Below are positions 1 to 64,000 of a stretch of DNA of 64,000 bases, in pieces. A program made the position numbers and the translations under genes. The stretch comes from Phylloscopus collybita (lineage: Eukaryota; Chordata; Aves; Passeriformes; Phylloscopidae). Location of the stretch: contig JAJNNQ010000130.1 in the NCBI GenBank assembly GCA_027886175.1, positions 16,075,501 through 16,139,500 of the forward strand, read 5' to 3'. Position 1 is the stretch's first letter. Every line of letters begins with the position of its first letter. The notes beneath the pieces are model-generated. The model saw nothing but the letters and a program-made list of their open reading frames with translations, was not told the origin of the DNA and searched no databases.

Positions 1-335
1 AGTGAGACGATGCCAGGAACTGACAGGGTGATGAAGACAGGAGCATGAAATGACACATTCAACTGAACAGAGACTGTGGAAATTGAATGGATGAGGAAAA
101 AGTGTCAGATTTGTCAGCTTGTTCAACTGATACCAGACACAAGGAAAACAGTGAGTAGAAGGGAGTGAACCCTCTCAGTAACTGTAACAGTAGCAATTTA
201 AAAATACCCAATATCAGCCTGTGCCAAGAAATAACCAATTGCCAATGATTGCCAAAGCAGCAGAGGTATGTGGTGTGCCTGCATCCAGGGAGTAAGTGCA
301 TAAATTCTCAGCCTGGAAATATGTTAGCCCCATCT
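1..335. other. Left flank of the retroviral locus
   Basis: No gene, RNA or recognised repeat is visible. Short open frames on both strands lack any family signature. The sequence stops at the TG that opens LTR-A. The bases just before that TG are not repeated after the right-hand LTR-A, so no target-site duplication marks the insertion. Confidence 0.5.
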
Positions 336-647
336 TGTAGTCATGGTTTGTGCTGTGATGTTTTGGTTTCTCTGAAACTTTTTCCCAGGCACTGTTCTGT
401 CAACAAGAGACATGTTTTCCTAACAGTATCCTATGTTGGCATTCCTTTTCCTAGGAGGGACCTTTTCTTGATGTCCCTCTGACTTGACCGATGTAGTTGA
501 AGAAGTTTGTCTTTCTTCCACCCCTTTGGGTGGTTCTTTGTGAAGTAGTATAAAGGGAAGAAATTCCCAGGTAATAAAGATTGATTGGAGTAATTTCAGC
601 CTTCTGACCTCGGGAGTCCATGTCATTGTTAATCTTTAACAGTGTCA
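336..647 (+). repeat. 5' LTR-A (U3-R-U5)
   Basis: The LTR opens TGTAGTCATGG and probably ends at the CA at 646-647, two bases before the primer site. Bases 336-605 match 13030-13299 with 5 mismatches by eye (about 98% identity) and no gaps. A TATA box lies at 549-554 and a poly(A) signal AATAAA at 573-578, so transcription would start near 578 and R would be only about 25 bases. Such a short R is also seen in avian alpharetroviruses. U5 would be about 42 bases (606-647) and is missing from the right copy. Confidence 0.88.
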
Positions 648-649
648 TC

Positions 650-668
650 TGGTGGACACCAACGTGAT
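650..668 (+). other. Primer binding site, tRNA-Trp-like
   Basis: The stretch closely resembles the complement of the tRNA-Trp 3' end used by avian alpharetroviruses, with one inserted base and two substitutions. It lies two bases (tc) after the LTR-A end, the usual position. LTR-B has the same tc spacer before its own primer site. Confidence 0.7.
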
Positions 669-2330
669 TGCAGCCACAGGAACAAGATAAAACTGTACCT
701 TTGTCTATTTAAAGAAAAAAGGGTTTTTGGTAAAAAACCAGCCCGCGAGCTTTGCCAGTTCGTTTTCCCTCTGTTAAGGAGACGAAATTTTGGCAAAATG
801 ATATTTCCTCTGCTAGATCCAGAAGATGATCTGGTCCTGGAGCTCTGGGTAAATTTCTTGGAGCAAAAAGAGGCGAAAATCTCCAGATAACAATTTTACA
901 ACTCTTTATCTCTGGGGAAAAGACACGGCATTTTTCCACATGCACGGGACTCACTGTCAAAGACATTGTGGCATTCTCTGGGAGATAGTCTGCATGAGAC
1001 TCTATACTCTGGTGATGCAGACGTGGCGAATTTAATAATAACCTGGAAGAGATTTGTCACGGTGCTCAAAAGTTCTGGAAGGAGTTCACTTTCCAGTTCA
1101 AACCCAAGTTCTGCAGTTTCTGAAAATGGAGACAGCGCTCCAAGCGATCTGGAGTCAGACGCAGGAATGGAAGACGGAAACCTTGTGGACAGACACAGCA
1201 AAGGAGCTGAGCCAGACAGTGAACCTAGCCGCGGATCAGAATCACCCCCACCCTCCCAAGACACCGTGTTCGGTTCACTTTCCGCTTCTTCCCGCAGTTT
1301 CGACCTTTGGGGAGGGGTTTGGAGCCCCCCAAAGGGTGTGGCACTGTGGTGCGGATGGCCAGCGGGAGCAGGATGGGCTCAGGACCCCTCCTGACCCCGC
1401 CCCACAGGCGCTGTGTCCTGCGGTGCCTGCGAGCCCATGTGGAGGCAGAGAACAGCCCATCCCCCATGTGTTTGTGGCGGTGGGGGGTGATGCACAGCAC
1501 CGCTGGCGGAGTCAGATTTGCAGGGATCGGTCACCATGAAGTGTCCGCACTGCAGTGTGTCTATGCGGTACCCTTTGGGCAATGCCGATGTCGTGGTAAC
1601 TGCCCCGGTTGGTGGTGGCGCTGTGCCCCCACCACAACTCACCCCTGCCATCAGGGGGGCAGGTGGGCCCTCTCCTGGCTCCTCACTGCCCACTGCGCCC
1701 ATGCAGCCGGTGGAAGTGTCAGCGCCTGCGCAGCCAGCGGTAGCATTAGCGCACGCGCAGTCGGCGGAAACACCAGCAGCCGTGGTTTTGGTGGATTTGT
1801 TCACCGATTTTGTTCCAGTGGCGGGTCAGCCTGCTCCCCTCCGCCCGATGTGAGCAGCGTCTTCCATGCACCCTCGCACCAAGGCTCCACCATCTCTTCC
1901 TGCAGCACTGGGCGGGAGTGAGGTCACAGCTCAGTCAGTCGCCCCCTCCCCTGCCCCGTCCGTGTTCGCGATGCCAGGGAATGGTGTCGGGGCAGTGCAA
2001 GCCCCGGCTCTCCCTGTGTCTGCTCTTCTGGCTCTGGGCGGGGCTGGTGCTGAATCTTTATCGTTTCCAGCAAACCCTCCCATGCCAGCTCCCCGCCAGG
2101 TGCAGGGTGTGGGCGGCACCGGATCTCCTGCAGTGCCCCTTCCCCCTGCGTCGGTTTCAGATGCGTCTGCTGTTTCTGTGTCGCAGGCACAGCGGGTTCC
2201 ACAGTGGCTGGTGCGGCTCCAGTGGGTGCACACCCCCCACCCTCTAGTGAGTCTGGGACTGCCATGTCTACAGCCCCCCTGGTATTCACAATTGGGTCAG
2301 GGGGCAACACAGCTGCCATGACACCTGCAA
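669..2330 (+). pseudogene. gag: gag 5' part (matrix-like and proline-rich region), broken
   Basis: This is the start of the gag polyprotein, which would form the inner coat of the particle. The frame opened near 642 runs through a basic segment (about 700-890), a TAA at 888-890, then a Ser/Glu-rich stretch to a TGA at 1392-1394. The frame starting at 1054 is also open to 1539, so a frameshift is likely. From 1518 a Pro/Ala/Val-rich region in the first frame runs to 2321, with one TGA at 1851. The region from 1280 to 2330 is much richer in G+C and CpG than what follows. There is no capsid N-terminal domain: the next recognisable part, at about 2400, is the second half of capsid. Position after LTR-A and its primer site assigns this part to provirus A. 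Matrix identity is by position only; no motif proves it. Confidence 0.55.
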
Positions 2331-2394
2331 TTGCTTGAAGTAGGGGGCCCCAAGTTGGTGCTCTCTCTTCAGCCAATCACTGGACCCTTCCCCC

Positions 2395-3081
2395 ATGCCA
2401 GGTCACGGTCCCTCCCGGGACCCTAAGCGTTTCTGGGATGAAGTGAAATCCAAAGCTTTGGAAATGGGGCACTGGGACGTTGTAGAGCGTTTTGTGGGGA
2501 GCCCAGTTGTGGCAGAGTGTCTACGCCAACAGTGCAATTCAGCCACAGAAGAAATCCTGCGTTCCCTGCCAGCAAGGTCAAGCATTGCAACCATGATCAA
2601 ACATATCACAAGCGAAGAATACTTAGCACCAATGCAAGCAGCAGTTCGCACTGCAATAGCCAGTGTAATAACATGTGTCCAGTGTAGCCAAGCAAGTCAC
2701 ATTGCAGCAAATTGTTCCAAAGCAAAAAGCCCACCACCAGTGCCCCCCTCACCACAAAACCGACCCAAAAGACCATGCTGAGCCTGTAGCAAAAGAAAGC
2801 ACCTAGCCAAAAAATGCCAGAAAACCAATTTTCAGAAAAAAGAGAAAGAGAAGAGGCAGCAGGGCCGCACACAGCCTTCTCCCACTTGGAATGCGAAGCG
2901 GCCCAACTTTGTCAACCCACCCCCCACCTGGGGAGTGAGACAACTCAACTATGAAAATCCATGGGGTGGCGAGCATCTCCCGAACCCACTGCCTCCACAA
3001 GAGATGACCAACCTTAAAGCTGATCAAGTAACCCAGCCAAACTGCTACGCAAGTGCCACCCCCTGGAACCAAAACCCCTGA
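2395..3081 (+). pseudogene. gag: gag 3' part of provirus B: capsid C-terminal domain and nucleocapsid
   Basis: The open frame 2395-2781 starts in a major-homology-like segment (GPSRDPKRFWDEV) and continues with the helical capsid C-terminal domain. The first zinc knuckle follows, CVQCSQASHIAANC (CX2CX4HX4C). A TGA at 2779-2781 falls inside a second knuckle, whose C, H and C ligands continue in the same frame up to about 2818. The frame then runs through a Lys/Pro/Asn-rich tail to a TGA at 3079-3081. The capsid N-terminal half (about 150 residues) is absent, so the piece begins in mid-domain. Nucleocapsid would bind and package viral RNA. The frame continues into protease with no shift. Confidence 0.8.
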
Positions 3082-3474
3082 GTGGCCCTGGCCGTGAAAT
3101 GCACCAACAGCCCCCCAATAATCTGGGGAATCTGCACTCCTTATAATCCTTCTGCACCCCACTGGAAACTTTTAAAAAATACTAACTGTGCTATTAGTCT
3201 CCCCTTTCTCTTAGATACTAGAGCAGACATTTCAGTGATTCCGGAGGCGAAATGACCCCCAAACTGGGAGCTAGAAGAAGCCCCCACCGTGGGTGGAGTT
3301 GGGAGTTTGTCTCAAGCTCGAAAAAGCACTCAGCTGATCGTAATAACACTCTTCACTGAAGAAGAGCGTGAGAGATCCATCGCTCTATACCCATTTGTCA
3401 TGTCAGGGGTCCCACCTTTGCTAGAGAGAGATGCCCTATCCCTACTGAAAGTCAGGGTGACAAATTTACCCTGA
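3082..3474 (+). pseudogene. pro: Retroviral aspartic protease of provirus B, active site mutated
   Basis: In the same frame as gag, the segment LLDTRADISVIPE (about 3208-3246) is the protease active-site loop. The essential DTG triad reads DTR: the third codon, 3220-3222, is AGA where the family has a glycine codon. A TGA at 3253-3255 follows Lys and precedes Pro-Pro, where relatives carry tryptophan. The rest is open to a TGA at 3472-3474. The enzyme would have cut gag and gag-pol during maturation; with DTR it should be dead. The changes fit G-to-A mutation. The frame ends in a slippery heptamer that would pass ribosomes into pol. Confidence 0.8.
3462..3468 (+). promoter_or_regulatory. Programmed -1 frameshift site between pro and pol
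   Basis: The heptamer A AAT TTA is correctly phased in the protease frame (codons AAT 3463-3465, TTA 3466-3468), two codons before the TGA at 3472. The -1 frame is the pol frame that starts here. The same heptamer is the known alpharetroviral slippery site. I did not work out the downstream RNA structure. Confidence 0.75.
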
Positions 3475-5204
3475 GGGCCACTGCTGTACACCCGTGCCTG
3501 CTGATCAAGTTGACATGAAAATCTTCCGACCCGGTGTGGGTGGAGCAGTGGCCCTTGCCTGAGCCTTGAATGACTGCCCTCCTTGAATTAGTTGGCCGCG
3601 AATTACAGCAAAGTCACATAGAACCCTCCACTAGCCCGTAGAACACCCCAGTTTTTGTAACCCCCAAGCAGTCTGGCGAAGGTTTTCGCCTCATTCATGA
3701 CCTGCGTGAGGTGAACAAAAAGATCCAACCCATAAGCCCTGTTCAGACACAGCTGCCCGCGAACTCAATGATTCCAAAAGAGCAGCCTTGCACTGTGTTA
3801 GGTATCAAAGACTGTTTCTTTTTTATACCCCTGCATGAACAAGACAAAGAGCAGTTTGCCTTTTCCATTGTGTTTCCAAATAGCCAGCACCCCAATTTAC
3901 AGTTTCAGTGACGTGTTCTTCCCCAAGGAATAGTTAATTAGCCAACCATCTGCCAAATCACTGTAGACCAAGCGCTACTGCCAGTCCGACACGGTGATCA
4001 ACCTGCGACCATCGTTCAGTACATGGATGACATCCTAATTGCAGCACCGTCGACGGACCAGGTAGACTGTCTGGTAACAACAATCTCACAGGCTCTGGAA
4101 GCAAAGGGGTTTGAAATTGCTAGCACAAAAATAAAGAAAGGGCCTTGCATGACTTTCCTAGGGACGCGGATCACGAATTCCTATGTAACACCTCCACAAA
4201 TAAAGATCCGTAGAGACATAAAAACTCTTCATGACATGCAGCAGTTGGTGAGATGTCTGCAATGGCTCCGTAGTGTTGTGCTAATCCCTCCCCAAGTTAT
4301 GTCTCCACTGCATGATCTTTTAAAAGAGAAACACCCCTGGGAGCAGAAGGTCCTGACTCCAGAGGCAATAGACTCCCTCAGTTTCATTGAGCGGCAGGTA
4401 TCCTCAGAAACGCTTTCCAGGTGGAACCCAGATGAACCACTCGACCTGTATGTACATTACATGAAAGGGGGAGGAGTGGGAGCACTAGCCCAAGGATCTC
4501 CCGAGAAAGCCAAACCCGTACAATTAGTGGTCCTGAGGAAACCATCACGTACATTTTCTCCGAGAGCAGAATGTGTTAGTAACCTTATAATGAGAGGCAA
4601 AAAGCTTGCTCTGAGTCTCCTGGGCATTAAACCTACAAACATCTATTTGCCCTTTCGCAAGCAGCTTCCCGCATTATCAGTAGCAATGTCAGAATGTTTA
4701 GCTTTAGCCCTTCTTAGATTTGCGGGGGAAATTCGGTATGCTGCCAAACCCCTATAGACTCAGCTGTTAGCAATAGTAGATATTGACCTTCCACAAAAGG
4801 TCATAGATCGGCCTCTTCCGACACTGACAGTGTTCACAAATGCATCCTCAGCAGCCTCGACTGCAGCAGCAGTGTGGCAGACCAAAGAACAACAGCACTG
4901 TGTCAAGATGACCGACCATGTGCTCTCTGTTCAACAGCTCAAAGCAGCAGCTCTGGTGTTATGCTGCAGAGTGTTCACAACAGAGCATCTCAACATCATC
5001 ACTGACTTGCTGTTTGTTGCCAAGCTCTGTCTAGCCATGTCAGGACCAGGTGTATCGATGTCCCCGACAGCTGTCATGCTAGAAAAAGCACTTTCTTCCC
5101 GAAAAAGAACCATTTCAATCATCCACGTCAACAGCCACAATCCTGTCGAAGAGTTTTTTCAGATTAGTAATGACAAGGCAGATGCAGCAGCAAAAGGACT
5201 GTAG
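3475..5204 (+). pseudogene. pol: Reverse transcriptase and RNase H of provirus B, multiple stop codons
   Basis: A single frame, without indels that I can see, carries the RT fingers and palm: SP-stop-NTPVF at about 3633-3656, LREVNKK near 3705, VLGIKDCFFFIPLH near 3797-3838, VLPQG near 3915, and the catalytic YMDD at 4020-4031, which is intact. The connection and RNase H follow; the RNase H opening aspartate is Asn (codon 4839-4841, FTNAS). In-frame stops lie at 3516, 3567, 3639, 3909, 3939, 4755 and 5202. Those at 3516, 3639 and 3909 sit at highly conserved Trp positions; 4755 and 5202 probably do. The codon 3930-3932 after VLPQG is ATA where relatives have Met. The enzyme would have copied viral RNA into DNA. 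The pattern of stops without frameshifts is unusual for simple ageing. Confidence 0.85.
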
Positions 5205-5993
5205 ACGCTCAAAGAAGCCCGTCAGCTGCATGAAACTCTCCATATCGGAGCCAAAGCACTGGCAAAGAAGTGCAGAATCTCAGCAGCTGATGCAAAACAC
5301 GTCATAGCAACCTGTCCTCATTGCCAAAAGGCGCCTCTGTGGTCCAGTGGAGTCAATCCTAGAGGCCTCAAACCCTCCGAAATATAGCAGACGAATTTCA
5401 CACTTTGCCAGGTGCTGAAGCCTCAAGCCTGGCTCACAGTGACTGTAGATACCTACAGTGGAGTGATAGTAGCCACGCAACATCTCAAAGCCAACTCTAA
5501 AGCGACCATTCAGCACTGGCTGACAGCCATGGCGTGGCTCAGAATCCCAAGCTAAATCAAAACAGACAATGGGCCAAATTTCACTTCCCAATCAGTTCAA
5601 AATTTTGCTTCTAAATGGGGTATCACTTTAGTACATGGCATTCCATACAACACTACAGGGCAGGCCATTGTTAAGAGAGCAAATCAGACTTTGAAAACCA
5701 AAATAGAAGTGATAGCCAGAGCGGAAAGCTTCGCTAATGCCGTTCCGCCAGGAGATTAAGCGCGTTTGTTAGCTACTGCATTGTTAGCACTGAATCAGTT
5801 TCCCAGAGGAGATGAGGCCAAAAGCCCTGGGCTGCTCCAGCATTAGAGGAGGGTCCACCAGTTGTAGTCAAGAAGGAATTGGGAGAATGAGAGTCAAGGT
5901 AGAAATTAGTTTTAGCAGGCCGAGGGTATGCCGCAGTTAAAAAACAAGACAAAATCAAATGGTGTCCACTCAAATCTATTAAGCCATAATTGC
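5205..5993 (+). pseudogene. pol: Integrase of provirus B, two catalytic residues lost
   Basis: The zinc-binding N-terminus (Arg-Gln-Leu-His near 5219 to CPHCQK near 5312) continues in the RT frame. The core follows: TAG at 5385-5387 replaces the Trp of the WQTD motif, and the next acidic residue is Asn (5394-5396). The middle catalytic Asp in KTDNGP is kept. Exactly 35 residues later the expected Glu is Lys (5673-5675), so the D,D35E triad reads N,D,K. TAA codons at 5553 and 5757 also interrupt the frame. Between about 5760 and 5880 the reading frame shifts; the C-terminal DNA-binding part (AGRGYAAVKK near 5920) continues in another frame with TGA 5888 and TAG 5900 at probable Trp sites, ending at TAA near 5991. 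It would have joined viral DNA to the host genome; this copy cannot be active. Confidence 0.85.
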
Positions 5994-6173
5994 AGAATAA
6001 AACTAATGAAAACTGTGAGTTTTTATCCACAAGGTCAAATTTTGGGGCGCCCTCGTGATGCGTACGTTCCAGTTCCAGAAGAAGACAGTAGACCAGAAGA
6101 CGTTCCAGCAGCACCAGAAGTACCCCCGTCACCAAAGCCCAAACAACACTGACAATTTTGTGTCATTTTAATA

Positions 6174-7885
6174 ATGAGTTTAGTAGTCCAGGTGCAAGCA
6201 GAACCCAAGCACCATCCTTACCAGCCGGTGAAGTGGGTTTTTCGAGACCTTTCAGAGAACAGAATCATAAAAGAAATCGTGACCGCAGGTGCCCCTAAAT
6301 TCATGGTAACAATAGAAGACTTGTTTCCTGGCCAGAAAACTTATAGTGTCATGTCCTCCTCGAGGCCACCTATTGCCCTCCATCCAGTTTGTTGAGAAAC
6401 TTATTCGTGTCCCAGTGTGTATCCAGAGAAGAGCTACTGCAATTATCCAAAGTATTATTTTTGTAGGTATTGGAGATGTGAAACGATTGTCTTGAATAGT
6501 AGTCATTTGTAGAAGCCGGAGAAGGGAGATGAGTTTTTACAAGCCAAGTGGGGACCGAGAGGTTGTGCACTTCCAGACTTTGCTAGCAATAGAAGAGCGC
6601 GCACATTTGGTAATTGCAGTCATTTTGAAGTAGATATATTGCGTCTGGAGAACCCTAGTTAGATGGCGAGGAAGAAGTGGTCAGTGTTGATCCATCACCC
6701 TTTTCAAGATCCAGGCATGTTAGTGCAAATTATCAAAATTGTATCTCAAATTCCCAAAGTGATTGGGTCCAACAAAATTTTAAGAGAAGACAGGCCCGAG
6801 ACCACTAGCTCAGTCGATGCATTGTCATCTTGGCAAGAACCACAAATAGCCCCTTATGACGTGCTTTACCACATGTTGAACATAACGTTTCTGTCGCTGA
6901 ACCAAACCAATTCCAGTTTTTCAAGTTCTTGTTAGCTGTGCTTCGATGCACAACCACCCTTTTATGAAAGAATTGCTTTTGACGCTTTTTTCACTTATTC
7001 AGACACTAGTAACCCAGTCCGGTGCAGGTGGGATTCACCACAGAGAAGAATCACCTTGAGCCATGTGATAAGTCAAAGACTGTGTTTTGACAATGAAGTT
7101 CTGGCAAAGCGAAGCACCCGCAGCTGCAAAACTTTTGTCAGCATCAATAAACGTTGCGAATGGGCTATCCCGTTTGCGTCGGGTACTTGGGCTTGCCACT
7201 GAACAGGTGTGAGTCCTTGTGTGCTTCTCTCATCTTTTGATGTCTCTAACGATTTCTGTGTGCAAGTTGTTATCATTCCCAGGATTTTGTACCACTCTGA
7301 AGAAGAAATGGATCACATGATGGACAACTTCATCGATTCTGCACCATCTCTTCGGCTCCAAAAAAGAGCATTCATAGCAGGTGCAACAGTAGCAATGCTA
7401 CTCGGTCTGAGAGCGACTGGTGCCGCCACAGGTGTTTCTGCCCTTGCAACCCAGCATCACGGTTTGCAAGAGCTCCAAATGGCAATTGACGAAGACCTGC
7501 AGAGAATTGAGAAATCCATATCCTTTCTAGAAAAATCACTGTATTCTCTTTCTGAAGTTGTTTTGCAAAACCGACGAGGTCTTAATCTTTTGCTCATGCA
7601 ACAAAGAGGTCTTTGTGCAACCCTGGGAGAAGAGTGTTGTTTTTATGCTGATCACACAGGTCACGTTCGGGACACGATGGCAGAACTGAGACAGAGACTT
7701 GCCCGCAGAAGGGAAGAAAGAGAAGCTAGCAAGAGTGGTTCAAGTCCCTGTTCGATCGGTCACCGTGGCTTGTCACTCTGATGTCCACGTTGATTGGACC
7801 GATTGTGATGATTCTCCTTGTGTTGATTTTTGGGCCTTGTGTACTGAATAAGTTAGTACAATTTGCTAGAAATCGCTTAGAGTGA
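6174..7885 (+). pseudogene. env: env of provirus B, gamma-type surface and transmembrane glycoprotein, broken
   Basis: The surface subunit starts near 6174, resembling type D and gamma-like avian Env (PYQPVKWV). After frameshifts, the segment near 6458-6475 shows Cys and Trp with two Arg codons (AGG, AGA) where relatives have Gly. From 6663 to 7781 one frame runs, with stops at 6933 and 7200; the TAG at 6933 lies inside the C-X-L-C isomerase motif where gammaretroviruses have Trp. After a dibasic KR near 7370-7375 come a hydrophobic fusion-peptide-like stretch, a heptad helix, the immunosuppressive-domain-like LQNRRGLNLLL and the CX6CC motif (CATLGEECC, about 7615-7641). The membrane anchor and tail (LVTLMSTLIGPIVMILLV, then to TGA 7883-7885) are in a different frame, shifted near 7730. 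Env would mediate receptor binding and fusion. Its class differs from that of pol. Confidence 0.82.
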
Positions 7886-8106
7886 TTTGACATAATGTTA
7901 GTGCAACGTCAGCAGCTTTTTTAAGTGATTAGAGATAAGTGATAAGTACCTACCAGTTTTAAGAATGTTATAGTTATTTAGTTTGAAGTTGACCAATTTT
8001 GTAGTTTACTAACAATTTAACGATTTAGTTATTTAAGATACTAATTTAAAAAGTTTTGCATTTATAAGTTTTAGCCTGTTTAGTTAATCATAGGGGGGGG
8101 GGGGAA
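7886..8106 (+). other. 3' untranslated region and polypurine tract of provirus B
   Basis: AT-rich noncoding sequence follows env, then a run of twelve G and two A (8093-8106) directly before the TG of LTR-B. This is the normal place for the polypurine tract that primes plus-strand DNA synthesis. A pure G run of this length is prone to slippage, so its length may vary or be an assembly error. Confidence 0.75.
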
Positions 8107-8448
8107 TGTAGCAGCAAGGGACAGGCGCTTCGGAAAATGTCGAGTGTACGAGTAAGTGATAAAGTTAGGCTTTTCTATTGGTAAGCCTGCTGGGTCAGCC
8201 AATCACATATGAAAGATGACCCAAGCAGACAGGTAGAGTTTTAGTAGCAAAAGTTATAAAAACTCTGTGCAAACTTCGAATAAACACCATTTTGCTATCC
8301 ACCACATTAGTGTTCTGTGAGCAATAGACTGAGCGAGCTAAGTGTAGCAGCTGTGCCGCTCTCTCGAACCAAGCCCCACTTTGTGCCATATAAGTAACAG
8401 ACTGGAGAGAGTCCTTCTGGCTCTGCTAGCACTGAAAGGGATGTGATA
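8107..8448 (+). repeat. LTR-B (single copy in the window)
   Basis: The LTR begins TGTAGCAGCAAGG right after a polypurine tract and ends near 8448, two bases (tc) before a tRNA-Phe-like primer site. A TATA box lies at 8255-8260 and AATAAA at 8279-8284, again implying a very short R, followed by a long U5 of about 140 bases. Apart from the first five bases it does not resemble LTR-A. I found no second copy in the window. It therefore has left-hand features of a 3' LTR and right-hand features of a 5' LTR. The exact right end is inferred; the expected terminal CA reads TA. Confidence 0.78.
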
Positions 8449-8450
8449 TC

Positions 8451-8469
8451 GGGTGCCGAGAACCCTGGA
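8451..8469 (+). other. Primer binding site, tRNA-Phe-like
   Basis: GGGTGCCGAGAACCCTGGA matches the complement of the tRNA-Phe 3' end with a first-base change, one inserted G and one further substitution. The two-base spacer from LTR-B is the same as for LTR-A. No leader or matrix follows: within about 20 bases the sequence is in the gag frame just before capsid. Confidence 0.6.
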
Positions 8470-9588
8470 CAGGTATCCTGTCTGTTCCTGTGACATCCAC
8501 AGAGCAGATCCAAACAGATCCCGTCACCTTGCAAGGAGATGTTCAGGCTTTTCCTGTGCTTAGGGGTAATCCTACCACAGGACAGCCTGGCACCCACCAT
8601 GTCTTATCATGGAAAGCTGTAGTAGACCTACAGGATAAGGTGGCCAAGTATGGTCTGGGTTCTCCTGAGATGATGCAGATGATTCGTGTCCTGAATGCGG
8701 ATCTGTTGGCACCATACGATATCAGGCACATCGCTCAGGTGTTGTTCTGGGCTGTTCAGCTTGAGGTGTTCGAGCAAAATTGGGATCAATTGGCTATCAA
8801 GGTGATTGCACAGAATAGTCAATTGGTTGCACAGGACCCCAGGCGTGCAGCTGGAGTGGATGTGTTCACAGGTGTTGGCCAATACACTGACCCTGATCTT
8901 CAGGCTACCTTTCACAGCTTGTGCTGGAGCAGTGCCAGAAAACAGGAATTGCAGCATTGGTGAAAACCATTGAATTAGCTGCTCCAAAACAGAGATTTGT
9001 GACCATAGTCGAGGGGTCAAAAGAGTCATTTTTGGACTTTGTCAAGAAGCTTTCTGCAGCTGTTGAGAAGCAGGTGAATGATGTAGACGTGAAGACACTT
9101 TTGTTCAAACAGCTTGCAAGGAGCAATTCCAATGCGGATTGCAGAAAGCTCATTGAGGCTCTCCCTGGAGATCCTTCTCCAACGGACATGGTCAAAGCAT
9201 GTGCTAATGTAGGCATCACAAAGCACAAGATGGCTGCCTTTGCTACTGTGTTGCAGTCATCCTGGAAAGGCCAAACAGTGGACAGCAGAAACAGGGAAAA
9301 GCACAGGCTGGGAAGAAGCAAGGAAAGCAAAAACACAAAGCAAAAGCTCCCTTGTTTCTCTGTGCTCGGTGTCAGAAGCCAAACCATACTGCAGACATTT
9401 GTACGGCTGCCAATGGTCAGCCTTTGCCAAGTTCGGGAAACAGGACGCGGAGCGCCAAGGAGAAACGTGCACAGACCCCAAGCTTTCCCCAGGTCCCAAC
9501 GCCAATGCAGGCTTGCTTAGCAAGCTTGCAGCCAGCACCTGCGGTTCAGCCGGTGTTGACGTCTGCACAGCTGCAACAGTCATCTTAG
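8470..9588 (+). pseudogene. gag: gag 3' part of provirus A: capsid and nucleocapsid
   Basis: The first frame is open from within the primer site to TGA 8961-8963. It holds the capsid N-terminal domain, beginning around PVLRGN (near 8555) with LSWKAVVDLQDKV and LLAPYDIRHIAQVL. A frameshift near 8900-8925 moves to the frame of 8921-9520, which carries the major homology region (IVEGSKESFLDFVKKL, about 9008-9055) and the C-terminal domain. A second shift near 9260-9280 leads to a basic Lys/Gln stretch and one zinc knuckle, CARCQKPNHTADIC (about 9361-9402), ending at 9588. Matrix and the proline-rich region are missing here, but such a region sits beside LTR-A at 669-2330. Damage is by indels and mixed substitutions, unlike provirus B. 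Confidence 0.82.
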
Positions 9589-9905
9589 ACTCTTGCAAAC
9601 CGCATAAAGTCCCCCTGGATGCCTTTGGACCCTTGGGTGAAGGCAAAAGCACCTTCCTCATGGGGCGGTTAAGTGCTGCCCTGCAGGGTATCATTGTGCA
9701 TCTAGGACTCATTAATGCAGATTATACTGGAAAAATTCATGCAATGGCTTCCACACCCACCCCCCCGTCACTATCCCCGAGAAAACTTGGATTGCTCAAC
9801 TTGTGCCTTTTAAGTCTTCTGTTTCTAGGACTTAGAACCAGTGGCGAGGAGACGGCTGCTTCAGATCTACTGGGCCACCTCAAGTTTACTGGACTGCAGT
9901 CCTGA
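9525..9905 (+). pseudogene. dUTPase-like domain of provirus A
   Basis: The frame of 9240-9905 contains AGVDV (near 9549-9563, motif 1), GRLSAA (near 9664-9681, where the family has a G/P-R-S-S motif 2) and GLINADYTGKI (near 9706-9738, motif 3 including the DYxG core). This order and the place between nucleocapsid and protease match the dUTPase segment of betaretroviral pro. The enzyme would hydrolyse dUTP and limit uracil in viral DNA. The motif 2 change and a frameshift after about 9755 suggest it is inactive. I assign it by motif order only. Confidence 0.65.
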
Positions 9906-10210
9906 CTGACAAACGTCTTGAGATGTGGTGTAGGCTGTACCTCCCTGATTCCACCCCATCAGAGATCCATATTCGAGGTCTGATAGATATGGGGATGGAC
10001 GTGACCATCCTCTCCTTCTCTGCATGGCCTCCGCAGTGGCCTCGGGATCCTGTTCAGTCGTCTATCACAGGATTGGGTGGAACGATGCAATGCTTCATGA
10101 GCCAGCGACCTGTGATGATCACGAACTCAGAGGGACAGTCAGCTGTGGTTCAACCTTATGTCACTGAAACTACTGCTAACCTCTGGGGGCAGGATGTCCT
10201 GGCAGCTTAG
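9906..10210 (+). pseudogene. pro: Protease of provirus A, active-site loop altered
   Basis: The frame of 9923-10210 carries IRGLIDMGMDVTILS (about 9971-10015). The expected DTGAD loop reads DMGMD, with the catalytic Asp kept but Thr and Ala replaced by Met. Changes at ACG/GCG-type codons would fit CpG decay rather than the G-to-A pattern of provirus B. The frame continues to an Asn-Leu-Trp-Gly segment near the end of the fold and stops at TAG 10208-10210. Protease would process gag and gag-pol. Expected to be poorly active or dead. Confidence 0.75.
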
Positions 10211-10329
10211 GGGGTACAAATCAGGACGAATTTTTGATGGGGGCCACTGTGTCGAAGGGCACACCGTGTCTCACGCCTCCTTTACGGTGGCTGGTCGACA
10301 CACCCATCTGGGAAACCCAGTAGCCTCTT

Positions 10330-11830
10330 CCAAAAGAAAAATTGGTTGCCCTTTGGGAGTTGGTCCAGGAGCAATTGGACCAGGGTCATCTTGAGTTTTC
10401 CACCAGTCCGTGGAACACTCCTGTTTTTTGCATCAAAAAGAAATCTGGGAAATGGAGGTTGTTACAAGACTTCCGGAAAGTCAGTGCTGTGATGGAAAGC
10501 ATGGGGACGCTGCAACCTGGTATGCCTTCACCCACCATGCTTCCTAAAGATTGGCCGGTTCTCGTCATTGATCTGAAGGATTGTTTCGTTACAATTCCTT
10601 TGCATCCTGATGACAAACCAAAATTTGCCTTCACAGTGCCAGCAATTAACAGGGCTGAGCCTGTGCAGAGATATCAATGGATGGTTCTGCCGCAAGGCAT
10701 GCAAAATTCTCCTGTCATATTCCAATGGTATGTGGCCCATGCCTTGTCTAGTTCACAGACAATTTCCTGATGCCCGTTTCTATCATTACATGGATGTTAT
10801 CCTGGTGGCAGCATCCACTCAGGATGAGCTGCTGAGGATACACCCTCAGCTGCTCAATGCTTTGCATTCTCATGGGCTCCAGGTGGCTCCAGAAAAGGTT
10901 CAACAGCAACCTCCTTGGAAATATTTGGGGATCAAAATTTTGGAACGAGCGGTCCAACACCAAGAGGTGCAGTTTGTGCGTTCGATTAAGACCCTGAATG
11001 ATGCACAAAAATTGGTAGGTGTCATCATGTGGTTATGTCTATATTTGGGATGACCAAGACACAACTGTCTCCGCTGGCTGATTTGTTAAAGGGAGACTCT
11101 GATCTGAGATCACCTCGCACCTTGACCCCTGAAGCACAAAAAGTGCTGGAGGAGGTTCAGCAAGCTGTTTCTGTTTGCCAAGTTTATCGCATTGATCCTT
11201 CCGTTGATATCACTGTTTTCATTACCACTCCAGATTTACATCCCACTGGTATCATTGGCCAATGGAATGACAAATGGTCTGATTCCTTGCACATTTTGGA
11301 ATGGGTCTTTTTGCCTCATCAGCCACAAAAGACGGCAACCACGCTGTTTGAATTGATCGCTTGCCTGATAGTCAAATGCCGGCTATGGTGTTTGCAATTG
11401 ACAGGAGCAGATCCCGCAAAGATCGTAATCCCGGTAGAGCGGAAAAACTTTGACTGGAGCCTCGCTAACAATGTGTCCCTGCAGAGTGCTCTGGAAAACT
11501 TTTCAGGGCAGATCACTTATCATCTGCCCAGCCATGAGCTACTGAAAGTGTCAAAATTAACTGAATTTTCTTTGCGGCCCAAAAATAGTCCGGAGCCGGT
11601 GCAAGGACCCACTGTCTTTACTGACGGTTCGGGAAGAACAGGAAAAGCCATTGTTACTTGGTGGGATGGATCTGAGTGGCAGGAGCTAAAGGATCGTAAG
11701 GCTGGCTCAGCCCAATTGGTTGAATTGAGAGCTGCTGTCATGGCATTTCAGTGATTTTCCCAGGTTCCTTTCAATCTGGTCACGGATTCTGCCTATGTGG
11801 CAGACATAGCTCAATAATTAGGTTATTCAG
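10330..11830 (+). pseudogene. pol: Reverse transcriptase and RNase H of provirus A, frameshifted
   Basis: The frame of 10342-10770 has [20 protein letters not shown] (about 10399-10461), [10 protein letters not shown] and [15 protein letters not shown], all Trp residues present. A frameshift near 10740 moves to the frame of 10610-11053, where the catalytic YMDD reads YMDV (about 10789-10800; the second Asp is lost by GAT to GTT). A second shift near 11030 leads to 11029-11754, with the thumb and connection and RNase H: acidic residues in FTDGSG (near 11620), LVELRAA (near 11720) and, past a TGA at 11752-11754, VTDSAYV (near 11780) are all present. RT is inactive from the YMDV change; RNase H keeps its acidic residues but is split by a stop. 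Confidence 0.85.
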
Positions 11831-12977
11831 TTTTGAAGGAAGTCAGTAATCCTGCTTTGTTTCATTTGCTGAAAATCTTGTGGTGTGCTATTCAGGCCTG
11901 AGTTCATCCATATTACATTCTGCATGTTAGGAGTCATATCAATTTGCCAGGTTTCATAGTGGAAGGCAACGTGAGGGCTGACAAGTTGGCTAACCCCGCG
12001 TGGGTAGCACCTCAGCCTGACATACTCACGCAAGCCAAGGCATTGCATGAATTCTTTCATCAGAATGCACGTACTTTGCAGAAGCAGTTTCATTTGACAC
12101 CAACTGAGGCTCGTGACATTGTCAATTCTTGTGACGACTGTCACGCACTGGCTGCGCCTCTACCAGCAGGGGTAAACCCCAGAGGCCTCAAGGCCTTGCA
12201 GATTTGGCAGACAGATGTCACCCAAATTGCCGAATTTGGCTGGCTCAAGTATGTGCACGTGTCTGTTGATACCTTTTCTTCTGCTATGTGGGCTTCTGCT
12301 CACACTGGAGAAAAAGCTCGCAATGTCATTGCCCACTGGAGGCCAGCTTTTGTCCTTTTAGGCACACCGTCTACTGTGAAGACCGACAATGGTCCTGCTT
12401 ACACCTCGCAGAAGGTGCAGCAGTTCCTGCAATTGTGGGGTGTGTCACACAAGTTTGGCATTCCACAGTCCCCAACCGGTCAAGCTATTGTAGAACATGC
12501 TTATGGTACTCTGAAGCAGGTTCTTCAAAAACAAAAACAGGGAATGCAGGGTGAATCCCCGCAGAGTTGGTTGGCAAAAGCTTTGTACACCATCAATCGC
12601 CTTACGATGCCACAGAAATCAAATAACCCTGTTATTTTGAACCATCACCTTTCGTTGCTGGGTCCGGTCAGGACACATCAGCCTCGAGCGAAGGTTTGGG
12701 TGCGCATTTTATCACTAAGCAGTGGAAAAGTCCATTCGAGCTTATCGCTTTGGGTTGTGGCTATGTGTGTGTATCCACAGATACTGGGGAATGCTGGGAA
12801 AGTGCAAAGTGCGTTTGTCCTGACCTGCAACCGCAAAGGCAGAATCGGGCCAACAGGCAACTTGAAAACCGTGACCAGAATGAAAGTCATCAAGCGGAGG
12901 AACCTTTGAGTGATGACTCAGATGCAGATGATGCGAGTGATCACTCGGATGGTCTCTCCACAAGCAGACACTGAACA
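11831..12977 (+). pseudogene. pol: Integrase of provirus A, core intact, C-terminus frameshifted
   Basis: An open frame of 321 codons (11944-12909) carries the HHCC zinc domain (HEFFHQN, then CDDCH near 12130), the core with Asp in WQTDVT (near 12210), Asp in KTDNGPAY (near 12380) and Glu 12493-12495 exactly 35 residues later, so D,D35E is complete. Near 12700 the frame shifts: the C-terminal DNA-binding segment (KSPFELIALGCGYVCVS, 12732-12782) continues in the frame of 12696-12974, followed by an acidic Asp/Ser tail. It is the best-preserved retroviral gene here, but it lacks an independent start and its last domain is out of frame. Integrase inserts viral DNA into chromosomes. Confidence 0.85.
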
Positions 12978-13029
12978 CTTTGCATTTTTATTTTATTTTT
13001 CTTTTTTTTTTAAACAGAAGAGGGTGAGA
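12978..13029 (+). other. Short 3' region and polypurine tract of provirus A
   Basis: Only about 50 bases separate the integrase end from LTR-A: a T-rich run and then a purine tract (about 13016-13029, agaagagggtgaga) ending at the TG of the LTR. There is no env and no room for one, so provirus A is env-less, either by origin or by deletion. Confidence 0.75.
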
Positions 13030-13299
13030 TGTAGTCATGGTTCGTGCTGTGATGTTTTGGTTTCTCTGAAACTTTTTCCCAGGCACTGTTCTGTCAACAA
13101 GAGACATGTTTTCCTAACCGTATCCTATGTTTGCATTCCTTTCCCTAGGAGGGACCTTTTCTTGATGTCCCTCTGACTTGACCGATGTAGTTGAAGAAGT
13201 TTGTCTTCCTTCCACCCCTTTGGGTGGTTCTTTGTGAAGTAGTATAAAGGGAAGAAATTCCCAGGTAATAAAGATTGATTGGAGTAATTTCAGCCTTCT
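13030..13299 (+). repeat. 3' LTR-A lacking U5
   Basis: It matches 336-605 over 270 bases with five mismatches that I count by eye (for example T/C at 13043 and A/C in the aaccg segment). It keeps TATA and AATAAA (13267-13272). Similarity stops at 13299, about 27 bases after AATAAA, where R would end. The 42 bases of U5 present at 606-647 are absent and T-rich flank follows. No target-site duplication is visible. Confidence 0.88.
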
Positions 13300-15357
13300 T
13301 TTTTCATTTCATTTTCTGCTTCAAGAGTTTGCTCAAGCACAAATTAGTCAGGGTTGAACTGTATTTTCCAGTACTGACAAATAAATTATTGACTCACTTA
13401 ATAAAGCAGAATTGCACTGACTTACAGATCCATCACACTGGAGAGGGAAAAGATTTCAAATATTTTTAGGAATTTTTTTTTCTTAAACAATCTTTCTACT
13501 TGTAAAAGAAAAAGATCAGCATATTTGGGTTTGTTTTTTTGTTTTTTTTTGTTTTTTTTTTTTTTTTTTTTTTAATTCTTGATTACTTTTTAAGGTGTCT
13601 TTCCCTAGTGCCCAGATTCTGCTGTGCAGGGTGAGAAAGCTGCTGACTGGAGTGGGAAGAGGCTGAATTATAGTTCTCATTCTGCATCAGGGCTACTCTG
13701 TGTTCTGCTTCTTGGCATCCCTGTGAACGTTCTGATTTCATGGTGTCAGTGAACTCTGCAGCTGTCCTTGCTTAATATCCCTCTTTTCCTAAGAGCTAAA
13801 CTTTGTTTAGTAGGAATTGAGCTTTGATTTCTGCCTTTTGTCTTGCTCCTTTTTTTTTTTTTTTTTCAATCTCATGGGTTTGTTTTACTTTTTCACTTAG
13901 TGTCTGTCCTTTTTTGTTTCCCTATTGCTATCCCTGAAGCAACTCCTTGAGTTCCTTGTGATCTTATCTCTTTTATACAGATTAGAAAAACCAGGCAATG
14001 AATTTTGAGAACAAGGTGAAGTAGCCCCCTGTTTTGGAATTTTTATTCCATCAAGTCTGATTATCAGATTACAAACTGCATTTCCAGTCCTTATTTCAGG
14101 CACCTTTGGAAAGACCTTGCCCATTCTACTGGTTACATTAGGCTTGCATGTGTGTATTTTGTTTCTGAATTGACTTTATACTTTGATATTTTATTTCTCA
14201 GGCTGATTGTTGTCATATTTCCATTTTAGTTATTTTTCTCTTTGACTTTACAAATTTCTAATTCCTAGGAAGTGAGGCTTTTCTGTAGCATTCCAGCTGC
14301 ACTGGGAAAGTTGGATGTTTTTGCTTTAAATAACATATATAGATGTCAGCCTTTATTATACAGATGACAGCTAAACTAGGGCTTATAAAAAGGTCCAGTA
14401 ACTTTCTTCTGGCAGTCTGTAAAATACATTCGGTGCAGTGTCTTTTATGTGTGTGTGACAACAAAAATATAATGTTCTTCCGCTTCTTGCCTCTAACACA
14501 TGGTTTCCATAGATACATCTGCTAAACACCCAATTTAGCTATTAATGAGTTCAGTCCATAACTGAAAAATCTTAAAGACCATGCAACCCGAGAATAAACA
14601 GTTGAAAATATTTAGTGTCTCAGTGCGTAAAGTATAAAATATATCCTACTAAGTATCAGTATTAAATATCATATTAAAGTTTCGTCCTTGAATTTTGAAA
14701 GAGCAGATGTGTGGCAAAAACACGCAATTCCCTATGGCTCCAGCAGCTTGGTGGGGTTGTTGTGGCCTCCCTTGGACTGTAGATGGCACCGTTGCTGCAC
14801 ATGAAAGCCGAGCTCTTCCAGTCCCTCCCGAGAGAATTGTTAACCTACAGGCGTTTGGAAGCATGTATTTTGTGGTAGGACCTGGTAAGGGTTTGAATGA
14901 GTTTTTCTTTCCCTAGTATTAGAGAGGAACATGGAGAGAGGTGTTGGATTTTTTTTTTTCTTTGTGAAATAGTGCTTTGGAAAACAGTTGGAGCATGTGA
15001 ATGAATGAGGACCAATGGTACAAACAACCCAGTCAAAATTGGTTTTATTGTATCTCAGATGTTTAATTTTTCATCTAGAAGTCATCTCTTTTGCTTTGCA
15101 AACTTGTTTGCAAAAACAAATAAATACTACTCTTAGGTGTCTCTTGTTTTTGAAGCTGAGCATTTGAAATACAAATTAGTGAATGGATCTATAAAAAAAA
15201 TAATAGAGATCAAGGCTCTCTGAAATCCTTCAGACAAATAATTTCCAGATTCCCCTGCGTGTTCTAAAAAGCCTGTAGCTGTAGGCATACCCCTTTCCAA
15301 ATCTGCGTGTATAGTGGAGGAAAGCCAAAAGGGAAATGGAAAAGAGAGAGAATAAAA
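13300..15357. other. AT-rich noncoding DNA right of the retroviral locus
   Basis: No gene or exon is recognisable. There are T-rich runs at about 13530-13573 and 13850-13866. Open frames are short and lack family features. Confidence 0.5.
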
Positions 15358-15728
15358 TGTTATTTATTAGCAATCAGGAGAAATCTCAGTTCCTAAATGC
15401 TGAACTTTGCCTCGGTTCCCTCACCTCTGAGTGTCCTGCCAGGCTAGCACTGAATCCTCAGAGGGGAAACTGAGGGGAGGACAAAGACAAAAGGCACTCA
15501 GTCCCAGGAACAGTCCCACAGTTTAATGCAAAACCAACACCTTGGAGTCCTGAAGAGAGTAAGGGGCCGAGCACGTGGCTCAGAGCTGTTTTGTGTCCTT
15601 TGGGAAAGGGGAGGGGGGAGGTGAGGGGTCAACCGGGTAATGGGGGCTGACCCACGGGGAGGTGGGGCACAGGTGGTGTCAGGTGAGGGGCGTGCAGGGA
15701 TTTCTGGGAAAGGTAGTGCTGTACAACA
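15358..15728 (-). repeat. Possible solo LTR, minus orientation
   Basis: A GC-rich island in AT-rich DNA begins TGTT and ends AACA (4-base inverted termini). Read on the minus strand it has an ATTAAA-type signal (complement of about 15520-15526) followed by a T-rich and then C-rich U5-like end. No target-site duplication is evident. The call rests on composition and termini and may be wrong. Confidence 0.35.
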
Positions 15729-18700
15729 TTTTGTGTGGATCTATATATACATATAACCCAAAACACCCAGTGCAAATATAACAAAATTACTTAGTGCAAT
15801 GCAACAGAACTTAAAAATATAAAAATATAAAGAGATCAAAAAGTGATCTCTTTTTGTTACGATCTTCACAGATACTTGTTTAAACATTTTATGCACACTA
15901 AAAAAACCCTCTAAATTCTCAAAGGAAGTGGAACAACTTTGCTATTAACATTTTAGAAAAGCAAAAAATACCCTTGTACAGGGAAACAAATTTAGCAGCC
16001 TGTCAAGATCAGCTGTAAAACACAAGTCTTGCCATAGTGATTTAAGTTAAGGCTCCACATATACTAGGGCAAATGGAGATATTATTAAGAATGTAAGATG
16101 AGGATAAGACTTCTGGCTATCCAAGGTAACACAAACCATGAGAAGAATTGGAAAGTCTTTGTCATTATTTGCTCATGGAATGATAATATTTTTCAGTGAG
16201 GTATTGATGTGTGTTCATAAAGTCTGAAGTAGAATAAACCCACTTATGAGGGGGGAGGAACAGAGCAGGATGTAGCCACAAGAGTGGTTTTTTTTGCAAA
16301 GTAACCTGAACAGGCAAAGGAACTTACTGAATTTACAGTAATCAGCTCTTTTGAGTGGAAATATTCGATAATCTTGTGAAAATCAAGGAAAATACTGTTT
16401 GATGGTGTGTTTTTTTGGTTTTGGTTTTTTTTGTTTTTGTTTGTTTGTTTGTTTTGTTGTTGTTGTTTTTTTGTTTGTTTTTTTTTTTAAGGAACATGTT
16501 AGTTTTCTTAGCATGTGGTATTTTCCTCTTCAAAGTAAACTTACAGATTAGCCATGTTATTGCTTCCTGATTTTTTAAAATATATTTTGGATATTCCAAG
16601 TGCTCCTGGAACTTTGTTCCTGGAAGATGTGCTGCAGCTATGTGTCTACCAGGCAATAGGCAAAGTAAGTCCTCACACCTGGTGTACTTGGGGCATCTTG
16701 GAGCAAGTGAGTGCTGGGTCAGCTGTGCCTCTCTTCACCTATGAGTAGTTATGTCATCTTCTAAGGCTCCAAATCCTACTGATTTTTTAGAGATTATGAA
16801 AAATGGATTGTAATTTCTGCCTGAAAGCTGAGTCAGAGATGGTTTTCAAATGTTAAACAACCCATATCACAAGTGAGATCTGTTTGGGGGAGGGGGGGGT
16901 TGTTTGTTTGTTTTGGGGGGTTTTGGTGGTTGGTTGGTTTGGTTTTTTGGTTTGGTTTGGTTTGGTTTTGTTTGGTTTTTTTTTTTTCTCAAGAAAGGGA
17001 AATACAGTGGGGTGGTAGAAGGGGAAATATAGGGGGTATATTCTTTTTAAATCCAGCACAGTAGTTTAGAATTCATGCTGTGTTCATGCAGTGTTCAATA
17101 GAAAGGGCCTTAAGTGATAACTATAAATGAGGAACAAGCACACCATTATATCTGATAGCAGACTTTTCAAGACATTTGTGTAGCTTTCAGGGTTAGTTGT
17201 GAAAGATGGGCATGGAACTGTGAATGATCAAAATAAAATGAGACAAACCATCTTTCCTAGCATTAGCGTGGAACTGAGGCAGGGTTGGCAATTGATTTTA
17301 TTTCTTTTTCTGTATTGGGGTCAGTTTTTTGGGGTAGTTCATTAAAAGCCGATGCCTGGTTTGCATTGATCTGTGTGCACTAGGTGCATTTGCTGTTGAA
17401 ACCATTGCCTCGCTGCTTACAGCTGAAAGGCCTCCGCTGCACCAGGACGCTCCTGCTCAGGCATTAACTCTTTCTGATCCCGTTCCAAAGCTAACATGTT
17501 TCCAAGGAAGGGGGAGCAAGGATAGGGAAAGGCGTTCGAAGAGTATTTTGACTGATGCATCTCTAGTGACACCTTGTGGGATGTTTTACATAATCACCCA
17601 CAACCTTTTGGGGGAAGCTATAAACTGCAAGGTTTGTTGTGCCAAAAGCTTTCCAAATACTGGGATACACTTAAACCTCTGCAATCACCGATCATTAAAA
17701 ATAAACTATACAGATACACCTTCTCATGTTGAAGTTGGCCTTCCTTAGTCCATTGAGGTGTTAAACACTTCACTTGTTGTAAGTATACATATAATATTAT
17801 CTAGAAATAAAATTTGACTTTTAGAAATAGACATATTCAGATTCCCTTTAGAGTGAAACAATGAGAAAAGAGGAATGTTGGGAATCAGTTGAAGCTGGCA
17901 TGATTTAGGTGTACTCAGTACACATTGTCCTGCCTCGTAAAGGTTTGATGTCCTGAGGAAAAACTGGCCAGGAAAAATATCCCAAATAACTTTTTTAAAT
18001 CCATTCAAAAATGAGTATTTAGATAACTTTAATCAATATTTCACTATCCAATAATTCATTTTTAGAACCTTCTGGTGATTTTCATCTACTTGTAAGATCT
18101 TTTTTTCCTATTGAGTGATACTGGATAATTGTTTTGGCTAGATGTGTTGAAAGATTTGTTTCCTGTTGCTTGCTCTCATTTTATAGAAATGGCCAAGTCT
18201 AGGGGTAACCAAAATCTCCTGTAGAGAACGTAAAAAAGGGATCTCTTTTATGTTCTTAAAGTTCTGTGCTGGTTGCAGCTTCACCCATCTGGCATTTCAA
18301 AATGCCTGCTTTCTTGAGCTGGTCAGAAGATGAATCCCAGCTAACCCTGGGGGAACAGAGTAGGCTTATTTTTGAGATAGACCAGTTTTTTAGAAAAATT
18401 TGAACCAATTTGAACCAAATGAAAAATTGAATTTTTCTTTCTGAGCCTATGGGCGTGGAGGTTTATAGTGGGTGAGATGGAAGATGTAGCAAGATAAATT
18501 GCTAGATGAAGAGAATTTGGGAAAGAGGACTGAAAAGAGATTTGAAAAAGATTTACTTACTTGCTTCTTATTTCTTACTTGCTCAGAAGAATATTTCTTC
18601 TGCCTCTGCATAAGTATAACGAATGGAAATTTAGCTTGATCCTTTACTGACTGAGAAGGAGGAATTGGAGACTTCTAGAAAATGCTGTGGGTTGTCTTCA

Positions 18701-21700
18701 AGCACAGCCCAGCTTAATTTTTTTTTTTTTTGTTTTTTTTTTTGTTTTTTTTTTTTTTGTTTTTTTTTTGTCTTGTCTAAACACTCAGCTCTTCCTTCCT
18801 TTGCATGCCTGGTGCCTCTGGCATTCTACCCTCCCTTAGCCATTGCAGGATTCTGTGGAGTTGTGTGATTAGTCCTTTAACTGATGCTCTTGATTCCATT
18901 GAGAGTATTCTTTATTTCCATCTCGTTTCCCTAGATGGAAGCACTGGGCCAGCTGAGCCTGAGAAAAGTATAAAGGGGTCTCTAACACCTGAATCTACTA
19001 ATTAGTCCAGGGGACCTCTTCTATTCAAAGACCTTCCACAAAACTACTGTGAAAAAATAACAGTTTTACAAAGAGGTGGGTTTGATCTCTAATTGATATA
19101 GTAATTAATAATACACAAACAAGTTGGGGAAGGTTTTGGCCAGATCTTCTTCTGCAGTTCTTGTGAAGAAATGAAGCTGTATTATACTCCTTATATTGCT
19201 TTCCTTTTAAGTAATCTATATTGATACTGCCTGCTTACTTCTTGCTTTCTATGCCTGGCATGTGAAAGTGAGATATTTGAATTGTTGCTCAGTTTTGTGG
19301 TGTTTTGGTTGCATGAAGATAGCACAGGTAGAGGGCACAGGCAGAAGACAGACTGACCTGCTGGTGTTGCCTCCAGTTTCCATCTCTCTGTAGTGAAGAA
19401 TTAGAACTTTTGTAGCCAAATTTAGTACAAAGCTGATACCTAAAGCAGCTCTTGTTGGGGGGCTGAGTGCAGGAGGGCCATGAAGCTGTGCAGTTTTCAT
19501 TCTCTACTGGACTGAAGCAGATAGAAGTTGTGACTTGGTCAGGTAGCACTGTGGTCCAGTGGCAGAACAACTCCAGGTATAGGCTCTGCCTGCTGATCTT
19601 TCCTCAAAAACGTGATGCCAATGCAAACTTCTGGTGTGCCAGTGCTCTGAGAGCCTCACACACCGGGCAAACACCCAGTTACTAAAAATCCCAGTTGCTG
19701 GTGTCTGTATTCAAGGCAGGAGGCATCTCCTTCCTATGAACTGCCTACGTATGAAACATCCCATGCAGTTTGCAACCACTCTCCTGCCTTCACTGTGTAG
19801 GGGAGTTTACTAGAAACACTAACTTGAAAGGTGACCTTCACACTTACTGAAAGCAGCAGAGTGCTTGGCTGTGACTCATGGAAGGAGCCCAGCTATTGGG
19901 GAATGATAACATGTCACTCTACTGCCTGGTTCAGCATTTAATCCAAGCCTAGTTCTGTCTCAGGTACCATATTGTAGGTCATGTGTATGATGGCTCTGTC
20001 CCTGCCAGAATCCATAATGAATCAAAAGCTCCAAAACCACTGCAGGCTGCTGAAAGCAGCTCTTGTGTTGGCTCAGCTGAGTTTTCAGAGTGAAGCCTCA
20101 CACTCTGGTGTGTGTCTGGTTTCAGTTTTAGAATAACAAATCCAGTTTAGATCATGAGCCTCTAGCTGAAATAAAAGCCATTACTTTTTTTCTGTAGTTG
20201 TATTGTCTCCCTAAGAAATCTTTGGTCTCTCCCTCTTTATTGTGATCTTTGCTGATTTTTGCCTTTTGTGATGTTCATTGGTGCTTTACATCAGAAGGAA
20301 ATCCCGCCCCCCCCTTTTTTTTTTCAAATGCCTTGTGATGAGTCACTGCTGCTGTTTGCTTCAAACTGAAGGGGATTCCAACTAAGAAATTTATTATTGC
20401 TAAATTAGAATCCTGTTCCATTGTGTAGGTTGTAGTTGAAAGCAGAGAAAGGTCTGGGGGAATTGTAGGGTGAGCAAGCAGTGGTGCTGTTGGTTTGTTT
20501 ATTAGGGACCTAATGGCAATTCCAGTAACAAGTAAGCAGCTTTGAAGTCTAGTAGATCAAAACCAATCTCTAGCTGAAAAGCTGTCCTGTATCTCTGAAG
20601 TTGAGCATAAAGAAATGAAAAACAACCCCCAAACCATAACAGTTTGTGTGTTTCTAGCAATGGATATTAAAATCAGTTCAACAGGTTTGGGTTTGGGCTT
20701 TTTTGTGTGTCTGTGTTTGTTCATTAGGGATTCAAAATTGAATTGCTGTAAGAATGGTTCTTTTAGACATGGAAGATTGCTTTCAATTTTCTTCCTTCAT
20801 TATAAATCCAACTATCCTCATATCTATATTACTGTTGGTTTAGCCCTGCAGCTTTAAGCTGCAATGTTCTGAAACCATAGTCTATCACTTTCTTTCATCT
20901 GAAGTAACTGCTGCAGTGCTCTGTCATACTGGAGTTTTGACCAATTTCCAGATCCCCATGTGTGCATACAGAAGATGCAGATTGTAATTTGAGGTAAGCT
21001 TTGGTCCTGTCTGCGATGCAGGCAATTCTATCCTCTGAACACTGACTTTGCACCCTCTTTCAGCTCTGGATTTCCTTCCTTATCAGAGTTCACCTAAGAA
21101 CTTCTACAGGCTACAGCAAAACAACCCCCAAACCACAGAAGGCACCATTTAAAAGCATTTTGTATCAATGTGTTCAATACTAAGGTCTTGAAGGCTGTGG
21201 TTATTGAGCATTGAAAAGGACCATGAGGCTGCTGATAGTGCCACTGTAACACTTGAGTCTAAAAAAAGCCTCACTACTGGTTTTACAGCATATTGCTGAA
21301 AAGGAAATAAGTTAATAAAAGCCACAAAGATGTACAATTTCCCATAGCCTTTGACTAATGCTATAAGAAAGAGAGAAGTTAAAAAAACACTCGGAGCTGA
21401 AGGTGGGGGGATTTCCTTAGGAAGAATGCTTGGAAACGGCCTTGCTCTGAACCAGACTGGGAGACAGTCAATTCCTAGCTTCCTGACAGGAGTGCCTGTG
21501 CTGAATGGGAGGACACAGATCCATTCCTCAATCCCCAAAATGTTTTTCGGTTTGCATCTCTTCAAAGGTATTTAATGCTGAACATTCAGAATCCCATAGC
21601 AATGCCCTATAATGCCTGATTTACTTAGCTGCAATCCGCTCAGGTAACAGGACCAAAGGCTGAATATGCTTTTTTAGGAGTTTAGGTTGAACTAACCTTA

Positions 21701-24700
21701 ATGCTTGCAAACATTTAGAAAACTTACAAGTAATAATCTGTCAGAGTCATTGGCACTCTACTGTGGTTTAAGGCTTCCTTCCAAATAGGATGCACAGAGA
21801 ACTGCAGGAGCTTAGTGTAAGGTCTAAGCTTAATTAATTAATTGATTAATAGGTAGACAAGTATCCCTATGTTATAAAACAATTCTCAGTGTTTAACGTT
21901 TTTTTCTAGGTTATAGTTGCTGGGGAAGTACATAAGGGAAGTAGAACTTTCTTTGCTATATTTCAGTGCTCCAAGAACTTGGGTTTTTTCTTTTTTATTT
22001 TTCTTCTTAAAGGAAAATAAAAAGAAAAAAACCCCTTATCTGCATTCTAGCAAATGGCTTTCCCTTACATAATTTATAAAAATTAATCATTTTAACAACT
22101 TTTTCTTTACTGTTCAAAGGAGTTTTACATTTTTCTTGATTGTTCCCAATGGCTATACACTGCCTCTGTCTGTGTTTTATGAGTAAAATCTAAATAACAC
22201 AAGGGTGCAGTTTCCATAAAATTAAGGTCATATGAGGTGGAAATAGCAGCTTAAGATCAGGAGTTCCTTCATTTTTATAGTCCTTTCTTTTGGTAACAGG
22301 AAACAGCTCTAAGGTAGTTTGCTTGTAGGATATATAGGAGGTTTTGCCTTTATAGGTGTTTGTGTGTGTGTCTGCATGCTTATGTGATGGAGAGCTGCCT
22401 TAGGAATGTTTGGATCTGGCTTCTAACCGCCAGAGAGCTCTCTCTTATGTGGTTATTAGCTTTACCACACACTTGGAGAACAATATTGCAGAGTTGTAGG
22501 CAGATATTACTCGTGATTTCACAAAAAGGGAAAATTAGATTCATGTGCTTCATGGGGAAGGTGGGGCGAACAACTGCTGCTTCAGTGCTACGATGAGTGC
22601 TGGTGGTTGTGGAAAGGTCATCAGATCCTCCAGAGAAGCTGGGAAAGAGTATAATTCTCATCTAAAATGTAGATATGTCACCTCTCCCCACCTTCCTTTC
22701 CTCCAAAGTGCCTTTCCTCCTGTCCACCAACAGCCAGGATACCTCCTCTGAGATACCCTCACTTCTCTTTGCCCTTGGTCAGCTGCAAACTCAGGTGGAG
22801 GCATCGTCTTCTATTCAGCCATCTGTCCTGCGGGCAAACACCATCTCTCACTGGGTGCATCAGAGTTATTTCGTTTCTTCCTTTTCTTACTTAGCTTCGT
22901 TTTTCCTTTCACTTTTAACCCAGACTCATGTTGTTGTCACCTTATTCCATTCTCAGCCCTGTCTGTGGAGGTATCCACTGTTCTGGGTGAACACAGCAGC
23001 TCATTGCACTCCTTACTGCTGAGATAAAAATCAGAGATGAGAAGAACTTAATTTTGTGATAGATCAAATTGTTGAGAAAATTCTAAGTCCTCTGGGCTCT
23101 GTGTCTGATTTTATTTTTGCAGCTCAGCCAAGAAATAGTAAAAGGCAGGAAAGTGTCTCTGCAACTTGCAGATTTTGGCAGTCCCTGAATGATGGGTGAA
23201 AATGCTTTGCTTCCTGCAAAAATATCATGTCTCCATGTGGTAAAGATCACTTTGCTGTCAAACCACTAAATGTTGCTTTAAGATTTCATTGACGTAGAGG
23301 GTAGTAAATTTAGTATAGCTCCAGGGTTGACTTTTCTCTCTTGGTAGTTGGCAAGCAGGTGAAAGTGCGTATGGCTAGGGAAGAGATCTCTCAGAAGTTG
23401 GTGCAGAAAGAGAAAATGCTTTCTTGGATGATTTGGACACTGCTTGAAATTAGGTTTAATTCCAGTTTGGACCAGAATTTAAACACTGCAGTAATCCAGT
23501 AAAAAATGTAATGTTAGAGAGCAGTGGGTGGGCAACCAGCTGGAGAAAAAGGTGGCCTTATTACCAGGAAAAAAAATGTTTGTGACTCTCTGACACTAAG
23601 CTGCATGCTTAAAGTTTGTGGGATTGACAAATGTGATGGAACAGATGTTCTGCTGGAACCTGCTGGTGGCCTGATGTAAAGCTTGTTTTCATACTTGATG
23701 TTGTATCAACTTCATGAATATCTTCAGGAAAATCCAGTGAAATAGCATAATATATTTAAGTAAAGAATTCATAGAATCACCAACTAAGACCTCATAAAGG
23801 AGCTGTGGCATTTCCAATTTTTCCATAAGGAAGAGAGATTTTCTTGTGGGTGGTCTTCTGTTCATGGCTAAGCAGTGAAGCCACAGAGCTAGCAGGAACA
23901 AAATGGGTGGGAAGTGCCTTGACTTTTAATATATCTCAGGCAAAAGCTGTTTTAGTCCAAACTAAAATCAAAGCAGCCTGCTAAAATTTAGGGTAGAGCT
24001 GGGCAGAAGCATCTCCCTCCTTCAGAAGGAAAGCCACTTCTGTGAGCACAAAAATATATTTTAATAGTGCATGAAGAGTGCATAAGAGATAACCTCTCCT
24101 TTAAGTGTTTAGTTCACCTCAAAAACCTGACAGTTGTGATGGCTGTCTCCCTGCTACTTCTTGATCTGAGGCATGTGAACCTATTCAAGACAAATATAAC
24201 TAAAAAAGAACAGCCAAACTACTTGTGAGTGAAGCACAAGAGAGTATTTTAGCTTGAGAAAGCCCTCATTGCATGGGAGCAGTTCTCATTCGTGCACCAG
24301 AGAGAGAGGACAGCTGCAGACAGCCGGGGAGTAAGTAAGACTTGTGTGGAGGACAGCAAGCTGCCTTGTTTCAGCAGACCAAACTCCTAATGCCTTAAGT
24401 GTGGTATCAAAGTGTTAGCTTCAAGCTAAATCTCAGAACACTTCTGGGCAGCAAAAGTGTTTTAAGCTGCATCTCCAGAATACTGGAGTATCAAAGTGCT
24501 TTGAGCACTTTTGAAACTGTTTGTTCCCCTCCCACCCCCGCCCCGGGCCCCACCCCACTCCCCCCGGGCCCCCCCCCCCACCCCACCCCCCCCCCCATTC
24601 TTATTTCTTCTTTGTAGTGGTCTTTTCTCTCCTGAATAATACTTACATGTCAATTAAGCCCTTTACAAGTCACCAAGGGTCTGGTAGTTTAAGCCGTTGT

Positions 24701-27700
24701 CTTTGCATTATATTAAATTTTCTCTAACTCATTTCCTTATTTTTCCCCTATGGGAAGCCCCAAAACAAGCAATTCTTCAGTGGATAATAAAATAATTTGA
24801 ATGGCAGCCATCCAGCCCGGCCTTTTTCTAGGTAAATGGTTTGAGTATCCATAAGAAGCAATGAAATTTTTATTATTCTGAGTGGTGTAGCCAAAGGAGT
24901 TTTTTTCTTTTGAATGGGGACAGTGGGAAAGTCAGGTAAAAAGGTGATTTCTGCAGTACCCCCACAGTTTTCCACTGGAGGTTAAAAGAAAGGGTTCCCC
25001 CTTCAAATTTTCCATTGACTGCTTTTCTCTGCCTCCACAAAACACTTTGTTGTGCCTGCTTTGCTGTGCTGAAAATGTCAGTACTTTCATATCACCAATG
25101 TTTACAGGAGTTAAAAAAGAAAACCCTCTAATTGTTTGAGTCAGGAGGGTTGTGAAGCTGCTGTTAACAGGAACGGAAGGGCCTACGTGTTCATCTCCTC
25201 TTCTCTGGAAGCAGGAAGGATGCTGTGCCCTGTTAACCTCTGCTGCACAGATGAGCATCCCATCCCTGCCTGTGTCTGCCTTGGGCATGGCTGGTGCTTG
25301 GAGTAGCCCAGCAGACCAGGAAATGTCCAGTCTCAGAAGGACTCCAGTTAAAATATTTTAAAGTGTTTTGTATTTTATTCAGGGAATGCTTCCCAGAATC
25401 AATTCTCATATTTGGTTAATTCTCTTAGCTTGTGGGATGGCATAAGACAGCACCTGACCTTAAAGCCTTAACAGCCCTGGCTTTGTTTTGCACGAGGAGA
25501 AGAGCAGCTATTCCTGGCATCCCTGGCAGAAACCACAGTAGTTCAGTTGAACAGGTGATGGATAATAAACCCAGGAGCTGCACACATGCAACGTTTTAAT
25601 TTAGCCCCATCATTTTGGGGCATTGTGACAGATGATGACAAAATGACAACCACACCTTGAAATATTTCCAGTCCCAGTGCAGTTAAGCACGTTGGTCTGT
25701 CCAAAGGTGAAAGCTGTGTTTGAGTGCAGTGAAAGCAAAAAACATAGAAGGCTAAATTCACTGTATTCTGTGTGAATGCATTGTTGAATAATATTTAATG
25801 CTATTCCCTTCTTATTCGGTCATCCAGTGGGAAAAGCATTTCCCCTCAGAGCATCACCTCTTGGACTTGATTTCTTTTGCTGCTTGGATTTGAGTGTCAC
25901 TTACCTCCCAAGACACTGCTCCAGCACTTTGCTACTGAGCCTTTGCTGGGTTTCAAACGTCCCCTGCTGAGGCTGTTCAACTTTTTATAAATGCTTATAT
26001 AAAATTAAACAAGAGAATAGGGTAAGGACCAGTGACTGATGTGGAGCTGCATGTATAGGATGCTGTTCTGAGAAGTGGAAGACACTGATGCTGTTGCATT
26101 TTTTATTACTATTTATTTTAAGCAGGCAGCCAGTAAATCTGAACTCTTGTTGGTAAATGTGTGAACCATCAAACTGAAGTGATTAACATTTTGTCTGAGA
26201 AAGTGACAGTAAATGCTTCATATGGAGTGGAGCACTACTATTGCAAAAGACTGGAGACATCACCCTGCATCTCCAGCACTTGAAACATTGATCCAGGAGG
26301 TACAAACACAGTTAAACTCCCTTCAGGGAAAGACAAGGGAAAGAATTGGACCTTGGTTTCCCACATCCTGATCCTGACCCTGGCCTGTTGTTTCCTCTGT
26401 TATATTTGCAAATACATCCAGAATAGTTTTGTTTGAACAAATCTGCAGTGAATTGAACATGAATTTGCAAATTACTGCTCCCTGTGTGCATGTGAGGAGC
26501 TGAGTGTAAGTGATTTGACAGAAAAGCATCCACCCTGCCCTCCTGAGCAGGTGAGATATTTCTGCTAGGAGGATGGGAATGCTCTCAGTGCAGTTGGATC
26601 ATGAGTGTTACAACAGGAATCTCCCAAAAATCTCAGCAGGTTTTTTAGTCCTTGGAGCAGAACTACACAGGTTTTGTTGTCGTCAAAACCGAAACTGATA
26701 CGACAATCAGACTTGGAGATGAGTGTTTTTCTGAGCTGACCTATCGTGAATCTTTCACTTTTATGTGACAGCACGATAATGTTAATTTTTATCATCTGTG
26801 AAACTTGATTAATCAACTCCTGTGTTCAGTGGGCTATAGCCTGGAATGAATAGTAAGTTCTTGAAAATGCTGCATCAGTTCTTGTCTGGTGAAGGGGGGA
26901 CATTTCTCACCTCTATAAGCCCTCTTTCTCAGAATGAAAATTAGATATGATAAGGTGGTGTTTCTGGTCAGGGGCAGAGCTGAATGTCACTGCTGATGAG
27001 GAGACTGTAGCTGGTCAAACTGAGCACTGATTCTGTAAGGAAAACCTTTGAAATAAATTCTAATTAAAATGCATTCCTAGAAATGCCTCCCTGACCTATT
27101 TGCCCCTTACAGTAAATTATTCTGCTTCTAGATTTGATAGTTGTGTTCTATTCAATCTGAGTTGATGCAGTTTTTCCACCATGCTAGAGCACCACTTTTC
27201 CCACAGAGCAGCTCTTGCTGGTGCGTGGGCGAAGCGTTGTGTCACTGTTCCGTGCTAATCTGAAGAATGAGAGGGAATCCTCTGTGGTCTCTTAAAAGCA
27301 GTGCTTTCAAGTAGCTCTGTGTGGGCTATGTTTATTTGAGAGAGATGAATGTGCTCTCAATGGTAGAATTACTTTGGGATGGGGGTTTCCCTTAAGCCTG
27401 GGGTGTAGGTTAAACCTTGAGATATATATACACGAATACACTTTTGCCTCCAAACCACTTAATTCTCATTTGATTCAGAGCACCTTTATTTGTGACTGGG
27501 ATGTCTTAACCTGGCAGTACAGAGAGGGCACCTTCCCTAAATATGGTAAGATGTGCATTCATTGGAAATTTGTACTGGTGGGTCTCTTCCTATCCTCAGA
27601 GTGAAGTCATGTGCTTCTTTTCCTTTCTAATCTACCAAAAAGACTTCAAATCCAAAACCTGATATGTTTGTTTGTTTTTTTCCTAAGCGGCTTTTTAATT

Positions 27701-30700
27701 TCTTCCTACTGTTTATGTAGAATGACTATAGGAATGTTCTTTTATTTATTTTTCCTGAATTAAGTTGGACAATGAAGAATACAGCAATAGTAAAGGATAT
27801 ATATTACTGACTATATTAAACAGTTATTTGGGGGTAAATTTAGTGATACAAAGATTCAGTGCACCTGTGCTGGGTTTGACCAAAATCCCTCTTTTTGGAT
27901 AAGGCTTCTGCTGAGAACTTTGGAAGTTTCATGTGTTCTGTGGAGTTTGGGATGTTCCCTGAGCTACTAACTCTGCCTGGGGCAGGCACAGGATTTCCTT
28001 AGGTGGTTCTGTCATTAGGACATCTACTACAAATTATTTTCTATAATCCACATAGCATTTGAGAATGGGCTAGGTGATATTTTACTTGCCTGTAAATTAA
28101 AACTGCACCTCAGAAGTTTTGATGCATCCTAACTTTCAGTAAGGAATACTTGGAGCTGCAGTATTACAACCTCCTTTTTCCAGGGCTGGTGGTGTTTGCT
28201 GCCAGAGGGCTTATTCCTGTTCACATTGGGACAGCTGTAGGAGCTCTAGATTGTTTTACCTCCCTCCCAAAATTGAGCAAAACTTCTTATCTTCCGTTGC
28301 CTTGATTTGGCATCCTCAGGACATCATGACATGCTGCTGGCAGAGTCCGAATTTCTGGCAGCAGCAGTAGCACATATCCAGAAGTGTGGGAGCGCTGGAA
28401 TGTGCCGAAAGCAACATATACTTCTGGGTCATTTAGGGCTGGTGTTCCTGCCAGCCAAGCAATGCCAATGTTTTTTTGTCTTGGGATTTTGAAGCTTGTT
28501 TGGAGGGCATGAATCTTATATAGAACAGGGCTGCATTCCTCTTCTAAATCAACCCTTGTTTTCTTGTTGTTAAACTTCCCTTCTTTTTGGTGCATGGCTT
28601 TTTGTAGCTAGGACTGCCTGTGCCTTTTTTTACAGCTACGTGGCTCCTGTACTTGGAGCAATCTCCTTTCCATTACTTTTTTATATTCTATTTCCTTATA
28701 CTGCAGAGATTTGATTCCAAAGTCATGGATTTGATACATTCTAACTTTTATCTCTTGGTTTGGATTGTACAAGCAAGTTTCATCCTTTCCTGTCACAACA
28801 TTACAGTTTCACTGCAGTGACATCTCTATTAAAAATTGTTCTGCAAAAATCCCACATTTTGGATGCTATCAATGAATATCATAGTTAGTAATCTTGATTT
28901 TATCCTGCAGCATTTTTCCTTTTCTCTTCTGTATTTTATCTTTTGGAGAGTTTCCTATCTGTGCTTTGGCAGTGAATAATAATAAATAACCTTTTTTTTA
29001 TTGTATAATTTACATTAGACATTTAACAAATAAGTACTTCCTTCCCATCTCACCCACCTCCAAATAATTTGTTGAGAAAATTGAAGTTAGACACAGATAA
29101 TGAGAAAATAGCATTGAAAAGATATTAATTGTTGAGGGCTTTATTTTGTCAACATATTTTATAGTTTTTAAAAAATTAATTCATATTCTATTAACAATTT
29201 GCTTCCACAGAAATTGTGTACAGCGAGTGTGCTCAAAGTATCATGGACTTTGCATCCAGACCTCTGTACACTAATTGGCTTTAGCTAAACTGAACATTTG
29301 CCATGAAGGAAAGATTTCTTCTAAATGTATTAAAATTGAGGAGTCTCATTTTAACAGGAGAAGTAGAGGGTGTTTTGAGGTAGGCTGTATGTGACTTTGA
29401 TGGCTTGGTGAGATGATATTTGCAGCCTCCTCTGGTCACTTCTTATGTGACTCTTTTGCACATTGGAAGTGTGATATTTTTGGCAGTGAGCTCATGTTTC
29501 CTAGCCTTGCAAATGAGTCTGTGTGCTTTAAACTCACTTGTGTAGATGCCTGTGTGGAGTGGCTGACATGGGAAGCGTAAATGTAAAATGTCTGTTACCC
29601 AAGGCTGAGCACAACTTTGGCTTTTTGGTGACATCTATGCAACTGATTTCTACTTGAAGAAGGAATTTTTACTCATTAGAGAATCATCTTCTGACTTCTA
29701 GATCTCCTTGAGATCTTCAGTCCAAAGATGTTTAGAAATTTGCTGATTGACAAAGGGAGAAACATGCCTGTAAATTGGTTTTGTCTCGGTTTCAGTTCAA
29801 GAAACAAGTGTTGTATTGATTTTGAATAAGGTTCTGCAGTTTAAAGCAGTGTTTTGCACTCAGCACTGAGAGGAACCTGTGTGTGTCAAGAGGAGCATTT
29901 TCACACACCCAGTTGTGGGGGATCATAGCCCACACTGTTCATCAAGTTGTGGATATCACATCTGCATGGGAGGGCATTTGGGAATTACATTCTGGGGGGA
30001 TTGCTGCTCAAAATTTACTGTCACCTTAATCAAGGGGAATTGTACTTAATGTTGAGATCAGCTTAAGGTATTCAGCATTAAATCTTCCTGCATCATATAG
30101 GGCAAGTACCAGTTTCATTTTGTCCAAATTAAACTAGGCAAGATAGAACTGAGGGAACTATGTATTCTTTATTTTTGGCTAAAATCAAGCTTCAGATTTA
30201 AAATTTTGATTAGAAACTGTCTTATATTGAAGTTTCAGCACTTTATCAGGAAATAACAGGGGGAGGAGACAACTGGCAGATCTTGCTGTTTGTGGCTTTT
30301 CCTAGGCAGCATTTGTATATGAAGCTGCATTTTCAGCAAAGGGCAGACATGCAGTGTAGTTCAGGTGCTACTCTGAGAACCAAACCTGGGAATATCTAGG
30401 TAGGGGGAGATGGAAGAAATGTTCTATATTTGATTTCTTCATGCCAAAAAGGTCTCAAAAGCTTTATTCCTATTTTAGATTAGTTTCAGGGAGTGTTGCC
30501 TAAGCTCTCTTTCATCAAATGCTCTTTTATTTCTCTGGTTGTTCTTCCATTTTGATCACATTTACTGTAATAATACATTTCTCTCTCCCACTCTTCCTAC
30601 ACAACAGCCACACACAAATAATGTGTAACCTGCTGGCTTATTTATCAACAGCATTGGTGATGGTGTTTGTTCCACTTCATTTTGGAGCTATTTTGCAATA

Positions 30701-33700
30701 TGGGTGATGCTTAAATGAGGAAAGTTTAGTCAGCCTGGCAGTGACAGGCCCTGCAGCTTTCACAAAAGAAAAATGTGTATTACTGGAAAGGTATCTTATG
30801 AGTAGGTTTATTCCTTAGGTGAATTTTGTTAGCATGTACTTCAGTTTCTTTGGCATATGGTTTCTTTTCTGTTCTCTCTACAATGTCTAGTAATGGTGCT
30901 GATCTGTAAAATTGAGCCACTGAGTTGATCTAGGCAGGAAAACCAAACCAAACATCTCCTTTCCCTTTTTCTGCACTTTCAGTCTGGCTCATCTCTGGCA
31001 TTCATTTTACACTGCATTCCCACAAAATATTGCTTTGGTACAAATGAAATACAAGTGAATTGCTGAGCAAGTTTGGGTAAAATGAGTAAGGGTTTGGAAA
31101 CATCAGATGCTCATAAGCTAGAAAAAGACTTGGAGAAAGAAAAAGAGGATGGGGCAAGAGCAGTGCAGTATTAACATTTACAATAAGAATGTTTGTAAAA
31201 AGCATTTTGGAAAATATTTTGAAACACCAGTGTGATGAGTGCCTCTCTGGTTGTTATCAATTTTACAGTTAAGATTTCATTAAAATTAGTGAGTCTCATT
31301 GTTTTTCTTGAACAATGTATTTTTTTTCCTCTCCAAATGTGTTTTTTCTATATGGGAAACTTGGTTTTAATGCAAATTAATACTCCAGTCAAAAAATGCC
31401 TTTTTGACCTATTCTGAGAGTGTCTAGGAAATAATTAGGTCTTGGAGCTGTGATAAATTTGGTGGGTGAGCACCAAGGAAATTCTGCACACTTTTGACAA
31501 ACATTTCCAATTATTGCAAGACCCCATAAATCTGTGAGCAGAAGTGATTCTGTTTTACTTCAGGGTGTTCCTGTTCTTAAAAACCTTGACAGAAAGCAGA
31601 AAATTTATTTAATTCTGAGCAGTCCTTTCTTTACATGACCATTATAACTCCCTCTTTTACAGAGCATTATTTCTTTGAAGTAGCTGAATTTTATCCATCT
31701 TGGCTTCAGTCTGCCAGATCTAATAAAAACCTACAGCATTACCCTGCATATTATGGTTGTAAAAACTTCTGGTTGTTCTAATAACAAACACTTCCATGGG
31801 GCACAATGACTGGGTCACATCTCTTTCATTCAGGTTCTCAAGTGGAGATTTGGATTTTAGCTGCAAAATCTACATATGACTAAGAGTCAGGAGACCTGCC
31901 CAACATCCCCAACCCCAACAGTGTGAGCAGCAGGGCTTCTGGAGAAATGCATGTGTATGCTGCCTGGGTGTGCAGCTGGGCCATGCAGGGATGTGGGACT
32001 TGTCAGCTTTTAGCAGCTTTTTCTGTGTTTCCCTTGCTTTGAAGAGCAGGGACATAGAAAACCCGGAGCACCCACGATGCAGCCCCGGAGAGCTCCCCAG
32101 CAGGGCCCCCACATCTGGCTCACACTGCAAAACCAAGAAAGAACACATCTAATAACTAAATAAATATATTTTTGTTCATTCACCACTGTGTTTTTTCCTT
32201 TCCAGTTTTTCAGAACATTGCTTGCTTCTTACATGACTCTTACCAACACTGGTGTCATATTTTCAGTAACATTTAACCTGTATCCCTTTAATGTGGGCTG
32301 CAATACTGTGGCCAGCTTGGCAAATATATCTGAAACTGGTGAAATGTCAAAGCTCAGTGGGAGGGATTAGAGCTGGAGTTGCAGTTTGAATTCTGTAGTG
32401 TTCTGGGTCAGTTTGGGTTTTTTTTCATTCTGATTTCTTTTAGTCATTTTGCTTTATTTTTATGTTGTTTGAGTGGTGGTAGAGAGTCTCATTCCAGGTC
32501 AATGTTTTTCAAATTTGATGGTTTAAAGTTAGGCACATGCAGTCCAAGTTCAGGCACTCCAAAATAAGGCTTAATCCTCATTAGTCCCCAGTGTCTGCTG
32601 CTCCCATTGAAATCAATCAGATGCAGCTTTCTGTACTTCAATGTGATTGTGTTATGATTAAACAGATACTCATAAAACTCAGACAAGCTGGAATCAAGTT
32701 TCACATGGAACTGAACTGACTTTTTTTTTTTTCTTAATAGAATCCTTGTAATTAGTGATTACCAGATGCATTTAGAACGTGTGAAATGCCTGCAGGAGTT
32801 GGAATTAAGAAGGGGGAGGGATGTCAAACACCTCAGATCTTCTGCTGGCAACCTTTCATTTTAAATTTCTGCCCTGCACATAGATGAAGCAGCATGGTTT
32901 CTATAAAATGTTCAGCTGTGGTTTCACATTAAGTCGATGTTACCAATAAAGAGAGTGACTTGTAATCGAAAACTTATTTGCTTATAAATAGCAGGTTTTG
33001 CTCTGGATGGCTCCCCACTTCATTTCAGCAGTCACCTTGCTGTCCTTAAGATAGGTCTTATGAAACCTGTCAATTTTCAGTTCTAGCGACTACCATATGA
33101 TATTGTTTGATCTAAAGAGAAGAATAAGGCTTCCGGGGTCCTTCTCTGATAAACTAGAGGTGTCTGAGGAAACATAACCAGGGCTGTCACCAGCCCGCAG
33201 GACAGAAGCAGAATGATTCCTCTAGATGAGGTGATGTTGGCTCACTCTTTGTACAATCTCTTCTCCCACTTGAGATGCAGAGGTAGTGCTTGTTTTTTTC
33301 ATGTTTGGGGTTTTAATTCAGAACCTCCAGTTTCAAGGGATTATCTTAATGTGGACTGCTTACTGTTACCCTGTAGCAGCCCTTTTCTCTGGGAGCTTGG
33401 TTTGGGATTTTTTGTCTCCCTTCTCTTTGGAAATGCAGTGCTGGGGAGTAACTTGCTTGATCAGAGAGAAGCTTGTTGGGAACTTGTAGAATGCTTGAAC
33501 AACACACTCATGCTCAATACATCTGGCTTCTTTTCTCTCCAAGTGATTTAGATCAGAGTCATTACTCAAAGTCTCTTAATTTTGGAGCAGTAGTTTTACT
33601 GGGCACTTCCATGAAGCATAGGAATGTTTTGGACAATGTGAGGACACAAGTGAATTCTAGAGTAAAAATAATTGATTCTTTTAGGATGCTTAATAAAAGC

Positions 33701-34032
33701 CCTTTTTGCAACCCTTCCAATGTTCCTGTGACTGCTGGCAGCTTTGTTCCTTGGGTAGATTTTTGTCACCGCAGCCAGACATTGTTGTTGCTCCTGCCTT
33801 TGCAGAACTGTCCCTGACACAGTGGTGGGCTTAAGAGAGGATGGTGCTAGGAAGGAGAAAGTAGATTCCTGGCTTGCTTGTCAACTATTTGTAGTTCATG
33901 AAGAAAAAAATAGAAATACATGACACTGTTATCTGTTCTCAATGTAATTGAATACTTAACTTTTTCTTCTTAGATTGTTGATTTTTTTTTTACTTTCCCT
34001 TAAAAACTCTTTTTTCCCCCTGTTCCTAATAG
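15729..34032. other. Long AT-rich stretch without recognised genes
   Basis: About 18 kb upstream of the first TNIP3 exon found. It may hold promoter, 5' noncoding exons and intergenic DNA, but I could not identify them. Simple repeats: GT/T-rich 16408-16490, a (TTGGT)-like run 16889-16985, (T)nG 18718-18770, and a C-run cluster 24529-24597. The open frames here (up to about 138 codons, for example 21149-21565 on the minus strand) show no recognisable domain and look like chance. Confidence 0.5.
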
Positions 34033-34115
34033 ATTCACTGTGAGGAGCTCAAAATGAAGAAAGATGCAGAGGATTGCACAGAGCTGTGCCCCCATCAGTG
34101 TGTTGAGATGGAAAG
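34033..34115 (+). CDS. TNIP3: TNIP3 first exon found (probable start exon)
   Basis: An acceptor (poly-pyrimidine run then ctaatag) precedes and a gtattg donor follows. The frame is open over the whole exon and its two-base overhang fits the next exon's single base. An ATG at 34054-34056, with A at -3, is a plausible start, giving MKKDAEDCTEL and so on. The six or seven codons before it are also open, so translation could begin in an unseen upstream exon. I infer the exon from phase and position; its sequence is only weakly diagnostic. Confidence 0.55.
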
Positions 34116-37100
34116 GTATTGTGTTAATGTTACATGGAAAAACTCCTTTGCTAATTTTTTTGGTGCCTGCAGTTTCACAAGGTAGTCTTAGCTCTACTGA
34201 TAATACTGAGAGTATTAAGTATAATGCAGTGAGTGTCTTCTGCCTTTCAGCTGAGGCTGCCTGGCAGCCACCAAAGCAAGGAGCTGACCTGACTTCAGCA
34301 AAGAGCTGATTGTCCCCTGTCAGCTACTACATGTTACATTTCTTGGCTGCACTCCTAAATGGTTTTCATCTGTCTGTCCTGCTCATGCTGTCAGTAGATC
34401 ACTGCAAATACCTCAGCTCTGTGTGGGAGACACAGACTCAAATGAATCATGGGCTTGTTTACCTCCAAAGGTTTGGCCCAGCTGTGAGTCCAGCTCAGCA
34501 AGGCATTGGTGAAGCATCCCCATCCTGGCCCAGCCTAAAGTAGGAGGCAGAATGGGCTGCTTGTGGTGATGTCTGATTCAAAAAAAGAATAGTGGTGTCA
34601 AGTACCAGTTAAAAATGGTATTGTGCAATTGCACTGCATCAGAGTCACAGCTTTCCAGAGCAACAAGCACATGTGAGATGTGAACAGACTCATGGAGGTT
34701 TCAGCTGAATCTGCAGGGCAAGCAGCCAGTCCAGAAGGGGCCATGGAAGGGACACCATTCCAAAAGGGCACATACTGAGGGCAGGAAAGTGCCCTGAAAA
34801 GGGCACAAGCTTTCCTAGGCATTGATCTCCACAGGAAAAGAGTGAGCACTTGAAAACATCTAGATTTGCCTTCCTTCATGTCCTTTTAGCTTTCAGTTCT
34901 TTCAACATGTTCCTGCCACCTCCCCACAGCTTTCTGCATGTGTACCTTTCAGTGGAGGAATTCATTTGCTCAGACAGCACATGCTGCTTGGTGGCTCTGC
35001 TTGGCCCAGCTTTCCCATTGATTGTCATGGCAAAAATCAATTCCCTTTCCACTGGTGATCCACACGCAGCTAGGTGAGGCCTTGGGGATGAGTGTGGGTG
35101 ACGGTGCCCCACTTGCTGCCTGTCCAGGGAGACAGTTGTCTGCAACTCACTCATGGCTCATTTGAAGCCTGGGAAAGTTGGTGGAAAGAATTTAATTGGC
35201 TTTCCTGAGGTTTGAATGCAGCCCAAATGCTGACCGTCAGGAAGACAGACAATGTCTTGGAGTACAATTAAGTAGAATATCCAAGTGAAAGGGTGATGAT
35301 GCTCTTTTCCTGATGGACAAGCTGCATAGGGTAGAGGAGTGAGGCAGCACCATGAAAACTTCCCAAGGGAGAGGAATATCTAGGCATAGAGGGAACAGCA
35401 CTGTGTGATAAGTCGCATCATTTATTGCAAACCAACAGCCATGGTCTTCTTGCATGTTGCAAATTTCCTGAGGGGAGTAGTCAAACACTGAGAGAAGTGA
35501 GTGCCTGTATATCAGTAGCTGTCCTTCTCCTTACTGAGCTGGGATGGACTATAAGTGCAGCTTCATTTAATCACTGCCCGCCACACACTGCCCCCCCGCC
35601 CCCTTTTTTTTTGGCTTGTTTTCAGAGAAAACCAGATGTGTTTCCATTAAGAACATGCCCCTCCCCCTTTTTTTTGTTGACATTTGTGTAATTGTTAAAA
35701 TTAAGCAAAAGTATTAAGAAATAATTATTTCTGCTCACATTAACAGCACACAGCTTCTCCAGATGTGGCATTTGACAGCCCAACAGCTGCTGGCTATTAA
35801 ATGTGCCTTAAAAGGCCCATTCCTTTGTCATAAAGAGAACAGAAGTGTAGGGACGTTTATGGGGTGAGAGGCAGATGTTTTGGCTACATCAGATTTGAGG
35901 GAAAGTTTTAAGTGGTTTCTCTGCTATGGTCACAGTGTGTGTTTTAACCCCTATCATACACCTTATGGAGCTCTCTTCTTGGCATTGGGGTGAGATTATT
36001 CCTAATCCTACACCGGCCTGTGGGACATCTCATTCTGAAGACAGTGCAGTTCTGCCAGGTAAATCTCAGCTGATGCTTGGCTGGCTTTCCAGTTATGCTC
36101 TTGAAATACTGGTTAATTATTTTTGAGGTGAAACTCAGGTAAAAATATTAAACTAGAAACAATTTGAAATAATGTGTTGTCTTTTTTTTTTTTTTTCTCC
36201 CTAAACTCACTTCTTAAGTATCTACTCATAATCATCAAAGGCAGGTGTTCTTTTTGCGTTTGTCTCTGCATTGTATGCTTTATGCCCAATAAACTGTTTT
36301 TTTATGGTGGTACATGTGAGGTGGAATATGGAATGAGCTCAATTTCAAAAGTTCTGGCTCAAATTCCCAAGACTAAACTTTGAGTAGAGTGTTGAGTACT
36401 GGAATAACACCTCTGGTCCTTAGGGAGTTGCACTACATTTTAAGTATTCTCTATCAGCTCAGAGTCTGCTAAACTTCTAAGAGCTTATGGGGCTGCAATT
36501 TTTTTTTCTGTAACAAAAATATTTTTGTCCTTTTTGCAAATTTTTTTCTTCCTTTTGCTCACCGGACTGGAAATTCTTTGTTGTTATTTAGTCTTAACAG
36601 GAGAAGATTTTAACATAAAAATCCCAATGTATTTGCATGAAAAAAAATCTAAGAATTCTACAAAACTGAATTAAAAGGGAGCAAAAATTCTGTAAAATCA
36701 CATGGAACATAGGAGAATATGCTTGTTCTAAAGATAAACTGTCATTTTTAAGAATTTATATCCCCAATTTTATTCCTATTTTAAGTCTGTTTCTAGTACA
36801 AGTTAGATTAAATATTCTCTAATTCAATCAGATTCTCCCCCGTATTCTACAGGCTTTTTTTCTGACATGAAGTCTATTATCATAAATAACGGAAAAATTA
36901 ACTGAAACAAATTGTCTTGAAATTTGCTACATTTGTAATTTATCTGACCAGTTCATACTCCATAATTCAAATGCAGAAAATTCTTTCTTTCCATGAATTT
37001 ACTCCCTAGGCTTAGCCAAGCAAGAATCCTACATCCCCAATGCCCACCCAAGGGGATGAAACACATGTTTTACCATTAAACTCTGGAATTCATTTCCCAT

Positions 37101-40100
37101 CAAAATATGAGTCCATGGTGTTGGTGTCTGGCTGTAAATCCTGGTTTAAAGCTTCTTTTCACAATTGTTTATGGTGTGTATTTGTGCTTTCACTACCACA
37201 AGAGAATCACCCTGGCACACCAGCCTTGAAATTAATATTTCAAATGGAATTATGTGGCTTGGGTATTAATATTGTGCAATAAATGCCTTGGGACATCTTG
37301 TAGGTATGTTCATTGTTGCCATGTAACTGCTATGAGTAAGGAATAATGCCAGTTTCCAGTGAAAAACAGGGAAAGCCAAGAGATGCAAAACTGGGACTCT
37401 TATAGAGCTTCTACTTTCTTATTTGAGAAACTTCTATTTCTCAGCCTTCAATCTATGCTGCTCAAGCCCAAAGCATGGGGATGATGATGTTCTGGCTCTC
37501 AGCTTAAAAATGGAATTGCTGTAAAAAGTATTTATAAAAAAAAAATCATTATTACTTAGAGTTTTATATTATTATAAATAATTTCAATAATTATAAATAG
37601 ACCAGTGGAGCCTAGAAACTGAAGTGGTACAAAGATGTACCACGGGGCAAGAAGTGAAAACCATTTTAAAATGCAGCAAGTTGAACACGTGGGAGAAATG
37701 AAAACACCTTCAATGGAGTGCACAGTGAAGTTCTGCATGGGCATGACAACTTGAAAACCAAAGGGAACATGCTCATTTTTTTATTCTTGGAGGACATGGC
37801 TTTTTGGATATGACATGGAAATTGTGAGGAAGGTTTGGCTCTCTTCTTTCCCTGCAAGCTGCTAAAACTTGTGCTGGGAGGCCAGCTTCCTTCATTATAT
37901 CTGTACCTTCTGCTTCCATGTAAAATACCTTATTTTTTTCAAAACAAGAAGGAAATTTTGCAACTAACTCTAGGTTTAAAAAGAAGGGTTAACCTTCTAA
38001 TCTTTCATTGTTTCCTGTCGTAATCACAGCTTGCTATGTGTAGTTGTTATATCTTTATATACTTTAGAAAGCTTTAGCAAATAGAAGGGATATACTTTGT
38101 CTTGTATGACCACAGAAAAATGCTTTTAATATTTTCTGAAGAGTTTTAATGGTGTAGAGGTGTACCTGTGAACTCCATGAAACCAAAAGCAGTTTTGAAA
38201 ACTGTTCTGTGCAGAGTCTCATTGCTGTGTGCCCTCTAGAGATCTCTTGGGGGAGCTCTGGTAGTCAGCCTGTCTTTGTCTGGGGTAGCTCCTAATCATG
38301 AGTCCCTTGATGTATTCAAGCACTCATAGCATCTGTGTGCTCTGAAAGTCCAGATTCTAAATCAGATGTACATAGCAGATATGATTCTAGCTGTTCTAGC
38401 TAGTTCTAGCTCACTAGAAATGTATCCTTCCGATTATCAAAGGGGCTGATAATAAAATGCAGATAAATGCAGCAATAGTTTCTCACTCTAAAAATGAAGT
38501 AACTTTTTGACATTCATGATAATTGTCAAACACATGGGTATTACAGAGCAGAAATTGGTTTGTAGAGATCTGAGCCTTTTGTAGTTCTCTTTCTTTTACC
38601 CAGGCACAGCTGAGTCATACTCTTGCCCAAGTAAGTCCAGAAAGAAGAATGTAGAGAGAGGCAAGGGTGGGAGCAGCCAGAGGTGAATATCATTTACAGC
38701 TACAACATCAAAATGCAGATGCAGAGGAATAAACTCTTCCTGGCATTAAAAAAAAAAAAAAAAAAAAAAAGCCAACCCCCCCATGTTTATGGGGTATTTC
38801 TCAGCTTCCTTCATGCTCTGACCTCAGGAGGTTGTGGTCACACAGCTCCACTTACTGTGGCTGAAGCAGCAGCAAAGCTGAGTGCAGTCTGCCTAAGCAT
38901 TTGCTGCTGCACTCCTGCCAAATTGCTAGTCATCTTTTACTGTCCCCAGGGCTGCACCTGGACATTGCTCTTTTATTTTGAGTATTTTTTTTTTCTTAGG
39001 CTAAACTGCTTTATTTAGGTCAAAAGAGTTTAAGAAGCTCTGGCTACTTTGCCCGGGCTGGGGAAATAGGTTGTGCTGGCAGCTGGGGGTGGTAAATTGC
39101 AGCAGCGAGTGGCTGCTTCTGTGCTGCGGCTTTTCAGTTCTTCTGAGCAGCCTCGGAAGCAGCGAGGACTCTGCACAGGGTATGAGCACCTCTGTTACAC
39201 AAAGCTATCTCAGATGGCATCAGGAATTGGAGTCCAAATGGGCTGAAGGTGCTGTTTTCCAGGGGAGTGCACTTGAGAGTGCAGAGTGCTTGCTCTGGCT
39301 GCTGCTTGAGGACCCAGAACCTCAGCACAGAATTGCTTTTAAAAAGTGCCACTTGCCCTGGCTTATCCAGGATTTTGCAACATTTAGCCAGAGAAGGGCT
39401 GGATTTATTTTGCAAGGGTCGTTGCTTTCCCCCTGCAGTTTTCTCCTTGAGCTGCCGCACGGTGCCCGTGCTGCTGCTGGGGCTCACCTGCCACCCCCAC
39501 ATAGCGGAGGCTTTGGAAACTGCCACCGGCCCTCAGAGCAGCTGCAGCCTCCTGCACCACCGTGGAATTCATGAAAATGTGTCTTTGGAAGGTCTTGCTT
39601 TTAATCCTCATGGCCATGAAAGTACAGCTTATCTAACTACCAGCAGCAAATAAATAATAATAATAAAAAAACCCCAACTAACCAAAATCAAACAAACAAG
39701 TTAACAAAACAAACAAACAAACAAAAACACACCCTCTAGAATTTTATTAGCCCTTATTTGTTACTGTTGGTATTTTATTTCCTCTTGGAAATAATTCTGT
39801 GTCCATGTTTAGTGAAAATATATTTCTGCTACAGTCTCTGTGTTTTAAATAGGGAGCATTAAATGAATGAATCATTCTATGCTATCAGCATGAAATTCAC
39901 CACACTTATTTACTCTTATGATTAAAATGGATGGGTTTGTTTATTGGGTAATTTTATCAATTTGACTTGATGGGTTTCCTCAGAACCTGTGGTGCAATCC
40001 CTGAGGATTGCCTAAACTTCAGGAAGTATAATTGATAAACTCAGTTTTTATGGTGGTTCAAATAAAGAATTTTGTATTTTCTGCCTAAATCAAGAAGTAA

Positions 40101-43100
40101 TCTTGCTGTAACAGGTTGGTGATATTTTTGAGCCTTGCAGTTTGCTTTCTGGTGACACGTTACTTATATTTAGAAATGGTTTGAGTTGATTAAACAACAA
40201 AGTCTAAGCTTGCAAAAGAGATAAATCTTTCTCAGTAACTTGGGTTGATCAAGGAGATTTAGGGGCTTGTGTTAATTGTATCTCAGTTAATCATCTGGAA
40301 GTCACATTCCACCATTACAGTGTATCAAGTGAATCAGCCCCAGTTGCAAGTCTGTTCTGTGAATTTGGAACAAGCCCTTATGTGCACCTAAGCCTTGTAT
40401 GTCCTTAGCAGAGAGGTTGAAAGAAAATAATTTTCCCCTTAAAATATATAATTTTCATTTTCTCAACAGACAATTTTTTTTATACAAGATATGAATGTTT
40501 TTAAAGGAACCTTTAAGGAAAAAAAATTGAAAATGCATGTCAGGTGCCTACTACAAAGCGTTAGAGAAAACAAAATGTGCTATCAAAAGTCTTTGTGAAC
40601 TGGGCACCTGGTTTTGCAGTTCTAAACCTATTAAACTATTCTGATGGCATTTTGCCGAAATTGAATTTAAAACTCTTGAAACTGTGAGTGGGTAAGGTTG
40701 AGAGCACATGGCAGCCTTCATATAATCCCCAAAAGGGTCGATTTGGATTTTGGAGGTGAAAAGTGGTACAATTCATACAGGCTTCTTGTGTAAGTATTTA
40801 AAATTAATTTCTGCCACACAGCACTTAGAGATGGTGCATCACTGCCCTGGTGCTCTCTGCTTGTGTTACCAGGAAGGAAGGGAGCAGGAGCCTGGTGCAG
40901 GACCAGCTCTGCGTTCTACATTTGGAAGAAAGCCTCAAGTCCTGGTGTAAAGTTTAACATTGCTTTTTCTTCCTAAGCAGGTGTGAAAGTAAAGAGCTGG
41001 ACGTTGAAATAAGGAACCTGATAGGGAAGAGCAACACTTTTGAGTCGTGTGAGGACCCCAAACCTCTTGCCCAAGAGAGGCTGACCCTTCAGAGAACTTT
41101 GCATTCCCTTAAGGTAATCGCAGCGTGCTTTTGCAATGTTCATCTGCCAGGAAAGAACGTTTACGGGATGTTCTCTGCGGGACTTGACTATGCATGAAAC
41201 TTCAGGATTTCTGAAATGATGCAATGAACTTGCTACACATTTTTTTCCCTGATACAGCTACTTTCTGGTATGAGGAAGAGTGACTGAGAAGGTACATTTT
41301 ATAGTGCTTTAAAAGGTCAGCTAAACTCACTGATTATTATCCTAAGTATCAAACCCTGTAGCCAGATGTGCCTGTTGGATAATACAGGTCCTTGGTCCAT
41401 GTAACCCCCATAACACTGTCATTTTTGATGCATTTGGAAGTTCTGATTTAACTGGGATTGAGCAGAGATGTGGGACACAAAGACCTGTGGAAGTGTCAGA
41501 AAGGCTTTTAGATGAATATGAGGAGAGGAGAAGGAAAATGATGGTGATTCAAACCCACACTTCTGTGGTATCACAAACAGAAAACGTAAGCCAGCTGCTA
41601 AGGCAGTTGTCTTTGCCTGCAGTGAGGCAATGGTTAACAAGCCTGACGGAAACTTGTTCTGGGTTTCCCTCTCAGTTTCACTCTCCCCTGAAATAGCAAG
41701 AATAGAAGGTATCTCCCTCTTTTTCACAAACTGGGAACAGGAGGAGGGAGGGGTGTGGAGGGGAGGAGTGATTAAACCATGAATGATCCACCCGCAAGGG
41801 ATGACACTTATCTGTGTACTACAGCACGGGATGGGGAAAGGAAAACTCTGAAGGCTGCACCCCGAGGCACGATGCAGGAAATTGGTGAGGAGTTAAAAGG
41901 GAGATGACTCTCTTCTACGAAATCCGAAATTACACACAGGTCCTTTCACATGCAAACCGCCATCTCCAGAATGACTCATGACCTCAGGCATGAAGCTGAG
42001 TCGAGCATAAGAAGACACCGCAGGGTCAGACCAGTGGGATTAGAAACAGTGAGAGAGAAGCCACAGGGAGGGATGGGGATTCCCAGAGTCGAGGACAAAT
42101 AAGTGTGGTGAAGCAGAAGTTCAGTGCAGAACCAAGCTTTGAAATTACAAGCCACAAATGATCCATGGAAACACCGGGTTACACGTTAGCCTCTCTCCAG
42201 CAGAAAGAGACATAGGAAGGGATTTGGGGGATATGGGAAGTATGGGGAAGAAAGAGAACACGTACATGGACCCTTTCTGAGGGCTGCTGCAGTGCTTCAA
42301 CCAGGAGACAGTGGCAGTATTTAATCTGTGGTGCTTTTATGCTCTTTGCATTTATAGCACTTCTTGCCTGTAAAATGGCAAGTGTGTGTGTGTGATTTTC
42401 AGAGCTTAAAGAGGGACACTTCATGATATTTCTGCACTAGACACGTGCTATTTTTTATTTATACTTTTAAGTCAAGCAACATTACACTTGGCTGGTTATT
42501 GAGCTGGGCTTCAAGTGAGTGACAGCTTGACAGTTCTGATGAGCTTCAACCACCTCAGTGTAAGGTGCTGGGAGTACCTGGCTTGGATGGTGTGTTTTGA
42601 GAAAAGAGGTCCTATTTTTAACATCTAGTAGACTTTGTGAAGATTATGAAATAATATTGAAAAAACCCACACCAGAAAATATCTGTTTGTGAAATTATGC
42701 CAATTTAGACTTAAAATGAGGGGCACGTTATATGTTTAAGAGTTAAGAAAAAGTTAATAATTAAATGAAAGTGTACCCTTCCTTATAGTGTCAGTCATTC
42801 ATCAGGAAGTTATTTGTCAGAACCAGCAGGTCTTTTTCATTCTGTAACTTTTTTTCTGGAGTGAAAAGTGCAAATTGCACTCTGCAGAAAGGCATTTCCA
42901 TCTCACCTTAAATTGCTTTCAAGACGGATCTGTAAAAGTCCATAAACAAATTCCCCTTTTTGCCAGGATTTTTTTCCATAAAAATGTATGATATTAGTGT
43001 GGTTTTAAGTGCAAGTATTTGAGAGAGAGAAAATACAGTTCTGCAGAATGAACTTCTCAGCACATCCTTCCAGTCTATGATTCCTTCAGTTGCAGCTTGT

Positions 43101-46100
43101 CCTGATGCTGCATTCTCCATTCCAGGAAAGGGAATAGGTTGGCATTTTTTATATTTGCAAATTGTCATCCAATTATTTTCACATGAAACTTGGATTTTCA
43201 TCAGCAGGCCTGAGTTTGCAAATGCCTAGGTACTTGGAAGGCCATGCCTTTATGGTTAGTGGATAAAGGAAATCCTGAGGCAGGAGCCTGTGCTCCAATA
43301 TCTTGATTTATACTGAAACCATGTCTTGCTCTAATTTTATCTGGTTCCCACATATTAAGACACAAATTTGCATCTGCAAATGCAAATTCTTCTGTCTGAA
43401 GGAGTACATAATTGAGCAGCACAAAAGGCTGAGGCTGACACACTTACTGAAGGGAAAAATCCTTTTTCTAGCACACCTCTCTGGTGAGGCACGGGTCCAG
43501 GCTGAGGCAGGAAGCGGCAAATTCTTCTTCTGGTTCAAGAGCCAATTTGATTCTTCAGCTAAAATCTCTCATATCTTACCATTTCACCACATGCCTCAGA
43601 AAGGGAAAATGGATATTGTGGCAAACACTGCTGGCATAACAGCTTCAGCAGTAAAGCCAAAAACAAAGCTCAACTGAAACCTAAGCAAAATAAGGCTCCC
43701 CAAAAGCCATCAAATTTTAACCCAAGTAATCTCAGAGTTAATCTAGCTTCTATAGGCCTGCAACTGAACAATAAATTTAAAATTAAAAAAAAAAATCTCC
43801 AACAAACCTCACAGCAGATGCATGATCAGCTAGGAAAAAAATTACTTTGTCATTTTGTACAATTTTGTTATCATCAAGGAAATCCTCACATTTGCTTGCA
43901 TTAAGCCTTTTAATGGTTCTTGGTTTCACTGCAGTTGCTGGACAGACAGAAGTTTCAGAAGTGAGAAATGGTTTTCTGAATTTGAGTGATATTTTGTAAT
44001 ACTGTGACACAACATGTTCCCAGAATTAGGATCCAGCACTCTGAAAATGAGAACTTTTATCTTCTTGTGGTGCCAAGGCTTGTGAGAAGATTCAGTGCTG
44101 GTCACAGCTCCAAGGCTTTGATTTTTCTCCCACTGCAAGCTTCCCAAAGATGCCTAAAAGGCTGTTATGCTCAGGAAGCCCAGGTCATCCTAGAATACAA
44201 ACTAAAATATTTCTCATTATTAAACAGGACATTAAAGGAAAGCAAAACAACAATCTCAAAGCTGCTACTAACAGAAATGAAAGAGTATAATGGAAATAAA
44301 ATAGAAATAATTAAGATGCTTCTAAGTTGTTGTTAGATGCCATTTGGGAGTTAACTTAGGGAGTGTGGGGGGCAGCAAATTCTCCCATTTACTTCCTGAG
44401 CAGCTTTTTCCATACCTGGTAGATTTTTAGGTTTGTGACTGCATTTACAGCCTGCTTGTCAACTGGAATTTTCCAAGCAATTTAAAACTGTGTGTTTTGT
44501 TCAATAGCTTCAAACCAAATAAAAATGCTTTAAAATATTTATGGGGTTTTTTGAATTCTGAAACCTGATAGGTTTCAAAGGGTCCTTCTTTCAAGAATTT
44601 CTGTATATCTCAGTTTTCTGGAGTGTTGTTGTACAGCTAAGATTTTTCTCGATAGCAGTAAACACAAACAAATGTAGTGTCTTTATCACTGCGATATCAA
44701 TGAAAATCAATGTTGACATCTCCTTCTCTTTCTTTTTGGTGCTATTAACTGTTTTCACCAGAGACAGGCAATGATTTTGCTTCTATGTCCCAGTTTTTGC
44801 TGGAAGAATACCACCAGAATATCTCTGGAGAGCTTGAGTTTTTGTTCCCTACTCATTGGCAATTCTTCTATTTATACAGATTTCAGACATTCCAATCTGT
44901 TTTTATATAACAACCAGTTATCCCTATGAATGCCAAGCTGGATGAGACAGGCACTGAAAAGTACTTAAGCCTGAGTTCTATTCTGTCCAATTTTATGTAA
45001 AATCATTAGGTTGTTATTATTACAGTCATGAGGAAATCACTAACAAAGGACTTAGTGTGCTAATGTCCAGGTAGCTTTCCAGAAAACTACTCAGCTCTCC
45101 AGGAAAATGTTGTGACCTAAATTACAGTATCAACCAAAGTCTCAGCCTCATCCTCTCTTCAAAGTAATTTGAGCATTAGTATTTTTCAAGTGGGAATGGT
45201 GTTTCATGAATGGGGCTGTGCCCTGGGTTTGCTCTTCTGTCCCCACTGCGGGGACCACTCAGCACCTCACTCACCACATCCCAGCCTGCTCTTGGGAGGA
45301 AACCAGAGACTGAGGCTGCTTCACCTTTGCAGGCCAGACCATAAAATGGAACTGTTCAACCTGAGCTTTCTCCAAAAGTGAATGTGCTGCTGGACTGGGG
45401 ATGAGACTGGTGAGAGGGGGAGCTGGGCAAGGGACAGTGTCTGGGCTGGAGAAGAACCACCCTCAAGAGCAGATGTGCAATGTGGAAGGTTTGTGACTGT
45501 GTCTTTATTAATCAGATGCCCAGTATTGGTGCTTTTCTGCTCCAGTTTATAATCTTCAATGCTGTACCTGATATGCTCAATGTTTAGTTTTGATCTAGGT
45601 ACAGATGAAAGTCTTCTAATTTTTGACAACTAAGATGACTCCTAGAATCTGAAATGTCCTCATTAAAATAACCTTTTTCAAAAAACCTTTCTCTTGGAAC
45701 ACCACAAGTTTTCCAGCTGCTGCATAAAAAGAGAGAAAAATGGAAAGCACCTCAGAATGGCAGGACATATTTCATATGCAAATATTATAAAACAGTAGCT
45801 TTCTTCCAAATTGAGGTTTGTGTCTTGCAAAAGAGGAGTTGCTTAGTCACACATTGTGAACCAGAGATCTGGAATGTGGCTGCAAAATTCCAGCATTTCA
45901 CAGGATTTCTTTACTTTGTCTAAATCCATTTTTGGAAATTGAAAGAGGGCTTTCTATTATTTTATGCCAAATTTCACTGGCTAGGTTCCATTTTATTCCT
46001 TGAAAATGAAATAAACAACCTCTGCTGCCATTGCAAAAGCCACAGAGCCACAGATCTTTCCACAATAAGGAGCAGGATTTTTCTTTCATGCTTCCCTCTG

Positions 46101-49100
46101 AAATCCATTATTATGCAGAATTCCAAGACTGAAGATGAGAACATTTTGCACTTTTCTGTTTCATTCTGACTTTGTGTAGGAAGTCTGTGGAAGCCTTTTC
46201 TTTGTTAATATTTTTGTGAATATAACTTGGTAAAGCTAACATCTTCCTCCAAATGGGAGACTGAGGCACAGGTTTGGAGTGTTGGGTACCTCTGAGTACC
46301 CAAGTCTTGAGTAGCTTGAAGCTGGATCCGTGCTCAGGTAAGGCAAGTGGCAGAAATGCAAATAAAACATCTGTCATTCTTCGTCTTTGTGCAGCTTTTC
46401 TTTGGAGAAACAAATTTTCCAATTTTGGTTTTCCCCTAAACATCTTGGGTTTTTTCTATGGGGGTGCTCTTCCCTGTAGCTGTTAACAGACTTTGCTACT
46501 ACTCCTTCAGAAGCATGACTCACTCATTTTTCTGTTCTGATAGTTCACTCTTAGTGTCAATAATTGTTATAACTACTTAAGTCCTTTTTTATAACTGGAA
46601 GCAGGGATAGAAAAGCCTGTCCTCTTATTTACTGAAAAAGCAAATACCCTTCCTTCCCTTACACATGCAACTTCCTCTCTGGGGGAACTGGCCAGGCAAT
46701 TGTGATTTCCATGCACACAAGGCAGAGAGCTGCCTTGCCTGGCACATTAGTCATAGGCATTGTGCTTCATCCATTCTGGGAAGTCCCAGCCAGGAAGGAG
46801 GAAAAGGCTAAAATCAGAATTCCACCACTTCTTTCTGGAACTTGGTTGCTTCCACAGTCAGCACTCCTGGATCTTCTGGGTCTGAAAGCAGTTCTCCTGC
46901 TCCTTTAGCCAACGTAAAATCTCTGTTTCATTGCTCTTCTTCCTCCAAAGACCCATAGTGAAGGAAACGCTCCAGGCCGGCTTGGATGCACCTGGGCAGG
47001 TGAGAGTGACATGGAAGCTCCAGCAGAACCATTGGAAGTAAGTGACTGTGTTGGCTGTTCTCTGAAATGTTTTCTGATTAACAGGAGCTGGTGCAGGTCA
47101 CTTTTTAGATTAACAATTATGGGCTGATCTTTGTGTTCTAATAGATTTTTCTGAATGATTTGAAAAGTGTAAGAGTGGAAGGAAATGTTAGAAATATTTT
47201 TGCAGATGGCATTCTTAGAAAGAAGTCCTCTCCTAATGGGTATTTTTGCCCTCCAGAAGCTGCACAAAGGGTGCAAAGTGGTCCTTTTGAGTGACCCCAC
47301 AACTTCTGTGAGCAGTATTTGGGCTAGTTTGTGCCAAGTGTATGTGTAGTTGTTAGATTTGTGAGTTGTCCTATTTACTTTATTACTATTCTTTAACGTG
47401 CTCTTCAATATATTCCTAAGGCCCAGATGCTGAAAGCAATTCAGCATGGGAATAACTTCACTGGCTGCCAGGTATTGCTTCAAATACTCTAAATTAAACA
47501 TGTCTGTGAACTACAAGAAGAGAGATTAATGTTTTCTGGCTTGGAAGTCAAGGGCTCCATATCAGAGTTCAGCAGGACTGGTCATGGGGCCAATATGTGG
47601 TTGGGATTTTCGCCTTTGAAAAGACACAGTAAAACCGTCTTTTGATCTTCATTGGTTTTCAACATTAAATTCTCTATCTACAGAAAGTTTATTCCAGACC
47701 TCAGAAGTATTCACACTATTATTCTTGTTTTTCATATATTGGTTGAGAATTTAGGGAGGGAAACAAAAATCCTTGAGCATGTATTTGAACAGAGTATGTT
47801 CTATTTTTATGAGGCTGTCTTTTTTTTTTTTTTTTCCCATACAGTTCTCTCTCTCTCTCTCTAATAGGTCACATGTTTGTTTTCATGACAATCCATAGAA
47901 ACTTCTTGGAAATTATGAAATAATGGCATCACTGCCATTATAAAATGAGGGTCTAGCTGCTGCTGTCCTGCATGGGTGAAACTCCACACTTAAAAAAAAA
48001 ACCTGAACAGTTACAGACTGATCTTCTAAATTTCTCTAAATGGTCTATTTGTTTTCTGTATTGCTTGTTTTGAGCCTATTGTCCTAAAGTTTATCACCTT
48101 GGGTGCCTGCAAGCACTCACCAGAGGCCATCCTACTAATTATTCTAGTTCTTGTAGATGAGGGGAATTACTTATACCCACTCCAAGTCGTGCTTAACTTT
48201 TGTGGCTTGCACTACTTGTTTGTATTGTCATCTGCAAGATAATTAAAGTCCTATTTTGTGTTCTGTGTCTCTGTCTTGGTTTAGAAAGACAGGTATCTGC
48301 CAGGGAAGCTGGGGTTTCCCTTAGAATGGAGAATGTAAACCCTTCACCCCCTGCCAAATTATAAATTTGCAATCAAGCGCTTTCAGGCAAAGATTTCGGG
48401 AATAGGAATAACAGTTCTTTACTAGGAACATTAATAATACAAATGTAGTCGAAAAACAAAACCACCCAACCAAGCCAGCAAACAAACAAACAACAATTTT
48501 GGCAAACCCTGATGGAGTCAGAGCCACAACCTGACACTCTGCTCGTCAGGGTGTTGGAAGCAGTCCCAAAGTGAGTCCTCCTGGAGTGGCAGATGTGGTT
48601 CTGTTGAAGTAGAGATGATCCTCTAGCAAAAGGGTCGAGGGGTGGTGAGGAGGGGTCTGGTGATGGTGAGGAGGGGTCTGGTGATGGTGAGGAGGGATCT
48701 GGTGATGGTGAGATGAGGTCCGGTCTTCCTCCCAGAAATCGGGTGAAAACTGGATCTTTTCCTGTTCCTGTGTCTCAGTTTTATCCAGGTAAAAACTGCT
48801 TGTCCCCCCCACCCCACCCACCCACTGCATGTTGGAATGCAGATGCACAGCTCTGGGAAGGCTATAGCCTGGGGAGGTGTTAATGGCCCATTATCAGAAT
48901 GAGTTACAAGAGATAAAGAAAAACATCCCCTCAACTGCTTTTAACAGATGAAAATAGAATACACAACCCCTGGCTCCCCAACCCAGGACTGTCTCAAGTG
49001 GTATGAATAGATACAGCTTTGGTTATTTCAGTGGCTATTTGCATAACCCTTCAATTAAAACACAGCCTGAGTGGGTTTAAAGTAGATGTATGCTCCAGAA

Positions 49101-52100
49101 TCAGCTGTCAGCAGGTGTGAAGGTATTTAGATACAAATTTGGTGTAAGAAAATGTTGGTTTCCATTTCTTTATGTGCAGCTGTCAGGGTGCATGGGAGCT
49201 TTACATGAGAATCTAGAAGAGAACAGGCCAGAAGTTTTAATTTTTGAACATTCCTTTTTCCCAGTCGAGGCACACATTATTGAGCAAAAAGAAGCCTTTA
49301 TCATCCAATTCTCTGGAGCAGCAGATCCTCACACTGGAAAGACAGAGACGAGAGGTAATCCTAAATATACCCTTAACCATATGATGACTGATTGTACTAT
49401 GCCAATGAATCTGGAAGAACAGAGGTTTATTTAGTTCAAAGGGAAAATTTTATTAATGACCATTATTGCTAAAGGCCAAGGAAAAATAAAGGTTTGCACC
49501 CAGTAGTATCCCAGTCAGTAGGAATCTTCCATTCGTTTGAAGTCAAAGACCTTCTAATTGGACATACATTCATGGAACTTCTAGCAAAGTAGCAGGGAAT
49601 CAGCTTGGGATTTGTATGGGGTTGCAAATGATCCACCGGTAGCTTATCATGTATTTGCATGTTTCCTCAGTGTTGCCTCTTGAATGTTCATGTGCTTTAA
49701 CTGAAATACCAAAGCACTGCCAGATGGGCTACAAGTCTTGCCAAACCTTAAGCTTGTTTCTTCTGAAATAAACGAACTGGCCAGATGATGAGGAGGTTGG
49801 GAACATTCACTGACAGTGAATTAGTCTGCTTTTGATTTACTGAAAATGTTGAAATAAGGGTTATTTACTGTGCCTTCCTGGTAATTACAGCTTCTGGAGG
49901 TGAACAAGCAATGGGATCATCAATTTAGAAGTATGAAACAGCTTTATGAAAAGCAGGTAACAATGCTGACAACTTCCATTGCAACCCTAATGTGTGCCAC
50001 CTGCTGACAGTTAAGTCTGTGTTTAAATGTCAGCCAGCCATAGCCATGGTAAATATCCTACTTTGTCTTGAGCTCATAAATTGAAAAAGCTTCATCATAT
50101 AAAAGTGAAGCCAATGCGTGTCAATCTTGAGTAGGACAAACTAACCAGAGAAGCAGGATGTCCCGAAAACAGTAGGGACCAGTGTGGATATGACAGCATC
50201 TTTATGCCCTCCACACTGTAGTAAAAATTGCATATAGCTGAAAGCACAATTAACTGAAAATCAGCCTGGTGTGCCGCATCATCACACATATGTTGGTTCT
50301 TGTCCCATCTCTTGTGAAGCCTGGGAGCCCCCTGGTAAATTCTCCATGAAAGTTGCCCTCTCTAAGCAGAGACTTTCAAAATGAATTGTAAATAAATATT
50401 TTGATTTCCATTTTTTTTTCCATCCAAAATCCAATTGACATAGCTTTTATTCCTTGCTTGTGGCTGTGTGGCATCATTGCTGTAGACATTTTCATCAGCT
50501 GCCTGGTGAAGTTCAGTGCTTACAATTTTGTCTGATATTCCAGAACCCAGGTTGCTTCATTGACTGCAACTTCTCATCTACTGTTTCCTGCTATGAAAAG
50601 AAAGTTTATAGAATGACTTAATGTGCTTATAGGGAAAATTTTCTCTCTAATATTTTCCAGAAAGCTTTACTGAGATCTGAATCATTCATTTTCTTTTTGC
50701 CCCAAAGAGAAGAGGAATCCTAATGGCTCTTCCTCATTTAATCTGCAATTGTTTTATGCCTCTGGCTCCACACCCTGAAGGTGCTGTGCCTTTCAGAATC
50801 ACCAGTGAGCCCAGCATGGTCTGTCACTTGCTTTTCAGCTGGCAGAGATGAAGGCAAAGCTGGATGTGTCAGAGAGGAGAGTGAGCGAGCTGGAGCAGGA
50901 GAGACACTGGCAGCATCCAGAGGAGGAGAGATGGCGAGCGCTGGGCAGAGAAAGGCTGCTGCAGGAAAAGGTAGGAGGGTGCCCTGTGGCACACTTTTGT
51001 ACTCTGTGGTGAGCTCTCTCCTGCCTTTCATCTTTCTCCCCTTGTGTGAGGCACAGCAAGGGTTGTGCACAGCCCAGAGGTGAGACTATGGCTCCTCAAT
51101 CCTACCTAAGGCAGTGGCTGCTGAGCTGCTTCAGCACAGAAGTGTGTGTAAAGAGTAATTTCAATATGACTGGCAGACAGCACAGCATTAGTGTGTGTGG
51201 GGGAGTAAAGAGCAGATTGATATCTACACTGCACAGATTTCTCTCCTCACAGTTCAGTTCAGAGTGAATTTCTTTGTGAAGGAAAATGCTGCCATTATTT
51301 CAAATGGAAGAGGAACAGTGCAGATGTTACACAAAGTGCTTGGCAAGAAATACTCAAGGAGTGAATGCAGCTCCAGTCCCCCAGGTTTTGATATTGACAG
51401 TACAGGCTCTCATACATGTGCTAGCTGCCTCAGCTCCCTGCAAATGTTAGTGACACTGTCACTATCAGGGCTGGAAGTGTCTGGGCTGATCAGCTGCTCC
51501 AGAGTGGCATTCACCTCACCCTCGGAGTGGTTGGGCTGCTCTCTCTCACAGCCACTTGTGGTGGGCTTTTGCATTTAAACTTAGATTCCTGACCTGGATT
51601 CCCACCTCAGTAAAAGCACTAGCCTGAATGATGGTCACCTACACAAAATTTTGTGCTCCATTTTAGAAATCCCACAGAGTGGTGCTTCCTGTTCTCATTC
51701 TGCCTCATGGTATCATGTATTTCATGACCTCTAGTGAGAGTTTCTGGATGGTGATGATGGCTGAAGCTGGGCTTCTCTGTTCACGTGGTAACCTGAAACA
51801 AGTGGCAAGATGTGACTTAGCTGCTGCAGGAAAAGAAATGCAAACCCTTTAGCTTATATCTGCATAAGCAGAACATTCATCTTATTTGCTTATCAGTTAG
51901 TCTTAGCTAAGCACATACTTGATTCCAAATCCATAGTGCAATTTACATGTTTTAAGACAAACTATGTTATATATTTGCTGAATCACTGCCTATATTTGCT
52001 CTGAGTGTTGATTCAATGTGAGACAGTCCATATTTCTGTTCATGTTACTGCCTGCCTTTTAATGTATGATACCTGGGAAAATATTATAAAAATAAGGATG

Positions 52101-55100
52101 AGTAGTACACTCTTTCAGATTGTTTTACTGCATACATGACTAATGAATTAAATGACAGTATAGTCCAAAACTTTTTTATGGGGACAGGTTAACCAAAGTT
52201 CCAAAGCATGGAACTTTGGTCTTAAATCTGCCATTTCTTTTGAGTTACACACTCAGCCCATGAGTGCTTGTCAGCTTGAGCTAGCTCAGACTAGTATGAG
52301 TTCCTATACATATTGCAGAGATACCCTGCTAATCTTGCCTAGTTTTTGGAGAAAATGAAATGTCCCAGCTAACTTAGAACACAACAGAGTCAAGCTTCCT
52401 CCTGTGTAAGCAACAATTACTCAGGGGTGTTTTTCACTGGCTCAGTTAGCACATGGTGATGAATGAGCCCAAACTGACTGGCTGCACAGAGATGTGCCTT
52501 TTACACAGAAAAAAAACCCCATTCCTGTGGTGTGCTGTGCCTGTGATTGTTGGATGTCACTTTTTTATTCACATAAAACAGCTGCAGAAAATATTTGAAA
52601 TACTTTTTCTGTTTTTTGTTCAATGGTGTATGGCACCAATGGGAATGGCTGGGACTCTACCACCATTTAGCCCTGGTCTTATTCTCTGAGTACATAAGAG
52701 AAATGCGGGTATGGGGTAACTGTGGATGTGATTTTGATCTACTTGGCTTGCCAGCATTCCTATGTCTTCGTGCAATTGCAGAGAGCAGAGATTTAGTCTG
52801 GTATGTTGTCTCTATCTCAACATATGGTGAGTGGTCAAAACAATTTCTACAGACTTTACCGTATCTTGGTGTACTAATGATCTGCCTTCCTGTTGCCTCC
52901 CTTCCCAACTATGTTTGGGACAACAAAAATGCAGCACATCTGTCAGACAGAAGACTATTCTGAAAATTGTTCTTGAAAGATGTTTCCATCTGCATTTCTG
53001 CAGCATCTCTCTGTATTTTTGCATCCCAGAAAGATACAGAGGTCCTTAGTGAAGCTCTCCATGAAATGAAGGAAGAGAACAGGCTCCTGAAACAGAAGAA
53101 TGCCTCAATGACCAGAAAGAAAGAACACTATGAGACTGAAATCAGTCGTCTCAACAAGGTAGGAGTGAGCTACTGATTCCTCTAATTCTGGGATCTCTAT
53201 TGTTAGTGACCTACCAGATACCATCTTTTCAATCCTGGGTGAGCAACCTCGTGGCAAACACATGATCACCATTTGGGAGTTGGGGAAACATGCAAGACCT
53301 CACTTCAGCTTAGACCTGTGCATGCTTCTCTTGGCAGGTAGCAGGAGGAGAAAAGGAGAAAAAAATCTGAGAGTTTTTGGCTTCTCCTATAAGACCTCTC
53401 TACATGTAATGTCTAAGCCCTTTCTACATCCTCCCTCCTCAGAGCAAAAGGGAAATGGCACAAAGATGCTTCTGTATGCAGACCTAGTGAAAGACTGATT
53501 GAAAAGAAAGGTCACACAGTTTAAAAACTGTTGTACATGTATTCTGTGTTTGAGAATAATGGCTTCTCTTCACAAGACATTGTCCTGCCTTACTGTTTTT
53601 ATCCATAAACACACATACTCATACCTATAATATTATGTGTATACATGTCTCACTGAGGAAATTGTCATTAAATAGCTAAATGGGATTTTTTTTATCTGAG
53701 GGAAAGTAATAAATGTAATTTTGCTTAATCAAAGAATCACATAAAGCAGTGGGTGTTTTCTAACAATTTTGTATTTCATGGTGAACCATAAACACTTCCT
53801 GAGGAAATGCACTGCAGCAACCATTGCTGTGTAACTTTAATAAATGCTTTAATAAGCTAAAGGGCCATGATGTACAGAAGTCAAGCCAAAAAACATAATG
53901 CTGCCGTAAGAAAAAATCTGACAGAACCTATGATCCCTAGCTCTTTTTGAAATGTATTGACAGGACTTGCTCAAAGCTCCAGTCTTACTTTAATTCAAGG
54001 CCTTGTTTATTAAACAACTTATTTAAATGTTTTATTTTGCTGTCTTATGATGTGGCTGTAATAAGACAGATAGGTATAAAGACCATTCTTTTTAATGAAG
54101 CATCAATTTCATATACACTTTCCCAACAGTAGTTTACTGATTTTCTGTACATTTGCATCCTTCAAATCTCATGTCATGAATACACATGAGACAGGAAGGG
54201 ACATTCTGTGCCCTTCTAACTTTAGTCCCTTGCTATTTCAGGTTCAGCCACTTGAAGTTGTTACAAATTCTCTGAAATCAAACAACTTTTTCTTCTTTTT
54301 ATGTGAATGGATAAAGCAGGGTCTCACAGTATTGTTTCCAAATGCAGTTTAAAAATAATCTTCACCTTACAATTAACCTTATGAACATTTATTTTCAGGA
54401 TTTTTCCCTTTTTCCCCCCTTCATAATTATGAGTTGTAGAATCTTCTCAAAAAGGTATAAAAGAGAGGTTCAAAAGGGCAGAAGAAGGGTTAATCAGTAA
54501 TCAGGGTAACTGTAGTTTCACCCTCCCAGTTTAAGTTCAACCTTTTTTATGTACAGCCATGGAACACAAGCTTTGTGATTATTATACCAGTTTCACTTCT
54601 GCACAATTCTTAGGGACACCAGCTCATCAGATAAAAAGTCTTCCTTTTCTGTGCCTTCCTTGGAAAGTGCTTAGTGTTCATTGGGCCTTGGATAATTAAT
54701 ACCAATCCTTGGATTACTTTATATACTTGCTTGGCTGCTTCTACCCCCTTTGCCCTCTTCGTCCTCCAAATATCTTCCATCCTTCCTGCATGGAGTGTGG
54801 GCAGCAAGGGAGAGCTGAGGCTCATCAGCATGAATTCAACTTCTAAAAGGGGTGAAGTTAGGGATTCATATCTTATGTGAGAAAATTTGAGAAGTACTGA
54901 GTGCTATTTGTGATAGAGTAGAGAAAAGAATAGATAATTATAGTATGGGGTTATAGACAGAGAGATGTAGGAATGATTTAAAGATTATTCCAGTCCAAGG
55001 GAGAGCTGTGTAGCGCAGTTACAAATAAACAAAGTCTGCAAACAACTGAGGCAGAATTTCAGTGTAAAACAGAGTTAAGATTGGTACCGGGTTTATGTGT

Positions 55101-58100
55101 ATCTGTAACTCCCTCTACTGACAAGCTATCGAGACCACACAACTTCCTCTCAAACGGGAGGTTTTACTTTGTTCCACGTGAAGGAATCTCTACTTTTAGT
55201 GCAAAAAAAGTTTCAGTCAGATTTTACTGTAGTAGAGTTGGTTTATTATCCAGTGGATATAATTGAAGCAACTACAAGTGAAAGGGAAACATTTTTCTAA
55301 TAATTTTAAAGGATATTTTTTCTTTTTCATGTAGTGAATCTCTATTTAGTAGTTTTGCTGTTTGACGTTGCAGGCCCTTCTGGATGTGTTGAAAAAGCAG
55401 CACCCGCCCATTGTCAGGACTCCTCCAGGGAAGGGTGACAGGAACAGCATTGAGGAGATGAGAACCCAACTTGAAGTTCTTAAACAGCAAGTAAGGACAG
55501 CTCAAGAGAGCCTGGATAGATTTCACACAGCATAATTTTGCCTCTTCTGGCTGGGATTGTGGCTGGTAGACTTGCTGTGTATAGCTTTTGAAAGGAAGAG
55601 CCAGTTTAGCCACAGCCCTTTGGAATGATGTTTCCCCAGATGCTGTCATCACAGCAGTGTCCACAAAGTGAAACTGAATACTGACAAAGGACTGGAGCAA
55701 AGATTTGTGGAGGACTCAAAGCAGCAGATCGGCTATCCCCACTTCTGGAGGTGTCCTGCCAGCTCTCTGCTAGGGGCTGAATGTCATCCAGAAGGAATGC
55801 TAAATTTCATGAGTTACTGATTTTGTCTTCTGCTCCTTTTATCTTAGAAACTGCCAGTGTAGTGAAATATGCAAGGATGCCAGTCTTGGAACATTAGAGC
55901 ATTGGCATTGGTTTTCTAAGCGTGAAGCAAACCATTTGCATCCATAACCTACATCCCAAGCACTAAAGACAAGTATTTTTTTATTTTTTCATCTTTGTTC
56001 TGAGCAACTCAAATGCTTTGTGCATTGTCTTTCTTTCAATATGAAAGAATTAGTTTAAAAACAATATAGTTTTCCGATAATTTTAACACTTCAGGTCTGT
56101 TGTCCTGGATACTGTCAGGTTTAATGTTATTGACACACAAATGGATGTGATCAGAATGGGAATCTTATTCAGTGGGAATAAAGTACTTGTTTTTGTCACG
56201 TTTGACAGCAGAGCCAGATTTTTCTTTCTAATGTAATGCTTGCCATATGCTTGAGAACAAAATCCTGCACTTGAATATACAGTAATGAGTTATTTCATTC
56301 TACATAATAAAATAGAGTAAACCATTTTTTCCCAAAATTCTCACAGGGTATCCATTTTAAAAATGTGTTTTTCTAGTTGTATAAATCAGTACAGTGAGTC
56401 CAGACTTCCTTCTACACAAAATGGAGCAGAAAGCTCTAACTGGATGGAGGAGGGACTCTTGGGACAAAGAGTGATGTGACAGAGTCCCACGGGAGCTTGG
56501 CTGTCGTCAACCCATCCCTGGTCACGGCAGGAGAGATGAAGGCATTCACTCCTTGGGAGGTGTCCCCTCTTTCTCAGGGCAACAGAATAAATGGAAAAAC
56601 TGTGCCAAAGAGGTTCCCTTGCAGCTCCAGCAAGGAGCTGTACAGCTCGGGAGTGGGACAGCAGAGAGGGAATTGGAAGAGAAGAGATGAGGAAATACTA
56701 AGGAGAGAAGCATGTAGACGGACAAGGGATGGCTTTGTCTCTGCTTCAGAGGGTTAGGAAAAGAATTTATAGAGCCCTGTGTTGACCTTTTTCTTCCCCT
56801 GAGATATTAACATTTTTCTAGTCCTTCTGTGAAATCATAGCACTGCTTCTAGCAAAAAGAAAACTGAATCTGTCCAATGGACAGGGCATGAGCTACAGTA
56901 AGCAAGTATTTTGGGAAGAGACTGTCAGCAGGCTTTAGTGAGCAACCAAGAGGACATGAAAGGGCTTCTGAAAATCCTGGTGGTGGTTCCCACCCAAACA
57001 TGCCTTTGCTGTTATTTTTCAGTAGAAGTGCCACCAACCTCCAACCTCCAGGTGGATGCCTGCCCATTAGCTGAAGAATTAAGGCAGTCATCTTTACACC
57101 AAATAATTTATAGATTTGTTTTTTGTTTCTGACTCTGTGCACTTGGTGTCTGTGCCTGGGGTGGTCAGATATTTTTTAATAGGATGAAGCTCTGTGATTC
57201 TTGACCACGTATAAAAGAACTAAGCCACTGCATCCCTCAGCATTTGCAAGGCGGCTTATTTTCTAGGAACAAGTTCAAACATCTGTATTTCCACTGGGAA
57301 TTGTCTACATTACATTCCATTTGGAATTGTGTACATTACTCTCCCCTCTGCTTCTACACTAGGAATGGGGAGGTTCTTCTCTAACTCCTTGCACCTGAGA
57401 TACGGGAGGGAGTTAAAAGTGCCCATAAGTGAAGAGAAAACTGGAAAAATGTTGGTAAAATGTTTGTCCTGCTACTGCTAATCCCTTAAAAAGACCAATA
57501 CTAGTATTTGCTATCTTGTTTATAATATTTGAAACTGATTTCTGCCAGTCAGCTTTTTGAATTGCAAGGTTGTACATAAACTGGCACCGGGGACTGCTTC
57601 AATTGATGTGTGCCACTGGAGAATGTCCATTGCTTGTCACTTTGTATTGGTCACAAAAAAAGACCAGGGAAACTTTTGTTTGAACGACTGTACAGAGCAG
57701 GGATCCCCTTCTGCTTGGGCAGTGTTTAGAAAGCAACCAAACCATAAAATGGCTCTGCTGAAGTTCACACACCGTTCATGATGATTGCAGGTCCAAATAT
57801 ACGAGGAAGACTTCAGAAAGGAGAGATCTGACCGAGAGAGGCTTAATGAGGAGAAAGAAGCATTGCAGAAAATTAATGAGAGATTACAATCGCAACTGAG
57901 TAAACTCAGCTCTCAGGTATGAGTCAAAAGAAAGCTCCCATTGGCAGCACATGTGTATTTTATTTTTTTTTTCCTCACTTTCCACACAACCTAAGGCTTT
58001 CTGGCTTCCATTAATTGACATTGGATTTTATATGAGGTCACCACCTGGGATGAAATCATTCTGAAGTAATGCAGTAAGAAGATGAGAGACGATTAGAAAA

Positions 58101-61100
58101 GACTTCCAAAATAAGTAGATGAAGGGAGTATTTACTGCAAAAACTTTCCAAACATATCTGAAAATGGAGGAGGGGGAGGGTGGACACAACCAAAAACAAA
58201 TCCAGAGGACTTTGATTGTTTCACTGGCACTTGATATAAGAGTTGTAAGATCAAACCAACTTTTGAAATAAAGAGCTTCTGTAGTTAATCCTGACCTCTG
58301 CAATTGAATTACAGAGTGATGTTAGTATCACTGAGGAAAAAAATGGTCTCCATACAAATTAGCTGAGGAGCCTCTGCAATAATTTTTTCTTGCAACATTC
58401 TTTTTATCTCTTCAAAGTAGTGTCAGTAGGAAGCCATAGTAAAATTATGGCATGCAAAATTCTGAACTTTCTCAATCCCCATTTAAGAATGACGAAATTC
58501 TGAGGTTTCCTGTCTTGACAAAATTGTGCAATACTTTAAAACAATGACCGATTACCAAAATGCTCTGTGGTGATTTATTGTCCTCCCCAGCACTGTTGTG
58601 ACATGGAAACTTCAGGATTGTCTTATTCTCAACCAAGGCATGCATTAGAGGTGGTAGGGACTTGCTGAAGTGTCAGAGGCTGCGTGCTGCCCTGTGCCAA
58701 TCGCTCTGGCCAGTTTGTGACTGTCCCTGCAGTACACCAACAGTTCACATTGGAGATTTTCCTTTGTCTCTTCCTGCCTCAGGATTTGATTAAATAGAGC
58801 TTGTAGAGGATTTTAAAGATGAGAGCAAGCATATAAAATATTTATTAGTTTGTTTCCTTTAAGTCAAATTATCTAGTTGTGACTCACAGAATATTAATCA
58901 TCTTTTACCCCTCCTTGCTCTGTCCTTAGACTGTCCTCTTGACTCTACTAGAATGCACAGGGCCTAAGAAAAGGCAGAACCAAATCTGAGGCAAACAACT
59001 TTGGTCCTATACCAAAATGATTTGCTTATCTTGTCATGCAAGTGACTGTCCAAGTGACTGTAGTTCTGCTTCAAACTATTGGAAGCTACTGTGTGTAATG
59101 AAAATATAGAGTTGTTTTGGAATATAAAAGACACATAGAAATGTGCTTGTCGTATCTTGAAACCACTATTTTCCTCACATAAAAGGCATCAACACTCTGG
59201 TGTGGCACAAGTCAGCTGTCTTAAATAATTCTTTAACGATAAGGAGTCTGAAGGGTCTAAACAAGTAGCATTGTAACCCACTTGCACCTGAATTTTCTGG
59301 TGGTTGTATTCCACTGCTAATGCATTTCTTCTTGTTCTTATTTTCTTGACAGACAAAAGACCTCCCAGTACAGCCTGAGAGGCCCAGTTACCCAGCTCCA
59401 CTCTTCCTCTCTCCATGTGTCAATTATGGGAGTTGTGGGATGATTCTTCACTATCCAGACCCTTGGGTGGATCCAGTGTCTCGCAGGGCACAGAAGCAGC
59501 TGGAGCAGCGCTCAGTAAGGTTCCCACCATCACCTGTATGACAACAACACTGATTTTCTCACAGCCTGGTGACCACAAGTGCCATCACTCTGCCATCCTC
59601 AGCAGCAACTAAATCTGTGCTTTCCTAGTGTGTTGTTTAGTCCAGATCAAGATCAAATTTACTTTGGCAAATATTCTTTATCTGTGACAGCACTAAGAAG
59701 AAAAACGTAATTCTTTTACATTTCTTTGTTAATTAAAAAAAATAAGGCTGTTTGATTGGAGTCTTGCTGATTTCTTAGCAAGAAATTTATTTCCATGACA
59801 CACATTCCGAGCCCTTTCTAGCTGTATAATTATCTCACTTCAGAAGTAGCAATCTGCTCTGAGCCTTCAACATAAGATAATAAAAATCAAATTAGCAGAA
59901 ATCGAAGTTCTATCTGAGTGTGGCTAACACAATGGGAAATGTGTCATTTTTACTGGAACACTACAGGGTCCTGTCTTCCTCAGCATGAAGAAGGATAGCT
60001 TTGCACTGGAGCAGGTTCTGTGAGTGGGAGTTATTTATTCCAAGGAAAAGACTGCTTCAAAGAACATTTTTTGAAGTGCTTTGGGTTATCTAAGAGGGCT
60101 GGCTTGTTCCAATCTAGTGAGAATTCATTTAAACATGGTGAATGTCATTTTAAATACACAATATCTGTTTCTGGCTATAAAGCTGTCACATACAGAAAGA
60201 TGCTCATTATTTGAGAAATTACAGCAGAATTTTTGCAAAATGCAAGGCTTTCAGGCTGTAGAAATCCAATGGAAAAGCTGTGGTCAGACAAGTAATTTCT
60301 GTGCTTCAGGAGTGTGCTTATCTGCCTATTTATCAAAGTTGGAAGTATTGCAGAATGTTTTTCCCTGCCATTTGGACACTGGCCCAGGTTATTTTGGCTC
60401 TTCTCCCTGAACTTTCATCATCTGAGTTTGTAATTCTGTGAGGGATCACTGGATTTACAACTTTGTCATTCCTGCTGGAGCACTGGTGTCAGTCTGACTG
60501 CTTGCTTTGTAACTCCCAGTTTCATTCTGACCCTTTTTTTTTTTTTTTTTTCAATTTGCCTGTGTTAGTTGCTGCTCTGAGCTTTGGGTACCTCCCTGAG
60601 CTATTTGTTAGCAATGGAGAAAGGTGTTAGAATTTAATGGATGTCTTGATACTGTATGTTTAGGCTGTGTTTTTGCTTTTTCGTTCTTTTTCTGTTCTTG
60701 TGCTTTTTCCTTCCTTTTTACACTCTAGTGGTTAGTCTGATGTGAAATATATATCTTGTTCCTGAAATTCATTCAAGTTTGTGGGATGTAGGTACATAAA
60801 AAGAAAATAATTGGTCATAGGACATAAAATTCACCAGAAAGTCAAAAAAGCAATGCAAATTTGAGCCATTGGTGAAAGCTTTGTATCAAAGTCTACTTTG
60901 TTTGCCCACAAGCACAGAATTAGTCCATTATTCCTGTGACTGGTACAATTTAAGTTAAAATACAATAGCTCCTTTCTTTCTGACAGTGTATGAGAGTGAT
61001 TACTGCTGTATAAGCATGAATGGCAGCAAAATATAAAAGTTAAATCTGTTTTCTCTATCTACAGCTTCATCCTGCCATCTTAATTCAGGCAAAACTTCTG

Positions 61101-63408
61101 TAGGAGTCTATGAAATTTGTTCCTTGCAAATTGAAATCTGCAGGATTCCCCTTGGGAATACTCAATGATTTTGTCAGAATTATTTCTGCAGAACAAGAAT
61201 AAATTTTCCAGTGTAACTAATTTGAAGCAGTTATTACCTAGAATTAGACAAGCTTGCATGGACTTCCTATTCCAGACAGACAGCCTAACACAGCTTCAGC
61301 TGAAATGGCTGGTCCCAAAATTGTTTTCTCTAGTGGTAATTTACTACTCATTTACCACAGTGGGTGGTTTAAACTGTTATTGCAGTGCGTGTGGCAGCAG
61401 TGACCATCGTTCCAGGGAGAACAGAACATCGTTCTGGCAGAGAAATAGACGACACAAGTCTCTTTCTTAAGCTCGAGAATCCATTTTACTTTCCCCACCC
61501 CAGGCCGGGGAGGGGGTGAGGACGAAGAGAGGGATCATGTGTTTTTACTCAGTTATATAGTGTCTCAGGTTCGTGGGTGGTACAGGGGGCAAGGCAGGGG
61601 GCAATTGACCATAGGGATGACAGAAACTGGACACCAGGCCCCCATAGCCAATGGGGCAACAGGGAAAGGGGATGCCATGTAGGGGGGGGGGGGGGGGGGG
61701 GTGGGTAGTGGGCTTGAGAAACCCAGGGAGAAGATTACACAATGTTTGCAGAGAACCATGCGGGAGAAGCCCCTGCCACACCCGGGAGGGGTACAAGAGA
61801 CTCCACAAACTGAAATGCACTATTTATTCCAAGATTTCTCTGGACGAAACTATGTCTGCATGAACATACCTTCCCAGTACTTCCTCTTATGAGAAAGATG
61901 GGAATTTCCCCTGTCCCACGGTATTTTCAGGAAGTTATTGGATAATAGCTAATGTTATAGTAACAGTGATGCTAACCTGTGAAGAAAAGGAGGAGGGAAG
62001 AGAACTTTATTCCATGGTTAATTCCTGTCACACTGGAGCATTTTACAGCTGTTACAGATGCATTCAAACTGGAACAGCTTCACCTGTCAGGTGAGCCAGG
62101 TTTCTCTGGGGTTCTTTGGCAGAGGGAGATGCCTGCTGGTATCTTCTGCTGTACTTTATTCCTTAGCCCTTCTAAAATCTGGTTTGGTTCTCTTAATGCT
62201 TCATTGTGATTGTGGGATCTAGAAAGGTTTACACCAATTTTTCTAATGCCATAGGAAAGGAAGCAAGCTGCAAGACTGGGATCTGTGGAAACCAACCTAA
62301 ATATAAGACTTTTTTTTTTTTTTGTAAACTGCTTTTCTATGGCTAATGAGAAGCTTCACAGCAAAATTATGTTTTTATCATGTCACTGTTATTTTGTTTG
62401 AAGTGCCTGTGAATCCATATTGCTCCAATAATGTTTTTTTTTTTGTTCTGTGCAGCCAGACTATCAGTGGTATGTTCCTGACCAGCTTCCGCCAGATGTG
62501 CAGCACAAGGCAAATGGTAAGACAACAGCTGTACAGAGCTGTACAGTATTAAATTTACTTTTTTTTTTTTTTTTTCAAATGGAGGCCTTTGAGGGATGTA
62601 GAGTAAACTTTCCTGTCTATCTGTTGAGTGCTTATATGACAGCTTTGCCTTGGAGAGTCAAGGCTGGTGTGTGTGCAACACAGGTGAGGTTTCTGATGTT
62701 ATACCATCTATGTTGTAGCTTTGCTGCAATTCATAAAATGTCTCTATTACACATTACAGGATCACACAGTTGCCTCATTGTAATAGTCCTAAAGAATAGG
62801 ACTATTCTTGTAATAGTCCTAAAGAAAAGATACCCTCAGAGTTCTCATTAGAGCTTCTGTTGCTCCAGCAAAGACCAACTTTAATGATGTGCCAAAACTA
62901 AGAGCCAGCATGGGGCAGGTTTAGGAGACCTTGGTAACAAAGTGCAGGATTTAGGATGTTGTTTCACCTTAAAGGCAAAATGCCCATTGCTGTTCCTGAT
63001 CTGTTCTGGTAGTTCAGGGTGCCAGGTCTGAAAATAGTGCCATGCAAGTGAACAGAGTTAAATACTTGCCAAAGGATCAGTATGAACTATTTTTTTGGAA
63101 GCAGGGAGAAGTAATTAATATTTGTATCTGGATTTGAAATCATTCTTGAGTGTTTTGAAATACTTGTTTCAGACCACTCAAAAGATGGACACCACAAGGA
63201 ATCTCTTCTGGGTGGGAATCTGCCGTGCCATGGTGCCACCCATGTGGGGTGGCAGGGACTGCTGAGTCCAGAAGCTGATTTTTTACACCCGGAAGAAGAA
63301 AATGGCTACAGAGGAACTGTTCCATTATTTCCTGTCATCCACATTTGCCCAGAGGAGAGGGTAGAGTGGCAATGTAGCTCACCAAAATGGCTGATGGGCA
63401 TCCCATAA
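34033..63408 (+). CDS. TNIP3: TNIP3 (ABIN-3) gene model, eleven coding exons
   Basis: Eleven + strand segments, each with AG before and GT after (except the last, which ends in a stop), join with matching phases: 34033-34115, 40981-41113, 49265-49354, 49891-49956, 50839-50970, 53030-53158, 55374-55490, 57791-57916, 59353-59514, 62456-62516, 63173-63408. All junctions are phase 0 except the first (phase 2) and the last (phase 1). The product is a coiled-coil adaptor of the ABIN family, which binds linear and K63-linked ubiquitin, recruits the deubiquitinase A20 (TNFAIP3) and dampens NF-kB signalling in the cytosol. TNIP3 is preferred over TNIP1 and TNIP2 from exon content (QWDHQFRSMKQLY, HEMKEENRLLK, PDYQWYVPDQLPPDVQHKAN). 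From the ATG at 34054 the model gives about 437 residues, longer than the human form I remember (about 325). The N-terminus and C-terminal tail are the least certain parts. Confidence 0.82.
34116..40980. other. TNIP3 intron 1
   Basis: Noncoding. Low-complexity runs lie at 35589-35610 (C then T), 36182-36197 (T), 38748-38770 (A) and 39650-39730 (A-rich with CAAA units). A 167-codon open frame (39071-39574) on the + strand overlaps a 130-codon frame on the minus strand and shows no recognisable domain. Confidence 0.6.
40981..41113 (+). CDS. TNIP3: TNIP3 exon 2
   Basis: Acceptor cctaagcag and donor gtaatc. One base completes the split codon from exon 1, then 44 codons are open. The segment is charged, with a heptad-like end (ERLTLQRTLHSLK) suited to the start of the coiled coil. 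It ends in phase 0. I cannot tie it to a named domain; it precedes the part that clearly resembles TNIP3. Confidence 0.7.
41114..48271. other. TNIP3 intron 2, left part
   Basis: No exon that keeps the frame is visible. A candidate bounded by good splice signals (46951-46999) has 49 bases and would break the reading frame. A minus-strand open frame of 198 codons (46905-47501) is the longest outside the retroviruses but has no recognised domain. Confidence 0.55.
48272..49013 (-). repeat. LTR-like repeat of a passerine type with an internal tandem repeat
   Basis: It opens TGTCTTGGTTTAGAAAGACA and shows a layout I recall from abundant ERVK-type LTRs in songbird genomes (a segment reading ggaataacagttctttac, then gttctgttgaagtagagatgatcct). 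The motif order suggests the transcribed strand is minus: ggtaaagaactgttattcc would include the R/poly(A) side. A 21-base unit (ggggtctggtgatggtgagga) is repeated about three times at 48652-48716. The right edge near 49013 (ataca) is approximate and no target-site duplication was found. Confidence 0.6.
49014..49264. other. TNIP3 intron 2, right part
   Basis: Short noncoding stretch leading to the exon 3 acceptor. The pyrimidine run before the acceptor (cattcctttttcccag) is strong. Confidence 0.6.
49265..49354 (+). CDS. TNIP3: TNIP3 exon 3
   Basis: Thirty codons in phase 0 at both ends. The second half, NSLEQQILTLERQRRE, closely resembles the start of the conserved coiled coil of TNIP3 and reads straight into exon 4. 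The basic stretch LLSKKKPL precedes it. Acceptor ttcccag and donor gtaatc are both good. A recognisable anchor for the gene assignment. Confidence 0.85.
49355..49890. other. TNIP3 intron 3
   Basis: Noncoding, 536 bases, no repeat recognised. Ends in a clear acceptor (cctggtaattacag). Confidence 0.7.
49891..49956 (+). CDS. TNIP3: TNIP3 exon 4
   Basis: Twenty-two codons, phase 0 to phase 0, reading LLEVNKQWDHQFRSMKQLYE and two more residues. This is the strongest match to the TNIP coiled-coil segment that carries the Q-W-D-x-x-F-R-x-M core. It continues the helix of exon 3 and leads into exon 5. In ABIN proteins this part contributes to dimerisation and A20 binding. Confidence 0.9.
49957..50838. 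other. TNIP3 intron 4
   Basis: Noncoding, 882 bases. No repeat or gene recognised. Confidence 0.65.
50839..50970 (+). CDS. TNIP3: TNIP3 exon 5
   Basis: Forty-four codons, phase 0 to phase 0, starting LAEMKAKLDVSERRVSELEQ. The start resembles the AELKTKL-like part of TNIP3; the rest is a highly charged Glu/Arg helix with one His/Pro-containing break (WQHPEEERW). Acceptor cttttcag and donor gtagga. The middle is poorly conserved in the family, so support comes from splice sites, phase and charge pattern. Confidence 0.85.
50971..53029. other. TNIP3 intron 5
   Basis: Noncoding, about 2.1 kb. Open frames up to 127 codons (51195-51578) carry no recognisable domain. Confidence 0.6.
53030..53158 (+). 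CDS. TNIP3: TNIP3 exon 6
   Basis: Forty-three codons, phase 0 to phase 0. ALHEMKEENRLLKQKNAS and KEHYETEISRLNK match the TNIP3 coiled coil ahead of the UBAN domain very well. Acceptor gcatcccag and donor gtagga. The heptad pattern is unbroken. Confidence 0.9.
53159..55373. other. TNIP3 intron 6
   Basis: Noncoding, about 2.2 kb, AT-rich. No mobile element recognised. Confidence 0.6.
55374..55490 (+). CDS. TNIP3: TNIP3 exon 7
   Basis: Thirty-nine codons, phase 0 to phase 0. A loop rich in Pro, Lys and Gly (QHPPIVRTPPGKGDRN) separates two helices; the second, IEEMRTQLEVLKQQ, runs into UBAN in the next exon. Acceptor cgttgcag, donor gtaagg. Matches the position and end of the equivalent TNIP3 exon. 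Confidence 0.9.
55491..57790. other. TNIP3 intron 7
   Basis: Noncoding, 2.3 kb. No recognised element; open frames such as 56476-56757 show no domain. Confidence 0.6.
57791..57916 (+). CDS. TNIP3: TNIP3 exon 8, UBAN ubiquitin-binding motif
   Basis: Forty-two codons, phase 0 to phase 0. VQIYEEDFRKERSDRERL followed by NEEKEALQ is the UBAN signature (DFxxERxxRExxxxEK), shared with ABIN-1, optineurin and NEMO, which forms a parallel coiled coil that binds linear di-ubiquitin. The Asp-Phe, Glu-Arg and Arg-Glu positions of the motif are all present, so ubiquitin binding should be kept. It ends SKLSSQ. Acceptor tgattgcag, donor gtatga. This exon settles the family assignment. Confidence 0.95.
57917..59352. 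other. TNIP3 intron 8
   Basis: Noncoding. I looked here for a further helical exon completing the UBAN coiled coil and saw none with correct splice sites and phase. Confidence 0.55.
59353..59514 (+). CDS. TNIP3: TNIP3 exon 9
   Basis: Fifty-four codons, phase 0 to phase 0, acceptor cttgacag and donor gtaagg. A Pro-rich start (QPERPSYPAPLF) is followed by two Cys (SPCVNYGSCGM), then LHYPDPWVDP and a basic end. The Cys pair and the Asp-Pro-Trp-Val segment match the post-UBAN region of TNIP3 in order. The helical Lys/Glu-rich segment expected between UBAN and these cysteines is not seen. Confidence 0.82.
59515..61389. other. TNIP3 intron 9, left part
   Basis: Noncoding. T-run at 60532-60551. 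No gene recognised. Confidence 0.6.
61390..61780 (-). repeat. Solo LTR in TNIP3 intron 9, minus orientation
   Basis: The element has perfect 8-base inverted ends, TGTGGCAG at 61390-61397 and CTGCCACA at 61773-61780. It is GC-rich in an AT-rich intron. On the minus strand a TATATAA box lies at about 61553-61559. A G run of about 22 bases (61682-61703) lies within. No target-site duplication is obvious and no internal viral sequence flanks it, so it looks like a recombined single LTR, unrelated to LTR-A or LTR-B. Confidence 0.65.
61781..62455. other. TNIP3 intron 9, right part
   Basis: Noncoding, with a T-run at 62310-62323 and a strong pyrimidine tract before the exon 10 acceptor (tgttctgtgcag). 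Confidence 0.6.
62456..62516 (+). CDS. TNIP3: TNIP3 exon 10
   Basis: Twenty codons plus one base: PDYQWYVPDQLPPDVQHKAN. This block is nearly identical to the conserved end of ABIN-family proteins around the Asp-Gln-Leu-Pro-Pro-Asp-Val-Gln-His core. The donor is gtaaga. It leaves a single G, so the next exon must start with the last two bases of a codon. Confidence 0.9.
62517..63172. other. TNIP3 intron 10
   Basis: Noncoding. Holds a small hairpin-forming repeat at 62781-62821 and a T-run at 62560-62575. Confidence 0.6.
63173..63408 (+). CDS. TNIP3: TNIP3 proposed last exon with extended C-terminus
   Basis: Acceptor acttgtttcag then an exon whose first two bases complete the split codon from exon 10. 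The frame stays open for 77 codons to TAA 63406-63408. The encoded tail is rich in Gly, His, Pro and Glu (for example ADFLHPEEENGYRG) and ends with CPEERVEWQC. Mammalian TNIP3 as I remember it ends only about a dozen residues after the conserved block. Phase and acceptor support the exon; no homology does. A different downstream exon beyond the window is possible. Confidence 0.5.
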
Positions 63409-64000
63409 TTACACAGCAGCTCTTTGGAGGGTTTTATTATGCTCACAGGGAAAGTAGTGCCGGGCCTGCACAACAGAACAGGAGATTAATTATGCCATTC
63501 CTCCCACTCAAACTGCAAGTGATTTACTGCACCAGAGGATACAGGAAGTATGTTTATAACAGGGAATGAAACCAGTCCAGCCACCAACCACTGCTGTGGT
63601 CCAGGGCAGTGCACTTGTGGGATCTGAAGAGAATTCTTCTTCTACCCTGCTTGACTATGTGACTTGACTTCTCACTCCCTGAAAAAAACTTCTTGAAAAT
63701 CTGTGCTCTGTCTTTCTATTTCTGTTCCTTGACCAGAATATCCAAGGACCTCCTTCTCAACAGGACAGGGATTAGGATACTTGGAGACTTTGTCCTTCTG
63801 TTTTTGCACCAGTTCCTTTAAAGAAGATTTCTTAATAGTCCCATCATAGTGCTGTGTATGATGTCTGCTTTAACACCTTCTGGGCTCTTATTCTTTTTAT
63901 CCTGGCTGCTAAAACAGATGATTTTTATAATTTATCCATTGATTACATAGAGGTCAAACTTCTATGCTCAAAATATTGAATCACATTGGCTTTATGTATT
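63409..64000. other. Right end, probable TNIP3 3' untranslated region or downstream DNA
   Basis: No exon is recognised and no canonical AATAAA signal is seen before the window ends, so the transcript end is not placed. Confidence 0.45.

What the first reader, a model, noticed from the sequence alone, without database searches (positions are those of the whole stretch)
3082..7202. Provirus B carries a G-to-A hypermutation signature
Seen: pol from 3462 to about 5770 keeps one frame, yet stops fall on Trp positions: 3516 (LT-stop-KS), 3639 (SP-stop-NTP), 3909 (FQ-stop-RVLPQG), 5385 (I-stop-QT), and probably 3253, 4755, 5202, 5888 and 5900; in env, 6933 lies inside C-X-L-C. All are TAG or TGA, one G-to-A step from TGG. 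Other breaks also fit G to A: protease DTG to DTR, RNase H Asp to Asn (4839), integrase Asp to Asn (5394) and Glu to Lys (5673), RT Met to Ile (3930), Gly to Arg twice in env near 6460. Stops at 3567, 3939, 5553 and 5757 are not explained this way. Known: cytidine deaminases acting on minus-strand cDNA cause plus-strand G-to-A; birds lack mammalian APOBEC3, but I recall reports of such editing in songbird retroelements. Inference: the copy was edited at birth.
Basis: partly seen in the sequence, partly recalled or inferred. Interest (0 to 1): 0.85.

Follow-up and report, generated by a model that had tools for sequence, protein, structure and literature searches.

The report
Bird retrovirus copy scarred by deaminase
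A retrovirus copy in what looks like a bird genome carries a dense burst of G-to-A changes of the kind that DNA-editing deaminase enzymes leave while a virus copies itself, which matters because birds lack the mammalian enzymes best known for this pattern.

Summary
Confirmed and strengthened. B is a 5'-truncated class II retrovirus copy at about 2500-8399, inserted into provirus A's gag. Against sibling copies from the same genome (8 in pol, 4 in the 3' part; 4403 sites where they agree), B-specific changes are G>A 121/1044, C>T 44/1011, A>G 18/1210, T>C 13/1138. Outside CpG: 112/994 against 39/961 (p=1.6e-9). The changed G precedes G at 71/231 sites, against 42/729 for other next bases (p=4e-21): the APOBEC3G-like GG context. 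Provirus A, tested on B's right-hand side, shows neither bias. Siblings encode Trp at 15 of 20 stops examined. Of 21 other matching rows, 5 carry the same signature, in three insertions besides B. The host encodes AID, an APOBEC2-like gene and two further APOBEC-like genes near AID. Best explanation: deamination of B's minus-strand cDNA during reverse transcription. Editing of songbird LTR elements is already published, so this is a new member of a known kind; which bird enzyme prefers CC stays open.

The parts
336..13305 (+). Outer provirus A, interrupted by B; 5' LTR from 336, 3' LTR about 13030-13305 cut short
   Evidence: 336-605 matches 13030-13299 with 5 differences in 270; A-family copies at 83-84% in the right-hand part
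2500..8399 (+). Provirus B, 5'-truncated, inserted in A's gag; left edge good to a few bases
   Evidence: 5 of 5 A-family copies are contiguous across the site; junction alignment; a sibling (L067) has a 5' LTR plus about 1.8 kb before the point where B starts
2500..3461 (+). Remains of gag and protease of B, edited
   Evidence: Against one sibling, unpolarised: G>A 52, A>G 9, C>T 10, T>C 9; GG 29/77, other contexts 23/161
3462..5757 (+). pol of B (RT, RNase H, most of integrase) with 10 in-frame stops
   Evidence: Pfam RVT_1, RVT_thumb and Integrase_Zn over cut-off, RNase_H and rve pieces below cut-off; G>A 50/443, C>T 21/515
5758..6170 (+). Integrase end and start of env frame of B
   Evidence: G>A 13/96, C>T 2/79
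6171..7870 (+). env of B (SU and TM)
   Evidence: TLV_coat E=9e-52 for 7203-7778; SU G>A 27/226, C>T 9/200; TM G>A 14/161, C>T 7/141
8107..8399 (+). 3' LTR of B, the only LTR it keeps
   Evidence: Matches the 5' LTR of sibling L067; G>A 15/75, C>T 3/56, GG 10/20

Best explanation
B is a retroviral copy whose minus-strand cDNA was deaminated (C to U) by a host AID/APOBEC-family enzyme with a CC preference during the reverse transcription that made it, before it integrated into provirus A. On the plus strand this reads as G-to-A, mostly where the next base is G, and it turned many Trp codons into stops. Shown: the strand bias, the GG context, its absence from the part of A to the right of B, B's nested position, and the same signature in three other insertions of the family. 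Inferred: cDNA as the target, timing, and the enzyme; one of two APOBEC-like genes near AID is the likeliest editor.
For: G>A 121/1044 against C>T 44/1011; non-CpG 112/994 against 39/961, p=1.6e-9; GG 71/231, GA 19/260, GC 9/215, GT 14/254. At CpG in pol the two are equal, 7/31 and 7/34. Polarised by the 70%-identity family: 32/277 against 10/323, GG 17/61. Seen separately in pol and in the 3' part (GG 44/137 against 24/436). Adjoining A: 127/1127 against 126/1052, no GG excess, p=0.53. Overlap of edited sites between B and the other edited copies is near chance: 6 to 8 observed for 5.8 to 6.9 expected, and 4 for 2.7. Neutral change in B's pol since A's insertion is bounded at about 21 (7 to 50), fewer than the 50 G>A alone. 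Host deaminase genes present.
Against: 5 of 20 stops examined are not Trp. 7 of the 50 pol G>A sites are better read as changes on the siblings' stem, and 11 could not be polarised to either branch. In the 816-base segment compared over all copies B alone is not significant for GG (7/46 against 9/130, p=0.13), and 3922-4151 has no G>A at 38 G sites. The mirror control is slightly raised: CC>CT 17/246 against 20/618 for C after other bases, outside CpG. One sibling (L042) shows 9 G>A to 2 C>T private changes in pol. No enzyme was tested.
Confidence: 0.85

Rival explanations
1. Same mechanism, earlier round: a parent of B, now missing from the assembly or not found, was edited, and B was copied from it with proteins supplied in trans.
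For: B also carries stops not explained by G-to-A (5 of 20), and B-specific changes other than G>A in pol number 44 at 1963 sites, some of which may predate this copy.
Confidence: 0.11
2. Reverse-transcriptase error or nucleotide-pool bias gave the G-to-A excess without a deaminase.
For: Retroviral RT errors are often G-to-A biased (recalled).
Against: The next-base dependence (GG 31%, others 6%), the load in a few copies only (5 of 21 other rows) and balanced private changes in the siblings together (33 G>A, 35 C>T) fit a context-specific enzyme better.
Confidence: 0.02
3. Ordinary decay after integration, with CpG deamination, made the stops.
For: Three of the five non-Trp stops sit where relatives have Gln or Arg, as C-to-T decay would give; CpG sites are decayed in both directions.
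Against: Non-CpG asymmetry, GG context and the symmetric adjoining part of A.
Confidence: 0.01
4. AID-like deamination of the integrated DNA, for example during transcription.
For: The host encodes AID.
Against: It should also reach the other strand and the adjoining DNA; A beside B is symmetric. AID's recalled WRC preference predicts GC or GT, which stay at 23/469.
Confidence: 0.01

Closest known systems
DNA editing of LTR retrotransposons in songbirds (Knisbacher and Levanon 2016; not held; seen through passages of PMC6523648 and PMC6497032)
   Same: Plus-strand G-to-A in LTR elements of birds, strong in zebra finch and more limited in medium ground finch according to PMC6523648
   Different: Here a single dated, nested provirus with an adjoining unedited control and a measured GG preference; whether that paper reports the context in birds I could not see
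APOBEC3G-edited HERV-K proviruses in the human genome (PMC2531183, passages)
   Same: GG-context G-to-A in a minority of copies (two of twenty strongly hypermutated there), without a clear gradient
   Different: The host here is taken to be a bird; A3 proteins are described as exclusive to placental mammals (PMC3880073, abstract passage)
APOBEC1-type editing of retroelements in reptiles and marsupials (PMC3880073 and PMC5399452, passages)
   Same: Non-A3 deaminases of the AID/APOBEC family linked to retroelements; the host here has an APOBEC1-like gene near AID
   Different: The lizard signal was in L1, not in LTR elements; mammalian APOBEC1 prefers TC, that is GA on the plus strand (recalled), not the GG seen here

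Membership tests
APOBEC-type hypermutated provirus | Strand-asymmetric G>A over C>T, CpG removed | tested here: met
   112/994 against 39/961, p=1.6e-9
APOBEC-type hypermutated provirus | Fixed next-base preference of the changed G | tested here: met
   GG 71/231 against 42/729, p=4e-21
APOBEC-type hypermutated provirus | Confined to the element, absent from adjoining DNA | tested here: met
   A, 8421-13030: 127/1127 against 126/1052; A to the left of B not tested
APOBEC-type hypermutated provirus | Edits private to the copy, others of the family clean | tested here: met
   16 of 21 other rows without the GG signature; site overlap with the other edited copies near chance
APOBEC-type hypermutated provirus | Host encodes a candidate cytidine deaminase | tested here: met
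   Six APOBEC_N matches, read as four genes
APOBEC-type hypermutated provirus | The enzyme shown to edit this virus | not testable with these tools
   Needs an assay
AID-type editing | WRC target, i.e. GC or GT on the plus strand (recalled) | tested here: not met
   GC+GT 23/469, close to C>T 44/1011
GA-type editing (mammalian APOBEC1 or A3F-like, recalled) | Excess at GA | tested here: inconclusive
   B: GA 19/260 against GC+GT 23/469, p=0.19; GA 13/48 in the edited C80 copy
APOBEC3 editing proper | Host A3 gene | tested here: inconclusive
   Six APOBEC_N matches only; one diverged gene has APOBEC3G N-terminal domain as best solved match (8e-20) but Pfam ranks other AID/APOBEC models above APOBEC3
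Avian class II ('ERVK') retrovirus with TLV_coat env | Class II pol kin and TLV_coat env | tested here: met
   RVT_1, RVT_thumb, Integrase_Zn and TLV_coat over cut-off; bird 'group K' pol relatives

The most novel reading that the evidence does not exclude
A bird AID/APOBEC paralogue near AID (one of the two extra genes on C24), not an APOBEC3, evolved an APOBEC3G-like CC preference and acts as a restriction factor carried into virions of this env-bearing retrovirus family, independently of the mammalian A3 genes.
Probability: 0.45. Interest if true: 0.75.

Novelty: new member of a known kind. Interest (0 to 1): 0.5.

Why it matters
Editing of songbird retroelements is on record, but I found no paper in the held library that names the responsible enzyme or its sequence preference (searches). 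This locus gives a clean case: an edited provirus inside a provirus that shows no such bias, other edited insertions of the same family, a measured GG preference that speaks against AID-type editing, and two candidate genes. It makes the question of which enzyme edits retroviruses in birds directly testable with an ordinary deaminase assay.

Tried and rejected
CpG or age decay as sole cause: rejected. Comparison with the 70%-identity family alone (G>A 111/509, C>T 88/574, A>G 134/803, T>C 69/543) gave no clear excess because of saturation; replaced by siblings. A protein-level test against relatives at about 25-46% identity was too noisy; redone with sites conserved among up to 161 closer relatives (G>A 20, C>T 2, A>G 4, T>C 1). 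That test has a built-in G>A lean: the control copies L014, L015, L016 and L025 gave 3, 3, 7 and 3 G>A against 2, 0, 1 and 1 C>T, so it is only support. IMG/VR gave one distant locus, not used. That the three edited C58 copies were re-transposed from an edited template was rejected: they share flanking DNA. A monotonic gradient along B was not seen. Rows dropped: 15 sites where B's residue occurs in more than 3% of relatives, sites where siblings disagree, are too few or have gaps, two 90-base fragments and 18 matches at 68-70% were not fetched.
Full report
What is there. The window lies in an unnamed 1.247-Gb genome in 517 contigs. The pol relatives that carry an organism name are birds with one exception seen (an opossum), so the host is taken to be a bird; the species is unknown. 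Provirus A begins with an LTR at 336 and ends with a shortened copy of it at 13030 to about 13305; the two differ at 5 of 270 sites. In 5 of 5 A-family copies (L031-L035) the matches to window 2071-2499 and 8416-13083 lie next to each other, and the junction alignment shows A's gag resuming after the LTR end at 8399. The stretch of about 2500-8399 was therefore inserted into A's gag: provirus B. A sibling has a 5' LTR and about 1.8 kb before the point that matches B's start (L067), so B is 5'-truncated and keeps only its 3' LTR (8107-8399).

The observation. All 14 named stops are present; the pol frame holds ten. The genome search with B's 3942-4757 listed 42 matches, from 40 of 192 candidates scored, so the list is a lower bound: B itself, 21 rows at 88-93%, two 90-base fragments and 18 rows at 68-70%. 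I fetched pol of 8 of the 21, the 3' part of 4 of those 8, the 816-base segment of the other 13, and one 5' region. Siblings carry Trp at 6 of 10 pol stops, at 2 of 2 named integrase-end stops, 4 of 5 env stops and 3 of 3 gag/pro stops: 15 of 20.

The mutation spectrum. At 4403 sites where the siblings compared agree (at least 6 in pol, at least 3 in the 3' part), B differs at 225: G>A 121/1044, C>T 44/1011, A>G 18/1210, T>C 13/1138, transversions 29. Outside CpG, G>A is 112/994 and C>T 39/961 (p=1.6e-9). At CpG in pol the two are equal, 7/31 and 7/34. By next base: GG 71/231, GA 19/260, GC 9/215, GT 14/254 (8 of the 121 had no unanimous next base). The mirror C>T counts outside CpG are CC 17/246, TC 7/215, GC 5/207, AC 8/196, so CC is slightly raised. 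The pattern holds in pol (outside CpG: GG 27/99, GC or GT 7/205) and in the 3' part with the LTR (GG 44/137, others 24/436). Polarised by the four 70%-identity copies, G>A is 32/277, C>T 10/323, GG 17/61; of the 50 pol G>A sites 32 fall on B's branch, 7 on the siblings' stem and 11 are undecided. In gag-pro, against one sibling and unpolarised, G>A is 52, A>G 9, C>T 10, T>C 9.

Controls. The part of A to the right of B (8421-13030, against five copies) is symmetric: G>A 127/1127, C>T 126/1052; GG 39/317 against 88/810, p=0.53. A to the left of B was not tested. In the 70%-identity family, private changes over four copies are G>A 38 and C>T 47. The eight siblings' private changes in pol are G>A 33 and C>T 35, one copy standing at 9 to 2; in the 3' part four copies give G>A 31 and C>T 21. 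At 415 pol sites conserved among relatives, B shows G>A 20, C>T 2, A>G 4, T>C 1, five single-type transversions, 6 ambiguous, 3 multi-step, and 15 set aside.

Recurrence. In the 816-base segment 5 of 21 other rows carry the signature: three on C58 (GG 18/45, 19/43, 19/43), one on C80 (21/43) and one on C49 (9/36). The C58 copies share 39-41 edits and about 800 bases of DNA beyond the LTR, so they are one edited provirus duplicated with its surroundings. Overlap of edited sites with B is near chance: 6 for 5.8-6.1 (C58 copies), 8 for 6.9 (C80), 4 for 2.7 (C49). C80 and C49 share 12 for 7.3 expected, so their independence of each other is less sure. With B this makes at least three, probably four, editing events. 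B itself is lightly edited in this segment (16 G>A; GG 7/46, others 9/130, p=0.13).

Mechanism. Shown: a plus-strand, GG-directed G-to-A excess in B and not in the adjoining part of A. Inferred: deamination of C, mainly in CC, on single-stranded minus-strand cDNA, hence before integration; an enzyme acting on integrated DNA should hit both strands. If A's LTR difference is a fair clock (5 differences only; gene conversion not excluded), neutral change in B's pol since A's insertion is bounded at about 21 substitutions (7 to 50), fewer than the 50 G>A counted in pol. An edited parent not found here remains possible.

The enzyme. PF08210 has six matches in the host, one on C15 and five on C24 within 28 kb. 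The C15 gene is APOBEC2-like (Pfam APOBEC2, 2e-59). One C24 gene reads as AID (best solved matches are AID chains, 1e-53 and 4e-52; Pfam ranks NAD1 first). One is APOBEC1-like (best solved match APOBEC1, 6e-28; Pfam APOBEC4_like 5e-45 and APOBEC1 1e-43). One is diverged (best solved match APOBEC3G N-terminal domain, 8e-20; Pfam SNAD4 1e-33). The last two are the candidates. AID's recalled WRC preference would give GC or GT, which stay at background; mammalian APOBEC1's recalled TC preference would give GA, not significantly raised in B (19/260 against 23/469, p=0.19), though GA is 13/48 in the C80 copy. The pattern is thus APOBEC3G-like, although A3 proteins are described as exclusive to placental mammals (PMC3880073, abstract passage).

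Known or new. Strong editing of zebra finch LTR elements, and a more limited effect in medium ground finch, are credited to Knisbacher and Levanon 2016 in PMC6523648 (passages) and taken up in PMC6497032 (passages). That paper is not held, so I cannot say whether the GG context in birds is already printed. GG traces in human HERV-K, strong in two of twenty copies and without a clear gradient, are the closest parallel I read (PMC2531183, passages). I file this as a new member of a known kind with an open question about the enzyme.

Noticed in passing
window 2500-8399 within 336-13305: B sits inside A's gag and lacks its own 5' LTR and about 1.8 kb of leader and gag; how the 5' end was lost is unexplained.
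   Followed up: partly
window 13030-13305: A's 3' LTR match stops at about 13300, short of the 5' LTR's end; the cause was not sought.
   Followed up: no
C58 copies L056, L057, L059 with flanks L068-L070: One edited provirus is present three times with shared flanks, a duplication of the surrounding DNA.
   Followed up: yes
L072, L073, L074 (C24) and L075 (C15): Host AID/APOBEC genes: an AID gene with two further APOBEC-like genes within 28 kb, and an APOBEC2-like gene elsewhere.
   Followed up: partly
sibling loci, none singled out: Some sibling copies show no stop in the fetched pol piece, so the family was active recently or copies are preserved.
   Followed up: no
window 3922-4151: A stretch of B's pol with no G>A at 38 comparable G sites between edited stretches; chance, or protected during reverse transcription.
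   Followed up: no
G000 contig C59: Many of the 150 best RVT_1 matches lie on contig C59 (18 Mb), which suggests an ERV-rich chromosome.
   Followed up: no
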